The notes under the pieces were generated by a model, which had not been told where the DNA came from, did no database searches, and worked only from the letters and a program-made list of their open reading frames with translations. A stretch of DNA of 64,000 nt from Alicyclobacillus sp. SP_1 (lineage in GTDB: Bacteria; Bacillota; Bacilli; Alicyclobacillales; Alicyclobacillaceae): assembly GCF_024706985.1 (NCBI RefSeq), contig NZ_JAMCCX010000013.1:1-64000 (forward strand), read 5' to 3'. Position numbers and translations under genes: made by a program. Below are positions 1 through 64,000 of this stretch, in pieces (positions within the stretch are counted from its first letter, which is position 1; each line of letters starts with the position of its first letter).

Positions 1-383
1 AAAGGCAGACGGACAATGCTCATCAATCTTCCTTTTTGTCCCAAATTGAATTCGGATCGCTTAAGTTGACAGCATTGATTCAGGTGCCGGGGTACGCTGC
101 CAGCAAGGGTGGGATTGCGCAATTGACGAAAGCACTCGCCAATGAGTGGGCTCCGTTTGGGGTGCAAGTCAATGCCATTGCGCCGGGGTACATTGAGACG
201 GACAACACGGAAGCACTGCGTCACCACCCTGACCGCAACCGCGCTATCACGGAGCGCATTCCGGCAGGGCGTTGGGGGCAGCCAGCCGACCTTCAAGGGG
301 CCACAGTCTTTTTGGCGTCCGCTGCGTCGAACTACGTAACCGGGCATGTGCTCGCCGTGGACGGTGGTTGGTTGGCCCGGTAG
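1..383 (+). CDS. SDR family oxidoreductase, KduD-like, 3' part only
   Basis: This is the C-terminal part of a short-chain dehydrogenase whose 5' end lies outside the window. It carries the catalytic YAASK motif and ends in [13 protein letters not shown]. Together with the stretch [14 protein letters not shown] this resembles 2-deoxy-D-gluconate 3-dehydrogenase (KduD), an NAD(P)-dependent enzyme of sugar-acid catabolism. The reading frame is open to the left edge, so the TTG at 36 need not be a start. At 16-27 the residues M-L-I-N are spelled in frame 1, while the expected continuation SSFLS follows in frame 3. This suggests a one-base frameshift near 27-31, either a real lesion or a sequence error. 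The segment between FLS and VPGYAASK is also longer than usual. Confidence 0.75.
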
Positions 384-472
384 TCGCAGCTCAGCACGTC
401 TTGTTTCTATCGGTCTGCTATTGGGATGCTATCCGTAGGCTTCGCTATGTGTCAACTGCATGCGTGGCAACA

Positions 473-520
473 AAACAGCACCTTTAGGCGCTTAGCTTTC
501 GCGGCCTAGAGGTGCTGTTT
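473..520. terminator. bidirectional terminator-like stem-loop
   Basis: Positions 473-489 pair with 504-520: AAACAGCACCTTTAGGC against GCCTAGAGGTGCTGTTT, 17 bp with one mismatch. T/A tracts lie on both outer sides. It separates the convergent dehydrogenase gene and pepC and can serve both. Confidence 0.75.
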
Positions 521-536
521 CTCGGCTTGTGACGGT

Positions 537-1898
537 TTACCGCAGTGTTGCCAGAGAACCCATCGGGTCCCACGGTTTCAATTCCATCGGCGGAGTGTCC
601 AAAGCGGCTTGAAGCTCTGCGGACAAATAGTCGCGGCGCACGACGATTTGGTACATGTATTCGTCAAACCATTCGTCACTCATGATGAAAAATCCCTTGT
701 TGCCCGGTTCTGGTCCCCAACTGTTTTCTACTTTCCAACGATTCGGCTGGCCGTCTACCACATTGACGCCTGTGAAGACCATGGCGTGCGTCATGAGACT
801 TTCGCCATAATTGAGCCGGTCTTCCTTGCTCATTTGAAACGTTACGGACAGCGCACTTTCGTAGTCGTACAGATTCATGTCCATGATGCCAGCGTCTCGG
901 TCCAACATCTGCCCAACGTCGCAGCCAAACCACACAGGTTCTCCTGCTTCCAGTTGCTGGAGGGCGAGCGAGCGGAACGTGCTCATCTCCACATTCAGAT
1001 ACTTGACTGCTTTGCCGCCTTTGACATTGCCTAAATATTGGACGGTATAGGTGTGGCCAAACGGTTTGTCGGCGGTTGGCGCATGAATCACGCTGACATA
1101 GTCGTCCAAGTTCACATCCACGTACTTTTTATAGAAATCTTGTGGTGTCAGGTGTTCGTCGCGGTGAAATTCTTTCTCTTCGTTGCGGTACTCGAAGTCA
1201 AACGTCTTCGGTGGCTCACCGAGGAAGAAACAGAGCATGCGATAAATCTCGCCGAGCATGCTCTGTTTCTCGGCCCTGAGGGATTCTGCCGTGCTCTGTT
1301 TGGTCTGATAAGCGTGTCTCAAAGTGACGGCGTACTCGCGCAGTTTGCGCGTGATGAGGCGATTCATCTCGCGCGACTTGCTGCTGTGGTGCGTCTCCGG
1401 CATGACGTGCTTTGGTACCACACCGTATTTTTCGACCAGGTTGACGAACATATCCCATTGCCCGCCGTCATTCACGGGTTGCATGAGCAGCCACGAGATG
1501 AGGCGTCCGTCCGTTGGTTCGTCAAGAGTCTCCAGGATGCTTTCCAGAAAGTAATTCGATTTCTCGAATTTATCCCAGAACATCTGGTAGCTCTGCGATA
1601 GTTCGAAGGATTTTAATTGACACTTTTTCGCCACATGTCCGCGCAGTACGTTCAATCCGGCAAACATCCAGCAACGGCCACTATTTTTCTGGTTGGTTAT
1701 GTCCCCTGTTTCCAACTCCGTGGAAAATGTATATTGCATTTCCACTAAGACATCTTGGTTCATCGCCACGGACTGGATACCGTTTTTCTTAATGGCATTC
1801 ATCAAGACACGGTGTTGCGGAAGAGACCGGAAACTAGCTTGGAAACGCTCCATCATCTCTGGTGTAATCGCTGTGTCGTCCGTCAATCGTACACTCAT
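537..1898 (-). CDS. pepC: aminopeptidase C (bleomycin hydrolase family)
   Basis: A cytoplasmic cysteine aminopeptidase of peptidase family C1B that removes N-terminal residues from peptides. The papain-like triad is visible: Cys76 in QKNSGRCWMFAG, His371 in THAMVF and Asn392 in VENSWG. At 453 residues it has the usual full length for PepC, and no signal peptide is present. The ATG at 1898 is preceded by AGGAGGT at 1904-1910 with 5 bases of spacing. It is transcribed alone, divergent from the lipoprotein gene at 2114 and convergent with the dehydrogenase. The family is a hexameric housekeeping peptidase, and nothing here looks unusual. Confidence 0.95.
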   Translation of the reverse strand: MSVRLTDDTAITPEMMERFQASFRSLPQHRVLMNAIKKNGIQSVAMNQDVLVEMQYTFSTELETGDITNQKNSGRCWMFAGLNVLRGHVAKKCQLKSFELSQSYQMFWDKFEKSNYFLESILETLDEPTDGRLISWLLMQPVNDGGQWDMFVNLVEKYGVVPKHVMPETHHSSKSREMNRLITRKLREYAVTLRHAYQTKQSTAESLRAEKQSMLGEIYRMLCFFLGEPPKTFDFEYRNEEKEFHRDEHLTPQDFYKKYVDVNLDDYVSVIHAPTADKPFGHTYTVQYLGNVKGGKAVKYLNVEMSTFRSLALQQLEAGEPVWFGCDVGQMLDRDAGIMDMNLYDYESALSVTFQMSKEDRLNYGESLMTHAMVFTGVNVVDGQPNRWKVENSWGPEPGNKGFFIMSDEWFDEYMYQIVVRRDYLSAELQAALDTPPMELKPWDPMGSLATLR

Positions 1899-2069
1899 CG
1901 CGAACCTCCTGACCCGATGTTGGCGGTGTTTGGACCGTCTCGCTGCAGATTCGAGTCCTTCTGTGCGAATGTCCGAATCGCCACCGTCATCAGAAATGTT
2001 TGCACCTTCTTATCATACACCTTCTGGCCCACCCCTGGGCGCTTAGTTGTCATGGCGGCGCTACTTCGA

Positions 2070-2087
2070 TAGTCTATATATAGACTA
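2070..2087. promoter_or_regulatory. 18-bp perfect palindrome, candidate operator
   Basis: TAGTCTATATATAGACTA is a perfect 18-bp inverted repeat 26 bases upstream of the lipoprotein ATG at 2114. A weak -35-like TTGTCA at 2047-2052 stands 17 bases before the left edge, so the palindrome would cover the -10 region. That is the typical place for a repressor operator. It could instead be a short hairpin in the 5' UTR. No candidate regulator is adjacent. Confidence 0.45.
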
Positions 2088-2113
2088 GGAATTGCACTGA
2101 GGAGGCGTTATCC

Positions 2114-2680
2114 ATGAAGACTGTGACGAAGATGTTCGGGATGACCGCGTGTACCGCCGCTTTGTTGACGATGGTCGCCGGGTGTGGGACGGTCAGCGCG
2201 GCACAGCAACCAACATCGGTTCAAGCGAATAACGAAGCGTCGCCGACCTTGACCTTCCAAGGTTTTCAGTCGTCCCTCCCAGGCGTATATCTCCGTTCCA
2301 CGAAGATGATTGTCGCTAAACATCTTGGCAAGCCGAGTAGCGATTATTATGGTAGCGTCGAGGATGTCTGGGGGTATTTCAGCAAAGGCTTGACTTTGCG
2401 CTTCAATCGGACCAACACGGTTCTAGAGTCCTTCGAGGTGAATTCTCCTGGCGTGACGCTGCGCGATGGCATTGGTTTGGGGGATACGCTCAACCAAGTC
2501 AAATCCATTCTGCACGGAGAGTCTGTCCCGTTTACCGTGCATTACAAAAACGGCTATGCCAATTTAACGGCCACGTCTCCCAAGGGCCATTCGCTTTTGC
2601 AATTGGGTTTTGCGCCGACCGAACCGCATAGCCGTTCGCATCAAAAAGTTATTGCTATGACGGTGTCCCTCAAGAAATGA
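2114..2680 (+). CDS. lipoprotein of unknown function
   Basis: The 188-residue protein has a lipoprotein signal peptide with lipobox V-A-G-C24, so it should be anchored outside the cytoplasmic membrane. The rest is a single soluble domain with no family I recognise. It begins with PGVYLRSTKMIVAKHLGKP and contains GLGDTLNQVKSIL, a pattern that recalls small Firmicute secreted domains in which a GxxLGDSxxxV segment follows a beta hairpin. GAGGAGG at 2099-2105 supports the ATG. The gene is monocistronic, with a palindrome upstream and a stem-loop terminator downstream. Confidence 0.8.
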   Translation: MKTVTKMFGMTACTAALLTMVAGCGTVSAAQQPTSVQANNEASPTLTFQGFQSSLPGVYLRSTKMIVAKHLGKPSSDYYGSVEDVWGYFSKGLTLRFNRTNTVLESFEVNSPGVTLRDGIGLGDTLNQVKSILHGESVPFTVHYKNGYANLTATSPKGHSLLQLGFAPTEPHSRSHQKVIAMTVSLKK

Positions 2681-2691
2681 GCGAAGGCAGC

Positions 2692-2742
2692 GGGCGAGAG
2701 GTTACGCGGATTGCGCGATTCCTCTCGTCCCTCGTCTTTTCT
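2692..2742. terminator. terminator-like stem-loop between convergent genes
   Basis: GGGCGAGAGG (2692-2701) pairs with CCTCTCGTCC (2721-2730), one G-T wobble, followed by a T-rich stretch. It lies between the convergent lipoprotein gene and the gene ending at 2756. Confidence 0.6.
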
Positions 2743-2755
2743 CGCCTTTTTTGGC

Positions 2756-3805
2756 TTAGCTCCAGCCGGCCTGTGATGCGTCTTCAACCGCTTTGAGTGC
2801 TTTTTGGAAATTGCCCGCATAGGTGGAGGAAGATGCGTCAATATATCCGTTGTTTGGCGAGGAATCCCACGAAGAAAAGTTGAGGAACTCCTCTAATGTA
2901 TCGCCGTGCCTTTGAGCGGCTGCCTCCAACTTAGACACTGCCGCACCCCCGATGGCAATGACGCAAAAATCCCCACCAGCGTTAGCAGAGGTAGCGGCTA
3001 CGAGCGGATCCGCCGTCAGATATGCCTGAATATATGTGGGTTCTGCGTACAGGTACTGTTGCAGGATGAGTCCATTCACATAGTCCCGCTCATCTCCCAC
3101 GAAGAGAAGGATGCGCCGCCCAGCAGCATTGGTGCCAAAAGGCAGATACGCTGCTTCAGACGTCACGGAAAACCCTGGTGTAGCAATAGGCCCGTATGTT
3201 GGACCCGTATTGAAGCGAGACTGGGTGCCCGTGGGTCCAGTGGCTACCTGTGGGCCATCGTAATGGAGGTGGCTCAATTGGGAATAAGCGTCGCCGTAGG
3301 CGAGAAACAGCACGGACAGGCCGTATCCTTCGTTGTCACCCGTATTCGAAAATCCGGCATTGTATACGGACAGTGCCGCAGACAACGTTTCCCAACGGCT
3401 TCCATAGCGAAGGACAGGCAAACATTGCGTTTGTAGATACCAAGCGGCCGCTGCTGCGTTGATGGCGTCCGCATGTTGTACGGTGGCGATAGACAGATTT
3501 TGGCCCGTGGTGTTTCGCGGAGTCACAAATTCGTCAAGGAACGCCTGGCAATCCGCATCCTCCATCTGCAGCCAATTTCCAAATGGACCGCCGTTCTCCT
3601 GCACCGATTGGGCCAACAGAATCCGCGATGGGAGCTGGAACTGCGATGCTGCGCCGACTAAATGGTCACGCATGCGCGCGGTTGGGTTGTCTCCGGCGTT
3701 GGCATAATAGGACGCGAGAGTGGGCGTGCAAACGGCAGAAGTATCGTCGTAGTACGCAGATATGGAACCAGAATTAGGGAGCGAACAATAGGCTCCGAAG
3801 GTCAT
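2756..3805 (-). CDS. lysozyme/transglycosylase-like protein
   Basis: A 349-residue protein. The N-terminal half has the look of a lysozyme-fold lytic domain: a helix with LPSRILLAQSVQENGG (Glu is the candidate catalytic acid) and, about 100 residues later, ALSVYNAGF, the usual YNAG element of SLT-like domains. The C-terminal half (from about residue 215) contains RRILLFVGDERDYVNG and an alternating alpha/beta pattern that I cannot assign. I see no signal peptide or membrane helix, so it is either cytoplasmic, exported by a non-Sec route, or a phage- or contractile-system-type enzyme. No phage genes surround it. The start is supported by AAGGAGGG just upstream of the ATG. Confidence 0.6.
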   Translation of the reverse strand: MTFGAYCSLPNSGSISAYYDDTSAVCTPTLASYYANAGDNPTARMRDHLVGAASQFQLPSRILLAQSVQENGGPFGNWLQMEDADCQAFLDEFVTPRNTTGQNLSIATVQHADAINAAAAAWYLQTQCLPVLRYGSRWETLSAALSVYNAGFSNTGDNEGYGLSVLFLAYGDAYSQLSHLHYDGPQVATGPTGTQSRFNTGPTYGPIATPGFSVTSEAAYLPFGTNAAGRRILLFVGDERDYVNGLILQQYLYAEPTYIQAYLTADPLVAATSANAGGDFCVIAIGGAAVSKLEAAAQRHGDTLEEFLNFSSWDSSPNNGYIDASSSTYAGNFQKALKAVEDASQAGWS

Positions 3806-4078
3806 GAATAACCCTCCTTCAACGGGATCTCCCGACAGAATGACTCCACTTCCAGGGATGACGACAGCCCTCTTGTGTACTGCTTGTGTCGTGTAGAGAT
3901 TGCGCGAGCTTCGCTCTCTCGGGGACGGAGTTGCCGAGTGGGTTCGTGGACAATTTTCGAACTGTGATACACTCGTATGTTTCGGAAGGCAAGAACGTTT
4001 GTACGACTGCCTGGAACGGCCTTATACTTTGGACTAAGTAGATAGAACGGCTGTGGCCACTTGGGAGCGGATAGACAG

Positions 4079-5440
4079 TTGACGACCGATATGGATTTTG
4101 ATTTCTTTGGAAGCGGTCCTCCGGACGGGCCGAGCAAGAAATCGAAGGCGAAAAAATGGTGGATTCTTCTTGCGGCGGTCGTGGCCGCAGTCCTCATTGC
4201 GCTGATTTCATTGCGAAATGAGATTCTTAATTCGCCGCTTCTGAACGCATATCCGCGGCAGTGGCAGCAGTACGGATTGAACGCTCACCACACATCGAGT
4301 TGGTATCATTCCACGGAACACGAGAACTGGATATATACGCTTAAAGGCGAGAGCCACGGGGGTGGTTCCATCGTCGATGGAACTTACTTTATTGGCGACA
4401 ACAGCGGAGACGTGACGGCTATTCAGGTCACCACGGGGAAGGCTAGGTGGGTCACGCACGTTGCCGACAATAACATCATGACGGTTCCTTTGGTATATCA
4501 AGGAAGAGTGTTTGTGGGGGTTGGCAACAATCAGTTTCAACCAGGGCATCTCATTCGCGGCACAGGCGTGAATGAAATCGTCGCGCTGTCGGAGAAGACC
4601 GGACGTATTCTTTGGACGGTGAAGACGAGCGGGGAGGACATGCCTACTTTTATCGTCCACCAAAACGTTCTTTATGCCCTTGGCGGTGACGGGGTACTGC
4701 GCGCTTTGCGCCCGAGTAGTGGTCAGGTGCTGTGGACGCTGTCGCTTGGCGGAGTGGACAGCATGTCTTCGCCCGTCATCGTGCACCATCTGTTGTTTGC
4801 GGGGATGTCTTCTCCTTATCGGACGGTTGCCGTGAACTTGGAGACGCATCGACTCGCGTTCCAGACACCGTTTCCGAAAGCCGTAGCCGCAGTGGATGAC
4901 GCATCCATCGTCTACGGCGATGGAAAAGTGTATCAGCAGTGGGTCGAGCGTAAAGCGGGATCGAAAACCGAATATCGGCAAAATCTGACGGCCATCAATG
5001 CGACCAATGGGCATGTGGTCTGGACTTATTACGAACCGTATGGGGTAAAACAGACGCCACAAGACTACGAAGCTGCGGCGCCCGTCTACAATAAAGGGAT
5101 TTTGTATTTTGGGAGTTCATTTCACAAGCAGTTGTACGCCATCAGCGCCTCAAATGGGCAGTTGCTCTGGAATTATCAGCTCAGTAGTGCTGCCAATGAG
5201 ACACCCGTTTTGACCACCAACAACGTGCTGATTGGGGACGTTCAGGGGAATCTGTACGCGCTTGACCAACTCACGGGCTTTCCTATTGGAATGAAGTCTT
5301 ATCAGGGGCAGATTTTTTTGAATGCCGATCCGGTCTATTGCAACGGGGTCCTTTTTGTCCCCATGGCATCGAGGTCTGCGTCTGGCTCCCCTCAGGCCTA
5401 TGTGCGGGCCATCCCGCTCAGCCGGTTTTCCGGGAAGTAG
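4079..5440 (+). CDS. membrane-anchored PQQ-type beta-propeller protein
   Basis: About 453 residues. One membrane helix (KKWWILLAAVVAAVLIALI) near residues 27-45 follows a short basic cytoplasmic tail. The rest is external and consists of repeated blades with the PQQ-enzyme/BamB signature (G..GDVTAIQVTTGKARW, TGRILWTVKT, SGQVLWTLSL, NGHVVWTYYE, NGQLLWNYQL). Such propellers act as binding platforms in enzymes or assembly factors. No catalytic residues of quinoprotein dehydrogenases are evident. The TTG at 4079 is preferred because GGGAGCGG (4063-4070) lies 8 bases before it. A TTG at 4061 and an ATG at 4091 are alternatives. It is monocistronic. Confidence 0.75.
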   Translation: MTTDMDFDFFGSGPPDGPSKKSKAKKWWILLAAVVAAVLIALISLRNEILNSPLLNAYPRQWQQYGLNAHHTSSWYHSTEHENWIYTLKGESHGGGSIVDGTYFIGDNSGDVTAIQVTTGKARWVTHVADNNIMTVPLVYQGRVFVGVGNNQFQPGHLIRGTGVNEIVALSEKTGRILWTVKTSGEDMPTFIVHQNVLYALGGDGVLRALRPSSGQVLWTLSLGGVDSMSSPVIVHHLLFAGMSSPYRTVAVNLETHRLAFQTPFPKAVAAVDDASIVYGDGKVYQQWVERKAGSKTEYRQNLTAINATNGHVVWTYYEPYGVKQTPQDYEAAAPVYNKGILYFGSSFHKQLYAISASNGQLLWNYQLSSAANETPVLTTNNVLIGDVQGNLYALDQLTGFPIGMKSYQGQIFLNADPVYCNGVLFVPMASRSASGSPQAYVRAIPLSRFSGK

Positions 5441-5485
5441 TGCGGTGCGTGGTTCGGGACTGACATGAGTGGGCCCGTAGGGCAT

Positions 5486-5516
5486 CCCTGAGCAGGCACT
5501 TCAAGCGTGCTCAGGG
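5486..5516. terminator. stem-loop between convergent genes
   Basis: CCCTGAGCA (5486-5494) pairs perfectly with TGCTCAGGG (5508-5516). There is no T run, so it may be a weak terminator or a processing site. The right arm sequence GTGCTCAGGGG recurs at 5526-5536. Confidence 0.45.
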
Positions 5517-5565
5517 GCAGGATGCGTGCTCAGGGGCGTCAGGGGCGGGATGATGGGAGTCCCAT

Positions 5566-6225
5566 TTAACCGAGAATGGCTTGCTTGACTCCCGAGTATT
5601 TCGTGTCGACGACAGTCACGGGGTACTTTTTGGCGAGGCTTGCAAATAGCTGTTGTGGAGTCATGGCTTTCGACTGCTTCAATTCCTCTTCAATGAGCGG
5701 TTCGACCGTTTTTAATGGAGCCACTTTGCCCGTGCTCATTTTGAATTGGCTGGCGTTCTGTTTGTAGTATGCCTCGACCTCGGCTTTGGTCACGGTGACG
5801 TTTCGTTCTGCCAGCTTCTGTTCGAGAACGTCCATCTTCAGCGTGTCTTGAAGGTCGGCCATGGTCATGCCGTTTTGTGAGAGCAGGTTGGAAAGGGCGG
5901 AACTGTTGGTTACATTGTTTTGTTGCTCGAAACTCTGTAGTGCACCAGCCAGTTCTTTTTTACTGGCCGTCAGGCCGTACTCTTTCGCGCCGTCTTGAAT
6001 CAAATCGTCGGAAATCATCTGTTCCAGTGTCTGCTGACCGGACAGTTTCTCGACTCGCTTCGAAAAATCGCTGGCAGAGATGGTGGTGGAACCGACTTTC
6101 GCCACAATGCCGCTACTCGCACCGCCACTTTGTGCATGCACATCCCAGATGCCACCGACGATCAGTGCGCCGACCACCACACCGATGCCACCTGTCACCC
6201 AGATATTTTGAAAAAATGAGCTCAT
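5566..6225 (-). CDS. membrane-anchored SurA-N-type chaperone
   Basis: A 219-residue protein with an N-terminal membrane helix (WVTGGIGVVVGALIVGG) and an external SurA/PrsA N-terminal domain: IVAKVGSTTISASDFSKRVE, then helices ending in a C-terminal swapped segment. It resembles PrsA/SurA foldases that help exported proteins fold, but the parvulin PPIase domain is absent; the protein goes straight from the N-domain to a C-terminal helix. The ATG at 6225 follows AAGGAG (rc of 6234-6239). An upstream in-frame GTG at 6234 overlaps that RBS and is unlikely to be used. Confidence 0.75.
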   Translation of the reverse strand: MSSFFQNIWVTGGIGVVVGALIVGGIWDVHAQSGGASSGIVAKVGSTTISASDFSKRVEKLSGQQTLEQMISDDLIQDGAKEYGLTASKKELAGALQSFEQQNNVTNSSALSNLLSQNGMTMADLQDTLKMDVLEQKLAERNVTVTKAEVEAYYKQNASQFKMSTGKVAPLKTVEPLIEEELKQSKAMTPQQLFASLAKKYPVTVVDTKYSGVKQAILG

Positions 6226-6302
6226 TGGATTCACTCCTTGTCCAGTCTATTCTACCATGGGAACAACGGTCGTCTCGACTCCATCCCATTCGAGCAAAAA
6301 AG

Positions 6303-6326
6303 TGCCGCCACATCTCTGCAGCGGCA
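6303..6326 (-). terminator. stem-loop with T run on the minus strand, upstream of the foldase gene
   Basis: TGCCGC/GCGGCA with a 12-base loop. Read on the minus strand, it is followed by six Ts. It lies in the 5' region of the gene at 6225, so it could be an attenuator or a leftover terminator. No minus-strand gene immediately upstream needs it. Confidence 0.35.
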
Positions 6327-6558
6327 AGAAAAGGGGTTAGGGGGTTGTTGGGGTTGCCAATTCCATTCATCCAGCCGCGCCGGGCGAATCGCCGCACCGT
6401 CGCTGGCATGGGAGTATCGTAACGGACGAATCTCGAAATTCCCTTGAAGAGGAAGACGACTTCACCCGCACCGATGGGCGGGGGTCTGATAAAATGTCGA
6501 AAGATAGGCTACTCGGTCAGGCGTGGGTGCTTTGCCGAATGTCGAGGAGATGATTTAT

Positions 6559-8067
6559 ATGCTTTCGCAGTCTACGGCGAATGTTGGGGAATTGGACGTG
6601 GAGCGCCGCTTTCAAGCGATTCGCGAGCAAACCATCGGTTATGACGCCACTCTGGAGACGCCTTATGGTATCAAGCCGTTACTTTATGCGGATTGGACAG
6701 CGTCTGGGCGACTCTACCGAGACATCGAGTCGCGCATGGTCGAGGAAATTGGGCCTTATGTCGCCAATACGCACAGTGAGTCCAGCACGACGGGGCGGTG
6801 GATGACGCGCGCCTACCACTACGCATCTGCCGTCATCCGCCAGCATGTGGGTGCCAATGAAGACGATGTGCTGCTCGCGTGCGGGACGGGCGCAACCGGG
6901 GCTATCAACAAATTGCAGAGAATGCTCGGACTCCGTCTGCCCGAGCGCTGGCAATCGGTCGCCAACATTCCCGAGACCGAGCGACCCGTGGTCTTTGTGA
7001 CGCACATGGAGCATCATTCCAATCATATTTCGTGGTTGGAAACGGTTGCTGAGGTCATCGTCGTTCCGCCGGGAGAGGATGGGCTGGTTGACCCTGCGCA
7101 CCTCGAAGCAGAGCTCGTTCGCTATGAGCACCGTCCCGTCAAAATCGGAAGTTTTACAGCCTGTTCCAATGTCACTGGAATTCGTTCTCCGTACCCGCTT
7201 TTGGCGGAGATTATGCATCGGCATGGCGGTGTGTGCTTCGTTGATTTTGCGGCCTCTGCCCCTTACGATCCCATCGTTATGCACCCATCCAACGGTGACC
7301 AGGCTTTGGATGCTATTTTCTTTTCGCCACATAAGTTTCTCGGCGGACCGGGATCGGCCGGAGTTTTAGTCTTCCGTAAAGATCTCTACCACAATCGCGT
7401 GCCGGATGAGCCAGGCGGTGGTACGGTCGATTGGACCAACCCCTGGGGTGGCCGCAGCTACATTTCAGAAATCTCCGTTCGCGAAGATGGCGGTACGCCC
7501 GGATTTCTCCAGTTGATTCGGGCCGCTCTGGCGGTTCAGTTGAAAGAGACGATGGGCGTGGAGGCGATACACCGTCGCGAATCCGTGCTGACCGAGCGTC
7601 TTTTGACGGGACTTTCTGCTCTCTCTGGCGTGCACGTCCTGGCAGGAGAACAGACGGACCGGCTCGGTATTGTTTCATTTTACATCGAGGACCTGCATTA
7701 TCATTTGGTGGTGCAGTTGCTTAATGACTTGTACGGCATTCAAACGCGTGGGGGGTGTTCCTGCGCGGGCACGTATGGACATTTTTTGCTCGGCATTGAT
7801 GCGGACACTTCGCGCTCCATCGTCAGTAAAATTGGCTATGGGAATTTGGCGGATAAGCCAGGATGGGTGCGGATGTCGCTCCATCCCACGATGACGCTCA
7901 CTGACATCGACACGATGATTGGTGCGGTTCGAGACATCGCAGGCAATGGGCAACATTATGCGCGAGACTACCATCATGAGGTGGCGCTGGCGACGTTCAC
8001 GCATCGCTCGATGGCATCGGCATCGGCAAGCCCAGACGAGCCTTGGCGGCATTGGTTCCGCAAGTGA
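6559..8067 (+). CDS. class V aminotransferase (cysteine desulfurase-like fold)
   Basis: A 502-residue PLP enzyme. The class V fold is shown by LYADWTASGRLYRDIE, the glycine-rich GTGATGAIN loop, THMEHHSNHISW, VDFAASAPYD (Asp that binds the pyridine nitrogen) and the Schiff-base lysine in SPHKFLGG. A C-terminal GGCSCAGTYGH segment resembles the cysteine-bearing loop of cysteine desulfurases, but the protein is about 100 residues longer than IscS or SufS. No Fe-S assembly genes are adjacent, so the substrate is open. GAGGAG at 6544-6549 supports the ATG at 6559; the longer GTG form at 6523 lacks an RBS. Confidence 0.85.
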   Translation: MLSQSTANVGELDVERRFQAIREQTIGYDATLETPYGIKPLLYADWTASGRLYRDIESRMVEEIGPYVANTHSESSTTGRWMTRAYHYASAVIRQHVGANEDDVLLACGTGATGAINKLQRMLGLRLPERWQSVANIPETERPVVFVTHMEHHSNHISWLETVAEVIVVPPGEDGLVDPAHLEAELVRYEHRPVKIGSFTACSNVTGIRSPYPLLAEIMHRHGGVCFVDFAASAPYDPIVMHPSNGDQALDAIFFSPHKFLGGPGSAGVLVFRKDLYHNRVPDEPGGGTVDWTNPWGGRSYISEISVREDGGTPGFLQLIRAALAVQLKETMGVEAIHRRESVLTERLLTGLSALSGVHVLAGEQTDRLGIVSFYIEDLHYHLVVQLLNDLYGIQTRGGCSCAGTYGHFLLGIDADTSRSIVSKIGYGNLADKPGWVRMSLHPTMTLTDIDTMIGAVRDIAGNGQHYARDYHHEVALATFTHRSMASASASPDEPWRHWFRK

Positions 8068-8284
8068 TGGCGGGATGAATGGGTTCTCGCGCGGCAGTTC
8101 ATCCGGTCATTTCCTGTCCGCGCCAGGATTCACCACGTCGCTCTTCAAGGGAATTTAAAGCTTCGTATTGCATCCTAGATGCATCATCAGAATCGCAGAC
8201 ACGTCGCACCAGGGCGACGTCTGGAGGTCGGGTTGTCTCGTTCGTCCACGCAGCCGTGTGGGCCCGCCGGAAGGAGGTCTGTTT

Positions 8285-8857
8285 GTGCCTACGAAGCTGT
8301 TCACCGTGGTCGCCATCTCGGTTTTGTCCACCGCCCTCGCGGCGGGTTGTGGCAGTTCCGCCAGTGGCCAGTCCATTCCGTTTCCGCCGCATACCTCTGC
8401 CGCGCACAGCCAGCCCATCTCGACCGTCGCGCCTGTTCATGCTCACAAAGGGCATGGCAGTGAGGCGAATGGTAGTGAGGCACATGGCTCAAAAAAATCG
8501 GCTGGGTTGCGCTCCTCCTCCACGACCTCGGCCGATTTTGGCCCAGCGGCACTCTACGCTTCCATTGCGGCCACTCTGCACCTGTCCGCACCCACCGTCT
8601 TGGCGAAAGTGCGCGCTGGTGCATCACTCGCTTCCTTGGCGACGGAGCAGCATGTGACCAAGACGCGCTTGATTGCAGCGCTGCGTTCGAGTTATCGCCA
8701 ACATCTGCACCGATTGACGCAGTCCGGCGCCCTGTCGGCACAGGCTGAGGGGATGCTCCTGAGCCATTTTGACCGCCATATCGAAGACTGGGTGAATCAA
8801 GCGGGGCTTCCTAAGTTTGGCGATCCCGCTGGTGTTCAAACATCCCTCTCTCCGTGA
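8285..8857 (+). CDS. lipoprotein with helical repeat motif, function unknown
   Basis: A 190-residue protein starting at GTG, with AAGGAGGT at 8271-8278. The signal peptide ends in the lipobox A-A-G-C22. A His/Ser-rich linker (GHGSEANGSEAHGS) follows, then an alpha-helical domain with AATLHLSAPTVLAKVRAG and ASLATEQHVTKTRLIAAL. That pattern is seen in many secreted Firmicute proteins of unknown role, with L-x-L-S...L..G.SLA.lA...V....L. It is probably a surface-exposed helical binding module. Confidence 0.75.
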   Translation: MPTKLFTVVAISVLSTALAAGCGSSASGQSIPFPPHTSAAHSQPISTVAPVHAHKGHGSEANGSEAHGSKKSAGLRSSSTTSADFGPAALYASIAATLHLSAPTVLAKVRAGASLASLATEQHVTKTRLIAALRSSYRQHLHRLTQSGALSAQAEGMLLSHFDRHIEDWVNQAGLPKFGDPAGVQTSLSP

Positions 8858-9002
8858 CGCAGGAAGCGACCGGGAGCCGCTGTTCACAAATTGGTCACAA
8901 CAGTACTCCAAGAGTCGTGTCCGCGGGTCGCAAATATAACGAAATCGTAGTAATGTGATACTTGTTGGACTCAGCCGCCTCAGGGAAAGGTGCCATGATG
9001 CC

Positions 9003-9473
9003 ATGTTGGATGAGGAGAAGTCTCGTGAAGAGGCGGATTTGGATGCGTTGCCGGAACTGCTCGGCAACGTTCAGCGGCACTTGCGCCGCTTGGTGCAACA
9101 CACGCTGCACGACCAGTTAGGAGAGTTTGATTTCAAGCCCATCGATGGGGTAGCGCTGATGACGATTGGTCGCAGGCCAGGAATTTCCATCACAGAGCTC
9201 GCCGCCGCTTTGGGCCTGACGCAGACGAGCGTGTCGAGCATGATTAAGCGCTACGAGCGGCTCGGACATGTGGAGCGGCGTGTGGACGAGCGGGATCGGC
9301 GCGTGATTCAACTCCACATTGCACCCGGTGCGCGAGAACTCATGGAGTCGCGCGTGCGGCCGGCACTTGAGTCGGTCTTCCTGCGGGCGGTGAGTGGGTT
9401 GTCGGAGGCGGAAAAACTGCAGTTGGTGGTCGCTTTGCGGCCTTTGGTGAAGAATTTGCAGGAGATGAAGTGA
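9003..9473 (+). CDS. MarR family transcriptional regulator
   Basis: A 156-residue winged-helix regulator. The recognition helix lies in ITELAAALGLTQTSVSSMIKRYERLGHVER and the wing in VDERDRRVIQLHIA. MarR proteins are dimeric repressors released by small phenolic or drug-like ligands or by oxidants. It is directly upstream of the RND adaptor; the TGA of this gene is 29 bases before the adaptor ATG. It is therefore most likely the local regulator of the pump operon. The ATG at 9003 follows GGGAAAGGTG; an in-frame start at 8955 has no RBS. Confidence 0.9.
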   Translation: MLDEEKSREEADLDALPELLGNVQRHLRRLVQHTLHDQLGEFDFKPIDGVALMTIGRRPGISITELAAALGLTQTSVSSMIKRYERLGHVERRVDERDRRVIQLHIAPGARELMESRVRPALESVFLRAVSGLSEAEKLQLVVALRPLVKNLQEMK

Positions 9474-9502
9474 ACGGAGATTTTGGGGGAGGGGCAATAG
9501 GA

Positions 9503-11278
9503 ATGGCAACAAGGCGATGGGTTAAATCGTCCCTGTATGCATTGACGGGGGTACTCGGCGCTGGGGCGGTGGTTGGTTGCAGTTTGAAACCAGCAGCGGC
9601 TTCAAAACCGCTGCCGCCAGAGGCGGTGCAAGTGCAGACCGTGCGTTTGACGGAGCAGTCGATTGGCAACCGTTACTTGGGGCAAATTACGCCTTATGTG
9701 ACCTCCACGCTGGCACCGGGGGCGAGCGGCCGGTTGGCGTCTCTGGCGGTCCGCGTGGGTCAGACGGTGACGAAAGGAGAAGTTTTGGCAAGGCTCAGTT
9801 CGTCCGTCAGTGTGCCTGCTGAAAATTCCGCCAATCAAGCGTCTGTGGCGCTGGCTGGCGCAGAGGCGGCGTATCAAAATGAATTAAACGTATACAATGA
9901 CCGTCTATCGTCCGAGCAGCAGGTGGAAAGCGCTCAATCTCAGGTGGCAGAGGAGAAAGCAGCGTTGCTTTCGGCTCAAGCGAATTTGCAAAAGGCAGAG
10001 TTGAGTGCGACGGCCTCTCTCGATGGAGGCGGTCAATCGGGCGTGGCTGCGCTGAAAAGCGCTGTGGCGGCGCAGGAGACGGCTCTGAAGGCGGCCAAAG
10101 CGGAACTCGCCGCGGATGAGCAGACGTATGCCACAGACAGTGCGGCGCTCAGCCAAGCAAAAGCTCAATTTGGAACCATTACCGAGGCGCAGGTTCAGAC
10201 GGCGGCTCAAAATTATCAAACTGAACTCTCCTACGAACAATCCTGGCAGCAAGGCGGGTACACGGGGCAAAATCCGTACTCTGCCGTGGTGGAAGAGGAT
10301 GACAGTATTTATCAAGGGCTCTCCAGTGGCTATCAGACGCTGCAACAGGCGGAGCAGACGGTAACATCCGTCGCCAGTGAAGTGTCGGCGGCCAAAGCGC
10401 AGGTGGCTGGAGATGAGGCGTCGCTCGCCAATGCGGAGAAAGACATGACTGACAGTGTCCCAGCACCGGGCAGCAATGCGGCCATGCAGATTCAGGCTGG
10501 TGTGGAATCAGCGAAAGATGCGGTGCACCAATCGGAGGTGCAGTTACAGGCGGCACAAGAGAGTTTGAAACTGGCCGAGGCGTCGGCGGCTGACCGGACC
10601 ACGGCGCAGGCTTCCTTGACTCAGGCGGCCAATGCACTGCACGCCGATGAGGCGAGTGCCAGCGCCGCATCGGCTTCGCTGCAAATGCAGATTCGGGACG
10701 GGGAGATTATTTCGCCCATCAGCGGCATGGTTCAGGCGGTCGGCGCACAGGTCGGTGAACAGGTTGGGCCACAGACTTCGCTCGTGACCGTGGCGAGTTC
10801 GTCGCCAGTGATGGCGACGGTCGACGTGCCTGTGGGAGATGTTGCGAAAGTGCGGCCAGGTGCCACCATGCGGGTCTATGTGCCATCGCTCGACCGCACG
10901 ATGACCGCCCATGTGCTCTCCATCCAGCCGAAGCTTGATTCGACCACTGAAGAGTACCCGGTCAATCTGGTCTTTTCAAAGCCAGACTCGCTCGGGACAT
11001 CCGGTCTGCTACCCGGTCTCGAGGTCGAGGCCAAAATGGTCAACACGGCGTCCAAGCCGGTCATTCTCGTGCCCGCAGATGCGGTGCTCAGTCTTCAGAG
11101 TGGTGCGAACGAAGTCTTTGTTCTGCAAGGGGACAAAGTCCACAGTCAGATGGTCGAAATCGGCAGTGTGTCAAGCAATGACATCCAAATCACGAGCGGG
11201 CTGTCGGTAGGCCAGAAAATCGTCGTCGAAGGGCAAAATTTGCTGTCGAACGGGGAGACCGTCAAGGTGGTGTCGTGA
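9503..11278 (+). CDS. RND efflux periplasmic-adaptor-type lipoprotein (MFP)
   Basis: A 591-residue membrane fusion protein. The lipobox V-V-G-C26 anchors it outside the membrane. The order is beta-barrel/lipoyl half (GQITPYVTSTLAPGASGRLA, VRVGQTVTKGEVLARL), a very long coiled-coil hairpin (about residues 110-410, Ala/Gln/Glu-rich), the second lipoyl half (DGEIISPISGMVQAVGAQVG) and the membrane-proximal domain. The hairpin is longer than in AcrA-type adaptors. In a Gram-positive cell without an outer-membrane TolC it would reach into the cell wall. It is co-transcribed with marR and the RND pump gene. Confidence 0.9.
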   Translation: MATRRWVKSSLYALTGVLGAGAVVGCSLKPAAASKPLPPEAVQVQTVRLTEQSIGNRYLGQITPYVTSTLAPGASGRLASLAVRVGQTVTKGEVLARLSSSVSVPAENSANQASVALAGAEAAYQNELNVYNDRLSSEQQVESAQSQVAEEKAALLSAQANLQKAELSATASLDGGGQSGVAALKSAVAAQETALKAAKAELAADEQTYATDSAALSQAKAQFGTITEAQVQTAAQNYQTELSYEQSWQQGGYTGQNPYSAVVEEDDSIYQGLSSGYQTLQQAEQTVTSVASEVSAAKAQVAGDEASLANAEKDMTDSVPAPGSNAAMQIQAGVESAKDAVHQSEVQLQAAQESLKLAEASAADRTTAQASLTQAANALHADEASASAASASLQMQIRDGEIISPISGMVQAVGAQVGEQVGPQTSLVTVASSSPVMATVDVPVGDVAKVRPGATMRVYVPSLDRTMTAHVLSIQPKLDSTTEEYPVNLVFSKPDSLGTSGLLPGLEVEAKMVNTASKPVILVPADAVLSLQSGANEVFVLQGDKVHSQMVEIGSVSSNDIQITSGLSVGQKIVVEGQNLLSNGETVKVVS

Positions 11279-11332
11279 TGAAGGCAGTGCGGCAAAAACG
11301 CGACGTACGCTCTCCAGAAAGGAGCTTTGACG

Positions 11333-14300
11333 GTGAAAATCACTGATTTGTCCATTCGGCGGCCGGTCACTATCACGATGGTCATGGTGGCAGTGGTTTT
11401 GGTCGGATTGTTCGCTGTCCTGCAGTTGCCTGAAGACTTGTTTCCAACACTCAATTTGCCTGTTGCGGCGGTCACGACCTCGTGGACAAACTCGACGCCC
11501 GAAGAAGTTGAACAACAGGTCACTTCTCCTATTGAGCAGGAATTGCAGAGTCTGCCGGGTGTCTCAGAAATTGATTCCACGTCCACTGCCGGCGCTTCTC
11601 TGGTCATCGTCGAGTTCAACTATGGTACGAACATCGACCAAGAAATCAATCAGATGCGAAGTGATGTCTCTCAAGTGGCGAATCAACTGCCTAGCGCAGC
11701 GAGTCGCCCGGCAGTGGAACAGTTCAATCCGAATGAAGAACCTATTATGCATCTGTCTCTCTATGGAAAAGAGACGCAGGCGCAACTTTCGGATTTAGCC
11801 AAGAATGTGGTCCAACCCGCGCTGGCGCATTTGAATGGCGTGGCGGCTGCTGACACCTCTGGCGCATTGAGTCGCCAAATCACCGTCAATGTGTCGCCGA
11901 CGAAACTCGCCCTCTATCATCTGTCCATCACGCAAGTGATGCAGGCTATCGAGACCAATAATCTGTCTGCTGATGCGGGTCAAGTGCAAAAAGGTAGTCT
12001 GCTTGTCCCCTTGCATGTGGACGGACAATTCACGTCACCGTCTCAAATTGAGCAAATTCCCATACCTCTGAGTAGCGGCGGAACCATTCCGCTGTCAGAA
12101 GTGGCGAAGGTCGATAACGGTTTTGCCGACGTCACGCTCATCTCCACCGTCAATGGAGAGCCAGCCGTCTCGTTCTCCATCACGGAGGCGACAGGTGCAA
12201 ATACCGTAGCTGTTTCCAATGAGGTTAAGGGCGAAGTCACTAGCCTCCAGTCCCAACTTCCGGCAGGAGTACGACTTATCGTCGAGTCAGACAGTGCCAA
12301 CACGATTACCAGCACGCTCAGCACAGTTGTCACGCATACGGTGCTCGGATTCATTTTCGGCGTGCTGATTATCCTCTTGTTGTTGCGCAGCGTCCGCACC
12401 ACCTTCGTCATTGCGGTCGCCATCCCGATTGCCGTTTTGTCGACCTTTTTGTTGATGTACTTGGCCGGAATCTCTTTGAATACGACGACACTCGGTAGTT
12501 TGGCGGTCGGGTTAGGTAGTCTCGTCGACTTTTCCATTGTTGTTCTGGAAAGCATTTTTCGCGCTCGCATCAGCGGCTTGCCCGCTCGCGAGGCCGCGTC
12601 TCAAGGGACAAAAGAAGTTGGACTGGCCGTGGTCGTGGCTGCGCTCGCGCAGATTTGCGTCTTTGCACCGTCTATTTTCGTTCCAGGCATCGCCGGGCAA
12701 TTTTTCCGGCCAATCTCTTTGACTGTGTCCTTTTCACACATTGCTGCTCTATTCGTGGCGCTGACGTTTACACCGATGCTGGCGTCCCGCTTCCTTCGCG
12801 GCCGTCGTTTTGAAATGGAAGAGACCATCCCCGGTGTGGATGCGCCGCTTCGTTGGTATGCGCCCTTCGACTGGTTTGGTCGGGGCATGCATGACCTCAA
12901 CAACGCTTATCGCCGGGTATTGAACTGGAGCATGAATCATCGCAAGACCATCGTTCTATCTTCGACGGTGTTGATGCTGCTCTCGCTCTTCTTGGTTCCC
13001 GTGATTGGTTTTGAATTGGTCCCGAACGTACCCAACCAGCAGATGTCGGTCGCCGTTACTCTGGCGGACGGCACGGACTTAGCGCGGACGAACGCGGTCA
13101 CCCAGGAAATCATTCAACTCGCCAAGTCGCACATGCCGGGCATCTCCGAAGTGGATGCGCAGATTGGTGGAAGCTCAGGTGGTGGTGGCGGTGGTAGCAC
13201 CAATAAATCGTCGTTGACGCTGACGTTCAACAAGCAGACGAGCCCCACGACTATCAGCAAATATGCACACGAGTTTCAGTACGTCACGGCCGATATCCCA
13301 GGAGCCGAGATTATCGCCACACCAGGTAGCGCGAATGGCAGCGGGATCGGCGGGAATTCCGTCAGTGTGCAAATTCAAGGTCCGGACGGACGCACCTTGC
13401 AAATTTTGGCCGCTCAAGTTGCCGATTTGATGAACAAGACGCCCGGGCTGGAGTATGTGGACAACCAAGCGTCCACAGGCACTCCGAGCTACGATTTGAA
13501 CATTTCACAGACGGCGCTCGCACAGTACGGGTTGACTGAGCAAGAGGTCGAAAATGCGCTGGGAACGGCCTTTGGCGGGACTAAAGCCTCCACGCTCTAT
13601 CGGGGCACCGCCAAGTATCCCATCATGGTTCAGTTGCCGCAGTCGTTCACGCAAAACCTCGATAATTTATCGCAAATCACCATCGAGAATGCGCGTGGTA
13701 CGTTTGTTCCTGTAACGGAGGTGGCGTCGTTGACGACATCGGTCGATCCGCCCCAAATCCAACACATCAACGGTGTTCGCGACGTCACGGTGTCGGCCAC
13801 GCCTTACGGGGTGACGTCGGGCCGAATTGAGTCTCAATTGACCTCCGAGTTCAAAGATTTGCGCATTCCTGCGGGCTACACAATTGGATTTGGTCAAAAT
13901 GGGAAGTTCCTCTCGTCCGCGTTCAAGGACTTGGGACTCGCCGTTCTGTTCTCCATCGTCTTGCTCTACATGGTGATGGCGAGCCTGTTTGAGAACTTGT
14001 TGACGCCGTTTGTCATCATGTTCTGCTTGCCGCCGACGTTTGTCGGAAGTGCGCTGGGGTTGTTTCTGACGCATCGCAGTCTCAACATCGACTCGGCTAT
14101 TGGTGTCATCATGGTCATGGGTCTAATCGCCAACAATGCCATTGTCTTGGTTGACTACACGAATCAACTGCGCCGCAAAGGATTACCTCTCCGCGAGGCG
14201 TTGCTGCAAGCCGGACCGATTCGATTGCGCCCCATCTTAATGTCCACTTTGACGACGGTGCTCGCCATGCTCCCGTTGGTCATCGGCTTTGGACAGGGTG

Positions 14301-14494
14301 CGTCGACGCTCACTTCGATGGCGACGGTCATCGCGTTTGGCCTCCTGTTCTCCACGTTGGTCACGCTGGTGCTTGTACCGGTCATATACGTCATTTCGGA
14401 CAACTGGATTTCCCGTTTTCGGCGCCGTTTTGGCGGTCGAACGACGAGTTCCTCCATTCCCCAAGGAGACTCCGGTCCTCATTTGGAGATGTAG
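11333..14494 (+). CDS. RND efflux transporter, AcrB/HAE family
   Basis: A 1053-residue inner-membrane transporter. It begins with the typical SIRRPVTITMVMVAVVLVGL and has two repeats of one helix, a large external loop and five more helices. The external loop contains a Gly run (GGSSGGGGGGS). It contains LGSLVDFSIVVLES, where proteobacterial AcrB has its proton-relay aspartates, and MVMGLIANNAIVLVDY in the second half. It exports drugs or other small molecules with the adaptor at 9503. GTG at 11333 fits the RBS AAAGGAG at 11316-11322; an in-frame TTG at 11327 is too close to it. Confidence 0.93.
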   Translation: MKITDLSIRRPVTITMVMVAVVLVGLFAVLQLPEDLFPTLNLPVAAVTTSWTNSTPEEVEQQVTSPIEQELQSLPGVSEIDSTSTAGASLVIVEFNYGTNIDQEINQMRSDVSQVANQLPSAASRPAVEQFNPNEEPIMHLSLYGKETQAQLSDLAKNVVQPALAHLNGVAAADTSGALSRQITVNVSPTKLALYHLSITQVMQAIETNNLSADAGQVQKGSLLVPLHVDGQFTSPSQIEQIPIPLSSGGTIPLSEVAKVDNGFADVTLISTVNGEPAVSFSITEATGANTVAVSNEVKGEVTSLQSQLPAGVRLIVESDSANTITSTLSTVVTHTVLGFIFGVLIILLLLRSVRTTFVIAVAIPIAVLSTFLLMYLAGISLNTTTLGSLAVGLGSLVDFSIVVLESIFRARISGLPAREAASQGTKEVGLAVVVAALAQICVFAPSIFVPGIAGQFFRPISLTVSFSHIAALFVALTFTPMLASRFLRGRRFEMEETIPGVDAPLRWYAPFDWFGRGMHDLNNAYRRVLNWSMNHRKTIVLSSTVLMLLSLFLVPVIGFELVPNVPNQQMSVAVTLADGTDLARTNAVTQEIIQLAKSHMPGISEVDAQIGGSSGGGGGGSTNKSSLTLTFNKQTSPTTISKYAHEFQYVTADIPGAEIIATPGSANGSGIGGNSVSVQIQGPDGRTLQILAAQVADLMNKTPGLEYVDNQASTGTPSYDLNISQTALAQYGLTEQEVENALGTAFGGTKASTLYRGTAKYPIMVQLPQSFTQNLDNLSQITIENARGTFVPVTEVASLTTSVDPPQIQHINGVRDVTVSATPYGVTSGRIESQLTSEFKDLRIPAGYTIGFGQNGKFLSSAFKDLGLAVLFSIVLLYMVMASLFENLLTPFVIMFCLPPTFVGSALGLFLTHRSLNIDSAIGVIMVMGLIANNAIVLVDYTNQLRRKGLPLREALLQAGPIRLRPILMSTLTTVLAMLPLVIGFGQGASTLTSMATVIAFGLLFSTLVTLVLVPVIYVISDNWISRFRRRFGGRTTSSSIPQGDSGPHLEM

Positions 14495-14567
14495 CGCACC
14501 AGCGGCATTGGATGCAGCACAGACAACGGAGTCTCGTCGGTGTGCAAGGTTTTGAATGAAAACTTGA

Positions 14568-14621
14568 ATGAGAGCGTCACGGTTGCCTTCTTCACAAAGA
14601 AGTGGAGCCGGGCGCTCTCAT
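14568..14621 (+). terminator. stem-loop after the RND operon
   Basis: ATGAGAGCG (14568-14576) pairs with CGCTCTCAT (14613-14621). The loop holds a second small hairpin (CTTCTT/AAGAAG). No T run follows, so the termination function is tentative. Confidence 0.45.
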
Positions 14622-14634
14622 GGGCATTGGGGGC

Positions 14635-14662
14635 TTGACAGAGCCATTTCATATCATATAAT
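14635..14662 (+). promoter_or_regulatory. consensus sigma-A promoter for the metal-handling operon
   Basis: TTGACA at 14635-14640 and TATAAT at 14657-14662 are exact consensus hexamers with a 16-base spacer. It is the best promoter match in the window and suggests strong expression, or strong repression by an operator, of the genes from 14740. Confidence 0.8.
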
Positions 14663-14739
14663 TTAAATATGTTATTGAGTCATCCACTCCCCGTCTCTCT
14701 CATGAGACGTCGGAGGGAGCTTTGTGAAGGGGGACAGTC

Positions 14740-15201
14740 ATGAAGAAGAGGATCGTTGGATGGGTGGTTCTCAGTGCGCTTCTGGTGACCGGGTGTGGGA
14801 CGGCGGCCGCATCTGCGTCCACGTCTGCTTCGGTTCCTGCGTCCACATCTACATCTGCAACGGTTCCGGCGGCTGCATCTGCTTCAACATCGTTGGGTGC
14901 CGCATCGACGGGCGACAGCACCACCGGGAGTGGCGTGGTTGCGGCGTCTAATGAGAATGTACAAGAGACTTCGCTTCATCTCAAACCGGGTGCTGCTTGT
15001 TGTGGCTTGATTCCAGCGTCGACGTTTGCAAGTTTTCTTGAGAAATTGCCGGGAGTTACGAAAGTTGAGGCGGCGCCTGCCGCAGCGAGTTCTGCCACGG
15101 ACGATGTGAATTTGTCCATTTGGTACAATGCGGCCGCGACCAACCCGAACGTGATTTCCAATGAAGTCCTTCAAGCTTCCGGGTATGTGGTGACGAAGTG
15201 A
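14740..15201 (+). CDS. lipoprotein with diverged heavy-metal-associated (HMA) domain
   Basis: A 153-residue protein with lipobox V-T-G-C19, a long Ala/Ser/Thr linker (about residues 20-70) and a C-terminal domain with the beta-alpha-beta pattern of HMA domains: ETSLHLKPGAACCGLIPAS, then FLEKLPGVTKVEA, an NLSIWYNA strand and a final ASGYVV. The usual CxxC is replaced by adjacent cysteines (A-C-C-G). It would be an external metal binder comparable in position to a MerP or CopZ domain. It is the first gene of an operon with a CcdA-type permease and a CopZ-like Fe-S protein, which supports a metal role. The metal is unknown. Confidence 0.7.
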   Translation: MKKRIVGWVVLSALLVTGCGTAAASASTSASVPASTSTSATVPAAASASTSLGAASTGDSTTGSGVVAASNENVQETSLHLKPGAACCGLIPASTFASFLEKLPGVTKVEAAPAAASSATDDVNLSIWYNAAATNPNVISNEVLQASGYVVTK

Positions 15202-15214
15202 CGGGGGAGCCTGA

Positions 15215-15934
15215 ATGAATTTCGCGGACTTGAGTCTCGTCTTTGTTGCGGGTGTTGCTGCAGCGTTCAATCCTTGCGGCGTTGCCATGTTACCATCCTA
15301 TGTCTCATATCTAGTCGGCGGATCCGATGAGGGTCCCGAGGGTACTGCCGCGGAAAGTCGCTCGTTTGTGGAAAACGGCATGCGCGGTGCCGCAGTCGGT
15401 CTTTGGATGACGCTCGGTTTTCTCGCCGTATTTGTGGTGATTGGAATAGGCCTCACCGGAACTGGCCAAGCGCTTGAGGCGTTCGTTCCCTATTTGTCCG
15501 TGGCCATCGGCCTCCTGCTCGTCATCTTAGGAGGTCGGATGTTGGCGGGTAAGTCGTTGGAATGGAACACTTCGCGATACGCCCATCGTCTAACGAAGTG
15601 GATTCGCGTGGACTCCAAGTCGTCGATGTTTGTCTATGGTGTTTTTTACGCGATTGTCTCACTCGGTTGTACGTTGCCTATTTTCCTTATGTTGGTCTCG
15701 CAGGCCATGTTGTTTGGGCAGTATGTCGTAGGCGTGCTGAACTTTATCGCTTACGCGCTGGGCATGGGCCTTGTGGTGATAGCGATATCCATGCTCGCCA
15801 TGATGTCGAGAGCGTTGGTGACAGCCAAATTGCGCCAGATTATGCCGTTTGTGACGAAGGCCAGCGCAGTCATTATTATCGCCGCAGGTCTCTACGTCAT
15901 GTACTACACGTTGATTGTTGGGAAGCTCATCTAA
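15215..15934 (+). CDS. ccdA: CcdA/DsbD-type membrane protein
   Basis: A 239-residue protein with six predicted helices. It has the two membrane cysteines of the family: Cys in FNPCGVAMLPSYVSYLVGG in helix 1 and Cys in SLGCTLPIFLML in helix 4. CcdA passes electrons from thioredoxin across the membrane. Related proteins sit in mercury and copper clusters as permeases or thiol reductants. Placed between an HMA-like lipoprotein and a CopZ-type protein, it may reduce metal-binding cysteines or move the metal. The ATG follows GGGGGAGCC. It is 13 bases downstream of the lipoprotein gene, so co-transcription is very likely. Confidence 0.85.
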   Translation: MNFADLSLVFVAGVAAAFNPCGVAMLPSYVSYLVGGSDEGPEGTAAESRSFVENGMRGAAVGLWMTLGFLAVFVVIGIGLTGTGQALEAFVPYLSVAIGLLLVILGGRMLAGKSLEWNTSRYAHRLTKWIRVDSKSSMFVYGVFYAIVSLGCTLPIFLMLVSQAMLFGQYVVGVLNFIAYALGMGLVVIAISMLAMMSRALVTAKLRQIMPFVTKASAVIIIAAGLYVMYYTLIVGKLI

Positions 15935-16043
15935 CCCGCCATCGATATTCGATACAAAGGGATATGGGGTCTTCGCACCCGTGTTATCGGTGGTGGTCCA
16001 TCAGCTTAACATAAAAACAAAATGAGAATTGCGAGGTGGGAAT

Positions 16044-16643
16044 ATGTCTTCGTGTTGTTCGACACAGCAAACACTAGACGCTTCGTGTGCGGATACAGGG
16101 CAGGAAAGTTTGGGTGTTGCGCCGGGAGTGGTATCGACCTCTTCTGATGCAGACGCGGCGCTTTGTGCCTCTTGTGGTCAAAAAGGACGCGAGGTCGATG
16201 TGTTGACCGTCAAAAGCATGCTCACGCCATCAGCTCTGGCGACTCTCGACATCAGCCAACGCTTTCGGTTTTGCTCACATCCTGCTTGCAAAGTGGTCTA
16301 TTTCGGCCACACGGGCCAGCAGTTTTTGATAGAGGATATGTCGATACCCGTCTTCCAAAAAGACACTCGCCCGAGCGTACCTGTCTGCTATTGTTTCGGT
16401 TGGACGCGGGCTCGCATTCGCGAAGAACTGTCCTCCACAGGAACCAGCACAGCAGCTGCATCGATTTCTGCGCACATCAAAGCGGGCCGTTGCGCGTGCG
16501 AAGTGAATAATCCGCAAGGGGCATGTTGTCTCGGGAATGTGGCATCATCGGTCAAAGAGGCGCGTCAGCAACTCACGCATGTCTCGGTGAACTCGGCCCA
16601 AACTGCCCCGAGAGGCGTTTTCGAAGCACAGGAGGTGCATTGA
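16044..16643 (+). CDS. CopZ-like iron-sulfur metallochaperone
   Basis: A 199-residue Cys-rich protein resembling the N-terminal zinc/[2Fe-2S] domain of Archaeoglobus CopZ (family named putative iron-sulfur cluster-binding metallochaperone). Visible elements are CASCGQKGREVDVLTVKSML, FCSHPACKVVYFG (zinc-type ligands) and the Fe-S pattern VCYCFGWTRARI ... GRCACEVNNPQGACCLGNV. The usual C-terminal HMA domain of CopZ is missing; the HMA-like part is supplied by the lipoprotein two genes upstream. The N-terminal 40 residues are Ser/Cys-rich (SSCCSTQQTLDASC). ATG at 16044 with AGGTGG. This is the third gene of the operon. Confidence 0.8.
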   Translation: MSSCCSTQQTLDASCADTGQESLGVAPGVVSTSSDADAALCASCGQKGREVDVLTVKSMLTPSALATLDISQRFRFCSHPACKVVYFGHTGQQFLIEDMSIPVFQKDTRPSVPVCYCFGWTRARIREELSSTGTSTAAASISAHIKAGRCACEVNNPQGACCLGNVASSVKEARQQLTHVSVNSAQTAPRGVFEAQEVH

Positions 16644-16778
16644 GCGTGGCGGACGGCGACAAGAGAGAGGTAGCAGTTGCCCATGGCACCGCGCCGAGGC
16701 CGTCTTCGTCTGCTCCGTCTCCATCGGCAGGAGAGCCTCGTTCACATCTTGGCCTCATTGGCATGGTCGGCGCCAGTG

Positions 16779-16991
16779 TTAGGAGCGCCGCTCACCATCC
16801 TTTTCAATGCGTTCTCGTATGTCCGGTCGGGGGTCCCAACAGTTGAATCGATAGCTTGCCTTCGTCTCGTATCCGAGTCTTGCACATTGGGCATGGACTC
16901 CGCTGTCTGTGCGGCGGACTCGAAAGTGTTTACAGGTGGCGCAGCAGTGGTAACGTGCTGCGCCTTGTTCCTGTCCTCGGGTGGGTTCCAT
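16779..16991 (-). CDS. small Cys-rich protein, probable zinc binder
   Basis: A 70-residue protein with YHCCATCKHFRV, then HAQCARLGYETKASYRFNCW. Small Firmicute proteins with this CCxxC...C.RLGYET..Y.F.CW layout are conserved but have no known function. The cysteines suggest one zinc site. It follows the aldo/keto reductase gene on the same strand. The preferred ATG lies just downstream of that gene's TAA, and an in-frame TTG at 17012 would overlap it. Translational coupling is likely. Confidence 0.6.
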   Translation of the reverse strand: MEPTRGQEQGAARYHCCATCKHFRVRRTDSGVHAQCARLGYETKASYRFNCWDPRPDIRERIEKDGERRS

Positions 16992-16996
16992 GGGTT

Positions 16997-17845
16997 TTAG
17001 TTCAAACCCCAATCTACGTGGTTCGGGTCGTACGAGAAACTCCGCTGATTCCGATGCAGTCCGTTGATTTGCGCGATTTCGTCTTCCGTCAGATGAAAGT
17101 CGAATACTTTGGAATTTTCCTCAATCCGATCCCGATGCACAGACTTTGGTATGGTCACGACTTCTTGGTCGAGATCCCACCGTAAAATGACTTGCGCGGG
17201 AGTTTTGCCGTACTTCTCTGCCATGCGATGAATGGTTGGCTCCGTGAGCATAGCTCCACGCATCAGCGGGGACCAAGCCTCCACTTGTATTTGATGGCTG
17301 CGGCAGTACTGATACAATTCGCGCTGCGTCAAGTAGGGGTGGAACTCAATCTGATTGACAGCAGGCTTGGTTTCAAACTGGTCGATAATGCGCTGCAGAT
17401 GGTGTGGTTCAAAGTTGCTGACGCCGATGGCGCGCACGTATCCATCGTGCAGTAATTTTTCAAAAGCGCGCCAGGACTCAAGATATTTTTCACCAATCAC
17501 CCAGTGGATGAGATAGAGGTCGATGTAGTCTACTCCTAGCTTCTTGCGGCTTTCCTCAAAGGCGCGCAGGGCTGGTTCATAGCCGTTGCTGTTGTTCCAA
17601 AGTTTCGTGGTCAGAAATAAGTCTTCTCGACGCACGCCGCTCTCTTTGATGGCTTGTCCAACACCGCGCTCATTGCCGTAAGCCGCTGCGGTATCAATGT
17701 GGCGATAACCCAGTTCAATCGCAGAACGGACGGCGTGTTCAACTTCTCCGCCTTCTTTTGATTCCCATACACCGAGTCCTACCCAGGGCATCTTTACGCC
17801 GTTGTTGAGCGTGGTGCAACTCGTCAAGCTCGTGATTTCAGCCAC
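16997..17845 (-). CDS. aldo/keto reductase
   Basis: A 282-residue NADPH-dependent reductase with the (beta/alpha)8 fold. The catalytic tetrad is visible: Asp in HIDTAAAYGNE, Tyr in the same motif, Lys in LTTKLWNN and His in LYLIHW. The NADPH-binding C-terminal stretch is TIPKSVHRDRIEEN. It resembles the Bacillus YvgN/YtbE group, which reduces methylglyoxal and other aldehydes. GTG start with GAGGAGGT upstream. Substrate specificity cannot be read from the sequence. Confidence 0.92.
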   Translation of the reverse strand: MAEITSLTSCTTLNNGVKMPWVGLGVWESKEGGEVEHAVRSAIELGYRHIDTAAAYGNERGVGQAIKESGVRREDLFLTTKLWNNSNGYEPALRAFEESRKKLGVDYIDLYLIHWVIGEKYLESWRAFEKLLHDGYVRAIGVSNFEPHHLQRIIDQFETKPAVNQIEFHPYLTQRELYQYCRSHQIQVEAWSPLMRGAMLTEPTIHRMAEKYGKTPAQVILRWDLDQEVVTIPKSVHRDRIEENSKVFDFHLTEDEIAQINGLHRNQRSFSYDPNHVDWGLN

Positions 17846-18098
17846 TCGTATACCTCCTCAAAAAGTTCCCGCCATCTAGAAACAGAGAGTGGCGGTCATT
17901 CGCAGTCCGTGCTCTTACACTTTACCAGTCTCTAATTTAATGTCAAAATGCGCATAGGCTGTCCTTAGCTTGGTGTGTTTGCAGCTCAGAGCGGGGCGCT
18001 TGCTTTGCCGTTCGATGGACTGTTCGATGGACCGCTGTTGTATCGGTCGGGTGACGGTCCGTAGAGAGTAAAACAAATAATCTGAAGGTGGTGGGGTT

Positions 18099-18566
18099 TT
18101 GTCGTTGTGGCAGGTTTCTTTTTTGAGCTTGGCAGTCACTTCAGTGTTTGGACTCATTCTGTTTGTCGGGTATACGTTTCGCATTCGCATTCAGTATCCA
18201 CTGACGCTGGTGAGTTTGCATGTGGCGCTGGCCTCAGTCACGGTCGTCCTCTATACTCTCTCTACTATCCAGGTATTCTTGCACCCATCGGTCAGCTTTG
18301 GATTTCGATTGCTGATTCTTTTTGCCGATGTTGTGCTGCTAGCCACGTACATAACTGGCCTGACGTTCTTCATTCGTTTTGATGCCAAACGGAAGGGAAT
18401 GCGTCAGCATCTCATCGCAACACATCTCGTCATGGCGGGAGTGACGTTTATTTTTGTGACATCGGGGACGATAGCACTCGTAAAACCTACCGTGCCTGCA
18501 CACACGCTCTACGGACCCAATCGGTACGAAGTCCACAAATACGAGCAATTCCACCACATTCACTAG
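18099..18566 (+). CDS. four-helix membrane protein of unknown function
   Basis: 155 residues. Four hydrophobic helices can be drawn at about 5-25, 35-60, 65-90 and 105-128. The C-terminal tail is hydrophilic and ends in HKYEQFHHIH, a possible metal or heme contact but not a known motif. It is somewhat like small accessory membrane proteins near oxidases (DUF420-type), but the match is too weak to name. TTG start with AAGGTGG at 18085-18091. Confidence 0.6.
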   Translation: MSLWQVSFLSLAVTSVFGLILFVGYTFRIRIQYPLTLVSLHVALASVTVVLYTLSTIQVFLHPSVSFGFRLLILFADVVLLATYITGLTFFIRFDAKRKGMRQHLIATHLVMAGVTFIFVTSGTIALVKPTVPAHTLYGPNRYEVHKYEQFHHIH

Positions 18567-18649
18567 GAGGGTGTGTTGTTTACGTGCACACGTCCTGAAC
18601 TTTCGCTAGAATAGCGATAGAACTGATTTGAGTACTGGAGGATATTTTC

Positions 18650-19288
18650 ATGAGTGTCAGTGGTAAGCCCGGCAAACGTCGGTCATCGACTCGGTCGATG
18701 GTATTTGTTGTAGGCGTTGCGGTTCTGTTGCTTGTTGGGGCCTATATGGTGCCGATGCAGACGTCTCTGGGACAAGGTGTCACCGACCATGTGGTGATTG
18801 GCTGGCGTGGAGCCTATCGCCCTGCATCTCATCGGACAACCTTTGAGTTGCTCTACAACAATGGGACATACGCCAACATCACGCTCGGAACTGAAAATCC
18901 GGCCGACTTCAGTCAGCACGTGAGTGCGACGGAGTGGGTGACTCCGACCGACAGCGTTCAGTCGATTCGCTGGGCGGAACAGGCCAATCCCTCGGAGTTG
19001 TCTTATCTGCTCGGAACAAGTAACAATGCTCCACGTCCGTTTCATCCGTTTGCTGAAAGTCCGGTGGCCTACAGTGCGGCCCTCCTTCGGGTCTTGCAAA
19101 AAAATGATGTCAATCCGAAAGAATTTGGGGGACCCAACATTGTCCCTGGCAGTGTGCCGATTGCTTCGCTACCGAGCGGTGAACTGCAAATTGACACGAC
19201 CGCGGGGGGCAACAAGCTGGCGCAGTGCCAACCGGGGCAAACTCCTGCCGCTTTGGTCCGATTGATGTCTGTCAAAAAATCTTCCTGA
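18650..19288 (+). CDS. single-pass exported protein of unknown function
   Basis: 212 residues. A basic N-terminus (GKPGKRRSSTR) and one hydrophobic segment (MVFVVGVAVLLLVGAYMV) suggest a signal anchor. The external part starts with QTSLGQGVTDHVVIGWRG and has no recognised domain. It contains a single Cys in QCQPGQTP. GGAGGATATTTTC precedes the ATG. It is separated by 83 bases from the gene at 18099 and may share its transcript. Confidence 0.6.
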   Translation: MSVSGKPGKRRSSTRSMVFVVGVAVLLLVGAYMVPMQTSLGQGVTDHVVIGWRGAYRPASHRTTFELLYNNGTYANITLGTENPADFSQHVSATEWVTPTDSVQSIRWAEQANPSELSYLLGTSNNAPRPFHPFAESPVAYSAALLRVLQKNDVNPKEFGGPNIVPGSVPIASLPSGELQIDTTAGGNKLAQCQPGQTPAALVRLMSVKKSS

Positions 19289-19504
19289 GCTGACTGCAGA
19301 AGTGTTCTCGGCTCAAGAATCAACAAACGGTCCACTTTATTTCACCCGGTATTGCGGGGTCTGCGGGCAAGGGGGGTGTATGTTCCGTCCCCTGCCTCGC
19401 ATACCCGGACATATCATCGTGCCTCGTTGACGTCATGTTGAGTCTACATAAAATGGGTTAAAGTGATTTGAGGTTCTCCATCCACATTCCAACTTGGAGA
19501 ACGC

Positions 19505-20638
19505 TCATCCAAGTTGGGTGCGAATGGCTTTTTGTAGTGTTTTATAGGGGGTAAATGAATTTCGCGACCACGCTACGTCGCCTTCTTCGTCAATGATGGC
19601 AACTGTGGGAACACTGTTGACAGCGTATGCTTCACTGACCTCTCCTTTGGTGTCGACGAAGAGTGGCCACTTGGCCGGGAGTTTTTTTGCGTCCCAGGTA
19701 GCAACATGTTTGAGACTTGACTCAACAGGCAGTACGTCAATGAGCCGGATGGGTAATGTCGGGTCGTTTTGGTGTAGTTTCTCCAGAGTGCGCATTTCCG
19801 CTCCAAGGCCGGTCGCCCATGATGCGAGGAAAACATCAATTTGGGGCTTGCCGCTCTGGTAAGCCAGTTCTCCCATAGGTCTCCCGTTTTCGTACACTGG
19901 CAACTTGGATGGAGGTGGTCCGGCGGTGGGCGGAGTCACTGCCACGGAACTTTTCAGCGACGCACTGGGCAAAAGTTGCACTAAACTCTCAGCAAATTCG
20001 TCCGTCTGCGACTGACCTGTGACGTAGTCGGGTGCTACCGTGTATTTGCGAGTTTCCTGGCCTTTTTCGTTGAGCACGTAGACCACTGGCGACTCTTCTA
20101 CTTCGCCAGTACGAATGGAGGTTGCCACTCCGTACTTGCGCCAGACCGTCTTGAGGGTTTGGTCTGGCCCACTAAGCATCTCCCAGTTACCTTGCAACTG
20201 ATGAGACGTCTGGTAGTGCATGAGAACCTGGTTTGCTTGTTGGGTTGGATTGGCGGTGACAGCAGCAAGTACAACCTGGCTTCGTGCGGATGGATTCAGT
20301 AGCTTCACGGCGTGGGACATCTCGTTTAAGAGCAAAGGGGTGGCTGTGGTGTCGTCTGGATTGACGAATGTCAAGAGAACGACTTTCCCCTGCCACTGGC
20401 TCGGACCGACCATTTGATGCAGTTGATTGTGCAACTGGAAGGCTGGAGCTGGTTGGTTGTTTAATTTGGTCCCTGCATCCATGGCGATGGATGCTGTACC
20501 CGCTGGTGCGGGAGCTATCGCTACGGTAGAAGGAGCAGACTCAGAAAAGGTGTGGTATAGTCCATAGATTATGCCTATACCGAGAACGACGCTGATGACA
20601 GGAAGACTCCACTCTTTTAGTCCTTTAGATTCTGACAC
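19505..20638 (-). CDS. Sco1-like / TlpA-like fusion protein without cysteines
   Basis: A 377-residue protein with an N-terminal membrane anchor (about 12-27) and two thioredoxin-fold domains outside. Domain 1 (about 62-225) follows the Sco1/SenC layout (PAFQLHNQ, GKVVLLTFVNPDD, MLSGPDQTLKTVWRKYGV, SPVVYVLNEKGQ). Domain 2 (about 240-377) follows TlpA/ResA (PQIDVFLASWATG, AEMRTLEKL, NSVPTVAIIDEEG). Sco proteins insert copper into oxidase subunit II and TlpA reduces thiols. Here the Sco CPxxC position reads N93-PDD-T97, the Sco copper histidine before SPVVYVL is Glu, and TlpA WCxxC reads W274-A-T-G-L. There is no cysteine anywhere. It is divergent from the oxidase operon. GTG start. Confidence 0.8.
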   Translation of the reverse strand: MSESKGLKEWSLPVISVVLGIGIIYGLYHTFSESAPSTVAIAPAPAGTASIAMDAGTKLNNQPAPAFQLHNQLHQMVGPSQWQGKVVLLTFVNPDDTTATPLLLNEMSHAVKLLNPSARSQVVLAAVTANPTQQANQVLMHYQTSHQLQGNWEMLSGPDQTLKTVWRKYGVATSIRTGEVEESPVVYVLNEKGQETRKYTVAPDYVTGQSQTDEFAESLVQLLPSASLKSSVAVTPPTAGPPPSKLPVYENGRPMGELAYQSGKPQIDVFLASWATGLGAEMRTLEKLHQNDPTLPIRLIDVLPVESSLKHVATWDAKKLPAKWPLFVDTKGEVSEAYAVNSVPTVAIIDEEGDVAWSRNSFTPYKTLQKAIRTQLG

Positions 20639-20783
20639 ACTGTTTCACCCAATCTTTCTGTTAGTGCCAACGGCTAGCATTTACTCTTCGGTATATCATG
20701 CTCCCTCATGAATTACAATCCAATCATAACGGTCAAAAAGCCAATGTGTGTTCACATTTGAGACACAAATGTATGTCGAACAT

Positions 20784-20811
20784 TTGACATTCGTGGCAAA
20801 GACGATACACT
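20784..20811 (+). promoter_or_regulatory. promoter for the oxidase cluster
   Basis: TTGACA at 20784-20789 and TACACT at 20806-20811, 16-base spacer. Transcription from here gives a leader of about 270 bases before the first gene at 21091. Confidence 0.6.
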
Positions 20812-21090
20812 AGAGATGCGTTTTTTGTGTCCCACTATCGAGAGAGAAGTGCTGTACATAGCTTCACTATTAATTTTCTCTCGCATTGTCTACGTACAAG
20901 GCTTTACCCCTTCTGGTTTGTTGGCCGTTGGCCCTTCAGCGACTGCTTTTCTTTCGGAGCAGCCACTTTCCACTTACAGTACATGAAGTCTGCGTTTTTT
21001 GCGTCGGATGCATGGTGGTGGGGCGGTGTGCCTTTTTTGTGTCCCAGCCATCGCTGACAGGGTGAAAGATTGTTAGGGGGTGAAGAGTCG
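20812..21090 (+). other. long 5' leader of the oxidase cluster with direct repeats
   Basis: No convincing gene is present. The 14-mer TTTTTTGTGTCCCA occurs at 20821-20834 and again at 21033-21046, and GCGTTTTTTGCGTC lies at about 20994. A small hairpin (CTGCT...AGCAG) lies near 20943-20963. The repeats could be binding sites or part of RNA regulation. Confidence 0.4.
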
Positions 21091-21651
21091 ATGACATGGC
21101 GTTCCAGATTGAATGTTGCCGGGGTCATGGTTGTGGCCCTTGGCGTGAGTGCACTGGCGACCGGGTGTTCCACAACTAACCCGAACACGCTGTCGAAGTT
21201 TTTGACCGTCAATACCAGTGCTCACACAGTGAACGTCGAACTGATTGCCGGATACACGCCGGAAAACGACTATCTCAATTTTGACGGGTTTGCGCATGGT
21301 CAGTTGGTGGTCACCGTTCCAACCGGATACAAGGTGAACTTTGACTACTACAACAATGCCGGCATCCCGGTTGATATTGGGGTATACGGGTCGAAATACG
21401 GAAAATTGGCATTTGCCAAGGCCGGAGATTCGATTCGAGACATCATGCTCAACCCGGATTCTATTCCGTCGGCCATCGCTCCGGGAACATCGGAGAACAT
21501 CAAGTTTACGGCAGACCGGTCCGGCACGTTCAAAATCGCGAATTATCTAAGTAGATACCAAATGTTCCAAACTCATCCTTACGACGATTTGGGGATGTGG
21601 GCCACGCTGAAAGTCGTCAACGGCGCTACGCCGAGTATCTCGGTGTCGTGA
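21091..21651 (+). CDS. sulfocyanin-like lipoprotein lacking most copper ligands
   Basis: 186 residues. Lipobox A-T-G-C26, then a cupredoxin-like domain with the sulfocyanin pattern: NFDGFAHGQLVVTVPTGYKV, NNAGIPVDIGVY, IAPGTSENIKFTADRSGTFK and a C-terminal THPYDDLGMWATLKV. Active sulfocyanins have His in the PH motif, then Cys, His and Met near the C-terminus. Here the first His position reads V94 in GIPVD, no Cys exists apart from the lipid-modified one, and only H162 and M169 could remain. It should fold like a blue copper protein but not hold type 1 copper. ATG at 21091 follows AGGGGGTG. First gene of the oxidase operon. Confidence 0.7.
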   Translation: MTWRSRLNVAGVMVVALGVSALATGCSTTNPNTLSKFLTVNTSAHTVNVELIAGYTPENDYLNFDGFAHGQLVVTVPTGYKVNFDYYNNAGIPVDIGVYGSKYGKLAFAKAGDSIRDIMLNPDSIPSAIAPGTSENIKFTADRSGTFKIANYLSRYQMFQTHPYDDLGMWATLKVVNGATPSISVS

Positions 21652-21667
21652 GAAAGGAGGACTCGCA

Positions 21668-22306
21668 ATGTCAGATAATCTTGTGAACCAACCTGAAGAC
21701 CCGGAAGTAGAGGATTGGAGTCGCCGACAGTTTTTGATAGGTGCGGGAGGAGCATTGGCGGTAGGCGCAGCGGCGTTAGCGGTCAACTCGCATATCGGTC
21801 GATTTTTTTACAACCTCTCGATGCCAGCAGTGCAAAAAGGCTTGATTCATGTTCATGAAGCGGACTTTTACTTCTTACCGAACAAAATGACTTGGCGAGT
21901 CGGCGACCGCATTACCATCAAGCAGCACAATGAGAGCGTCTCTCGTTATCACGAGATGCAAATTGGCCGCGGATTTGATTCCGTTCAAACCTTGCTCGGC
22001 ACGCAGCGGCAGCAGTTCAAGACCGACTTCTGGGATGGTGTTCACGTGACCATTCTCGATGCACACGCAGTCGATAATTTAGTAACTCACCACGCTATCG
22101 TCAAATGTGATGTATCACCTCATCCGTGGCTTTTGACGGGACCTGGTTTAGGTAATTTCAGCCCAACCTTGGAGCCGGGCGGCTGGGTGATGTATGAATT
22201 CACCGTTCCTGACAAGCCGGGTATCTGGCACTATGGATGCTTCGTGCAAGGCTATATTCATTACGAGGAAGGCATGAAAGGCACGATTCACATTCTGCCT
22301 GCATAA
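21668..22306 (+). CDS. Tat-exported cupredoxin-domain protein
   Basis: 212 residues. The twin-arginine signal W-S-R19-R20-Q-F-L-I-G and a hydrophobic stretch precede a cupredoxin domain (EADFYFLPNKMTWRVGDR ... YEFTVPDKPGIWHYGCFVQ). The type 1 copper ligands look complete: H95, C191, H198 and M203 in GCFVQGYIHYEEGM. Export by Tat suggests folding with cofactor before export, and the window has a Tat operon at 30759-31805. It lies 16 bases after the sulfocyanin-like gene and upstream of oxidase subunit II. It is therefore the likely electron carrier to the oxidase. Confidence 0.8.
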   Translation: MSDNLVNQPEDPEVEDWSRRQFLIGAGGALAVGAAALAVNSHIGRFFYNLSMPAVQKGLIHVHEADFYFLPNKMTWRVGDRITIKQHNESVSRYHEMQIGRGFDSVQTLLGTQRQQFKTDFWDGVHVTILDAHAVDNLVTHHAIVKCDVSPHPWLLTGPGLGNFSPTLEPGGWVMYEFTVPDKPGIWHYGCFVQGYIHYEEGMKGTIHILPA

Positions 22307-22376
22307 ATCGCCTTCCACATGAATTTCGTCGCAGAGCGGTATTGCTAATTTGTGAGGCGTAAAGGAGGGCGGAATT

Positions 22377-23189
22377 GTGAAAGACGCCGTGAAATTCGGA
22401 GTTATCTGGGTTATTTTGAGTGCCATTTTAGAATGGTGCGTCTATCTCGTTCGGCACATGTTCTATACCACAGCAACGATACAAGCCGTCGATGGACAAC
22501 ACGCCGCAGATTTCATTTTCTACGTAGTGACACCCATCTTTGCTTTCGTGGTACTGATGCTGATTTTTGGCTTTACGCAGTTTCGTCGGCGCCGCAACGA
22601 CAAAGGCGGTAATAGCCCGCACCAGTTCCGGACCAATCGTGCCTTTGTAGGGATTTGGATTGGTGTGTCGCTCGTCGTCAACCTCTTTCTGTTTGTTCAT
22701 CCGACGGCTTCTGCTATGGAGAACTATTGGAATCAATCCGTCGAGTATCAAAAGAGCCCGAATCTTCTCGTAGTCGATGTTTACGCGCGGCAATGGCAGT
22801 GGATGTACTCTTATCCACAGTACGGCATCGCGAATGCAGTGAACAGTGCTGGCAACGGCGAATTGGTTTTGCCTGTTGACCGCCCTGTCCAGTTTGTACT
22901 TCGCTCCTATGACTTCAATCATTATTACGACGTGGAAGCGGATGTTATCCACTCCTTCTGGATTCCTGCCTTTGGCTGGAAGACGGACGTTATTCCTGGC
23001 GAAACTCGCTACGAGTACGCGTATCCAACGGAACTAGGAAGCACCGCAGAGAATCAAATGTTCCGCGTGCAGTGCGCAGAAGTCTGTGGGCCAGGTCACC
23101 CGTATATGTACACCGGGATGAAAGTGGTTACAGCATCGCAGTTCAGCGCCTGGATTCAGAAACAGAAAAAACTGCAGTCTTCATCCTGA
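22377..23189 (+). CDS. ctaC: cytochrome c oxidase subunit II (CuA protein)
   Basis: 270 residues. Two N-terminal helices and an external cupredoxin domain with the electron-entry aromatic patch RQWQWMYSYP. All CuA ligands are present: H192 (IHSFW), C233, E235, C237, H241 and M244 in QCAEVCGPGHPYM. There is no fused cytochrome c domain, so electrons must come from a separate carrier, plausibly the cupredoxin encoded upstream. GTG start at 22377 with AAAGGAGGGCGG. Part of the operon with subunits I and III. Confidence 0.93.
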   Translation: MKDAVKFGVIWVILSAILEWCVYLVRHMFYTTATIQAVDGQHAADFIFYVVTPIFAFVVLMLIFGFTQFRRRRNDKGGNSPHQFRTNRAFVGIWIGVSLVVNLFLFVHPTASAMENYWNQSVEYQKSPNLLVVDVYARQWQWMYSYPQYGIANAVNSAGNGELVLPVDRPVQFVLRSYDFNHYYDVEADVIHSFWIPAFGWKTDVIPGETRYEYAYPTELGSTAENQMFRVQCAEVCGPGHPYMYTGMKVVTASQFSAWIQKQKKLQSSS

Positions 23190-23231
23190 CACTTGCCGCT
23201 TACTTCACTGTAGAGATTGGAGGGAAATTCG

Positions 23232-25079
23232 TTGAGTTCCATTCCCCAAACGGGCGTTGATACGGGTCGACCGCTGACGCGCCGATACAAAAGAATGGCC
23301 CCGGTCCTGCGCGGATTGTTGTGGGCGCTGATTGGCTACATGGTCGTGGACATGATTGTTGCATTTCTCGATCCAGGCCCGACACACAGCCTATTCAACT
23401 TAGTTTCTCTGACATTCGCCTGGGTTGGTGGCGTGGTTGGTTGGACACTAGGAATCGGTACATGGGAGTCTGTCGTCCGTCCTGCTTTCGGATATCCAAT
23501 GAAATGGAAAGAAACGGTTGGCTGGCGGCGGTATTTTGAGTACAGTACGAATCACAAGGTCATCGGCATTCAGTACATGGTGTCTTCGCTCGGCGGTTTC
23601 ATCATTGCCGGAACCGCAGCCATGCTCATGCGCTTGCAGCTCATGGACGACCGCATGTGGTTCTTCCCCTACAGTAAATACTACTTGGTGACAGTTGGTA
23701 TTCACGGTACCATCATGATGTTCTCAGTGGCCACCGTGTTCATGGTCGGTGGACTTGGCAACTACCTTATCCCCATGATGGTCGGCTCCAATACGAGCGC
23801 GTTCTCTCGCCTGTCGGGAGTCAGTGTCTGGTTTGTCCCGGCTGGTATCTTGACGGTCGCCTTCAGCCCTCTCCTCGGTGCATGGACGACTGGCTGGCGT
23901 GGGTATGAACCACTCGCGTCTCAGGATGGGTCAGGCATCATCTACTACTATCTCGGAGTCTTCATTCTCCTCATGTCGTCCTTGATTGTGGCGGCGAATC
24001 TTGTTGCCACCATCGTCTTTCGTCGAGCCCCAGGACTCACCTGGAACCGCTTGCCGATGTACGCATGGGGCATGTTGGCTGTCTCGTTCTTGAACCTCAT
24101 CTGGATTCCCGAAATCATGATGACGTTCGTCATGGCACTACTGGATAAGATAGTCCCCTTGCCGATGTTTCAATCGACGGGTAGCCCGCTGGTCTATCTC
24201 CAGATGTTTTGGCTCTTTGGTCATCCGGAGGTCTACATTGTCGTTGTTCCAGCACTAGCTCTGTGGATGGAAATCATTCCAGTCATGGGCAGAAAGACGC
24301 TCTTTGCTCGTCAGTGGGGCGTCATTGGCTTGGTGTTCGTCATGCTCTTATCCGGTATGGTTTGGGCGCATCACTTATTCCCGACGCAGCAAAATGCGAC
24401 CATTCTCCCGTTCTCCTTCTTTACCGAGATGATTTCCATTCCGACCGGATTTGCGTTCATGGTGTCTATCGGAACCATGTGGAAGTCGAAGATGCGACTG
24501 AACACGCCATCCATTCTTATCATGATGAGCATGTTCAACTTCTTAATTGGTGGATTGACGGGCGTGTTCTTGGCGGATCCCGCTGTCAACATGCAACTTC
24601 ACGACACGTTTTTCGTAGTGGGTCACTTCCACTACACAATCATCGGCGGCATGGTGTTCTCCTCGTTTGCAGCGATGTACTACTATCTACCGAAGTTCTC
24701 GGGCCGCATGTACAACGAGAAGTGGGCGCAGTTGGGGGTATATTGGATTTTCCTCGCGTTCAACGCGACGTTCTTCCAATTCTTTATCCTCGGACTTCGT
24801 GGTATGAACCGTTGGGTGCCAGTTTATCCGGCTTACCTGCGCGCTCAGAACTTCGAAGTCTCAATCTTTGCTTTCCTATTAGGGTTTGGCTTTCTCTACA
24901 ATATCATCTACATCATCTATGTATGGCGTAGAGGAGAGAAAGTCGACGAAAATCCGTGGCAGTCGAAGACGCTGGAATGGACGACTTCATCCCCGCCAGC
25001 GGACATTAGTTTCGAAGAAATTCCCACGGTTACCGAGGGATTCTACGATTACAGTGATGGCGTTTCTACGGAGTCATAA
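23232..25079 (+). CDS. ctaD: heme-copper oxidase subunit I
   Basis: 615 residues. All heme and CuB ligands are visible: GIHGTIMMF (low-spin heme His), GHPEVY (CuB His with the cross-linking Tyr), WAHHLFPTQ (CuB His pair) and VGHFHYT (heme a3 and low-spin heme). It catalyses O2 reduction coupled to proton pumping. Two features are odd. About 100 residues, including two extra hydrophobic segments, precede the canonical TNHKVIGIQY start. The K-channel lysine of PTG-x-K is Ala in PTGFAFMVSIGTMW, with spacing to TMW conserved. TTG at 23232 is favoured by the RBS GGAGGGA at 23218-23225. Confidence 0.93.
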   Translation: MSSIPQTGVDTGRPLTRRYKRMAPVLRGLLWALIGYMVVDMIVAFLDPGPTHSLFNLVSLTFAWVGGVVGWTLGIGTWESVVRPAFGYPMKWKETVGWRRYFEYSTNHKVIGIQYMVSSLGGFIIAGTAAMLMRLQLMDDRMWFFPYSKYYLVTVGIHGTIMMFSVATVFMVGGLGNYLIPMMVGSNTSAFSRLSGVSVWFVPAGILTVAFSPLLGAWTTGWRGYEPLASQDGSGIIYYYLGVFILLMSSLIVAANLVATIVFRRAPGLTWNRLPMYAWGMLAVSFLNLIWIPEIMMTFVMALLDKIVPLPMFQSTGSPLVYLQMFWLFGHPEVYIVVVPALALWMEIIPVMGRKTLFARQWGVIGLVFVMLLSGMVWAHHLFPTQQNATILPFSFFTEMISIPTGFAFMVSIGTMWKSKMRLNTPSILIMMSMFNFLIGGLTGVFLADPAVNMQLHDTFFVVGHFHYTIIGGMVFSSFAAMYYYLPKFSGRMYNEKWAQLGVYWIFLAFNATFFQFFILGLRGMNRWVPVYPAYLRAQNFEVSIFAFLLGFGFLYNIIYIIYVWRRGEKVDENPWQSKTLEWTTSSPPADISFEEIPTVTEGFYDYSDGVSTES

Positions 25080-25109
25080 GCCACGCTTCTGAGGAAAGGA
25101 GGAGAATCA

Positions 25110-25709
25110 ATGAGCACGAACATCGAGCCAAATTTCGAAAACCCAACCGAACGCGTCTTGTATCCTATGCAATATGAGTTGGACAAAGAGGAACAGATGC
25201 GTCTGCGCGGCGGACTGACCTTGTGGCTCATCAGCATGAGTATTCCTATGGTCCTTCTGTACGAGCTGCGCTATGTTATTTCGGGGAAATACGTTGCCCC
25301 GAACGCCAACTGGCTGCTCGGGTTGCTTGGTCTCGTCGCTATGGTGATAGCTGGGTTGCTGACGAGCGCCGCCGTTCGTTCTGCAAAGAGACACAACCAG
25401 CGAGCCATCCTCATTCAGACGGGTTGGGCGTTCTGGTTTGCCCTTGCGGCGATGGTTTTGGTCGGTTGGCAGGTGTGCGACCGTACCATCAATCCCATCA
25501 GTCACTTTGGTGAGATGTTCTTCGTCTGCCAGGGTACCGGTGCTTTCTATATTCTCACTACCATCATTGCGGTACTGGCACTGCGCGGGCGCGTGAAGAG
25601 GTTGGCCGGGAGCATCAAGAATTATTGGGGCGCTTCTGCAACCAACGCTTTTGTCTGGTACGTCTGCGTATTCTGGGCTCTGCTCTATTTACTGATATAC
25701 TGGCTATAG
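25110..25709 (+). CDS. ctaE: cytochrome c oxidase subunit III
   Basis: 199 residues with five predicted helices and the family features RLRGGLTLWLISMS, LTSAAVRSAKRHNQ and a C-terminal WYVCVFWALLYLLIYWL. Subunit III stabilises the oxidase core and proton uptake. AAAGGAGGAG precedes the ATG. It lies 30 bases after subunit I. Confidence 0.88.
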   Translation: MSTNIEPNFENPTERVLYPMQYELDKEEQMRLRGGLTLWLISMSIPMVLLYELRYVISGKYVAPNANWLLGLLGLVAMVIAGLLTSAAVRSAKRHNQRAILIQTGWAFWFALAAMVLVGWQVCDRTINPISHFGEMFFVCQGTGAFYILTTIIAVLALRGRVKRLAGSIKNYWGASATNAFVWYVCVFWALLYLLIYWL

Positions 25710-25717
25710 TACGTGGC

Positions 25718-25750
25718 GTGCATCGACGGGGGAGCGCTCCGTCGGTGCAC
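25718..25750 (+). other. intra-operon stem-loop
   Basis: GTGCATCGACGG (25718-25729) pairs with CCGTCGGTGCAC (25739-25750), one mismatch. It lies between subunit III and the small membrane gene and has no T run. It is probably a processing or stability element rather than a terminator. Confidence 0.45.
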
Positions 25751-25866
25751 AACCAGACGGAATAGGCGACACATGCGCGAGCGTGTTCACTTTACACATG
25801 CGGGTGAAGGATGGAAGCAAGCGCTTTTAGAGCAGATTGGCAAACGTAAAGGAGGGAGCACAGACA

Positions 25867-26097
25867 ATGGAACATTTCTGGCCCACACTTCCCTATATCA
25901 TCCCAACGTCTCAAGGTCTGCCGCTCTGGTGGAGTATCTTGTGGTGGATTTTCCAAATTGCCATTATGTCCACTTTGCTCTGGATTGTCACTCGTTGGGC
26001 ACTCCGGGTGGACCGGGAACTGAATCTCGACGGTAAGACAAAACCGCATGAAAAGAAAAAGACGACGACCGATGGCGGTCGGTCCATCGACGTCTAA
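25867..26097 (+). CDS. small membrane protein, possible oxidase subunit IV
   Basis: 76 residues with one strong helix (LWWSILWWIFQIAIMSTLLWIV) and a charged Lys-rich tail. GGAGGGAGC at 25852-25860 supports the ATG. Position and size fit a small accessory subunit of the oxidase, but the sequence shows no diagnostic motif. Confidence 0.7.
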   Translation: MEHFWPTLPYIIPTSQGLPLWWSILWWIFQIAIMSTLLWIVTRWALRVDRELNLDGKTKPHEKKKTTTDGGRSIDV

Positions 26098-26099
26098 TA

Positions 26100-27074
26100 A
26101 TGTCGACAAAGGTGGCTTTGGTCAGAGAACCGCGGCGCGTGGCGATGCATCCGAAAATGCGCGCGCTGCGTCTCTGGCTCGCTTGGTTGTGGTTAGCGGA
26201 CGCGGTTTTGGAAGCCATGCCTGGTGTTTGGAGCAAAGCCTTCTATGGTCACCTGCCCCACACGCTCATGCCGAGCATGCTGACAGAGACTCTCGAATCG
26301 TCACATGGCGTATTCCGTGTGGCGGTCGCGATGATGCAGAGTCTTTGGAATCGTGCGCCGTATGCAGCGAACGGTTCGCTGGTGTGTGTGGAACTGCTGT
26401 TGGCCTTATCTCTCGGTTTTTCTACCTCGTGCCGCCTGACTAGGACTACCCTCTGGGTGAGCTTTGTGCTCTCGGTGGCCATCTGGGTTTTTGGCGAAGG
26501 TGGAGGAGGACTCCTGTCTCTACAAGGTACGACCTATTATGCGGCGTTTCCAGGCGGCGCCCCGTTCTATGCCATTCTCAGCTATCTTCTGCTGTCCAAG
26601 AAGCCAGTGGCCATGCTCCAGCAAGGTGTAGCTTGGCTCCTCATCGCTTATTTCGGCTCTATGGCTGTCCTCCAGATGCTTCCTGGTACAGGCTACTGGA
26701 CAGTTGTAGGTCAACAGAATATTTACGGCAACACAGTCTATTCTTCTCTGCCGACGATTCTTAGCAATCCAATTGCCGCATATGGTGAATGGGCTGGGTT
26801 ACATCCCGTATTCGCGAATGTGCTCTTGATTTTGTTGCTGCTCCTCGCGGGCGGATGTGTCCTCTATCGCAGACGGATCTTTTCCTTCTATATATTTGCA
26901 GCCATACTGCTCTGGACTTGGTGGTTTGCCTTCGCGTTTGGCGGAATCTTTACCGGTCTCAGTACAGACGTTGGCACGCCGCCGCTACTCTTTATTCTCG
27001 GTCTCTTTATTTGGCGTGGTGAACTTCTCAAGTCGGAACACCATTCTGCACAGTCAACGAAAGCAAAGGGGTGA
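26100..27074 (+). CDS. polytopic membrane protein of the oxidase cluster
   Basis: 324 residues with about eight hydrophobic helices, a basic N-terminus (REPRRVAMHPKMRALRLWLAW) and two inter-helix loops rich in Gly and aromatic residues (GEGGGGLLSLQGTTYYAAFPGG, LPGTGYWTVVGQQNIYG). I do not recognise the family. The helix pattern is loosely like DoxX-type proteins. It starts 2 bases after the preceding stop and no good RBS precedes the ATG; an internal ATG at 26145 is possible. Genomic position implies a role in oxidase assembly or electron entry. Confidence 0.6.
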   Translation: MSTKVALVREPRRVAMHPKMRALRLWLAWLWLADAVLEAMPGVWSKAFYGHLPHTLMPSMLTETLESSHGVFRVAVAMMQSLWNRAPYAANGSLVCVELLLALSLGFSTSCRLTRTTLWVSFVLSVAIWVFGEGGGGLLSLQGTTYYAAFPGGAPFYAILSYLLLSKKPVAMLQQGVAWLLIAYFGSMAVLQMLPGTGYWTVVGQQNIYGNTVYSSLPTILSNPIAAYGEWAGLHPVFANVLLILLLLLAGGCVLYRRRIFSFYIFAAILLWTWWFAFAFGGIFTGLSTDVGTPPLLFILGLFIWRGELLKSEHHSAQSTKAKG

Positions 27075-28018
27075 ATGGAGTGGCTTTTGATCAATTGGAA
27101 AGCAGCCTGGAGACGAGCGCCGCATCAGAACTTGCACTGTCGTCTGTCAGTGCTTGGACCCGCGTGCGAGCCTATGTAGACCTGACCAAGCCTCGCATTC
27201 TCGTCATGCTGGTCTTCACGGCTCTTTGCGGGATGATGGTAGCGCTGGGTCACTTACCTCCTTTCGTGAAAGCGGTGGAGTGCATCGTCTTGTTGGCGCT
27301 GACCACGGGTGGGTCTGCGGCATTAAACATGTGGTATGACCGTGACATTGACGTTCTCATGCAACGGACCAAGCGTCGTCCCTTGCCGATGGGCTTAGTG
27401 CACCCTCGTTCAGCATTGATTTTTGGTATTTCGCTCATCGTGATTGGGTGCGTTGGATTGTACGTCTTGGTCAACCCACTGACCTGCTTCCTAACGTTCC
27501 TCGGTGCGGTCTACTACGTGGTCATCTACACATTTTGGCTGAAGCGAAAAACACCTCAAAATATTGTCATAGGTGGTGGTGCAGGAGCATTTCCGCCTCT
27601 GATTGGTGCGGCTGCGGTGGTTGGATACATCCCTGTGTCCGCGATACTTCTCTTCTTGACTGTCTTTTTGTGGACGCCGCCGCACTTTTGGTCTCTGGCG
27701 CTGTATCGAAACTCGGACTACCAAGCCGCCAACATTCCGATGATGCCCACCGTGCGCGGAGCGAGATCAACGAAATGGCAAAGCTTTTCGTATGCATGGT
27801 TGCTGACTGCATGTGTCGTGTGGCTTGGCTTTCAGCTGCACAATACGGCTCTTTTCCTACCCATTGCCGGACTTCTCTGCGCAGTGTTTCTGTTCTTTCT
27901 CTGGCGAGCCCTCCGAGAACAGGACCATGTCTTCGTCTGGGCTCGGCGTTCGTTTTTCTTTTCATTGCTCTTTTTGACCGCCATTTTCACTTTGGCCGCC
28001 TTGGTCAGTGTTCTCTAG
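27071..28018 (+). CDS. ctaB: protoheme IX farnesyltransferase
   Basis: 315 residues, UbiA-family prenyltransferase that converts heme B to heme O, the first step to heme A for the oxidase. Motifs are LTKPRILVMLVFTALCG, the first Asp-rich NMWYDRDIDVLMQRTKRRPLP and YTFWLKRKTPQNIVIGG. Nine helices. The GTG at 27071 overlaps the preceding stop. A second GTG at 27080 has better spacing to AAAGGGG and may be the true start. No heme A synthase (ctaA) is in the window. Confidence 0.93.
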   Translation: MNGVAFDQLESSLETSAASELALSSVSAWTRVRAYVDLTKPRILVMLVFTALCGMMVALGHLPPFVKAVECIVLLALTTGGSAALNMWYDRDIDVLMQRTKRRPLPMGLVHPRSALIFGISLIVIGCVGLYVLVNPLTCFLTFLGAVYYVVIYTFWLKRKTPQNIVIGGGAGAFPPLIGAAAVVGYIPVSAILLFLTVFLWTPPHFWSLALYRNSDYQAANIPMMPTVRGARSTKWQSFSYAWLLTACVVWLGFQLHNTALFLPIAGLLCAVFLFFLWRALREQDHVFVWARRSFFFSLLFLTAIFTLAALVSVL

Positions 28019-28116
28019 CATCGAGCGCAGTTTGAGGCGTCTAGGACCCGAGTCCTCAAGGGTGCGTTGACAAATTGGCTATACGAACCACACGAACCGA
28101 TAAAGGAGACGAGAGG

Positions 28117-28449
28117 ATGCGGCACATTGCACTCGGCATTGCAGCGGCAGGTAGCATCGTAGGCTTGCTCTGCGCGTATTTGCAGTATGGTGAATTTGGC
28201 CAAGGCGTTCACTTTGGTTGGCCGTCGCTGACAGCAGCCATCGCCCTCGGAGGGTTGGTCTTTGGCATTCTCAGTTGGCGCGGCGTGAGGATGGGACCCT
28301 GGGGTCTCTTGCTCATCACGTTTGTTGGAGCCATCCCCGACTCCACCTTGTGGGAAGGCGCAGGTAGCTTCTTTCTCGTGGCAGCCTTGATGAATTTCAC
28401 CATCAAATCTGGGGTCTTTCAAGACAAACCAGGCAAGTCGACCCATTAG
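28117..28449 (+). CDS. small membrane protein at the end of the oxidase operon
   Basis: 110 residues with four hydrophobic segments (AAAGSIVGLLCAYLQY, ITFVGAIPDSTLWEG and others). AAAGGAG at 28102-28108 supports ATG 28117. Family unknown. Small hydrophobic proteins of this type often end Firmicute oxidase operons. A terminator follows at 28555. Confidence 0.6.
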   Translation: MRHIALGIAAAGSIVGLLCAYLQYGEFGQGVHFGWPSLTAAIALGGLVFGILSWRGVRMGPWGLLLITFVGAIPDSTLWEGAGSFFLVAALMNFTIKSGVFQDKPGKSTH

Positions 28450-28554
28450 TGTGACTCGGAATGCGAGACAGCACCCAACATTGCATGATGCAACGAATCA
28501 ACGGCATGGCTCCCGCCGCGTATCCGTGGGTGCCAAGCGAAGGGCAGAAGAATG

Positions 28555-28598
28555 GAGCACCGATGACCTCCCAACGAGGCCGGTGCTCGTTGTTTGTC
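28555..28598 (+). terminator. terminator of the oxidase operon
   Basis: GAGCACCG (28555-28562) pairs with CGGTGCTC (28581-28588), followed by GTTGTTTGT. Confidence 0.6.
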
Positions 28599-28625
28599 CA
28601 GAGCCTCAGATTCGTCGGCAAATTT

Positions 28626-28654
28626 TTAACACAGACGCCGCAAAACGTGATAAT
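28626..28654 (+). promoter_or_regulatory. promoter of the diguanylate cyclase gene
   Basis: TTAACA at 28626-28631 and GATAAT at 28649-28654 with a 17-base spacer, 35 bases before the start at 28690. Confidence 0.55.
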
Positions 28655-28689
28655 CTCTTGGACAATGGGATTAAGAGAGATAGGGGCGC

Positions 28690-30249
28690 ATGCAGATGGC
28701 TGCTCATCCACGCGATTGTAGCGCGAAAGCGCTCGAATGGATACAGGCGCTTCAAGAAGACGCCACATTCGAAGAGATGGGAAGACACCTCGTTGAGTTG
28801 TTGCCCTGGCGAGTTGTAGGAATTTATCGGGTGACAGCAGACGGCCAGAGATTGAACTCCGTCGCCATCAAAGGTTATGGCGAAGTTGCTGGGGGTTCGG
28901 TATCGTTCTCAATAAAGAAGGATGACACCATGGCGACGCGAGCTTTCGTCGCCAAGAAAAGTGTTCGCTTGGACCAGGCCTCTGGGGAAGCCGCTCATGG
29001 ACTGGGCCACCTGTCCCGTCAGTGGGTCCGCCATCTGAACATTGACACCATCTTTGCGGTGCCGCTCATCTACGCGGGTACTGCGTGGGGGGCCATTCTC
29101 TGTGCCGACGGACCTGCAAAGGGTGATAGTGTGGCGATTGAGGTGGTGGAGATGGTTGCGCCGATTGTGGCCGCAATGCTTCAGCGACAGTCCCTTCTCG
29201 AGGCGCTGGACTCGGAAAATCAAGCACTGAGGGTGGTGCAGGAGTGGACCGACGACCACCTTTTTGGCACGGACATGGAAAGTCTCTGGCAGACTTATCG
29301 CAATCTCCTCATTCAAGAAGGCGGCGTGCGCGGTGGAACCTACTGTGTGCGGGTGGACGGGCGCTGGCTGGTTCAAGATGTCTTCGGAGAGCTAGTCGAG
29401 CCGTATTCGCGGCAAATTGCTGAAGACCTCCCGCTCTGGATGGATACACGCGCGCCGCGCATGCTTGCCCGCGGACAGCGATTGCTCTGGACTCCAGCGG
29501 GAGTCAATCCGCTACCACCGTACGTGCAACCGGCGCCGACCGATATCCGTGGACTGTTCTACCTCATTGCAGACGATGGCAATCCACTTGCAGCCATCAC
29601 CCTTTATGCTCATGCCGACGTGACGGCGCTCGAGCGGACCATTCCCTCCATGCTGCACTCTTTCTCCCTCGCCTTTCGGGTGATTGAGCAGAGGAGTCAG
29701 ATGGCGGACCAACTCGAACGAGACCTCCTGACCGGAGCGCTGAACCGCTACGGTATGGAGCGGCGCATGGAGGAGATTCGGGAGCGCGGGCTCATCCAGG
29801 ATTCCATCTTTATGATGGCAGATCTCGATAATTTCAAATCCTTCAACGACTCCTACGGCCATCAGCGTGGAGATGACATTCTGCGCTCCTTGGTACAATA
29901 TTTGCACCGCACCCTTCGCCCCGGAGACTGGGTTGCACGAATCGGCGGAGATGAGTTTATGCTGTTTTTACCGGATCGCCCATGGAATGATGCGTTCGTC
30001 CGGCGCATCGCTCAGACGCTGTCGGCCGTACCCTTACAACTCACGGGGCTGTGCTGGACCATGGGAGCGGTGTTGGTTCCAAAGGAGTGCGCAAATTTTG
30101 GGGACTGTTATCGGCTGGCCGACGAGCGAATGTACATTGGGAAGCGTGCGGGAAAAAACATTTTGGTGGGTCCCCATCAGCAAATGATTACGTTCAGCGG
30201 ATACGATAAACTGGGCTTGGCTAAGGTATCGGGAAGGGAGCTTGAATGA
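28690..30249 (+). CDS. GAF-GGDEF diguanylate cyclase
   Basis: 519 residues, no membrane helix. An N-terminal GAF-like domain (about 15-180, ending FAVPLIYAGTAWGAILCADG), a second sensor-like region (about 195-340) and a C-terminal GGDEF domain. The domain starts at RDLLTGALNRYGMERR, has the metal-binding DLDNFKSFND and an intact active site RIGGDEFML. An RPGD I-site lies five residues before GGDEF, so product inhibition by c-di-GMP is expected. It makes c-di-GMP from GTP. Its stop overlaps the start of the VOC gene. Confidence 0.92.
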   Translation: MQMAAHPRDCSAKALEWIQALQEDATFEEMGRHLVELLPWRVVGIYRVTADGQRLNSVAIKGYGEVAGGSVSFSIKKDDTMATRAFVAKKSVRLDQASGEAAHGLGHLSRQWVRHLNIDTIFAVPLIYAGTAWGAILCADGPAKGDSVAIEVVEMVAPIVAAMLQRQSLLEALDSENQALRVVQEWTDDHLFGTDMESLWQTYRNLLIQEGGVRGGTYCVRVDGRWLVQDVFGELVEPYSRQIAEDLPLWMDTRAPRMLARGQRLLWTPAGVNPLPPYVQPAPTDIRGLFYLIADDGNPLAAITLYAHADVTALERTIPSMLHSFSLAFRVIEQRSQMADQLERDLLTGALNRYGMERRMEEIRERGLIQDSIFMMADLDNFKSFNDSYGHQRGDDILRSLVQYLHRTLRPGDWVARIGGDEFMLFLPDRPWNDAFVRRIAQTLSAVPLQLTGLCWTMGAVLVPKECANFGDCYRLADERMYIGKRAGKNILVGPHQQMITFSGYDKLGLAKVSGRELE

Positions 30250-30605
30250 TGGGCGTATCGTTGGGAGGTATCACCATTCAGGTAACTGACTTAGAGGTTT
30301 CTCGTGAATTCTACAAAACCATTCCTGGGGTAGTCGAAGAGGTGTTCATTCCTGGGCGCATTTCCATCCTTCGAATGGGCCAAGCACGACTCGGATTACT
30401 CCAAACAGGCTCGCATCGCGGCTTTCACTTGGAGCTGGAATCGGCCAATTTAGATGCGCTCTTCGAGACACTGAAAATGTCGGGTATACCCATCACAGGG
30501 GCACCCAAGATGAGACCGCACGGCGAGCGGACCTTCGTCGTTGCCGACCCTGATGGGTATTCCTTAGAATTTGAAGAGGTTGATGGATTGCCAAGCGAAT
30601 CCTGA
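30246..30605 (+). CDS. VOC (glyoxalase/bleomycin resistance) family protein
   Basis: 119 residues with the two beta-alpha-beta-beta-beta modules of the vicinal oxygen chelate fold: GGITIQVTDLEVSREFYK and FVVADPDGYSLEFEEVDG. A metal-binding His/Glu set is plausible (FHLELES, LEFEE). The start overlaps the cyclase stop by four bases, so the two are translationally coupled. Whether the link to c-di-GMP is functional is unknown. Confidence 0.8.
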   Translation: MMGVSLGGITIQVTDLEVSREFYKTIPGVVEEVFIPGRISILRMGQARLGLLQTGSHRGFHLELESANLDALFETLKMSGIPITGAPKMRPHGERTFVVADPDGYSLEFEEVDGLPSES

Positions 30606-30758
30606 GCGTGCGCACTTAGGTTTTCTGGTTATTTTTTGCTGTGTCAGATGGCGTTCGCTGGCATAGGGCATTCGTCTCTCTCACGTACGAAATCTTCGTC
30701 ACGCTGTTCGGACCTGAGCCTTTAGTCTTTGCCGCGCATCGACCTGATGTGTGTTACG

Positions 30759-31499
30759 TTAACTGAGGTGGTTGGCGGCATCATCTGCAGAGCGGCGCGC
30801 TTTTCGCCGTTTTTCTGCGACCCAAGCAAGACCGATGCTTCCTTCGTAAATCAGCATAATGGGCACGGTCACACTCAAGTGCGAAATGAGTTCAGGCGGG
30901 CTGATGAGGACTCCGACGATAACGATAATCAAGTATGCATATTTGCGCACTCGCCGCATCGCTTTTGCTGTCACGAGGCCGATTCGCGCCAACGCAAAAA
31001 CCACCACAGGGAGTTCGCAGGCGAGCCCAAAAGGCAGGCAGATGAGTGCCAAAAACGAAAAATAGGAATTGGCCTGAAGTAACACGAGCAGACCTTGAGA
31101 CTCTGTCAGGCGAATGAGAAAGTGAACCACAAGCGGGAAGGTCACAAACCAAGCGAACACCACGCCTGCGATGAACGTCAACACGATGCCCGGTAGCATG
31201 GATATCGCGAGACGTCGCTCAAATGAAGTCAGCCCCGGCGACACAAATGCCCAAACTTCATACATTGCGTAAGGGATGGTCAATCCAATGGCGACTGCTG
31301 CTCCGAGGGTCATGTAGACTAACACAATCTCGCCTGGACTCGTCGCGATTAGGTGTACGTGCATCGACTTCAACGGGGAAGTCAGGTAATGAAAGATTTT
31401 TGACACAAAAACAAGGCTGGCAATCAGCAGAATTCCGAAGACGACAAGGGTTCGCACAAGGCGAACCCGAAGAGCGGTGAGATGGCTCATCCACCACAT
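30759..31499 (-). CDS. tatC: Sec-independent translocase TatC
   Basis: 246 residues with six helices. TatC signature elements are SHLTALRVRLVRTL at the N-terminus, AFVSPGLTSFERR and ISPPELISHLSV. TatC recognises twin-arginine signals. It forms an operon with tatA (3 bases upstream) and the molybdopterin oxidoreductase. At least two Tat substrates are visible in the window: that oxidoreductase and the cupredoxin at 21668. Confidence 0.93.
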   Translation of the reverse strand: MWWMSHLTALRVRLVRTLVVFGILLIASLVFVSKIFHYLTSPLKSMHVHLIATSPGEIVLVYMTLGAAVAIGLTIPYAMYEVWAFVSPGLTSFERRLAISMLPGIVLTFIAGVVFAWFVTFPLVVHFLIRLTESQGLLVLLQANSYFSFLALICLPFGLACELPVVVFALARIGLVTAKAMRRVRKYAYLIIVIVGVLISPPELISHLSVTVPIMLIYEGSIGLAWVAEKRRKARRSADDAANHLS

Positions 31500-31502
31500 G
31501 AA

Positions 31503-31805
31503 TTAGTTACCTTGACGAGGGCCCTCAGAGTGTTCTGCGACCGTATAGGAAGCATCGACCGGAGGAACGGGCTCTGTCTGCGCGGGGACAACATTCACTT
31601 GGCTCACGTGGTTTGTCATGGGAGAAGTGTCGCTCGGCGTACTTTGATGCATGACCGAATCCCCAGGGTGGTTGGTGGCGTCCCGGAATTCGCGAAGTGA
31701 CTTGCCAATAGAACGACCGATTTCCGGCAGTTTTTTGGGACCGAAAACTATCAAAACCATAACGAGGATGAAGATGATGCCGGACAGACCAATGTTCGAT
31801 AGCAT
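31503..31805 (-). CDS. tatA: Sec-independent translocase TatA/TatB
   Basis: 100 residues. One N-terminal helix ([29 protein letters not shown]), an amphipathic helix and an acidic/polar tail. It forms the Tat pore with TatC. AAAGGGG precedes the ATG at 31805; the longer form from 31838 is unlikely. Confidence 0.9.
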
Positions 31806-31886
31806 ATGGTTACCCCTTTCTAGAAAATTGCGCAACACGCCTTCTTACAAGTGTACATCAGGAAGGCGGAAGGTCCAAGTGTTTGC

Positions 31887-33008
31887 TCACGAAAAATACG
31901 CATTCGTCGGATATCCACGTTGTTCCCAGTATCCGGTGATGGGTTTGCTTGAAAACACGACGCGTGAAACCCACTTAATGGATTTGTATCCGTACATGTC
32001 GGGCACGACCAATCTCACTGGATAACCTTGCGGAACTGGAAGTGGATAGCCATCAATATGCGTAGCCAGCAAGACTTCGGGAAAGTCTGCCTGAGCCAGA
32101 GTCAGACACTCGGTATAGACTCCATCGAACGAGTAGAAGTGCACGTACTTGGCCGTCGATTGCATGCCAACGTGGCGGGCTAAGTCGCGGATGCGTACAC
32201 CAGACCAGCGGACATTGTGCACGCTCCAGCCCGTGACACATTGAAAATTGACCGTCTCGCTCGTTTTGGAGACCTGTTCCAGTTGGGCGAGCGTCAAGGT
32301 CTGAGGAGCATTCACTTCACCTTCTACGCGGAGTCGATAGTCTTCCGCTTTCATGGCCGGGTATTGACCCGTGACCGTGTAGTATTCTGCGAATTGTGGA
32401 ATGCCCTTTGCGACTTCACCAGGTTTGATGCCTGGCGAGTCAGAGACGAGAGAACGGAGGATAGCGAGCGGATCGACCACCGTCACAAGCGCGGTGACTC
32501 CCACCCCGGCGCCGAGCCAACGCAAAAATTGACGCCGCTCAGGTTCGTACCTGCGTGTGAGACTGCCAGATGGGTAGCGGAGGCCAAGCGTCTTGTAAAA
32601 TGCGTGCACAATCAACCACGACCCGAGAATGATGGTGAACCATCCATGCCAACGAAATGCTGGGGCACGCCAACTGTCGGGAAAAATGGAGACGCCCCAA
32701 AGTAAGATGCCCGTGAGGACAATGGCGCTGCCAATGACTGTCGGAAACCACCAATCAAGGCGCGAGATAGGTTTGCCTTTTGGCAATAATTTCGTCAAAG
32801 GTGCGAGCAAAGTGACTGTGAAGACAATGCCGAGTAAAATGTGAATTCGCAATATCCAAGGCAAATAGGGGATAAGAACCGTGTGGACTGGTGCCCAAAA
32901 GAGTGCTACACCTGTGATGACAAGTAAGATGAAGGAGACAATGGTGTAGTAGTGCAAGGTGACTAGGAATTTAGGCCACTTGCCGTGGCGAAACCATTGA
33001 ATCCGCAT
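31887..33008 (-). CDS. cytochrome b561-like domain fused to molybdopterin oxidoreductase (SUOX/YedY type)
   Basis: 373 residues. The N-terminal 150 residues form about four helices with paired histidines (H19, H56, H121, H135) that could bind two hemes b. A twin-arginine-like ERRQFLRWLGAG (about 157-168) and a hydrophobic segment follow. The C-terminal domain is a sulfite-oxidase-type molybdopterin fold with the Mo-coordinating C257 in NFQCVTGWSVHNVRWSGV. It probably reduces or oxidises a small substrate on the outer face while exchanging electrons with quinone through the heme domain, a one-gene version of MsrP-MsrQ. First gene of the tat operon. Confidence 0.85.
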   Translation of the reverse strand: MRIQWFRHGKWPKFLVTLHYYTIVSFILLVITGVALFWAPVHTVLIPYLPWILRIHILLGIVFTVTLLAPLTKLLPKGKPISRLDWWFPTVIGSAIVLTGILLWGVSIFPDSWRAPAFRWHGWFTIILGSWLIVHAFYKTLGLRYPSGSLTRRYEPERRQFLRWLGAGVGVTALVTVVDPLAILRSLVSDSPGIKPGEVAKGIPQFAEYYTVTGQYPAMKAEDYRLRVEGEVNAPQTLTLAQLEQVSKTSETVNFQCVTGWSVHNVRWSGVRIRDLARHVGMQSTAKYVHFYSFDGVYTECLTLAQADFPEVLLATHIDGYPLPVPQGYPVRLVVPDMYGYKSIKWVSRVVFSSKPITGYWEQRGYPTNAYFS

Positions 33009-33221
33009 ACTGACCCACCTTTCCTCCCGTACACTTGATTATACGGCAGGACTGGTCACGCGGTTTTCTGCTGGCGTCTGTTGTTCCGCATACTGTGTGA
33101 CAATTTGAGGAACGGTAGAATGAAACACTTTAGGATGATAAAATATTCACCGATGAAACATAGTCAAAAATGACGGAGAGCTGCGAGGACATGGACGTTC
33201 TGATGCAGGAGGGGGTCTACG

Positions 33222-33761
33222 GTGAAAGTTTACATCGTCTATGATAGCGAGAACGGACATACAGAGATGCTTGCCAAGTCCGTGGCGGAAGGCGCCAGAA
33301 ACCATGAGGGTGCAGAAGTCTTTTTGCATCATGTGCAGGACGCCAATCCACGCGACTTAGTGGCCATGGACGCCATCATCTGGGGCTGCCCCGGACACTT
33401 TGGCACCATTTCCTCAGGACTCAAGTCGTGGATTGACCAACTCGGATACCTTTGGGCGACTGGGAAACTCGTCGGCAAAGTTGGCGCCGCATTCTGTACG
33501 ACTGCTACCGTGCACGGCGGGATCGAAATGACATTGTGGAATCTCATTACACCGATGCTCCACAATGGGATGATTATCGTCGGCCTTCCGGGAAATGTCC
33601 CCGAGAACGTGCTCTATGGAAGTTACTATGGGGTTGGCGTGACGTGTCCTGTGGAATTGGACGCTACAGCCCCACTCAACATGCCGAGCGCAGAACACCT
33701 TGCCTTGGGTCGCGCTTTAGGCCGTCGCGTTGCGGATGTGGCCGGTAAACTGAGCGTTTAG
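33222..33761 (+). CDS. flavodoxin/WrbA-like protein
   Basis: 179 residues with a flavodoxin fold. The FMN phosphate loop is [18 protein letters not shown], followed by [20 protein letters not shown] and a [13 protein letters not shown] segment typical of WrbA-type NAD(P)H:quinone oxidoreductases. It is likely a two-electron quinone reductase or electron carrier. GTG start after AGGAGGGGG. Divergent from the tat operon. Confidence 0.85.
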
Positions 33762-33799
33762 CAGGGGCGCATTGGAACGGCTAGGGAGGAGACGTCATC

Positions 33800-34561
33800 G
33801 TGGGATTTTTGGTCATTTTCATTCTCGCCGTAGTGGTGGTGGGGACTTTGCTCATTTTTATTAACATGCGGGCGCTTCCGAAGGAAGATAGCCATTCGGG
33901 AAGTCCACCGCCGTCGACTTCCACTGTTTTGCCAGGACCTGAAGGAGCGCGCGGCGAGGCGGTTTCGAGAGTGGAAGACAGCCGCCACGGGAGCGTGACG
34001 CACATCACGGAGGAGATTGTAGACCGAGCGGAGACAGGGCATTCCACCCGTCCTTTAGAAGACGCACTCGCGTCGCACGCGGCGGAAGGCAGCTCATCGT
34101 CGACGGTTAAAACGACCTCTCGTCCGTCTTCGACCGCGTCTCTGATTACCCGCGAGGCCGAAAAAGCGTTTGTCGAGGAGACGCTGCTTGATTTAGGGTA
34201 CGTGCCAGAGGACGTAGAGCGGTTGGCAAACGGCAAGTCCGGTTCCTTACCAAGTGACGGTCACTCAAATTCAAAATTGAGGAGTCCATCGACGGATGTC
34301 GCGGTCGAATCCGATGGGACCGATGAAGCCGATACGGCTGATAAAGCGGATGTGGACCGCACCATTGGGACCGATGAAGCCGATACGGCTGATAAAGCGG
34401 ATGTGGACCTCACCATGCGGCAAAATGGTCTGAGGGATGACCGTCCGCAAACGAACAGTCGCACCCCTTATGGAGCGGAAACGGGCGACTCGTTTTACCG
34501 CGCGGCACTGCGCTCGATGGCAGAGAAAAGGAGCGGATCGAAAGGGGAACATCGGGAGTAG
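33800..34561 (+). CDS. membrane-anchored low-complexity protein with 17-residue tandem repeat
   Basis: 253 residues. One N-terminal helix (FLVIFILAVVVVGTLLIFI) and a long polar, probably disordered tail. The unit TDEADTADKADVD occurs twice (period 17 residues) near the middle. No recognised domain. GTG start with TAGGAGG about 8 bases upstream. It may be co-transcribed with the flavodoxin gene. Confidence 0.65.
   Translation: MGFLVIFILAVVVVGTLLIFINMRALPKEDSHSGSPPPSTSTVLPGPEGARGEAVSRVEDSRHGSVTHITEEIVDRAETGHSTRPLEDALASHAAEGSSSSTVKTTSRPSSTASLITREAEKAFVEETLLDLGYVPEDVERLANGKSGSLPSDGHSNSKLRSPSTDVAVESDGTDEADTADKADVDRTIGTDEADTADKADVDLTMRQNGLRDDRPQTNSRTPYGAETGDSFYRAALRSMAEKRSGSKGEHRE
34316..34409 (+). 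repeat. 51-bp tandem repeat, two copies
   Basis: 43 identical bases at 34316-34358 and 34367-34409, period 51, inside the gene at 33800. Length is a multiple of three, so copy number can vary without a frameshift. Confidence 0.85.
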
Positions 34562-34688
34562 CATCGTGCGGGCCGCCCCTTCTCCCGACACCAGGAATGT
34601 CTCGTGTACCCAATTGATTTCGCGCCTGCCTAGGTGGCAAGATGCGGTACCTGTGTTACAGTGATAGAGAAATGTTGAGCCGTGTTTT

Positions 34689-35390
34689 ATGCAAAGGACG
34701 GAGTGGATAGAAGCGATGGCGATAGCCGAAGCGGATGTCTATACAAATTGCATATACTGCGGTGCCCGCAATCGACTGCAAGCGGGAGAGATGGACTCTG
34801 CTCACTGTGGCCAGTGCAAGGCGCCGCTGACGGACACACTGTACACCCTGTTCGAAGTGGCGCCAGACGTCACCCCAGAACAGTTGAAGCGCGCTTATCG
34901 TCGGCAAATCCTCATTTGGCATCCAGACAAGCGAAGAGGCGAAAAGACTGCCGATGCAGACTTTCAGCGTCTCCTGCGAGCTTATCAAATTCTCTCCAAT
35001 CCCGTCTCCCGTGGACGCTACGACGAGTCGCTGGCGCCCCTAGGGAAGTCTCGTGCCCATGCATCGGAGAACACCTCAGGGAGTTCTTCGTGGACGCCTC
35101 AGCACGAAGAAAAAGACCAGCAACCTGTTTCCGGTCGCTCGTGGGCTGCTGCATCCGTACCCGACAACAAGGCACCTAAAGCAAGCCCCCGCCCGCTTTC
35201 GTTACAGACCACCTTGGCCACACTTGGAGCTGGCTCTGCTCTCTTTACTCTGTGGATAGTCCTGAATTCCATGGGGCGTCACGACGTTCGGTGGATGTTG
35301 TGGTCCGCAGGCGTGTTGGGGGTAGCCGGAGGCATTCGATTTGCACTGCATGTGGCGGAAGATAGCCTGCGGCCCGGCGGTCCATCGTAA
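34689..35390 (+). CDS. J-domain protein with zinc ribbon and membrane helices
   Basis: 233 residues. An N-terminal zinc ribbon (CIYCGARNRLQAGEMDSAHC with a second CxxC) precedes a J domain (TLFEVAPDVTPEQLKRAYRR, HPDKRRGEK, AYQILSNPVSRGRYDE). The HPD motif that activates DnaK ATPase is intact. A Ser/Pro-rich linker and two C-terminal helices (about 175-220) tether it to the membrane. It should recruit DnaK to a membrane site. The RBS is weak and an ATG 27 bases downstream is an alternative. Confidence 0.8.
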   Translation: MQRTEWIEAMAIAEADVYTNCIYCGARNRLQAGEMDSAHCGQCKAPLTDTLYTLFEVAPDVTPEQLKRAYRRQILIWHPDKRRGEKTADADFQRLLRAYQILSNPVSRGRYDESLAPLGKSRAHASENTSGSSSWTPQHEEKDQQPVSGRSWAAASVPDNKAPKASPRPLSLQTTLATLGAGSALFTLWIVLNSMGRHDVRWMLWSAGVLGVAGGIRFALHVAEDSLRPGGPS

Positions 35391-35396
35391 AGAAAC

Positions 35397-35419
35397 AGGG
35401 AACCAGCACACGGTTCCCT
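35397..35419 (-). terminator. terminator of the autolysin gene
   Basis: AGGGAACC/GGTTCCCT with a 7-base loop. On the minus strand it is followed by GTTTCTTT. It may also serve the J-domain gene. Confidence 0.55.
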
Positions 35420-35488
35420 ACGTTGCCTTCCCTTATTGACACCGTGCGCATCCGCCCGATGTTCTATCTTGCAGCGCTGGCACTTGAC

Positions 35489-38400
35489 CTACTGTTGTTG
35501 CGTCAAGGTCGCTTGTGTGCTCGATATCAGACCATCCACCGGCTGGCCAGTGGTTTGGTCCATAAACTGAATTGGAATCATCCCATTCTGCCCATTGGGA
35601 CTCGTCGATACCACAAAATTCCCGGCGTGAAGGGTTGTCAAGACTTGTGACGGATTGGACGGACTGTATACGTTCACTGTGGTGTCCGTCGACGTTGGAT
35701 CCGGCACCGTAACCCGATAGACATTCGTCATCTGCACATATTGCGAATCCACCCACCCGTATCCAACCAAGTGATACCACTCGACGACCAATCCACCCGC
35801 CATGCCTTGCATCATTTCATCAATTTCTACACCCGTACCAGCGGGAAGTAACTGAGCTGGAGACGGATTAAATTTTTGCCACATCTGATACGTCCATTCG
35901 CCTGTGACTGGAAGATTGTTCTGTTGCTGGAACTGCTTCACGGCCGCTTCCGTATCTGGTCCGTATTGCCCATCGACGGCCAGATTGGCGTTGTCCACTT
36001 GGTTTAAGTACGCCTGAACGGCCGCGACGTTCGACCCGATGGAACCGTTCTGCAGAGTGCCGAAGAACATCTCGGACATCCCGTCTCCCGCCGTTGGATA
36101 GTAAGGGAGTCCATTGTAGTCTGAATTCTGTGTGATGACACCCGTCGCTCCATCCATCAAGAACACTGGTTCGTTGGTGGATTCCGGTTGCGGCGGCGAG
36201 TCGTTCGGCGTGTACTGCTGATATTGACTGACCGATCCGCCGACAGACGTCGCAAACTGGTTCATCAGCCCGCCGATATCGGTCGCCCAGTTGGGGTCCG
36301 TGGCATAGTTGACGTTCATGCCCGTCAGCGTTGGAGAGACGTACAGGGAACCGGACGGATCGAGATAATTATTGCGCACTTCCCAAGCCTGGAAGCGGAT
36401 GGCGTAGGCGTCACTGGGGTACATGCCGGCATCGTTTCCGGGGTTGCTGTTGTACGCACCATAACCGTAGAGATTGTTTTTCTCTAGTGCAATCTGACTC
36501 TTGCCCCAGTAGCTCTCGAGAATAGCGTGGGAGACCAAGTAGTTGGCGTCCACTCCGTACGTGCTTTGGGCTTGCATGAACACGGACCCGAGCCCGGTCA
36601 GCGGCGAAGAATTGGCCGATAAGTACGAGTCGATGGACGACGCGTTGATGTCGCTCGGTGCCGGGAAGCGCAAATCGACGTTTGTGAAACTCGGCCCGGA
36701 CGGCACGGACGATTGACTGCCAGAGGAACCGGAGTTGTTGGCGGTCCCTGAAGAAGACCCGGTCTGCCCTGAGGAACTCGACTGACCACTCGGTGGTGCT
36801 CCTTGGCTGGCCAGTTGGAATCCGGACTTCTCTTCCACTTGCAACGTGGCTTCCTGAAGGTCCGTCCACGTGGTCTGGTCGACCACACCCGTGACCGGGA
36901 GTCCCTCTTGTTGTTGGAATTCTTTTACACCCGCCAAGGTCATCGGGCCGAAGATACCGTCTGCACTACCTACCGGATCTCCCACTATATTGAGGTCATT
37001 CTCCAAGAGCGCGACGGACTCACCCGTGTCTCCGTACTCTGCAATCGGGGGGGAGGAAGGTTGAGTTGCCGCACTGGAACTGGTCGATCCGCTCGAGTTG
37101 CCGCCGCCTCCGCTAGCGCTACTGGTTCCGCTGCTGCCAGAGCCGCTGCTCGAAGCGCTGGAACCAGTACCGGATGTCGCTCCGGAACTGCCGTCACTGG
37201 TCGTGCTGCCAGAACTGGAACTGCCGCCGTCTCCGCTGGCGCTGCTCGTTCCGCTGCTACCAGAACTGGAACTGGTGCTGCCAGTGGTGCCTGAGCTCCC
37301 GGAACTGCCTGACGTACTTCCCGCCGATGTACTGCTTGTCGTTGTAGGCGTCGATGTGCTCGAGGCGGACGGTGGAGTGAATTGCAAGTTCCAGGTGGTT
37401 CCGTTCCAGGTGGATTGAACTCCCATGCGTAGCAGGACTTGTTGAACATACCAAATGGGAATGAAGACCGTCGGTTGATTGGAATCTGGGTCAACTTGCA
37501 CGGAGGTTGGCACCTGTGCCACTAAGTGGCCATCCAAGGTCACATTGGCAAAGTCTTTTGGTGGGTCGTAACGCATGGCAGGTAGGTTGCTGTAATCGAC
37601 CGTGCTTGCTTTGGGCGCAGTCAACATCCAACTTCCCGGACGCCACACTGTACCAATGCCGACTTGCAAGAGAGCCTGCTCTACGTACCACAGGGACATG
37701 TAGGTCGTTGCGTGCAGGACAAATCCATAGGGTTTTAGATTGGTAGCCCTGCCGTTGACCAAGATGGTTTTCTTGGACATGGTCACCACATCCGCAGCGG
37801 CCACGGTAGTTTGACCGTTGCCCTTGCTGCTTCCTTTTGCGCCACTCGAACTCGCTGCGGTCTGAGTCGAAGTGGAGGATTTTGCTGTACTCGTCGATGC
37901 ATTTCCTGATGAACTTGCGGTCACCGTCACGGACCCGGTTTTGCCGGAGGTTGAAGTGGAGGCGGTGCTTGTATGAGACGAAGTTTTGGCCGAGGTACCG
38001 GCACCGCTCGTTGTGGTGGAGCTTCCTTGGGACGAGGACCCTTTGACTGTGCTGACGGTAACGCCGCTCCCACTGGAGGCGCTTTCGCCTGCTTTACCAT
38101 CGGTTAGATGCCACGCGTCTCCTGTCCACTTTCCTTGAACGCCGAACCGCGCCAACACTTGTTGCACATACCAGATGGGCAGGAATTCGGTCATGGCGTG
38201 CGGACCTGCCAGCGGATTGACACGGGTTATCCCAGGGGCATATTCCACGGCGGTCCCATTGATGGAGATGGATACGGTGCCCTTGCTGGCCTTCTTAGGG
38301 GCACTGGGCAAGCCGCTGTAACTGACCGGTACCAGTGCGGGAACCGTCAAGCGCCATATCCCAGGGCGCCACGTGGACGTCACGCCTAGGCCTTTGAGGA

Positions 38401-38617
38401 TTTGTTGAATGTACCAGACTGGCATGTAGGTGGTGCCATCATGAACCACGCTGTACACGCGTAGCGTCAGCTTGCCGTTATAGTAAATCGGCTTTAGGTG
38501 CGACGAAATGGCCGCCGACGCAGTCTTGGCTGGTGGAGATGCTGCGAGCGCCACGGTCGGCGAGGCGGTGAGAGAGACGAGAATCGGTAAAGCCATCAAT
38601 ACGCTGGATTTTTTCAT
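35489..38617 (-). CDS. modular secreted autolysin (glucosaminidase-type) with stalk repeats and two PG-binding domains
   Basis: 1042 residues. Signal peptide to about 28. Four repeats of a copper-amine-oxidase-N-like stalk module at about 45-95, 115-174, 280-336 and 358-414, each with WY.QQ.L...GV...W....W.L. Two Ser/Thr/Gly linkers (175-275 and 415-525). A peptidoglycan-binding domain follows (526-590, GIFGPMTLAGVKEFQQQEG). Next is a glucosaminidase domain (655-795) with candidate catalytic Glu703 in ILESYWGKSQ and NNLYGYGAY. A second peptidoglycan-binding domain (860-918) and an SH3-like tail complete it. It should cut glycan strands of the wall during growth or separation. ATG 38617 follows GGAGGTTGG. 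Confidence 0.88.
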   Translation of the reverse strand: MKKSSVLMALPILVSLTASPTVALAASPPAKTASAAISSHLKPIYYNGKLTLRVYSVVHDGTTYMPVWYIQQILKGLGVTSTWRPGIWRLTVPALVPVSYSGLPSAPKKASKGTVSISINGTAVEYAPGITRVNPLAGPHAMTEFLPIWYVQQVLARFGVQGKWTGDAWHLTDGKAGESASSGSGVTVSTVKGSSSQGSSTTTSGAGTSAKTSSHTSTASTSTSGKTGSVTVTASSSGNASTSTAKSSTSTQTAASSSGAKGSSKGNGQTTVAAADVVTMSKKTILVNGRATNLKPYGFVLHATTYMSLWYVEQALLQVGIGTVWRPGSWMLTAPKASTVDYSNLPAMRYDPPKDFANVTLDGHLVAQVPTSVQVDPDSNQPTVFIPIWYVQQVLLRMGVQSTWNGTTWNLQFTPPSASSTSTPTTTSSTSAGSTSGSSGSSGTTGSTSSSSGSSGTSSASGDGGSSSSGSTTSDGSSGATSGTGSSASSSGSGSSGTSSASGGGGNSSGSTSSSAATQPSSPPIAEYGDTGESVALLENDLNIVGDPVGSADGIFGPMTLAGVKEFQQQEGLPVTGVVDQTTWTDLQEATLQVEEKSGFQLASQGAPPSGQSSSSGQTGSSSGTANNSGSSGSQSSVPSGPSFTNVDLRFPAPSDINASSIDSYLSANSSPLTGLGSVFMQAQSTYGVDANYLVSHAILESYWGKSQIALEKNNLYGYGAYNSNPGNDAGMYPSDAYAIRFQAWEVRNNYLDPSGSLYVSPTLTGMNVNYATDPNWATDIGGLMNQFATSVGGSVSQYQQYTPNDSPPQPESTNEPVFLMDGATGVITQNSDYNGLPYYPTAGDGMSEMFFGTLQNGSIGSNVAAVQAYLNQVDNANLAVDGQYGPDTEAAVKQFQQQNNLPVTGEWTYQMWQKFNPSPAQLLPAGTGVEIDEMMQGMAGGLVVEWYHLVGYGWVDSQYVQMTNVYRVTVPDPTSTDTTVNVYSPSNPSQVLTTLHAGNFVVSTSPNGQNGMIPIQFMDQTTGQPVDGLISSTQATLTQQQ

Positions 38618-38623
38618 AACCAA

Positions 38624-39104
38624 CCTCCGGTAAGGTGATTGCGGCTATCGGACAGGACGAGGGTGAGTGTCCCGCCCGAAGCTTGTCCCTTCTCGCGCTA
38701 CTTCCTTACCCGCAAGTGTCGCGAGAGTCTTTATCGGAGTTCTCCCCAAAGGCTTCATGAAACGGCTCAAACGGCCGTGGTAGATTGAATCAGGGAGGAA
38801 TTCCACCTGTATAAGGGAGCGTCAAGGAGTCCACGAGCGGTAAGTGTTTGATTTGGTAGAGGAACGTCAAAAAGGTTACAATGGCAGTTTGCTTATTTCT
38901 AAGTCAAACTGTAGCAGGAGAGGTCGATTCGTGTCAATTTCTTAAAGGCATTTCTTTAAGAGAAAGTTTATCTTTTGCGTTATTGTAAGACCGATGAGGG
39001 CATGATAAGCTTCAGTTGCGCTTGGGAAATGGCGCCATTGTTACGAGATACTAGAGGCTATATTTGCGTTGCCAAGGGGCATGGGAGTCCAGGAGGGTCG
39101 CTGA
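38624..39104. other. intergenic region, 481 bases
   Basis: Divergent 5' regions of the autolysin gene and the gene at 39105. I see no ORF worth reporting. A weak promoter-like pair (TTGGTA, TACAAT at 38877-38882, 18-base spacer) faces the gene at 39105. AGGAGGG at 39091-39097 is that gene's RBS. Confidence 0.35.
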
Positions 39105-40565
39105 TTGAATCAGGGGAGAAAAGTATGGAAGCGGTGGCTTGGGGTTGCAGCCGTGATCGTCGTGGGTGCGGGTGCCTATGGATTGCATGCACGACTGGGA
39201 AGTCACAGAGGAGAACTGTCTCCTACCCAGCAAAAAGAAGTTGTGTCCGGTACGGGGGATTCGTCGGTTCATTGGTCAAATAACAGCAGTTCGCTTTCTT
39301 CGACAGCCAAACCGCAATTTTACGTAGTGCCTCGAGTGCTTGGCCTGCGCAAGTTTCCTTACCCCTACGAAGCGATGCTTGCGCTCTCTTCGGATGCAGA
39401 TCATGAAACATTGCGAAAGTTTAATCTCGTTCATCAGTTTATCAATACAGAGCAATTAACGCCTTCTGGATATTACGGTGTGGGCTTACCGTTTGCAGAC
39501 TCGTTTTTTATGTATAACGGCAGTAATACAGACAAACTGATTGATGCCGGGGGGGTCCGCAAGCCACATGAATTAAGCTGGTTTAAAGGGACGAGCCAGG
39601 TACCTTACGCTGCGGCCATTCTCAATCACTATATCCACGTAGGCTGGATTGACACACTGCACTCTTGGGGGGATTTTACGGGAAAGGACCCGTATAAGAC
39701 AAAGTTTCGCAGACAGTTGGCGGAACAAGGCGTGCGGGCTTTGGAGGCGGATGGAGATTACCTGACCGTGTGGACGGACCATGGGAATCAATCGAATGTG
39801 GATGATATGGGCTCGTACGGAACCAAGCCATTTTTCTGGTATCAACAAGGCGCCAATCCTTGGTCGAAGTACTATCACGCCAACATCACTATCCCATACG
39901 GAGTCCGTTTCGTTTGGTCGGACAAACCGGATTCTTCTGTGGGCTTGCCGTCCATGATTTATCCTTTGAAGCTTCCGAATGGAGACAAGGTTTGGGGATT
40001 TTGGCGGTATACGAGTGTGGGGGTATCAAAACGGGGTTATACCGAGTGGGACTGGACGGTGGGAGACCTCGGCATGCAAATCAACCGTGCGCATCTCCTC
40101 TGGCTGGAAAGGCATCACGACTACAGTATTGTGGCGCAGCACTTAGAGGCGCTGAATGACAAGTATCCGTTACCGCCCAACGCCATAAACGCCCTGCAGC
40201 TTCTAGCAGAGCAGTATCGCCAAAAAAAGATATTGGTAGCGACCACCAGTCAACTTCTCAACTACAATGTGACGCAGCAATACGTGCATTACACGACCAC
40301 CTATCAGAATGGCAAGGCGTACATTCATATTGAAAACATTCACGACTCGGTGGATGGCACGTATAAACCGAAGTTGTCGGACGTCCGAGGGTTGACGTTT
40401 TATACAACCAATCCGGCGGAAACGGTCATTGAGATAGGCAACACCCCTGTGCCATCTCGGTTCATTGTCGACAATCCTTCGGATGGTGTTGCAAAAAGTA
40501 TCAGCATTCGCTGGTTTCACTGGAGTACGAAGAATTACGCTATCAGCAGCAAGACGATCGATTAG
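39105..40565 (+). CDS. exported protein, possible polysaccharide deacetylase-like fold
   Basis: 486 residues. A signal anchor (WLGVAAVIVVGAGAYGLHA) is followed by a large external part. Some elements recall NodB-type deacetylases: LALSSDADHETLRKF (an Asp-x-Asp-His near a strand end), DTLHSWGDFTG and VWTDHGNQSN. An EPS- or wall-active hydrolase is therefore possible. A C-terminal beta-rich domain (about 380-486, ending IRWFHWSTKNYAISS) follows. I cannot name the family with confidence. TTG at 39105 is supported by AGGAGGG seven bases upstream; no ATG fits. It lies beside the autolysin and c-di-GMP genes. Confidence 0.6.
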   Translation: MNQGRKVWKRWLGVAAVIVVGAGAYGLHARLGSHRGELSPTQQKEVVSGTGDSSVHWSNNSSSLSSTAKPQFYVVPRVLGLRKFPYPYEAMLALSSDADHETLRKFNLVHQFINTEQLTPSGYYGVGLPFADSFFMYNGSNTDKLIDAGGVRKPHELSWFKGTSQVPYAAAILNHYIHVGWIDTLHSWGDFTGKDPYKTKFRRQLAEQGVRALEADGDYLTVWTDHGNQSNVDDMGSYGTKPFFWYQQGANPWSKYYHANITIPYGVRFVWSDKPDSSVGLPSMIYPLKLPNGDKVWGFWRYTSVGVSKRGYTEWDWTVGDLGMQINRAHLLWLERHHDYSIVAQHLEALNDKYPLPPNAINALQLLAEQYRQKKILVATTSQLLNYNVTQQYVHYTTTYQNGKAYIHIENIHDSVDGTYKPKLSDVRGLTFYTTNPAETVIEIGNTPVPSRFIVDNPSDGVAKSISIRWFHWSTKNYAISSKTID

Positions 40566-40646
40566 TGGCTTGAATCGCTGTTCTCGAGCGCGTCTCGGCT
40601 TCAGGTGAGCGGGGTCGAGGCTGTGCTCGTGGGCTCGTAGTGGACA

Positions 40647-40692
40647 AAAGTTAGGCTGGTTGGCGAAAGTTCCCGCCAATCCGCCTGACTTT
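40647..40692 (+). terminator. long stem-loop after the gene at 39105
   Basis: AAAGTTAGGCTGGTTGGCG pairs with CGCCAATCCGCCTGACTTT, 19 bp with three mismatches and a loop of about 8 bases. No long T run, but the stem is strong. Confidence 0.6.
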
Positions 40693-40759
40693 GCATGTCT
40701 GTGTCATGCAAACGAGCGTTCGGCCTGCAGAAAACACAAGTGCAACATCAGGAAAAACC

Positions 40760-40787
40760 TTGTACAAATCATGAAAACTCGTATAAT
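40760..40787 (+). promoter_or_regulatory. promoter of the PAS-GGDEF-EAL gene
   Basis: TTGTAC at 40760-40765 and consensus TATAAT at 40782-40787, 16-base spacer. This leaves a leader of about 115 bases. The rest of 40566-40910 holds only the stem-loop at 40647. Confidence 0.65.
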
Positions 40788-40910
40788 CAAGAGAAGTTGA
40801 AATTTGTCGAAAGATGGCGGATTTTCTGCGGAGCTTCTCAGCCGAGATGGAATTGACGAGAGGCATGAAGAGAAACGATATTTCCGCATTCGCCGAAGGA
40901 GATGGACTGC

Positions 40911-42686
40911 TTGGCGACGACTTCATCTTGGTTTGACCGACACGCCTGTGACGCGAGGTTGGCCCATCTGTTCCACGAAGCGCAAGACGCTATCTACATA
41001 TACCCGTTGGACGAGCATGGATACCCAGGCAAGGTCGAGGATGTCAACGAGACGGCGTGCCAGAAACTCGGATATACTCGGGAAGAGTTGCTCCAGTGCA
41101 CGATGCTCGACATTGTGGACAAGTCGATGCACCGTCGCGTCGAGGAATGGTACGCCGCCTTGAGAGGCGGACAGGCTGTGACGTTTGAGTCTCTGCATCA
41201 ACCGAAATCTGGCCCACCCATTCCATTTGAAGTGTCCATGCGAGCCGTTGAGTTTGGCGCGTTGCGTTATGTGATGTCCATTTGTCGCGACATCACGGAA
41301 CGAAAATGTTACGAACGTAGGCTCTATGTGCAAGCGAATTTTGAGGCTAACACGGGGTTTCCAAACGAGTGCTGGATTCGTCGGCACGCAGACCGACTCG
41401 CGTCCTCTCTCAAAGAAGGAGAGATGCTGCTGCTGATTGCAGCGTCGATTGAAAATTACTATGTCATTTCCGATTCCTACGGCTCAGAGATTGCGCAAAG
41501 AGTGATGTTCAAGACGTTACGCCGCATTCAACTAGAGGTCCCGAACGCTTGGATTGGGCAGACCGACCGGGATGAGATGTTGATGGTCTTGCCAGTCTGC
41601 GAGCAGCATTTGTCTGCACAATCTCTCCACACGGTTCGCAATATCTTAAATCGAGCCATGGTGGCAGACCACGGACTGCTGCGCCTGCGCGGCCATCTCG
41701 GCGTACACGAGGCCACAAGGAAGTGGTTGAAAGAGAACGGATCGGCTGAGGCGGTAGAGGCGGCCTTTATTGCCCTCCATGCAGCGGAGAAAGCAAATAC
41801 TTTGGAGGAACACTATTACACGCCACAAATCGCTGATGCAGTGCGCGATAGACAGCGGCTCTACAGCGAATTTCTCGATGCCTTAGAACACGAGAAACTG
41901 AAGCTCGTCTATCAACCTCTGTTTGCGGCAGACAATCGGCTGTTTGGCGCCGAGGCGTTGTTGCGCTGGCCGATAGCGGACGGCTTCATCCCCCCAGATG
42001 TGTTTATTCCGATGGCTGAGCAGACGGGTACGATTCACTTAGTCGGCGAATACGTCCTGCGTCACGCGTGCGCCGAGTTTTCCGCCTGGCTCAAACGATG
42101 GCCAGGATATGACTTTAAGCTGATGGTCAACATGTCGGTTCATGAACTTGGGCGCGATGGCGTCGTCGAGCGTATGGTGGATATCTTACGTCGTACCGAT
42201 GTGAGTCCGGAGTGTTTGAAGGTGGAAGTCACCGAAACGGTCATGCTGGACCGATGGCGTCATCTGCCGGTGTTGTCGAGACTCAAGGACCTCGGCATGC
42301 ACATCGCCATTGACGACTTTGGAACGGGATATTCCTCGCTGCAGTATCTCCAGGACATCGCCCCTCATGTCGTGAAGATTGATAAGTCTTTTATCAGCGG
42401 ATCGGCCCGGAGCCCATCAACCCATAAATTGCCGAGTGATTCGAGCATACTGCCAGACCCGGCACAGGTGAGCAATCCGCAAATTGTCGCATCGTTGATA
42501 CAGTTAGCAAAATGTCTGCACATTCAGACCGTTGCAGAAGGCGTGGAAACAGAGCAACAATTGGAGTGGTTGAAGCAACAAGGATGTGATGGTTTCCAAG
42601 GATACCTGCTTGGCCGTCCAGTCGAGGCGAGTACCTTCTTCCGGGTGCATGCGGCAGCTGCACTGGATGATTTAGCACTCGGTTAA
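40911..42686 (+). CDS. PAS-GGDEF-EAL protein, probable c-di-GMP phosphodiesterase
   Basis: 591 residues. A PAS domain (about 20-135, ending YVMSICRDITERK), a degenerate GGDEF domain in which the signature reads T-D-R-D-E-M (no cyclase activity expected) and a complete EAL domain. EAL residues seen are EALLRW, NMSVHEL, VEVTET, IDDFGTGYSSL, VKIDKSFI, VAEGVETEQQL and GFQGYLLGRP, so hydrolysis of c-di-GMP to pGpG is likely. The inactive GGDEF may act as a GTP-sensing regulator. GAAGGAG at 40895-40901 abuts the ATG at 40902, so the TTG at 40911 (spacing 9) is the likely start. Confidence 0.9.
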   Translation: MATTSSWFDRHACDARLAHLFHEAQDAIYIYPLDEHGYPGKVEDVNETACQKLGYTREELLQCTMLDIVDKSMHRRVEEWYAALRGGQAVTFESLHQPKSGPPIPFEVSMRAVEFGALRYVMSICRDITERKCYERRLYVQANFEANTGFPNECWIRRHADRLASSLKEGEMLLLIAASIENYYVISDSYGSEIAQRVMFKTLRRIQLEVPNAWIGQTDRDEMLMVLPVCEQHLSAQSLHTVRNILNRAMVADHGLLRLRGHLGVHEATRKWLKENGSAEAVEAAFIALHAAEKANTLEEHYYTPQIADAVRDRQRLYSEFLDALEHEKLKLVYQPLFAADNRLFGAEALLRWPIADGFIPPDVFIPMAEQTGTIHLVGEYVLRHACAEFSAWLKRWPGYDFKLMVNMSVHELGRDGVVERMVDILRRTDVSPECLKVEVTETVMLDRWRHLPVLSRLKDLGMHIAIDDFGTGYSSLQYLQDIAPHVVKIDKSFISGSARSPSTHKLPSDSSILPDPAQVSNPQIVASLIQLAKCLHIQTVAEGVETEQQLEWLKQQGCDGFQGYLLGRPVEASTFFRVHAAAALDDLALG

Positions 42687-42710
42687 ACCCATATAAGTTG
42701 AGGTGACACG

Positions 42711-43670
42711 GTGGGATTTCAGAAGTCGATTGGGCTGAATGAACTCTATTGGTGGCGGATGCACGACCACAAGCATTTGGCAGATGTGATGGAGTTGGCC
42801 AAGAGGCTCATTCCTCACGCCGAGCTCATTTTCATCGCAAGCATTGATGATGACTGGTTTCGAATGTGGCAAGTCAGTGATGAAAACAGTCCCTTGGCGG
42901 TTGCTCGTTCTGGCATTCCAGCCGAAGAGAGTTACTGCAAGTACCTCTATGACCGTCCCGGATTGGATATTCTGAGCCTGCCAGACTCCGCGAAACATCC
43001 TTATTTCAGCGCCTTGCCCGCAACGCAGAAAGGTGCGGTTCGCTCGTATGTCGGGGCTCCGCTATCGCTCATGGATGGGGCAGTGAGTGGAACCATCTGC
43101 GCAGTCCACTCGCAGCCGGGACAATTTGGTGTTGAGACGGAGTCGGCGTTGAAGAGCTTTGCTGGCCTTCTATCGCGTTTTCTTCAAATGGAAGAGTTGG
43201 CTATCCGCGATGAGACGTCCGCTTGTTACAACCGCAATTTTCTCCACATACTGCTCGAGCACTGGTCGGATGACCGCGAATACACGCTCATTCTCTACGA
43301 CATTGATGACTTCAAGTCGGTCAATGACGACTTTGGACACGAAGCGGGGGATGAAGCCATTGCCTGGATTGGGCATACGCTGACAGACGAATACGCTGGA
43401 CAGTTAGTGTTGCGGCTCGGCGGAGATGAGTTCTGTGTGCTGACCGACGAGGCTGATGAAGTGGCGATTCGCACCTCCGTCGCTCGCGTAGCATCGCAGT
43501 TGGCCAGGTTTCCGCGCCGACCGCTGCAATTTTCCGTAGGAGTTGCGGGGGGTCCCTTGCGCCAATTCGGCAAGTGGATGCGCATGGCGGATGCCGCAAT
43601 GTACCGAGTTAAGTCCAAGGGCAAAAATGACCTCGAGATTGTGCCAAGAGAAGCCCCAGAAATCCCCTGA
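42711..43670 (+). CDS. GAF-GGDEF diguanylate cyclase
   Basis: 319 residues. An N-terminal GAF domain (about 20-160, with YVGAPLSLMDGAVSGTICAVH) and a GGDEF domain with ILYDIDDFKSVNDDFGHEAG and intact RLGGDEFCV. No RxxD I-site precedes GGDEF, unlike the cyclase at 28690, so feedback inhibition is not expected. GTG start after GAGGTGAC. It lies 24 bases downstream of the phosphodiesterase gene and is likely co-transcribed, giving an operon with opposed activities. Confidence 0.9.
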   Translation: MGFQKSIGLNELYWWRMHDHKHLADVMELAKRLIPHAELIFIASIDDDWFRMWQVSDENSPLAVARSGIPAEESYCKYLYDRPGLDILSLPDSAKHPYFSALPATQKGAVRSYVGAPLSLMDGAVSGTICAVHSQPGQFGVETESALKSFAGLLSRFLQMEELAIRDETSACYNRNFLHILLEHWSDDREYTLILYDIDDFKSVNDDFGHEAGDEAIAWIGHTLTDEYAGQLVLRLGGDEFCVLTDEADEVAIRTSVARVASQLARFPRRPLQFSVGVAGGPLRQFGKWMRMADAAMYRVKSKGKNDLEIVPREAPEIP

Positions 43671-43751
43671 CGGGTCGAGACCTGGGGCACGCAACGCTAG
43701 CTTTCAAGGATCTTCGTGAATCCAAGATACCCCATCGTATGGACCGCCCCC

Positions 43752-43773
43752 CGGCAGGAGTTGCTAACTGCCG
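43752..43773. terminator. small stem-loop between convergent genes
   Basis: CGGCAG (43752-43757) and CTGCCG (43768-43773) pair. No T run; weak support for termination of the cyclase gene or the gene ending at 43792. Confidence 0.3.
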
Positions 43774-43791
43774 AGAAACCGCTGTGAGTGG

Positions 43792-44949
43792 CTACTTAGC
43801 GAGACTCCAGTACTGCATGTCCACATTGCCGTCCGGACCATCATAATTCTTGGCCACGCCATGAACATTGGCCGAGTTGACGATGAGCGTGGCCGCATTG
43901 TTGTTCCATAGCACGGGCAAATGTTCTGCGGTGAAATTTTCGTATCTCCAGAAAGCGTGCAAGTTGGCAGTATCACTCGTGTAGGGCTGGTGCGTAGCCG
44001 CGATGAGTTTATCTTCCTCCGAGTTGCTGTATCCAAAGCCGGAAGGTGCACCCGTCCCGAACAATTCGCCTCCGGTTGGGTAGTATCCTGGACCGTTGTA
44101 GTCCCACCCGAGTCCCGTCGCCATTTGCCAGGAGTTCGGCTGTTTCGGATTGCTCGTAATGGTGATAAACGTGCTGATGGGCATCGGTTTCAACGTCACG
44201 GATATGCCTTCGGCGGCCCAGTCTTGTTTCATCAGTTCCGCCTCGTCTTGTCCCGCCTGCACGCCACTGACGTAGAGCATGACGAATTTCATTTTTTCCG
44301 ATCCTTTGACGAGAATGCCATTCTGCATCTTCCATCCGTGAGATTCCATGAGCGCCAAGCCTTTCGACGGATTGTAAGGATAGATAGGCTTGGACAACTC
44401 AGGGTCGAGAAATTGTGTGGCGGGCACGGTCGGGATGGGACCATAAGTTGGTGGTGCATATCCGTGGTAGATGTCTTTGTTGATAGCGTCTTCATCGATT
44501 CCCATTTGCATTGCTTGGCGGACATACAAGTGGTCGAATATTTTTGCGGTTTTGGCCCCAGGAAACATGTTCAACTGCGTATCCGAATACCCAAAGGCAT
44601 ATTCGGGCGTGATGGTGTCTCCCATAGACGTCAACTCGCTTCTCGCAGTGTATTGGCTCAAGTCAAGGTAGCCCACATTGATAGCCCCTGTCTTTAGCCC
44701 GGCAAACTCCGACGCGTTGGACGACTCATAGTCAAACACGATTTTTTTCAAAGTGCTTTTATGACCGTCGTAATTCTTGTTGGGCACAAGCGTCCAAGAT
44801 TGATACGGTACAGCTTTTACCAGTCGGAACGGTCCGTCCACAATTTTCACAAAAGACGGATTCGAGGCTTCCGTCCCAAGGTATTTGATTTCATTGTCGA
44901 TGTTTTTGTGGTAAGAGTGGATTGGCAGCCAGTGAAAGGAGAACTTTCT
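43792..44949 (-). pseudogene. peptide/nickel ABC transporter substrate-binding protein, 5'-truncated
   Basis: C-terminal part of an SBP_bac_5 (OppA/DppA-like) protein. Homology-like sequence starts at FHWLPIHSYHKNIDNEIKYL, runs through VDGPFRLVKAVPYQSWTLVP and the ligand-cleft LYVRQAMQMGIDEDAIN, and ends in a complete C-terminus. Full-length members have about 550 residues. Here roughly the first 200 and the lipoprotein signal are missing. The frame is closed by a stop at 44956-44958, right at the HAD gene start. The GTG at 44850 is an internal Val, not a start. No transporter genes are adjacent. A dead remnant left by a deletion is the best reading. Confidence 0.8.
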
Positions 44950-44951
44950 GC

Positions 44952-45632
44952 ATGTTTAAAGCACTTGTCTTTGATTTTGATGGTACGATTCTCGATACGG
45001 AGACCGCTTGGTACACAGCTTTTCGTGAAGTTTACGCCAAGTATGGAGTAGAGTTGACACTCGAACAATATGCCGAGTGTATCGGCACAGATTGGCGGGT
45101 GTTTCATCCGTACGAGTATTTGGTGAATAAGTTACAGTCGGCGATAAATCTCGAGGAACTCCGGCAGAGCGTTGCGGCGCGCCACGCAGAACTCATGAAC
45201 CATGTGGAAATTCGCGCCGGCGTGGTGCCGCTTCTCTGTGAGGCGAAGAAAAGAGGACTAAAACTTGGAGTCGCCTCTAGTTCAAATCGTGCATGGGTTG
45301 AAAAGCACCTAAAGCAGGCCGGCTTGTTGCAAGAGTTTGAGTGCATTCGGACATCCGAAGACGTCGCTCGCGTCAAACCGAGTCCGGAACTCTACGAGAA
45401 GACTGTGGCGTGTTTGCAGGTGTCTGCACACGAGGCGATGGCCATCGAGGACTCTCCGAATGGAGCCCAAGCGGCGATTGCCGCTGGTCTGCGTTGTGTC
45501 GTGGCACCGAATGAGGTGACCCGTTCTCTTACTTTTCCACCTGCTCTGATTCGCCTTCGCTCTCTCTCGGACCTACCGGCGTCGGCGTTGCTCGATGATT
45601 CCTTGCTTGCCGGGCGGTCTGATTTGTTGTAG
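44952..45632 (+). CDS. HAD superfamily phosphatase (beta-phosphoglucomutase-like)
   Basis: 226 residues. HAD motif I FDFDGTILDTE, motif II ASSSN, motif III Lys in VKPSPELY and motif IV IEDSPNGAQAA are all present. The helical cap lies between motifs I and II, as in the subclass I beta-PGM/phosphoglycolate phosphatase group. It hydrolyses or isomerises a small phosphate ester; the substrate is not predictable. ATG 44952 follows AAAGGAG at 44936-44942. Its RBS region abuts the truncated binding-protein gene on the other strand. Confidence 0.9.
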   Translation: MFKALVFDFDGTILDTETAWYTAFREVYAKYGVELTLEQYAECIGTDWRVFHPYEYLVNKLQSAINLEELRQSVAARHAELMNHVEIRAGVVPLLCEAKKRGLKLGVASSSNRAWVEKHLKQAGLLQEFECIRTSEDVARVKPSPELYEKTVACLQVSAHEAMAIEDSPNGAQAAIAAGLRCVVAPNEVTRSLTFPPALIRLRSLSDLPASALLDDSLLAGRSDLL

Positions 45633-45661
45633 CTTAGTGAAGTCGGGGAGGGCATGCGGCG

Positions 45662-47146
45662 ATGGAGTGGACAATAGCGAAAACGTGGTCCAAGTTTGTG
45701 TACCCGTTTATTTTCCCGGCGAATCCAGCAGAAAGCTGTCAAGCGCAGTACAACAAATTGATTGAATATTTGGTTCGAAATCAAGGAGAGCATCAGCCAT
45801 GGGTGGAGAAAGCGTTTGAGGCGCATGAACTGGACAACATGCTCCCCTACGTCAAGCAGTACTTGCGGTTACCAAGCAATCATAGCCGCTTTGTTTTGGA
45901 TGCCCGCGTGGTAGCTCCAGACGATGTCTTTTTCTTTGAAGCTGATTGCGAATCCGAGACAGAGACCATCCGTTTTTCTATGTCGAGCATAGAACTGTAT
46001 CTGTTCTTTAATGGCGTCGGATTTGTCTCGATTGAAGTCCGCCCACCATCGTCCTCCGTTTTGTCGGACGGCTCGCCCCACGCTGCGGCTGTGACTTCGA
46101 GCGTATCCCCGGCAGAGTGGACCGTGGAAGACATCGAACGACTCAATTCGAGAGTCGCCTCGCTGTCGCGGGGGGAGATTTTCGTGGGGCCCCGAGGTCG
46201 TCGGCAGACGGTTGGGGAGATGTTGAAAGAAATTCTCAGCCCCCTCCAGAATTGCACCAGCTGTCCGACGTATATTCCTATGGTAGACCGGTTTCTTCCA
46301 GTCTACGGGGCGATTCTTCTACGTGCAAAAGACCAGAACGTGCCGGAACGGGATTCCATGGAGGCGATGGACGAAGAGTTTTTTCAGTTTGCCCAAAGTC
46401 ATTTGACGATTCTGCGGAAAACGTTCACTCCGAACAACATCAGCCACTTTTCGCAGATTCACCTCAATGACATGGAGCATCATTACATGCCGTATCACAA
46501 CGTCATTCACACCCAGTCTTTAGATGGCGGCTTTGTCTTGGCGTATGACAACGGCTTGCGTCACTTTTCCGGTGAACATCCACCGTCCATGGACTCGTTT
46601 CGGACCAATTATTTTTACATGATGCTCATCCCGTATCATCAGCGAACGAGTATTTTGCGCTATGCCATGGAGGCTGCAGACGCTGCCTTGGCCGAGACGC
46701 GCGGTGCCATGTTGCGCCAACTGCGGGAAGAGATTTACGACTTCACGTCCCGCTGCTACTTCAGCCAAGCATCGGTCAGCGAGGAGCGCGACAGACTCTA
46801 CCGCCGCTGGCAGAGCGCCTTCAATATCACCCAGATGTACAATGAGTTAAAAGAAGAAGTCCATGACATCGACAACTATTTGGCTGACGTCGAGCGTGCG
46901 CGCGAGCGCGAATTGCGAAACGCCTCCCTTGCTCGCGACAATCGAAATATGGCCCTGTTCAGTTTCATCACGTTGGTCTTTTTGCCCATCAGTCTGGTGC
47001 TCCAATTTGCCGAAGCATCCCCGGAACTGCGCGCTTGGATGCGCCCGGAAGGCGGGTTCGATCCGCTGATTCTCGCTCTGGTCCTCCTCGCTCTCTTCGG
47101 CGCGGCTATCTTCTACCTCATTGCCCGCTTTGTGCGTCGGCGATGA
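45662..47146 (+). CDS. CorA-like two-helix membrane protein
   Basis: 494 residues. A large soluble N-terminal part, a long helical region (about 340-430, MYNELKEEVHDIDNYL...) and two C-terminal helices (ALFSFITLVFLPISLVLQF and LILALVLLALFGAAIFYLI) give the overall plan of CorA/ZntB transporters. The GMN (or GIN) selectivity loop between the two helices is absent. The loop reads AEASPELRAWMRPEGGFDP. Mg2+ transport is therefore uncertain; it may be a CorA-derived sensor. It follows the HAD gene by 29 bases. Confidence 0.6.
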   Translation: MEWTIAKTWSKFVYPFIFPANPAESCQAQYNKLIEYLVRNQGEHQPWVEKAFEAHELDNMLPYVKQYLRLPSNHSRFVLDARVVAPDDVFFFEADCESETETIRFSMSSIELYLFFNGVGFVSIEVRPPSSSVLSDGSPHAAAVTSSVSPAEWTVEDIERLNSRVASLSRGEIFVGPRGRRQTVGEMLKEILSPLQNCTSCPTYIPMVDRFLPVYGAILLRAKDQNVPERDSMEAMDEEFFQFAQSHLTILRKTFTPNNISHFSQIHLNDMEHHYMPYHNVIHTQSLDGGFVLAYDNGLRHFSGEHPPSMDSFRTNYFYMMLIPYHQRTSILRYAMEAADAALAETRGAMLRQLREEIYDFTSRCYFSQASVSEERDRLYRRWQSAFNITQMYNELKEEVHDIDNYLADVERARERELRNASLARDNRNMALFSFITLVFLPISLVLQFAEASPELRAWMRPEGGFDPLILALVLLALFGAAIFYLIARFVRRR

Positions 47147-47293
47147 GGCGTGGGTTCCCACCCGATATTCGGTGCCTCGGGAATCCACTCTCGTCTCCAC
47201 CACTTTGCCACAATGTCTACATGAAACATTGACGTCTCAGGCTCCACTCATCAGTACAATCTCTCTAGTTCCACGCGAGAGAGGAGACTGACG

Positions 47294-47833
47294 GTGTCTG
47301 CGAAACGCAATCAACACTGGGTGGCACTCTGCAGTGTTGCCATCGGAATGATCTATGCGGCCGGATATGCGGTCACCCGGCCGGAAGTCTCTGCACAGGC
47401 AGCCTCATCCAACAACCCATTGGCGCCACAGACCCATTCTGCGGCCGCGAATGCCGTTGCAAAGAACAGCACGCTCCACCAGACAAAGCCATCCACTTCC
47501 TCGAAACCATCCGGTTTCACGTCCGCACCACAAACGGCAAAATCATCAACCACAGCCCAGCAAAAATATAAAGATGGGACGTTCCATGGATATGGTACGA
47601 ATGCCTTCGGCACCGTGGCGGTTCAGTTGACCATCGTGCGCGGCAAAATTACTTCTGTTCAAATCACACAGTGCTCTACGCATTATCCACAATCGTTTAT
47701 CGATCCGGTCTTGCCAAACGAAGTCCTCTCTCTCCAAAGTTATCAAATCGACGCGGTGTCCGGCGCGACCGAAAGTTCGATGGACTTTGCTATGGCCGTT
47801 TACCAAGCTTTGCAAGCTGCGACGGTCGCCTAA
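47294..47833 (+). CDS. exported FMN-binding domain protein
   Basis: 179 residues. Signal anchor (VALCSVAIGMIYAAGYAV), a Ser/Thr/Ala linker (about 35-95) and one FMN-binding domain (PF04205-like) with DGTFHGYG, IVRGKITSVQI and the flavinylation motif DAVSGATESS. The Thr of SGAT is the expected site where ApbE attaches FMN. This makes it an extracytoplasmic electron carrier. GTG start after GAGAGGAGA. The next gene encodes ApbE, so the modifying enzyme is encoded next to its substrate. Confidence 0.88.
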   Translation: MSAKRNQHWVALCSVAIGMIYAAGYAVTRPEVSAQAASSNNPLAPQTHSAAANAVAKNSTLHQTKPSTSSKPSGFTSAPQTAKSSTTAQQKYKDGTFHGYGTNAFGTVAVQLTIVRGKITSVQITQCSTHYPQSFIDPVLPNEVLSLQSYQIDAVSGATESSMDFAMAVYQALQAATVA

Positions 47834-47854
47834 CGGGAAGAGAGGAAGACGAGG

Positions 47855-48940
47855 ATGCAAAGGACGATGGTGCAGTCGGAGTTGGCGATGGGGACGATGG
47901 TCACCCTGACAGTGGTCACGGACGCATCGTCGCGTGCGACGAAGGAGCGCATGCTCAGTGCCTGGCAGGCCATCCGAGATGTGGAGCGCGCGTGCAGTCG
48001 ATTTGATGCAAAAAGTGAGCTCTCTCAACTGACGCATCGCGTGGGAGACTCTGTGCGCGTTTCCCCCCTGCTGTTTAGTGCGCTCCACTTCGCTTTGGAG
48101 ATGGCCATGGCCACGGATGGCGTGTTCGATCCGACCGTGGGCCAGACCTTAGAGCAACTAGGCTTCACTACGCATTATCTGACGGGTCAAGACGTGCGCC
48201 TCGAGCGAGATTCACACGGCGAAAGTCTCGGAGAGAATGCGTGTCAACCCTCGGGGCTCGCGGGTTCCATGGATGAAGGCCGGCCATTCGGCGGGATGTG
48301 CGCTTCCATCGACGCATCCGACGCATCGGTGGATTGTGCGACCTATCGAGATGTGGAGTTGGACCATGAAGCGCAATCGGTGCGGCTCCACAAGCCGCTG
48401 CTGCTCGACCTCGGGGCAGTGGCGAAAGGGCTCGCGGTGGATTTGGCCTTGCGCGAGTTGAGGTCGCTTCCGGGCGTTCTCGTCAATGCGGGCGGGGACA
48501 TCGCTGCGTTGGGGCAAAATGCCTGTGGAAAACCGTGGCGGGTAGGCGTGCGAAATCCCTTTGACCCCGCGGGCGGACCCCTGTTCACGGTGCAGCTACA
48601 CGACGAGTCCATGTGCACCTCGGGCACGTACGAACGGCGTAGCCCCGTCCATCCCAGAGGGCATCATCTGGTTCACGGGCATCGACGAGAATGTTGCTCG
48701 GAAGTGGTGAGCAGTACCGTGCTCAGTCCGTACTGCATGATGTCGGATGCGTTTTCCACGGCGGCCTTGCTGCTCGGTATGGCCGACGGAACGCGCTTGC
48801 TTGGGGAACAGGGTATACCGGGCATTCTCGTCAGTGAGACAGGAACTCTTCAATGGACTGAGGCAATGAAGGAGAGAATCGAACATGGGCGTGCAGTTTC
48901 GGCAGCGGATCGACAAAAGAACGACTACCAGACCCCTTAA
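47855..48940 (+). CDS. apbE: FAD:protein FMN transferase (ApbE)
   Basis: 361 residues. ApbE fold with MGTMVTLTVV at the N-terminus, FDPTVGQTLEQLGF, LDLGAVAKGLAVDLAL, VNAGGDIAALG and the Mg/FAD-binding region SMCTSGTYERR and SDAFSTAALLLG. It transfers FMN from FAD to the SGAT threonine of partner proteins. It lacks a clear signal peptide or lipobox, so its side of the membrane is unclear. An insertion of about 40 residues (RLERDSHGESLGENACQPSG...) separates two core segments. Confidence 0.92.
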   Translation: MQRTMVQSELAMGTMVTLTVVTDASSRATKERMLSAWQAIRDVERACSRFDAKSELSQLTHRVGDSVRVSPLLFSALHFALEMAMATDGVFDPTVGQTLEQLGFTTHYLTGQDVRLERDSHGESLGENACQPSGLAGSMDEGRPFGGMCASIDASDASVDCATYRDVELDHEAQSVRLHKPLLLDLGAVAKGLAVDLALRELRSLPGVLVNAGGDIAALGQNACGKPWRVGVRNPFDPAGGPLFTVQLHDESMCTSGTYERRSPVHPRGHHLVHGHRRECCSEVVSSTVLSPYCMMSDAFSTAALLLGMADGTRLLGEQGIPGILVSETGTLQWTEAMKERIEHGRAVSAADRQKNDYQTP

Positions 48941-49733
48941 ATTTTCCTATCTGAAGACGCCAAAGAGATATGTCTTTGCTGTATTGTCTGTCTTGACTTT
49001 GCTCGCCATGCTGCATCGTCAAGACGCTGGTGGACTGCGCAATGTGTTGATAGGTATGGGCACCGCTGTGGTGGTGGACGGCACGGTCGCCATACTCCAG
49101 CGGAGAAAGAAGTGGTTCTCGGACGGCGGTCTTGTCACAGGGTTGCTCGTGGCCGATATTCTCAACTCGAACACGGCGTGGTACGAGGTTGTGGTCATCA
49201 CTGCACTGGCGCTCACCTCGAAACATGTCCTGAAAGTGGGTCGTAAGCCGATTTTCAATCCGGCGGCTGTTGGATTGTTATTTGCATTAATGCTTTTTCA
49301 TAGCGGTCAGAGTTGGTGGGGAAGTTTGTCCATGCTTCCTTGGTGGTGCGCTATCTTTCTTCTAGTTGGGGGGCTGTTAGTGGCTCAGCGTGTAAAGAAG
49401 GTGCCGCAGACACTCGCATTCCTAGGTACCTACTTCACGCTGTTGCTTCTCTTTGCAATGCTGCACATTGGCTTGCCGTCCGATTCACCCGGCGATGCAC
49501 TGCGCGCTCCGTTTGTGAATTCGGCGCTCTACCTCGCGTTTTTTATGTTGACCGATCCGCCGACGTCTCCCCCCACTCTTCGCCACCAGGTGTTCTTTGG
49601 TTTCTTTGCGGCCGCGGTGGGTGTTACTTTCTTCGCTGTCCACGGGGGACTTTCGTACCTGCTCATTGGACTGCTGGCCGCCAATGTTTGGAAAGCGTGG
49701 GTGAGTAGGAGGCCGAAGAGTCCAACCCGTTGA
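48885..49733 (+). CDS. NqrB/RnfD-like membrane protein
   Basis: 282 residues with about nine helices. The family pattern is VLIGMGTAVVVDGTVAIL, KPIFNPAAVGLL (the conserved NPAA turn) and FMLTDPPTSPPT. Such proteins pass electrons between quinone or cytosolic flavoproteins and external FMN domains. The start overlaps the apbE 3' end by 56 bases, which indicates tight co-expression. AAGGAGA upstream of ATG 48885. It completes a three-gene module with the FMN-binding protein and ApbE. Confidence 0.85.
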   Translation: MGVQFRQRIDKRTTTRPLKFSYLKTPKRYVFAVLSVLTLLAMLHRQDAGGLRNVLIGMGTAVVVDGTVAILQRRKKWFSDGGLVTGLLVADILNSNTAWYEVVVITALALTSKHVLKVGRKPIFNPAAVGLLFALMLFHSGQSWWGSLSMLPWWCAIFLLVGGLLVAQRVKKVPQTLAFLGTYFTLLLLFAMLHIGLPSDSPGDALRAPFVNSALYLAFFMLTDPPTSPPTLRHQVFFGFFAAAVGVTFFAVHGGLSYLLIGLLAANVWKAWVSRRPKSPTR

Positions 49734-49765
49734 CGAATGAAGGTCTCTTTCCCGGGCAGAATGGG

Positions 49766-49854
49766 GCAAGGTTGGCTGGTTGAGTGGACGTGGCTGTAGG
49801 ACACACATCCGGATTTCGGGCGTCCGTGAAAGGTGCCAAGGTTGGCTAGTTGAG
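49766..49854 (+). repeat. 18-bp direct repeat, two copies 70 bases apart
   Basis: CAAGGTTGGCTGGTTGAG (49767-49784) and CAAGGTTGGCTAGTTGAG (49837-49854) differ at one base. They lie between the NqrB-like gene and the insertion element. Before the insertion they would have been just downstream of the polymerase gene that ends at 53982. Function unknown. Confidence 0.6.
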
Positions 49855-50026
49855 AAGACTCGTCCAGCCGAACCTAGGCATCCTTGCGGGTGAAGTAACG
49901 AAATCTCTGGTCTCGACTAACACTACAACGTAGTATAAAATAACGCTGGACGTGGACGAAAAGTCGTGGTACAGTGAAGGTGGGATTCGGTTGTTGGGCA
50001 CTTTTGGGAGATAGGATGAGCATCGA

Positions 50027-51576
50027 ATGGACGTCTTATGGACTGACCAGTCTTTTGTCGGCACCTTAAGCGACTTCCAACCTCTTTCTTTTGTCTTGGT
50101 GAATGGCACCAAAGATGAAGGGGTTTGGGATCATATGGTTCGCACGTGGCATTATCTTGGCTACGACAGGATGATTGGTCAAAGGCTAAAATATTTGGTG
50201 TATTCTCGAAACGTTCCTATTGCTGCTATCAGCTTTAACCGGGCCGCATTTCGTGTAGGTGTGCGGGATGCTTGGTTAGAATGGCAGGAAGAAGGTAGGA
50301 AAGAACTCCTTCCCCATGTGGTCAATAACAACCGATTTCTCATTTTGCCATGGGTTCGCATCAAGAACCTGGCTTCTCATATTTTGGCGAAGTCCCTTCG
50401 AATGCTCAAGAACGATTGGACCAGACTGTACGATGTAGAGCCATATGCGGTTGAGACCTTCGTAGATTTCAATCGTTATCAGGGGATTTGCTATACAGCT
50501 GCCAACTGGAGCTATCTCGGCGAGACCCGCGGATTTGGTAAGGTTGGAAAAGTCTTTGTGTACCATGGAAACCGCAAGGGCGTATTTCTTTACATATTGA
50601 ACCGTAAGCTGCTACGGATGATTTCCCGACTCCCAAAACCAGAGCGACCGAATCCCAATTTGGTTCGTGTGAGGTCATGGGATATGATGCTTAGCGCACC
50701 GGACTGGAGTCCAGAATTGTTTGACGAAATTGGATTGAATGAGCAATCCGTTGCCGAACTGGGGCCCGCTCTGGCTGATTACCTGAACACCTATTCGTCC
50801 TGTTATTCTCGTAGTGAACAGCAAGAAAACGGTGAAACGTATATCAAGGGATTGCTTTGCGATTTGGATCGCAAGAGTATCGAACCAATTGCCCTGCGGT
50901 ATCGGGACGAAAAGGCAGTTCGTACGATGCAACTCTTTCTGAAAGATGCGCCGTGGGATGAACAGCAGATGAAACAGTGCTATCAGAACCGGGTTCGCAT
51001 GCTGGCCAATGATCCAAATGGCATGATTACGGTAGACGGCTCCGATTTTGCAAAGAAGGGAAAAAACTCTGCCGGCGTTCACCGCCAGTATTGCGGAAGT
51101 AAAGGGAAGGTTGAAAACTGCCAGGCGGGCGTATTCATTGGTTACGCCGGAGCGAGTGGTTACGGATTGCTGGATTCCAAACTCTATCTTCCCCAAGTAT
51201 GGTTCGACGAGGAGCACAAAGAACTCTGGCCGAAATGCGACATTCCCGAAACCACGGAATTTCGCACCAAACCACAGTTGGCGCTCGAGATGATTCAGGA
51301 AGTCGTCAGAGAGCACGATTTTCGGTTCAAATGGGTCGGCTGCGACGGCGCATTTGGTTGTGACGCAGAATTCCGCAAGGGTCTACCTGAATCTTTGTTA
51401 TTCTTCGCGGATGTCCATAGTACTCAACGTGTCTTCCGGGAACGCCCCAATTGGATACTGCCAGAACGAAAGGGGCGTGGCCGACGACCAACCAAGATGG
51501 TACCTTCTGTTCCAGCTGAGCCGGTGTCCGCAATCGCAGAGGACGAATCTGCACCGTGGGAAGAAATTGTGTTAAT
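50027..51576 (+). pseudogene. DUF4338 (DruA-like)-IS701 transposase fusion, 5' fragment
   Basis: About 516 residues of the original gene. Residues 1 to about 270 form a DUF4338 domain like DruA of the Druantia defence system: HYLGYDRMIGQRLKYLVY, NNNRFLILPWVRIKNLAS, VETFVDFNRYQGICYTAANW and YLGETRGFGK. The rest is an IS701-family DDE domain with VDGSDFAKKG (first Asp) and WVGCDGAFGCDAEF (second Asp). The frame is cut at 51576 by the nested element; reading through continues only into that element. Joining 51576 to 53422 restores EEIVLMDGSKGP, so the interruption is recent. Confidence 0.88.
51571..51576 (+). repeat. target-site duplication of the nested IS, left copy
   Basis: GTTAAT, repeated at 53416-53421 directly outside the right inverted repeat. 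Confidence 0.85.
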
Positions 51577-53415
51577 CGGAAGTTCACTGTTTAAAAACAG
51601 CCAGGATCGCAGTCCCAGCAAGGGTTTTGGTCCCTGTGGAACAAAGCGATTCTGGCTACTTTACAAAACCACACCCAGTGCATCCAAGATTTTTTGCTGG
51701 TACGCGTCCGGCTGTGTGACTTGTTCAAATGTTTTCCCCGCACATTCCACGGTGTTCCGCTGGAGCGATTTTAAACGCTCCATCACCAGCCGGAAACTAC
51801 CGTATGTTTCTGCATCCTGTTCCTTCAATGTACGGAGACTCCTTACCATATGCCATTGCACGTAATACGCCAACATGCACAAGAATACATGCGCTCGAAC
51901 CCGATCTTCCAGGCGATGAAACACCGGACGCAACTCCAATTGCAGACTCTTCATATTCCGAAATGCCTGCTCCACTTGTTGCAACCCTTTGTAGGTTTTC
52001 ACCACTTCGTCCATGGACATCTCCTCGTGAGGAACATCCGTGCGGACGATGTAGATCCCATCCAGTCGTGATTCTTTCTCGATTCGTGCTTCGTCTCGTC
52101 TGTATTGGAATGTCCCGTCTGAGATTTCCAGGATGAAGTGTTTCGCCATTTTGTGCTTGTCAATGACCTTGCCAACCGCCAGTCCGATTTTATCGGCAGT
52201 AACCAACTTACCAGTCTCAACGCGAACGCGGATCTTTTCCAAGTTTCGCTCCGTGGCCAACAGGAGGTCTTGACGGTTACGACGTCGTTCCTCTGTCATC
52301 AGTGGATTGCGATTGAGCACCAACCGTTCTCCCTCGTAATCAGGATGCTCAATTTCAGCAACATCCCGCTCATCAAACAGCGACAACTGAAACGCGCCAT
52401 CCTCATATAGATGTTGGATGTCCCTGGCCCGAAGTGCCGTAATCCAGTCGTAGCCCACATTCTTCAGGTCAATGATTCGAGTCTTGGTGATCATTCCTCG
52501 GTCGCCGACCAATACCACCCTGCGCAGCCCGTACTTCTCACGCAGGCGAGTCATCTGGTCTTCCAGGGTTTTTGCATCCGTACGATTCCCCGGAAAGACT
52601 TCGACAGCAACTGGGCATCCGTCTTTATTCGTCATCAGTCCATATGTGAATTGCTTCTTACTGCGCTTCTTGTCCCTGCTGTATCCAAAGGCCGCGAGGG
52701 GACAGTGTGTACCTTCCAGGTAAGACGACGATAAATCATACAGAACCAACGCGCCTTCTTCCAGATGTTTCTTCGCCAGCTTTTTCTCAAGGATTGATTG
52801 GCGAGCAAACAGTGTATCCATGGCTTCATACAAGGCATTGGGAGATATAGATTCCGGCAGTGATAGCAGGGAGCCAAGGGTCGTCTGTTGCCAATACGCG
52901 GCAGTAAATCGTTTTGAACCTGGTTCAACCAAACGGGCTGTCATCATCCCAAGTACGATGGAACGCCACAACGCATCACCGCCAAGCATTTTATCTAAAC
53001 CAATCTTACGGATCACGGAAAGTATCGCACACACAGCGCCGTGAGACTTAGACGATGTAATTTTCAACACGTCCGTAGCGGAGATGAAGGCTTCCCCTTT
53101 CAGTGCCCGTCGAATGATGTCAACAACATCCTCAGGAAGAGCAGACAAATTGGCCAAAGTCCGGTGCTTCACCTTACCGTCTTCGCGGTAGGTTTGGCGC
53201 AGGAGGGTGGAGGAGTAGGTCTTGCCTTTATAGGTTCGATTGGTTATGGCTACGTGCATTGCTTTTGAGTGAGTTTTCATAGCATTCATATTCGACATTC
53301 ATAACAAAAGTCCTTCTCTACAAATAATATTTTAGTGGCTACAAAATATGGTAGAAAACACCCTTGATGCCCTGTCATTCAAGGCATCAAGGGCTCAACG
53401 CTCAGTGAACTTCCG
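51577..53415 (-). mobile_element. IS1634-type insertion sequence
   Basis: A 1839-bp element with perfect 13-bp terminal inverted repeats CGGAAGTTCACTG (51577-51589) and CAGTGAACTTCCG (53403-53415), flanked by the 6-base duplication GTTAAT. It carries one transposase gene on the minus strand. It interrupts the transposase of the surrounding IS701-type element. Confidence 0.9.
51661..53298 (-). CDS. IS1634 family transposase
   Basis: 545 residues, intact. N-terminal segment with TNRTYKGKTYSSTLLRQTYR, an RNase H-like DDE core (VLYDLSSSYLEG, TYGLMTNKDGCPVAVEVFPGN, VVLVGDRGMITKTRI) and a C-terminal helical part with VVKTYKGLQQVEQAFRNMKS, the Y-(2)-E motif that holds the last catalytic Glu. It occupies nearly the whole element. 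The element may still be active because the frame and both ends are intact. Confidence 0.92.
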   Translation of the reverse strand: MSNMNAMKTHSKAMHVAITNRTYKGKTYSSTLLRQTYREDGKVKHRTLANLSALPEDVVDIIRRALKGEAFISATDVLKITSSKSHGAVCAILSVIRKIGLDKMLGGDALWRSIVLGMMTARLVEPGSKRFTAAYWQQTTLGSLLSLPESISPNALYEAMDTLFARQSILEKKLAKKHLEEGALVLYDLSSSYLEGTHCPLAAFGYSRDKKRSKKQFTYGLMTNKDGCPVAVEVFPGNRTDAKTLEDQMTRLREKYGLRRVVLVGDRGMITKTRIIDLKNVGYDWITALRARDIQHLYEDGAFQLSLFDERDVAEIEHPDYEGERLVLNRNPLMTEERRRNRQDLLLATERNLEKIRVRVETGKLVTADKIGLAVGKVIDKHKMAKHFILEISDGTFQYRRDEARIEKESRLDGIYIVRTDVPHEEMSMDEVVKTYKGLQQVEQAFRNMKSLQLELRPVFHRLEDRVRAHVFLCMLAYYVQWHMVRSLRTLKEQDAETYGSFRLVMERLKSLQRNTVECAGKTFEQVTQPDAYQQKILDALGVVL

Positions 53416-53421
53416 GTTAAT
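53416..53421 (+). repeat. target-site duplication of the nested IS, right copy
   Basis: GTTAAT, matching 51571-51576. Confidence 0.85.
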
Positions 53422-53946
53422 GGACGGTTCCAAGGGGCCCGTGCACACCATGGTGAAGAATTGCCGTGTCGTGGAACAGCAGGGTGACCGCGATGGAGAC
53501 GAAGTGTGGCTTTACATCCGCAAATATGAAGATGGCCGGATCAAATATGCGGTGAGCAACGCGCCGGGGAGCGCTGACATCCAAGACCTTCATCATGCAG
53601 CCACTTTGCGTTGGCCCATCGAGCAAAGTTTTCAAGAGTGTAAGAGTTTCCTGGGTATGGCCGACTATGAAACCCGCTCTTACATAGGATGGCGTCGGCA
53701 CATGCTACTCGTGATGGTCTCGCACCTGTTCGTTTTGGAAGTTCGACTTCGATTTCAAAAAAAAACGAACGCGGAGATCGTACTGCCGTCCTAACAATGC
53801 CCCAAGCACTCATTTTGATCAAAGCCGCAATGCCACCACAACCTTACACTATCCAAAGAGCCGTGCGGAACGTCGCATACTACCAAAAATCCAATGCCAA
53901 GGCTTATCGTTCACACAAGAAACGACGCCTGAAAAATGCTGCTTAA
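53422..53946 (+). pseudogene. DUF4338-IS701 transposase, 3' fragment with frame break
   Basis: The 3' part encodes MDGSKGPVHTMVKNCRVV and RWPIEQSFQECKSFLGM, which carries the catalytic Glu. In this frame it stops at 53794. The conserved C-terminal tail (LTMPQALILIKAAMPP ... YRSHKKRRLKNAA) is in the -1 frame and ends at 53946. The switch point is a run of nine A (53757-53765). It is either a slippage mutation, a sequencing error in a homopolymer, or programmed -1 frameshifting. Confidence 0.8.
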
Positions 53947-53981
53947 GCTAATTGCTTTCAAGACCAAACTACGTTGTAGTG

Positions 53982-56651
53982 CTAAGTTAGGTTCTGCAAG
54001 TTGAGCAACAGCTGGTAGCTGCTACCCACTGATGGATGCGAGGACACGTACTGTCGAACGTTTGCGGCAGACAGTGCTGACAATCCTCCATCCTTGGCGA
54101 TGAGAGTCAGCATCTTCGCGACTTGCGCTGTGTGGGCGTTCGGATTGTTCAGCACGGTGCCCGCAAACTGTTCTGCCTTGGCGTTGTGGCCGAGCGCGAG
54201 TTCTGCGGTCGCGACGGAATCGTAGCAAAAGGCTTGCAGCTTATATGGGCCGATGGGCGGCAAGTAGGATGGCAAGCTATGCACCACTTTCAACCGCTGT
54301 TGATAGTCCGCGTATAGGCGGAGTACACGCTTGAACTTGCTCACCGCCGTGGCGGAGTTGGTCTTTGCCGTCTGCATTCCGTCAATGACGGCTGCATTGA
54401 TGGCGAGGCTCAAATTTGTTGGGAAGTAAGGTGCATTGTGATAAGCCTCGAGGGCCGTCACGTAAGCGAGATGATACCGGCTGGCATCAAACGCAATGGT
54501 GGCCATTTGCGCTTCTAGAGTGGCGTTGTATGGGTCGAGCGCGATGGCTTGCTGCAAGAGGTGCACGCCTTGGTCAAAGTGTTCTTTTGCGTTACCGCTC
54601 GGGCTGTCGAGTACGGTGTTGGCTTCGTCCACCAAATAATTCGGATTGTACGGCACCACTTGGTGCGCCTCTTTGAACAAGGCTAGTCGAGTAGAGAACG
54701 ACGAGGTCGCATTGGCGGCAGCAACGATACGCTCGCCGCGAACGGCATTCGCATCGAAGTAGAGCGCAGCTAGGGACGTCACCACGGTTGCCGCAAGGAC
54801 TACGCGCGTCAGCACCGACGGGCGCAGGAAAGGTGCGTGGACGACAGCGGGATCGACCCGCTCGATTTTACGCGGACGGTCGACGGTGGTTGCGTCGAGG
54901 GGTTCGCGAGCATTGCCTACAGCCGGAGTGTCTGTGTCCTCGGATATGCTGGCGGCGGCTTTTGCCTGAGCCGATTGCCAGAGGGCCTCTTTGCGCAGCG
55001 CAAAGCCGCTGCCCATACCCACGAAAAAGAGGATGAGCAGAGCTAAAAAGGCAAAGTCCCAGTCCATCAGAGAGTGCGCAAACAGCATCAGGCCAAAAGC
55101 GGCCACGCTTCGCAAAGTGGCGTAGCGCGGGTTTGGCGTGAGAATCGACTTCCATGGCCACACCACGCTGCGAACCATGGGCCAAACCATGAGAAGCAAG
55201 GCGATGGTACCGAGGATGCCGATGTCCATCAACGTATCCACCAAGAATGAGTGAACTTGAGTACTGTAGTAAGGATACGATTCGATTTTCTTAAACATGG
55301 CAGCCCAAGCGCCAAATCCGTTCCCGGTGACGGGGTTGCGGGCCACAATTCGAAGGCCGTCGAGCCAGAAGATGAAGCGCTGAATGACCGACATTTGGTG
55401 AATGTGGTAGCTGTGTAACTTGGCGAGCAGGCTGTGCGATTTGGCGAGAGCAGCGAGCAAGAACAGTATGGCATAGACGATGAGGAGGGTAGGAAACGTG
55501 CGCCGTGCGCCGAAGAAAACGGGAGCGACGCTACCAAACGATAGAGACAGTGCCAAGACGGCCACTGTAGGGATTAGAAATCCGAGAGCAAAACCAGCCC
55601 AGCCGGTGGTTGCGGAATGATTGACGATGGCGAGATGCAACAATAAATAGGAAAAGGCAGCGCCAATTGCAGCCGCCCCGAAGTAGAGTAGAAAGCGACT
55701 ACGCGAAGCATAGGGGCTGTTCCACGAGGCAGGCTGGCTATGCTCCCCGGAGGACGTTTCTACCGCACCCGGCACCGACTCGTGACCCGTTGGGACGTGT
55801 CCGCGCAGCCCAATCATCACGAGCACGAGGACGACCACCCAAAAAAGCAATGCCCCGCGAGATCCCGATAAAAACAACCCAGCCATGTTCAACCCTGCTA
55901 CGCCCGTGAGCAGCGCGCGCAACACAGGCCAGCGGGGGTAGAGGCTGACGAATACTAGCATGCCGATGGTGATGGCAGCGGCGTAAGCGGCATAGGCGTT
56001 GTGATATTGGAACACGGAAGAGACTTGGATGTGCGGTGAGGTTACGATGGCACTTGGGAAGGTCAGCTGCCCCCAGCCATTGGCCACGCCGATGGCGGTC
56101 ATGTACAGCGACGAGGCAGCGAGGCCTAAGACGACCCAGAAAAGACCGTCCGAGCTTGTGCCGTAAAGGCGGACGATCCCGAACGGGAAGAGCAGGGCGA
56201 CGGTGTTGAGCGCTCCTTCCACGGCAAGCGGTAAACTCGCCGCATAAAACAGGGACAAGGCGTACAAGATGACATAAACGGAAAACGCTGCATCAAACCA
56301 TGTGAATTCGGCCAGCAGACGAGATGGGATGGAGGAAACGTCTCCTCCAGCGGTCGGCATGCCTCGGTCCATCTCATCGGCCTCAGACGCATCGGCCGTG
56401 GACGCGGCGGTAGGTGCTGCAAAAGAGGCCACAGGTGTCTGCGTAGTCCTGTCCGCCGAGCGCGCCGTGAATACGGTGATGGCGCGGACAATCGCGTAAA
56501 AAGCAAGGAGTGACAGTAAGATGAGGTCGGCAATCGTTTGTCCGTGTGGGAAGAAGACTCCGTTGTTATAAAACGGCAACCAACTGATGAGCCCGGCAAA
56601 GAGAATCCAGGCGATGTTGGTCCACAGACGTGAAGTGGATGTACGTGTCAA
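53982..56651 (-). CDS. O-antigen ligase/Wzy-like membrane protein with TPR-like C-terminus
   Basis: 889 residues. About twelve helices. The Wzy_C domain is seen in GNGFGAWAAMFKKIESYPYY, STQVHSFLVDTLMDIGILGT and the preceding RFIFWLDGLRIVARNPV, a typical ligase or polymerase active loop with Arg and His. A C-terminal external region (about 640-889) has TPR-like helix pairs (YNPNYLVDEANTVLDS, LLQQAIALDPYNATLEAQ). It likely polymerises or transfers a surface glycan. TTG start with GGAGGA. The stop TAG lies inside the 4-base target site of the IS701 element, so the protein is unchanged by the insertion. Confidence 0.85.
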   Translation of the reverse strand: MTRTSTSRLWTNIAWILFAGLISWLPFYNNGVFFPHGQTIADLILLSLLAFYAIVRAITVFTARSADRTTQTPVASFAAPTAASTADASEADEMDRGMPTAGGDVSSIPSRLLAEFTWFDAAFSVYVILYALSLFYAASLPLAVEGALNTVALLFPFGIVRLYGTSSDGLFWVVLGLAASSLYMTAIGVANGWGQLTFPSAIVTSPHIQVSSVFQYHNAYAAYAAAITIGMLVFVSLYPRWPVLRALLTGVAGLNMAGLFLSGSRGALLFWVVVLVLVMIGLRGHVPTGHESVPGAVETSSGEHSQPASWNSPYASRSRFLLYFGAAAIGAAFSYLLLHLAIVNHSATTGWAGFALGFLIPTVAVLALSLSFGSVAPVFFGARRTFPTLLIVYAILFLLAALAKSHSLLAKLHSYHIHQMSVIQRFIFWLDGLRIVARNPVTGNGFGAWAAMFKKIESYPYYSTQVHSFLVDTLMDIGILGTIALLLMVWPMVRSVVWPWKSILTPNPRYATLRSVAAFGLMLFAHSLMDWDFAFLALLILFFVGMGSGFALRKEALWQSAQAKAAASISEDTDTPAVGNAREPLDATTVDRPRKIERVDPAVVHAPFLRPSVLTRVVLAATVVTSLAALYFDANAVRGERIVAAANATSSFSTRLALFKEAHQVVPYNPNYLVDEANTVLDSPSGNAKEHFDQGVHLLQQAIALDPYNATLEAQMATIAFDASRYHLAYVTALEAYHNAPYFPTNLSLAINAAVIDGMQTAKTNSATAVSKFKRVLRLYADYQQRLKVVHSLPSYLPPIGPYKLQAFCYDSVATAELALGHNAKAEQFAGTVLNNPNAHTAQVAKMLTLIAKDGGLSALSAANVRQYVSSHPSVGSSYQLLLNLQNLT

Positions 56652-56842
56652 GTGACAACTCCTCCAAATGAATAATCAATCCATCGTGTATCCGTTCGTG
56701 GTTCGCGTCTTGCGTATTTACTCGGCGAATGGATTCATGGCTTCTCTTGGGAGCCAACTCCGAACATTAGTATTCTAGCATGGCCACGCTCGGGGAGCAT
56801 CGAAATTTGCTGTAATTTGTCTACCGCATGCCATGAATTGGA

Positions 56843-56871
56843 TTGTCAAGGGACGACTTGTCCTGTATAGT
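56843..56871 (+). promoter_or_regulatory. promoter of the TPR lipoprotein gene
   Basis: TTGTCA at 56843-56848 and TATAGT at 56866-56871 with a 17-base spacer. Confidence 0.6.
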
Positions 56872-56911
56872 GGACATGCGTTTGGGGTGGGGGTAACGAA
56901 CTCAGGATGAG

Positions 56912-57517
56912 GTGATGAATGTGAAGCAAGGACTTCTGATTGCAGCAGTTGCCGCGAGTATGTTGTTGGCGACCGGGTGCGGTTCCGCCAATCATGCCAC
57001 CTCGACGGGAAATAGCAGTGCGAATACGTCGAACACAGCGTCGACCCAATCGACCAAGACGACGACACCAGACCATACCGTTATGGTTGGGGCCAGCGGG
57101 TATTCTGGTCTTGGCAACTTGGACAAATTCGAGAAACAGGCGAAGGCACACTCAACAGACTACAAAGCCCAGTTGGATGCCGGAGTGAGTGCATTTGACA
57201 ATGGCAAATTGACACTCGCGATTCACTATTACGAAAAAGCGGCGAAGCTCAAGCCATCCGCGGCTACGCCAGTCAACAATATTGGGAATGTTTATTACCG
57301 GGCCATGAAGTTGCCGGCGAAAGCACTTCCCTACTATCAAAAAGCCGTCAAAATCAATCCTAAAGAAGGCGTAGCGTGGCTGAATCTGGTTGACGTAGAA
57401 GGGACACTGGGACACAACAGTGCCGCCAAATCATATGCGGTCGAAGCACTGAAAGTCGTGCCGAAGTCGAATGCATACTATTCGTCGCTGCAAACAGCCC
57501 TAAAGAAGATGAAATGA
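56912..57517 (+). CDS. TPR lipoprotein
   Basis: 201 residues. Lipobox A-T-G-C23, a Ser/Thr/Asn linker, then about three TPR units (YKAQLDAGVSAFDNGKLTLA, YYEKAAKLKPSAATPVNNIG, YYQKAVKINPKEGVAWLNL). TPR domains bind partner proteins, so it may be an outside-membrane scaffold for the divergent glycan polymerase or the fibre genes downstream. The exact start among GTG 56912, ATG 56915 and GTG 56921 is unclear. A very strong terminator follows. Confidence 0.8.
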   Translation: MMNVKQGLLIAAVAASMLLATGCGSANHATSTGNSSANTSNTASTQSTKTTTPDHTVMVGASGYSGLGNLDKFEKQAKAHSTDYKAQLDAGVSAFDNGKLTLAIHYYEKAAKLKPSAATPVNNIGNVYYRAMKLPAKALPYYQKAVKINPKEGVAWLNLVDVEGTLGHNSAAKSYAVEALKVVPKSNAYYSSLQTALKKMK

Positions 57518-57530
57518 ACTCCAGAAATCG

Positions 57531-57563
57531 AAAGGAGGCCTCACCTTAGGGTGAGGCCTCCTT
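57531..57563 (+). terminator. strong intrinsic terminator
   Basis: AAAGGAGGCCTCACC pairs perfectly with GGTGAGGCCTCCTTT (15 bp, loop TTA). It ends the lipoprotein transcript. Confidence 0.88.
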
Positions 57564-58172
57564 TGCAACGTTCCGACGGAGAGTCTGTCCAAGAGCATTG
57601 GCCAATTCATCGGAAAGCCCCGCTGAGACTAGCAATAAAAAATAGATACGCATGAAAATGATATAGGGTGTAATTTGGCGAAATTCGATGTAATCACGAG
57701 ATAACTATTCATTTGTACCGGATTTTTAGCCAAAATGAACATTGATGTCCATTCAATGGCAAAGTACACTGTGCTTGGGTGTTCGATAATGAGAATGAAA
57801 GTTGTCTCTAGCGAACATCTCGGGTTCTAAAGATATAGCGCTCACTCATGTAGCATTCGTCCGGCAAGAGGTTAAGGGACCCCATACAAATAGACACCGG
57901 ACAACCACATACTCTAAGGCGCACCGCAGAACCTGCATTGCTTCAATCGAGGTGTTCTTCATTGAGAAGACCACCAGACATCACAAAGAGATAGAGAGAA
58001 CAGATAGAATAAGACGCGCAACGAACAATGTAAGTTTCCGGACGATTTTTTTCGGGCGCCCCTGTGACCCGGTCGATCCGGCAGTCTACGTGTGCCCCGA
58101 CTGTTCATTATAACGAAACACATTCGCTTAAGAAAATTTGGCGGAATTCTGCAACCGAAACGGGTGGTAGGT
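57564..58172 (+). other. long intergenic region before the fibre locus, 609 bases
   Basis: More AT-rich to the eye than its surroundings. A 103-residue ORF (57802-58113) has no RBS or recognisable pattern and is rejected. Candidate -10 TATAAC near 58110. A T7 run at about 58045 follows CCGGACGA. The region may hold the promoter and a regulatory leader of the TasA/SipW locus. I find no known riboswitch consensus. Confidence 0.3.
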
Positions 58173-58982
58173 ATGAGTAGGAATTCCAGCGGCTGGCGCC
58201 CGGTTGAGGGCGGGATTACGCGTAAGCTTCGCCGCGAATGGTCGAATCGGCAGAGTCGTCGTCGAATGATGCGAATTGTGGCCAGTTCGTCCGCAGTGGC
58301 TGCGGGTCTCATGCTCGGTAGCCTGGCGGGGATTCCACAGGTGCGCACATCCTTTGCCCTCATGACCGGCGTTTCATCGGTACAGACCAGCAATTTCGAA
58401 GTCTTCACGTCTCAGGATTGGTTTGAAACTCAGTTTAACGAAATCTCGTTTTTTGAACGTTTGTCGAATTCGAATGTGCAAAACGGTGGGATGATGCGTA
58501 TCACCTCCCCAGCCGCGAGTGATGTCAAAGAAGCAGAGGTTGTTACGCCCAGTGTTACTCATGAAGCCGCGACTGAGCTCGAGACCAGACTGACTGCCGC
58601 GTTGAAGAAGATTGGCACGATTCAACAAGCGATTGATTCCGACGAAGCGGCTTTGCATCCAGAGCCCGTTTGGCTGACCACGGAGCAGAATCGCCTGAAC
58701 AAGATGAGAGATTCTATCGAGTCTGAGCTTGAGGCATTGCAAAAGTCTCAAACAAGCGGAGTGAGGTCTGACAAAGTAGCCGAGCCAACCACTGAAGCGA
58801 CGGTCGGCTCGTCACCAAGCTCGAACGATGCGACCCATGAAAATTCAAGCGCTAACTCGGGCAATTCGTTGCCATCGCAGACCGCTGATTCAACCAACGG
58901 TAAGATTTCTCAAACGACGACAGGAGTGACCTACGGGGTGCCCAAAGGAACCTACGTTGGCACTGCTACAAATAGCAAGTGA
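58173..58982 (+). CDS. secreted protein with TasA-type signal, coiled coil and disordered tail
   Basis: 269 residues. The N-terminus is basic (RKLRREWSNRQSRRRMMR), followed by a signal-like helix ending VRTSFALMTGVSSVQTSNFE. This matches the S-[FY]-A-L-[FM]-T signal-cleavage style of the SipW substrates downstream. The middle has a helical, coiled-coil-like stretch (ELETRLTAALKKIG ... MRDSIESELEALQ). The tail is Ser/Thr/Asn-rich and ends GVPKGTYVGTATNSK. It could be a fibre accessory or anchor protein, similar in position to TapA in Bacillus. It lies 47 bases before sipW. Confidence 0.65.
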   Translation: MSRNSSGWRPVEGGITRKLRREWSNRQSRRRMMRIVASSSAVAAGLMLGSLAGIPQVRTSFALMTGVSSVQTSNFEVFTSQDWFETQFNEISFFERLSNSNVQNGGMMRITSPAASDVKEAEVVTPSVTHEAATELETRLTAALKKIGTIQQAIDSDEAALHPEPVWLTTEQNRLNKMRDSIESELEALQKSQTSGVRSDKVAEPTTEATVGSSPSSNDATHENSSANSGNSLPSQTADSTNGKISQTTTGVTYGVPKGTYVGTATNSK

Positions 58983-59029
58983 AAAAACGCGCCAATGCAG
59001 CAATGCACCAAGGTAGAGGAGGACTTTGA

Positions 59030-59650
59030 ATGACCATCGTCAAACGCACGCTGAATATTTTTAACGCCATCATTGTCACCCTGTTGGTTATCGTCTTCGC
59101 TTCCACGCTGTACCTGACCATCTCTTCTAGAGCCAACAACGGCAATCCGACCGTGGCTGGACAGACGATGTACGAGGTGCTGTCTGGGTCGATGGAGCCG
59201 ACTTTCGATACGGGATCCGTCATTTTTGACAACCCCCACGTCAACATCAACGCGTTGCATAAAGGTGACATCATCACGTTCCATCTACCGAAGAACTCTG
59301 GTTTCAACGGCATGACGGGAGTACTCGTGACACACAGAATTGAGCGCGTTTTTCACGAGAACGGTCAGATTGAGTTTCAAACCAAGGGCGATGCCAATCC
59401 GTCTGTCGACCCCTGGGTGGTGAAACCGCAGAACATCGTGGCACAATATGACAACTTTACCATCCCTTACGTCGGCTACTATCTCAACTTCATTCATGGA
59501 CGCTGGGGCGACGGCTTGTTGCTGATTATTCCGGGAGCATTCTTGGTGATTTCCAGCATGATTACTCTGTTCCGAGAAGTTCTCTCTCTACAACGCCGGG
59601 CGTCAAAGCCAGCGGCAGTGACCAGCGAAGGTGAAAACCTTCCGCAGTAG
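59030..59650 (+). CDS. sipW: SipW-type (ER-type) signal peptidase I
   Basis: 206 residues. N-terminal helix (about 10-30), the catalytic Ser54 in VLSGSMEPTFDTGS, and His102 in VLVTHRIERVF in place of the usual Lys; GDANPSVDP carries the conserved Asp. The Ser-His pair defines the ER/archaeal/SipW type. A second helix is at the C-terminus (LLLIIPGAFLVISSMITLF). In Bacillus, SipW processes TasA and TapA. Here it sits inside an array of five proteins with TasA-type signals, which are its likely substrates. Confidence 0.93.
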   Translation: MTIVKRTLNIFNAIIVTLLVIVFASTLYLTISSRANNGNPTVAGQTMYEVLSGSMEPTFDTGSVIFDNPHVNINALHKGDIITFHLPKNSGFNGMTGVLVTHRIERVFHENGQIEFQTKGDANPSVDPWVVKPQNIVAQYDNFTIPYVGYYLNFIHGRWGDGLLLIIPGAFLVISSMITLFREVLSLQRRASKPAAVTSEGENLPQ

Positions 59651-59684
59651 GGCAGCACGTCGTCTTCCGTCTTAACCATCTCAT

Positions 59685-59766
59685 GGTTTGAACCTTCGCG
59701 AGCGAGCAAGTCGGGGTAAAGGGTTGTCATTCCTCCGAAAAAGCTTGGCCAGAGGGATCAAATAGA
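59685..59766 (+). promoter_or_regulatory. leader element, copy 1
   Basis: About 80 bases upstream of the fibre gene at 59802. Shared with copy 2 at 61254-61329: GGTTTGAACCTTC at the start, GGGGTAAAGGGT in the middle, TTCCTCCG, and GGATCAAATA at the end. TTTGAACC and GGATCAAA can pair (7 of 8) as a closing stem in both copies. Candidate structured regulatory RNA. Confidence 0.55.
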
Positions 59767-59801
59767 TAAATTGAATCTATCAAGTAGGAGGGTAGATAGG
59801 T

Positions 59802-61196
59802 ATGAAAGTTGGCATCAGCGGGAAGTTCGGCATGGCAGCAGCAACGTCTCTGGTCGGTTTAGCCATGATGGGCGCAGGAAGCTTTGCATTGTTCACGGCG
59901 CATGCGAGTACTGGAACAACGTCCGTTGCCGCTGGGACCGTGGATGTAGACGTTAAGGCGGGCGCTCAAGCATTCTCCGATTTGGCACCGATCAATATGA
60001 CCAATATGGTCCCTGGCGACACGGTTGGGTCTTACGTAGTGGTCAAGAACTCGGGGAGTGTCAACGAGGTCATCGACGTTAATACCCATGCACACGGTCC
60101 TATATTTTGGATGGACGGTCTCAACAACGGAAAGATTACCACTGAGAGCTATTACTCATCAGCGAACGGGGTGCCGAGCATTAGCGAGAGCGCGTTACAG
60201 GACACAAATTCAAAGCTTTTTGGGTACCTGACAACCGACGACACTACCTATGGTCACTTCGCGAACTCCAAGGGGCAGACAGTATACAACTATTGGCAAC
60301 CACGTTTGCTACCACATCCGAATGCTCATTACTCTTACGCAGCATCAGATGGGGGATTCGAATCGTATGACTACCGGAACGGCGATAGCAGCACCTATTC
60401 GGATAACAATCCGGCATACTACGACATCAGTTATGGGATATATGACCAGAAACCGGTGGTTAGCATGCAGCCAGGTACCCCTGGGGCCAATGGGATGACG
60501 ACAATGCCTAGCTTCACCATTGATTCCACGAGTGGACAGCCCCTTTCTCCGGTTTCGTCGCCCATTGTGAGCAACCAGCTAACAGCGACCTATACCGAAG
60601 CGGGTTGGACGCTTCCAGATCAGAAACAAGCGAACGCCTCTGCATCGACGAACTTCACAGAGTCTGGATCTGGCGCGGTTACAGAACCAATCGGGCTGAA
60701 AGGTTTTAGCGGGAATACGGAAGTCGACGGAATCGTCTTGGCACCAGGCCAGTACATGGTTCTTGAATATACTGGAAAGCTTCCGTTAGTAGCCGGAAAT
60801 GACTATCAGGATGCGTGGGGAAACGTTCGGGTCGGCATCGATGCAGCTCAATGGGAGAATAACCACACGCCGAATCCGTCCGCAAATGGAGGCACCGGTG
60901 AAGGGCATTTGCAGACACTTCCAACGTATTCTAGTTCTGAATCGGGAGATGCCTTTTTCGTAAAGGTCTTTGGTCCAGATGGTGTCAAGCCAAGTGAGAG
61001 CACCACACTTTCGGATTTCCAAAGCTACTACAGCAACTATATCGATAAGGGATACATGAGCAATGTTACTGCGGGTACTTATACAACTGGCAGTGATAGT
61101 CCCGGTGTTATGCTGACTTTTGATTACACATCTAACGGGAGCGATCTCTCACCGAAAGCATTGGTAAGACAGATAAAGCATGATTATTTTCTCTGA
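59802..61196 (+). CDS. TasA/camelysin-like fibre protein, paralog 1
   Basis: 464 residues. The signal (MAAATSLVGLAMMGAGSFALFTAHAS) is typical of CalY/TasA proteins cut by SipW. The mature part starts TTSVAAGTVDVDVKAGAQ, has the strand pattern NMVPGDTVGSYVVVKNSGSVNEVIDV of this jelly-roll family and then a long specific region with aromatic repeats. A second conserved block near 310-350 is GQYMVLEYTGKLPLVAGND and IDAAQWENNHT. TasA forms extracellular amyloid-like or donor-strand fibres. ATG at 59802 after GTAGGAGGG. It is larger than Bacillus TasA (261 residues). Confidence 0.85.
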   Translation: MKVGISGKFGMAAATSLVGLAMMGAGSFALFTAHASTGTTSVAAGTVDVDVKAGAQAFSDLAPINMTNMVPGDTVGSYVVVKNSGSVNEVIDVNTHAHGPIFWMDGLNNGKITTESYYSSANGVPSISESALQDTNSKLFGYLTTDDTTYGHFANSKGQTVYNYWQPRLLPHPNAHYSYAASDGGFESYDYRNGDSSTYSDNNPAYYDISYGIYDQKPVVSMQPGTPGANGMTTMPSFTIDSTSGQPLSPVSSPIVSNQLTATYTEAGWTLPDQKQANASASTNFTESGSGAVTEPIGLKGFSGNTEVDGIVLAPGQYMVLEYTGKLPLVAGNDYQDAWGNVRVGIDAAQWENNHTPNPSANGGTGEGHLQTLPTYSSSESGDAFFVKVFGPDGVKPSESTTLSDFQSYYSNYIDKGYMSNVTAGTYTTGSDSPGVMLTFDYTSNGSDLSPKALVRQIKHDYFL

Positions 61197-61253
61197 CCAT
61201 AAGCTGAATTTTGCATCACGCTTCCAGGTGGGCCCGTGGACAGTTTCGTGTTG

Positions 61254-61329
61254 GTTTGAACCTTCTGTAAAGAGCCTTGCGGGGTAAAGGGTGATTTTCC
61301 TCCGTAGCGCTAAGGAAGAAGGATCAAAT
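61254..61329 (+). promoter_or_regulatory. leader element, copy 2
   Basis: Counterpart of 59685-59766, upstream of the paralog at 61361, with the same ordered conserved blocks and variable spacers. Confidence 0.55.
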
Positions 61330-61360
61330 ATAAAAAAACAGTATTCGGAGGGATTCTAAG

Positions 61361-62452
61361 ATGGGAATGAAGATGACGTCGAAGTTGGGCATGGCGGCAG
61401 CGACATCGCTGGCCGGATTGGCAATGATGGGCGCAGGAAGCTTTGCATTGTTCACGGCGCATGCATCTACGCCTACGCAGAGCTTTGCTGCAGGCACGGT
61501 GGACATTGCGGTGAATTCTACAACACCACAAGCTTTTTCTAACCTAAAGACCATCTCCATGCACAATCTAGTGCCAGGTGACTACGTTGGCGGTGCTCTT
61601 GTCGTTGAGAACACTGGCAGTGTAGACGAGGTATTGAAAATCAACACGCATACTCACCCCAACGGAAAAGGGCAACACTCTCCAATCTTCTGGCCGGATG
61701 GCATTAATAATGGCGAAGCGACAATGCTGAATGGGTACAAAGAGGGTACGGGAGTGTTCCCCGACGGATTTACGTTTGCGGAGCCAGCGTCTATGGCGGA
61801 CTCGGTGGCGCAAAAAACATATGGCCCGGACTATTGGCAACCACGCACATTGCAACAGCCCCGTTGGAGTACAAAAAACAGCGGGTACGAGTCGTACGAC
61901 TATGCGGAAGGTCGAACAACGACATACACAGATGACCACCCTGCTTGGTATACGGAAACTTTCAGCGTGTATGCCAATGGTACTGCTCCGACCGTGACCA
62001 TGACCCCCAATGCGAACACAAATGGTGTAACGAAGGCACCTACTTTCAACGTTACCGGGGGCACGCTGGCGTCTAGCAGTGACATTAAGACCGTCGGGAA
62101 TGCAACCAATGACATTACCTATACCTATACTCCGGCCGGTTATCAAAACGGTACAGGATTTTCTGGAAATAAAGGAACAATCGGGAATGAGGCACCTTCG
62201 TTCTCAACCGAGGAGTTCTCCGGAAAGTCTTCTGTCCAGGGCATCGTGCTCAAGCCTGGTCAGTACTTGGTGATTGAATACACCGGTCACCTGCCACTGC
62301 TTGCAGGAAATGACTATCAAGACACATGGGGTCAACTGAGAATCGGCATCGATGCAGCACAATGGGAGAATAACCATACGGACAGTCAGAATCCGACTGA
62401 TGTCAATCAGAACGCTGGGACAATCCAACCTAGTAGCACATTCACGGCGTAA
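61361..62452 (+). CDS. TasA/camelysin-like fibre protein, paralog 2
   Basis: 363 residues. The signal peptide and first mature residues are nearly the same as in paralog 1 (GMAAATSLAGLAMMGAGSFA, SFAAGTVDIAVN). The core block NLVPGDYVGGALVVENTGSV and the late block GQYLVIEYTGHLPLLAGND plus IDAAQWENNHT are shared. The protein ends about 25 residues after that block, whereas paralog 1 continues for about 120 residues. It is probably a second fibre subunit. It arose by tandem duplication that included the leader. The signal peptide DNA shares a 41-base identical stretch with paralog 1. Confidence 0.85.
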   Translation: MGMKMTSKLGMAAATSLAGLAMMGAGSFALFTAHASTPTQSFAAGTVDIAVNSTTPQAFSNLKTISMHNLVPGDYVGGALVVENTGSVDEVLKINTHTHPNGKGQHSPIFWPDGINNGEATMLNGYKEGTGVFPDGFTFAEPASMADSVAQKTYGPDYWQPRTLQQPRWSTKNSGYESYDYAEGRTTTYTDDHPAWYTETFSVYANGTAPTVTMTPNANTNGVTKAPTFNVTGGTLASSSDIKTVGNATNDITYTYTPAGYQNGTGFSGNKGTIGNEAPSFSTEEFSGKSSVQGIVLKPGQYLVIEYTGHLPLLAGNDYQDTWGQLRIGIDAAQWENNHTDSQNPTDVNQNAGTIQPSSTFTA

Positions 62453-62600
62453 TTGAAGGGCATGTGTTAACGCGGTCGGTCTCTCAGCAGGAGATGGACG
62501 GCTAAATACTTGTGCCGCTGTGTCACGGAGATTTCGTAAAATTTCAGTGGACACACAGCATTCTAAGCGCTCTACCTAATTTTGTTTGGAGGTTAGCCTG

Positions 62601-63782
62601 ATGAAGAAGAAAGCCCTGTATTATGTGGCGTTGACCAGTCTCTCGGCGATGATACCGCTTGGCGTCACGGGGAGCTATGCTCTCTTCACAGGTTCCGCAT
62701 CGAGCCAGACCGCGAATTTCGCGGCTGGCACGGTGGGGGTAAACCTCCAAACTCCATCTTGTGCACCGAATGCCTTTGAGTCTGAGCTGCCGGAAAGTAG
62801 CCAAAACGACAAAAGCAGCCAACGACCGTTGCTTGCTGGCCCCATGGATGGTGTCCGGCTGAACAACGGAATGCGCTTCGCCAATCCACGATTCCTTCTT
62901 CTCTCGAATATGGCGGTGTATGAAGTGACCAATAGCGGATCGGTCAATGAATGGGTTTCCCTTGATTATGAATATCAGTACGATTCTGCGTCCATCAAAG
63001 ATCAATTGACTGGAAATTATTATATTTTGACCGAGAATCAGGCGACTTCATCGCCAAGTGCATCCGAGATTGATGGATTGGCACAGGATTTGAAAGACCA
63101 CTATAACTCTTGTCAGCAATCTGCGGCAGAGCGGTTTTCAAACGACCCCAATCAACAGGCGACTCAGTGCAAGCAAAACTTTGGGGACTGGCTGCAAAAT
63201 TGCTTGTCCAACCCGAATGTGCATGAGAATTTTCGGTGGTTCCGCTCCCTCGCTGATCAGTCGGGAAATCAACGTTCCCAATTTACTGAAGACGTTTATC
63301 AACAGTGGCTAAGCCATTGCAACATCGATTTTTCTCAGGGTACGAGAGAGCAGCACGACATCGATTGGACAGACTGCGCGAAGAAGCTCATTGACGATGC
63401 AGGCAATGTGGGACTGCGTTATTGCCAGTCTGGCTATCAGGCACAGGGAACTTCTGATTGCAACGTCAACGAGGGACGCATGCATTTCGCTCCTTGGACT
63501 GGAACCAACTCGTTGCTGGACAGCGACCGGCCATTTCCTCTCGATAGTCCGTTCGGAAGTTGGGGAACTTCCACGTTCCCTGCCAACGGCCAAATTGGTA
63601 GAACAGATTGGTTTGAATTGAAGCCAGGGCAGGCAGCCTATGTACTCTATTCGCTCTTCTATACGAGAAACTCGCTCAATCCGCCATGCCAGGCGCCTCA
63701 AGGACAATTCACAACTTGGGCCAATGCGGTGCAGCACGAAAATGGGCCGTCCAATTTGAATGTCACGGCCAAAGGAGAATAA
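62601..63782 (+). CDS. TasA-type secreted protein, Cys-rich member
   Basis: 393 residues. Signal MKKKALYYVALTSLSAMIP ... TGSYALFTGSASSQTANFAAGTVGV matches SipW/CalY-type cleavage. Unlike the two paralogs upstream it holds at least nine cysteines (CAPNAFE, NSCQQS, TQCKQNF, QNCLSN, SHCNIDF, TDCAKKL, RYCQSGY, DCNVNEG, NPPCQAP), consistent with disulfides outside the cell. The core VYEVTNSGSVNEWVSLDYEY aligns with the paralogs' NSGSVNEV strand. The central helical part (about 145-260) is specific. GGAGG precedes ATG 62601. It is followed 4 bases later by the next family member. Confidence 0.8.
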   Translation: MKKKALYYVALTSLSAMIPLGVTGSYALFTGSASSQTANFAAGTVGVNLQTPSCAPNAFESELPESSQNDKSSQRPLLAGPMDGVRLNNGMRFANPRFLLLSNMAVYEVTNSGSVNEWVSLDYEYQYDSASIKDQLTGNYYILTENQATSSPSASEIDGLAQDLKDHYNSCQQSAAERFSNDPNQQATQCKQNFGDWLQNCLSNPNVHENFRWFRSLADQSGNQRSQFTEDVYQQWLSHCNIDFSQGTREQHDIDWTDCAKKLIDDAGNVGLRYCQSGYQAQGTSDCNVNEGRMHFAPWTGTNSLLDSDRPFPLDSPFGSWGTSTFPANGQIGRTDWFELKPGQAAYVLYSLFYTRNSLNPPCQAPQGQFTTWANAVQHENGPSNLNVTAKGE

Positions 63783-63786
63783 CGGC

Positions 63787-64000
63787 ATGACAATGTGGAA
63801 GCCGAACCTAGGCGATAAGCGGTTGCTCATTATGTTTAGCGGTGCGGTACTCGGAGTGTTCTTGCTCTCGGACGGTCTGTTCCGCATGACTGCGCTTGCG
63901 TCGACCCTTGGAGCCAGCCAGACGTTTCAAGGCGGAGTCGCATTTAGGAATTACAAGGACGGAACCAATATCTTTACGGATGTCACCAATCTCGTGCCAG
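63787..64000 (+). CDS. TasA-type secreted protein, 5' part
   Basis: The first 71 residues of a fifth member, running off the right edge. The N-terminus is MTMWKPNLGDKRLLIMFSG and continues with a hydrophobic segment, then FRMTALASTLGASQTFQGGVAF, which resembles SSQTANFAAGTV of the neighbours. Four bases separate it from the preceding stop and AAAGGAG lies within the previous gene's end, so it is co-translated. Whether the alanine-rich signal is a SipW or ordinary type I site is not certain. Confidence 0.65.
   Translation, partial: MTMWKPNLGDKRLLIMFSGAVLGVFLLSDGLFRMTALASTLGASQTFQGGVAFRNYKDGTNIFTDVTNLVP

Follow-up and report, generated by a model that had tools for sequence, protein, structure and literature searches.

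There is a long-standing debate on whether Sco proteins act by copper transfer, by thiol chemistry or simply by binding, and the Arabidopsis homologue HCC2 keeps the question alive. The thioredoxin fold can also be used for binding without a redox centre, as in the ERp29-type chaperones, which are eukaryotic ER proteins. The Sco copper motif is CXXXCXnH (PMC9145763); HCC2 lacks it and is kept beside its active paralogue HCC1, with a distinct role (PMC3971200, PMC6307045). In Bradyrhizobium, TlpA reduces both ScoI and CoxB (PMC6696091), and the TlpA-ScoI pair is represented by structure 4txo.

The protein described here is encoded in a 64,000-nucleotide stretch of DNA (the window), and its two halves correspond to the two reaction partners of the Bradyrhizobium system; here, however, they form one chain and neither half is able to do the reaction. 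The reduction of ScoI and CoxB by TlpA offers a reason for the original domain fusion. The protein shares with the Sco/SenC/YpmQ chaperones (PF02630) the fold, the predicted membrane anchor, the oxidase neighbourhood and a Pfam score above the cut-off, whereas the CxxxC and the distal His are all replaced and a second thioredoxin domain is fused. This C-terminal half has the fold of the ResA/StoA/TlpA oxidoreductases, with WATGL where these have WCxxC. HCC2 is the closest precedent, being a natural Sco without the copper motif whose active paralogue is kept; unlike the window protein, it is mitochondrial, has a single domain and retains other cysteines. With the ERp29-type chaperones, which belong to another lineage, the protein would share the non-redox binding use of the thioredoxin fold proposed here. 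It is the extreme member of a family whose two modules were switched off separately in different lineages; its gene is intact and lies next to the copper oxidase that the relatives probably serve.

Architecture of the Fusion Protein

The original prediction had described a 377-residue reading frame without any cysteine, and the coordinates, minus strand, GTG start codon and cysteine count of 0 in the translation were all confirmed (Table 1); a Shine-Dalgarno-like GGTGA is located 6 nt upstream of the start. A Sco-type membrane anchor is predicted at residues 11-31. The Sco half scores 36.1 bits against Pfam SCO1-SenC (PF02630; cut-off 22.8), and the AhpC-TSA and Redoxin profiles also exceed their cut-offs, matching best in the first half. 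The TlpA half (~244-376) resembles ResA (NCBIfam, E=1.5e-6) and, by sequence, StoA (structure 3erw, E=1.5e-4), both below curated cut-offs. The AlphaFold2 (AF2) model, obtained with 62 relatives in the alignment (pLDDT 83.9, pTM 0.77), consists of an N-terminal helix followed by two thioredoxin folds, and its best Foldseek matches are the Sco structures 2k6v, 1xzo and 4wbj and the ResA structures 1st9 and 1su9. The proposed pairing of Sco1 and TlpA folds in a single chain is supported.

Table 1. Coordinates of the fusion gene, its domains and the neighbouring oxidase genes in the window.
Feature	Position	Strand	Basis
Cys-less Sco-pseudoTlpA fusion protein, 377 aa	19505..20638	(-)	ORF, profile matches, AF2 model, Foldseek
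N-terminal membrane anchor helix (predicted), residues ~11-31	20546..20608	(-)	AF2 helix (modest confidence) and hydrophobic sequence
Sco-like thioredoxin domain, residues ~59-222	19973..20464	(-)	Pfam, family alignment, B. subtilis Sco alignment, AF2
TlpA/ResA-like thioredoxin domain, residues ~244-377	19508..19909	(-)	ResA/StoA sequence matches, alignment, AF2
Lipoprotein with SoxE domain, sulfocyanin-like; opens the divergent oxidase operon	21070..21651	(+)	PF06525
Cupredoxin-like protein	21668..22306	(+)	Sequence; 57-66% identity between cluster orthologues
CoxB, full CuA ligand set	22377..23189	(+)	PF00116; CuA motif CAEVCGPGHPYM
CoxA	23217..25079	(+)	PF00115
CoxC-like subunit	25110..25709	(+)	Position and homologues; no Pfam match
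CtaB (haem O synthase, UbiA family)	27071..28018	(+)	PF01040
Conserved membrane protein of oxidase neighbourhood (p18099)	18099..18566	(+)	Homologue in L049 cluster; no Pfam match
Conserved membrane-anchored protein of oxidase neighbourhood (p18650)	18650..19288	(+)	Homologues in L049, L023, L056; no Pfam match

The register of the Sco half was set by the family alignment and by alignment with B. subtilis Sco, the motif being CxxxCP. The two Sco cysteines are replaced by D96 (20351-20353) and T100 (20339-20341), the latter directly before the invariant P101, and the distal His by E182 (20093-20095), while T97, T98, P101, N130 and P131, which flank the former site, are kept. In the TlpA half, WCxxC has become W274-A-T-G-L278, with A275 and L278 at the Cys positions, and the cis-Pro P344 is conserved. 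The earlier claims of a His to Glu change, of WATGL and of a kept cis-Pro loop are borne out by these alignments, as is the loss of the active sites in both halves; the Sco cysteine positions had been placed at N93 and T97 under a CPxxC motif, three residues ahead of the true ones. A frameshift garbling the Sco motif was ruled out, as T97, T98, P101 and L102 align in frame, and so was a local mutation or sequencing error, since the changes affect five ligand positions, spread over two domains, alongside many other sites. With every active-site Cys and His gone, the sequence implies that the protein should be able neither to bind copper in the manner of Sco nor to exchange disulfides, in agreement with the earlier view that it may no longer do redox or thiol chemistry.

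The fusion gene is divergent from the oxidase operon, with about 430 bp between them; this position and a CoxB with the CuA motif, both proposed at the outset, were verified. The genes p18099 and p18650 travel with sulfocyanin/CuA oxidase clusters, both being present in the L049 cluster and p18650 also in L023 and L056, and they are possible oxidase or assembly partners that have gone unrecognised. The region 14740-16643, ~3-5 kb from the fusion, holds a DsbD-type membrane protein together with a zinc-binding protein of the CopZ type and a small secreted protein containing Cys, a possible thiol or metal cassette.

The Sco-TlpA Fusion Family

The window protein aligns with its relative L002 through both domains (E=1.4e-56 over residues 8-372) and with family profile A2, which includes the window protein itself, at E=4e-105 over nearly the full profile length. 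In the host's order, 28 of 41 relatives gave some match, many of them single-domain, and 20 of 59 genomes matched at E<=1e-10, some through a single-domain Sco; a wider sample of Bacilli outside the order yielded only one further partial match at E<=1e-12. A pattern scan over named genomes also located the fusion in Alicyclobacillus, Sulfobacillus, Ferroacidibacillus, acidophile-type MAGs, actinobacteria and acidobacteria. The scan used the Cys motif and is therefore biased against Cys-less members, a bias partly offset by a profile search of 27 of the scanned genomes and of each of the order's 59 genomes. In the 27 genomes, new places that were divergent or had been returned as loci were read, and no second doubly dead member was found among them. 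The fusion family, of largely acidophile-type bacteria, is real and apparently undescribed: literature text searches, which covered open-access articles and weigh little as evidence, returned no description of it.

The WCxxC states were called from alignment columns, as third domains otherwise confound motif counts. In 73 of the 91 members in the alignment, the Sco site is intact and the TlpA WCxxC is lost; 14 keep both. Three single members depart from these states: L027 misses one Sco Cys and keeps the His and WCxxC; L096 also misses one Sco Cys, and its second domain has no WCxxC; L014 (L150:7487-8689) is Sco-dead and TlpA-live, with Gly and Ser for the Sco cysteines and Asp for the His, and a DsbD gene was not found near it. 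The profile search later added L190:4161-6365, which is Sco-dead, its ligand positions being taken by Ser, Gly and apparently Met, and which keeps WCTAC. The window protein alone, among the 91 and the members found later, has both sites dead, and it lacks the family trait of at least one live redox site. A Sco-dead relative of L014, L016 (G027:C3:44318-44815), whose match is broken by a TAG, is possibly a decaying copy.

Triple fusions, in which Sco is followed by a WCxxC-less TlpA and then by a TlpA with WCxxC, occur at L092, L094, L099, L103, L104, L107, L113, L114, L116, L117, L118, L122 and L126; these loci are mostly actinobacterial, with stop-to-stop frames of 543-719 aa. Because they hold a WCxxC domain behind the WCxxC-less one, the dead TlpA domain is stably kept in the architecture. 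A DsbD/CcdA gene lies within 300 bp of 12/15 members with WCxxC versus 3/67 without (Fisher p=2e-9, a value that overstates the strength, the members being related); this adjacency hints at the way in which the TlpA half is powered and would predict the members still needing electrons.

Order of the Losses and Evolutionary Rate

In the best trees, the window protein and L002 are sisters (support 98/92). L002 is the same gene as in L049 (MAG HSP1.bin40), whose cluster matches the window in containing CoxC, CoxA, CoxB, cupredoxin, sulfocyanin-like protein, p18099, p18650 and the fusion. L002 keeps the Sco Cys/His site; thus, the loss of the TlpA cysteines probably predates the window/L002 split, whereas that of the Sco site is probably specific to the window lineage. 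Grouping the window protein with the clade in which both sites are live (P0001 and group A) does not give the best tree, yet the AU test does not reject it (p=0.36) because the window branch is very long; the sister relation to L002 therefore rests on the 98/92 support and on the shared gene cluster. All cysteines are indeed gone, but not in a single event, the TlpA loss being common to most of the family and the Sco loss lineage-specific. Cysteines in close orthologues, which had been named as the mark of a local mutation, were found for the Sco half (L002/L049) and not for the TlpA half. Among the orthologues surveyed, no second doubly dead one was found; linkage to the oxidase was found again in the L049 cluster. 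The congener G001 has neither the fusion gene nor the cupredoxin of this oxidase cluster, and the genomes searched contain no orthologue near enough for dN/dS.

The window end branch measures 2.7-3.3 substitutions per site, compared with 0.3-0.4 for L002 and a family median of 0.24; it is 8-9 times that of its sister, and no other member evolves nearly as fast. The fusion proteins of window and L049 are 34% identical, those of window and L056 28% and those of L049 and L056 45%; for CoxB, the cupredoxin and p18650, on the other hand, the distance from the window to L056 is similar to, or smaller than, that from L049 to L056, so that acceleration affects the fusion and not its oxidase neighbours. 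Both halves are accelerated: the Sco half is 41% identical to that of L002, for which the mean identity with its own kind is 55%, and the TlpA half 24%, against an L002 average of 38%. Of the near-invariant non-catalytic columns, the window protein keeps 28/37 and 9/13; the first figure is for the Sco half, in which no other member drops below 85%. Neutral drift to the observed identity would be expected to leave 5-25 stops (300 simulations) and 0 were observed, which rules out a simple pseudogene. The statement that the protein looks selected rather than decayed is thus upheld by the intact frame and the kept fold, and weakened by the fastest branch and the 28/37 Sco columns.

Other Sco Genes and Possible Function

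The genome (G000) contains two other Sco-like genes. C17 is a fusion with both sites intact (CTTVC, His, WCPDC) and adjoins a DsbD/CcdA gene, while C29 (L022:2448-5192) has a Sco domain with CYDDC inside a 915-residue protein. There are two CuA oxidases; the second, C50 (L148:4879-9516), is a sulfocyanin-cupredoxin-CoxB-CoxA-CoxC cluster with no fusion beside it, and no Sco paralogue was found next to it. PCuAC was not found in the genome.

The reading preferred here, with a probability of roughly 0.5, sees the window protein as a pseudo-enzyme that descends from a Sco-TlpA factor of oxidase assembly with a membrane anchor and is kept for thiol-independent binding in that assembly, the copper and thiol work being done by a paralogue. 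The ancestor would have been such an anchored factor, and the TlpA half, whose WCxxC was already lost in most of the family, is probably a docking domain for the Sco half. The window lineage has also lost the Sco copper/redox site (Cys to Asp, Cys to Thr, His to Glu), and its protein may still hold or position a partner, either apo-cupredoxin or apo-CoxB, on the outward side of the membrane. Given C17 and C29, two CuA oxidases and no PCuAC, copper loading and thiol reduction may be assigned to the intact C17 and/or the Sco domain of C29. A structural role fits the dead TlpA domain found in 73/91 members besides the window protein and, in triple fusions, between active Sco and active TlpA. The kept fold, the clean frame, the 28/37 and 9/13 columns, the presence of L002, with its Sco site, in the same cluster, the tie between WCxxC and a neighbouring DsbD/CcdA gene and the intact Sco sites at other places in the genome speak for binding; the accelerated branch and the loss of 9/37 near-invariant Sco columns, against it, also fit relaxed constraint.

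These last features would also be expected of a redundant gene, taken over by an intact paralogue and drifting to loss, with only folding and non-toxicity selected; the end branch 8-9 times the sister's, the few conserved Sco columns kept, the intact C17 and the congener G001 without a recognisable relative all point this way, but a branch of about 3 substitutions per site on which neither a stop nor a frame break arose excludes pure drift and requires selection on an intact protein for most of its length, and GC by codon position is similar to that of neighbouring genes; this explanation is considered less likely. Re-tooling of the Sco site, with D96, T100 and E182 as hard ligands for another metal, e.g., ferric iron, at acidic outer pH, would account for the His becoming acidic twice separately (E182 here, Asp in L014, whose Sco cysteines are lost too) and for the kept flanking residues; it is improbable, as L190 (Ser, Gly, apparently Met) and L014 (Gly, Ser for the cysteines) reveal no common new site, the loop near 174-180 is of low confidence in the AF2 model, and at very low pH most carboxylates carry a proton. 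Equally slight is the chance of a regulator or decoy that, in competition with the intact Sco paralogue, binds CoxB or sulfocyanin and so sets which oxidase gets copper: the expected Sco surface for CoxB lies near the changed site, even if two CuA oxidases in a genome with no PCuAC found, and a fusion divergent from one of them with no paralogue found beside the other, would suit such a role.

The family provides natural versions of one scaffold in which either the one site or the other is missing, and one version that lacks both, some of them beside identifiable oxidases. It is tentatively proposed that the doubly dead protein still helps in the biogenesis of the CuA oxidase through binding that needs neither thiols nor copper; if so, the family, with its Sco-live/TlpA-dead and Sco-dead/TlpA-live forms, would be a series in which nature has separated the functions of Sco and TlpA.

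Sco domains with CYxxCP were also seen in large proteins (L022, L018, L019, L033), where they follow a many-helix N-terminal part; in several of these, the N-terminal part resembles the window gene at 26100-27074.
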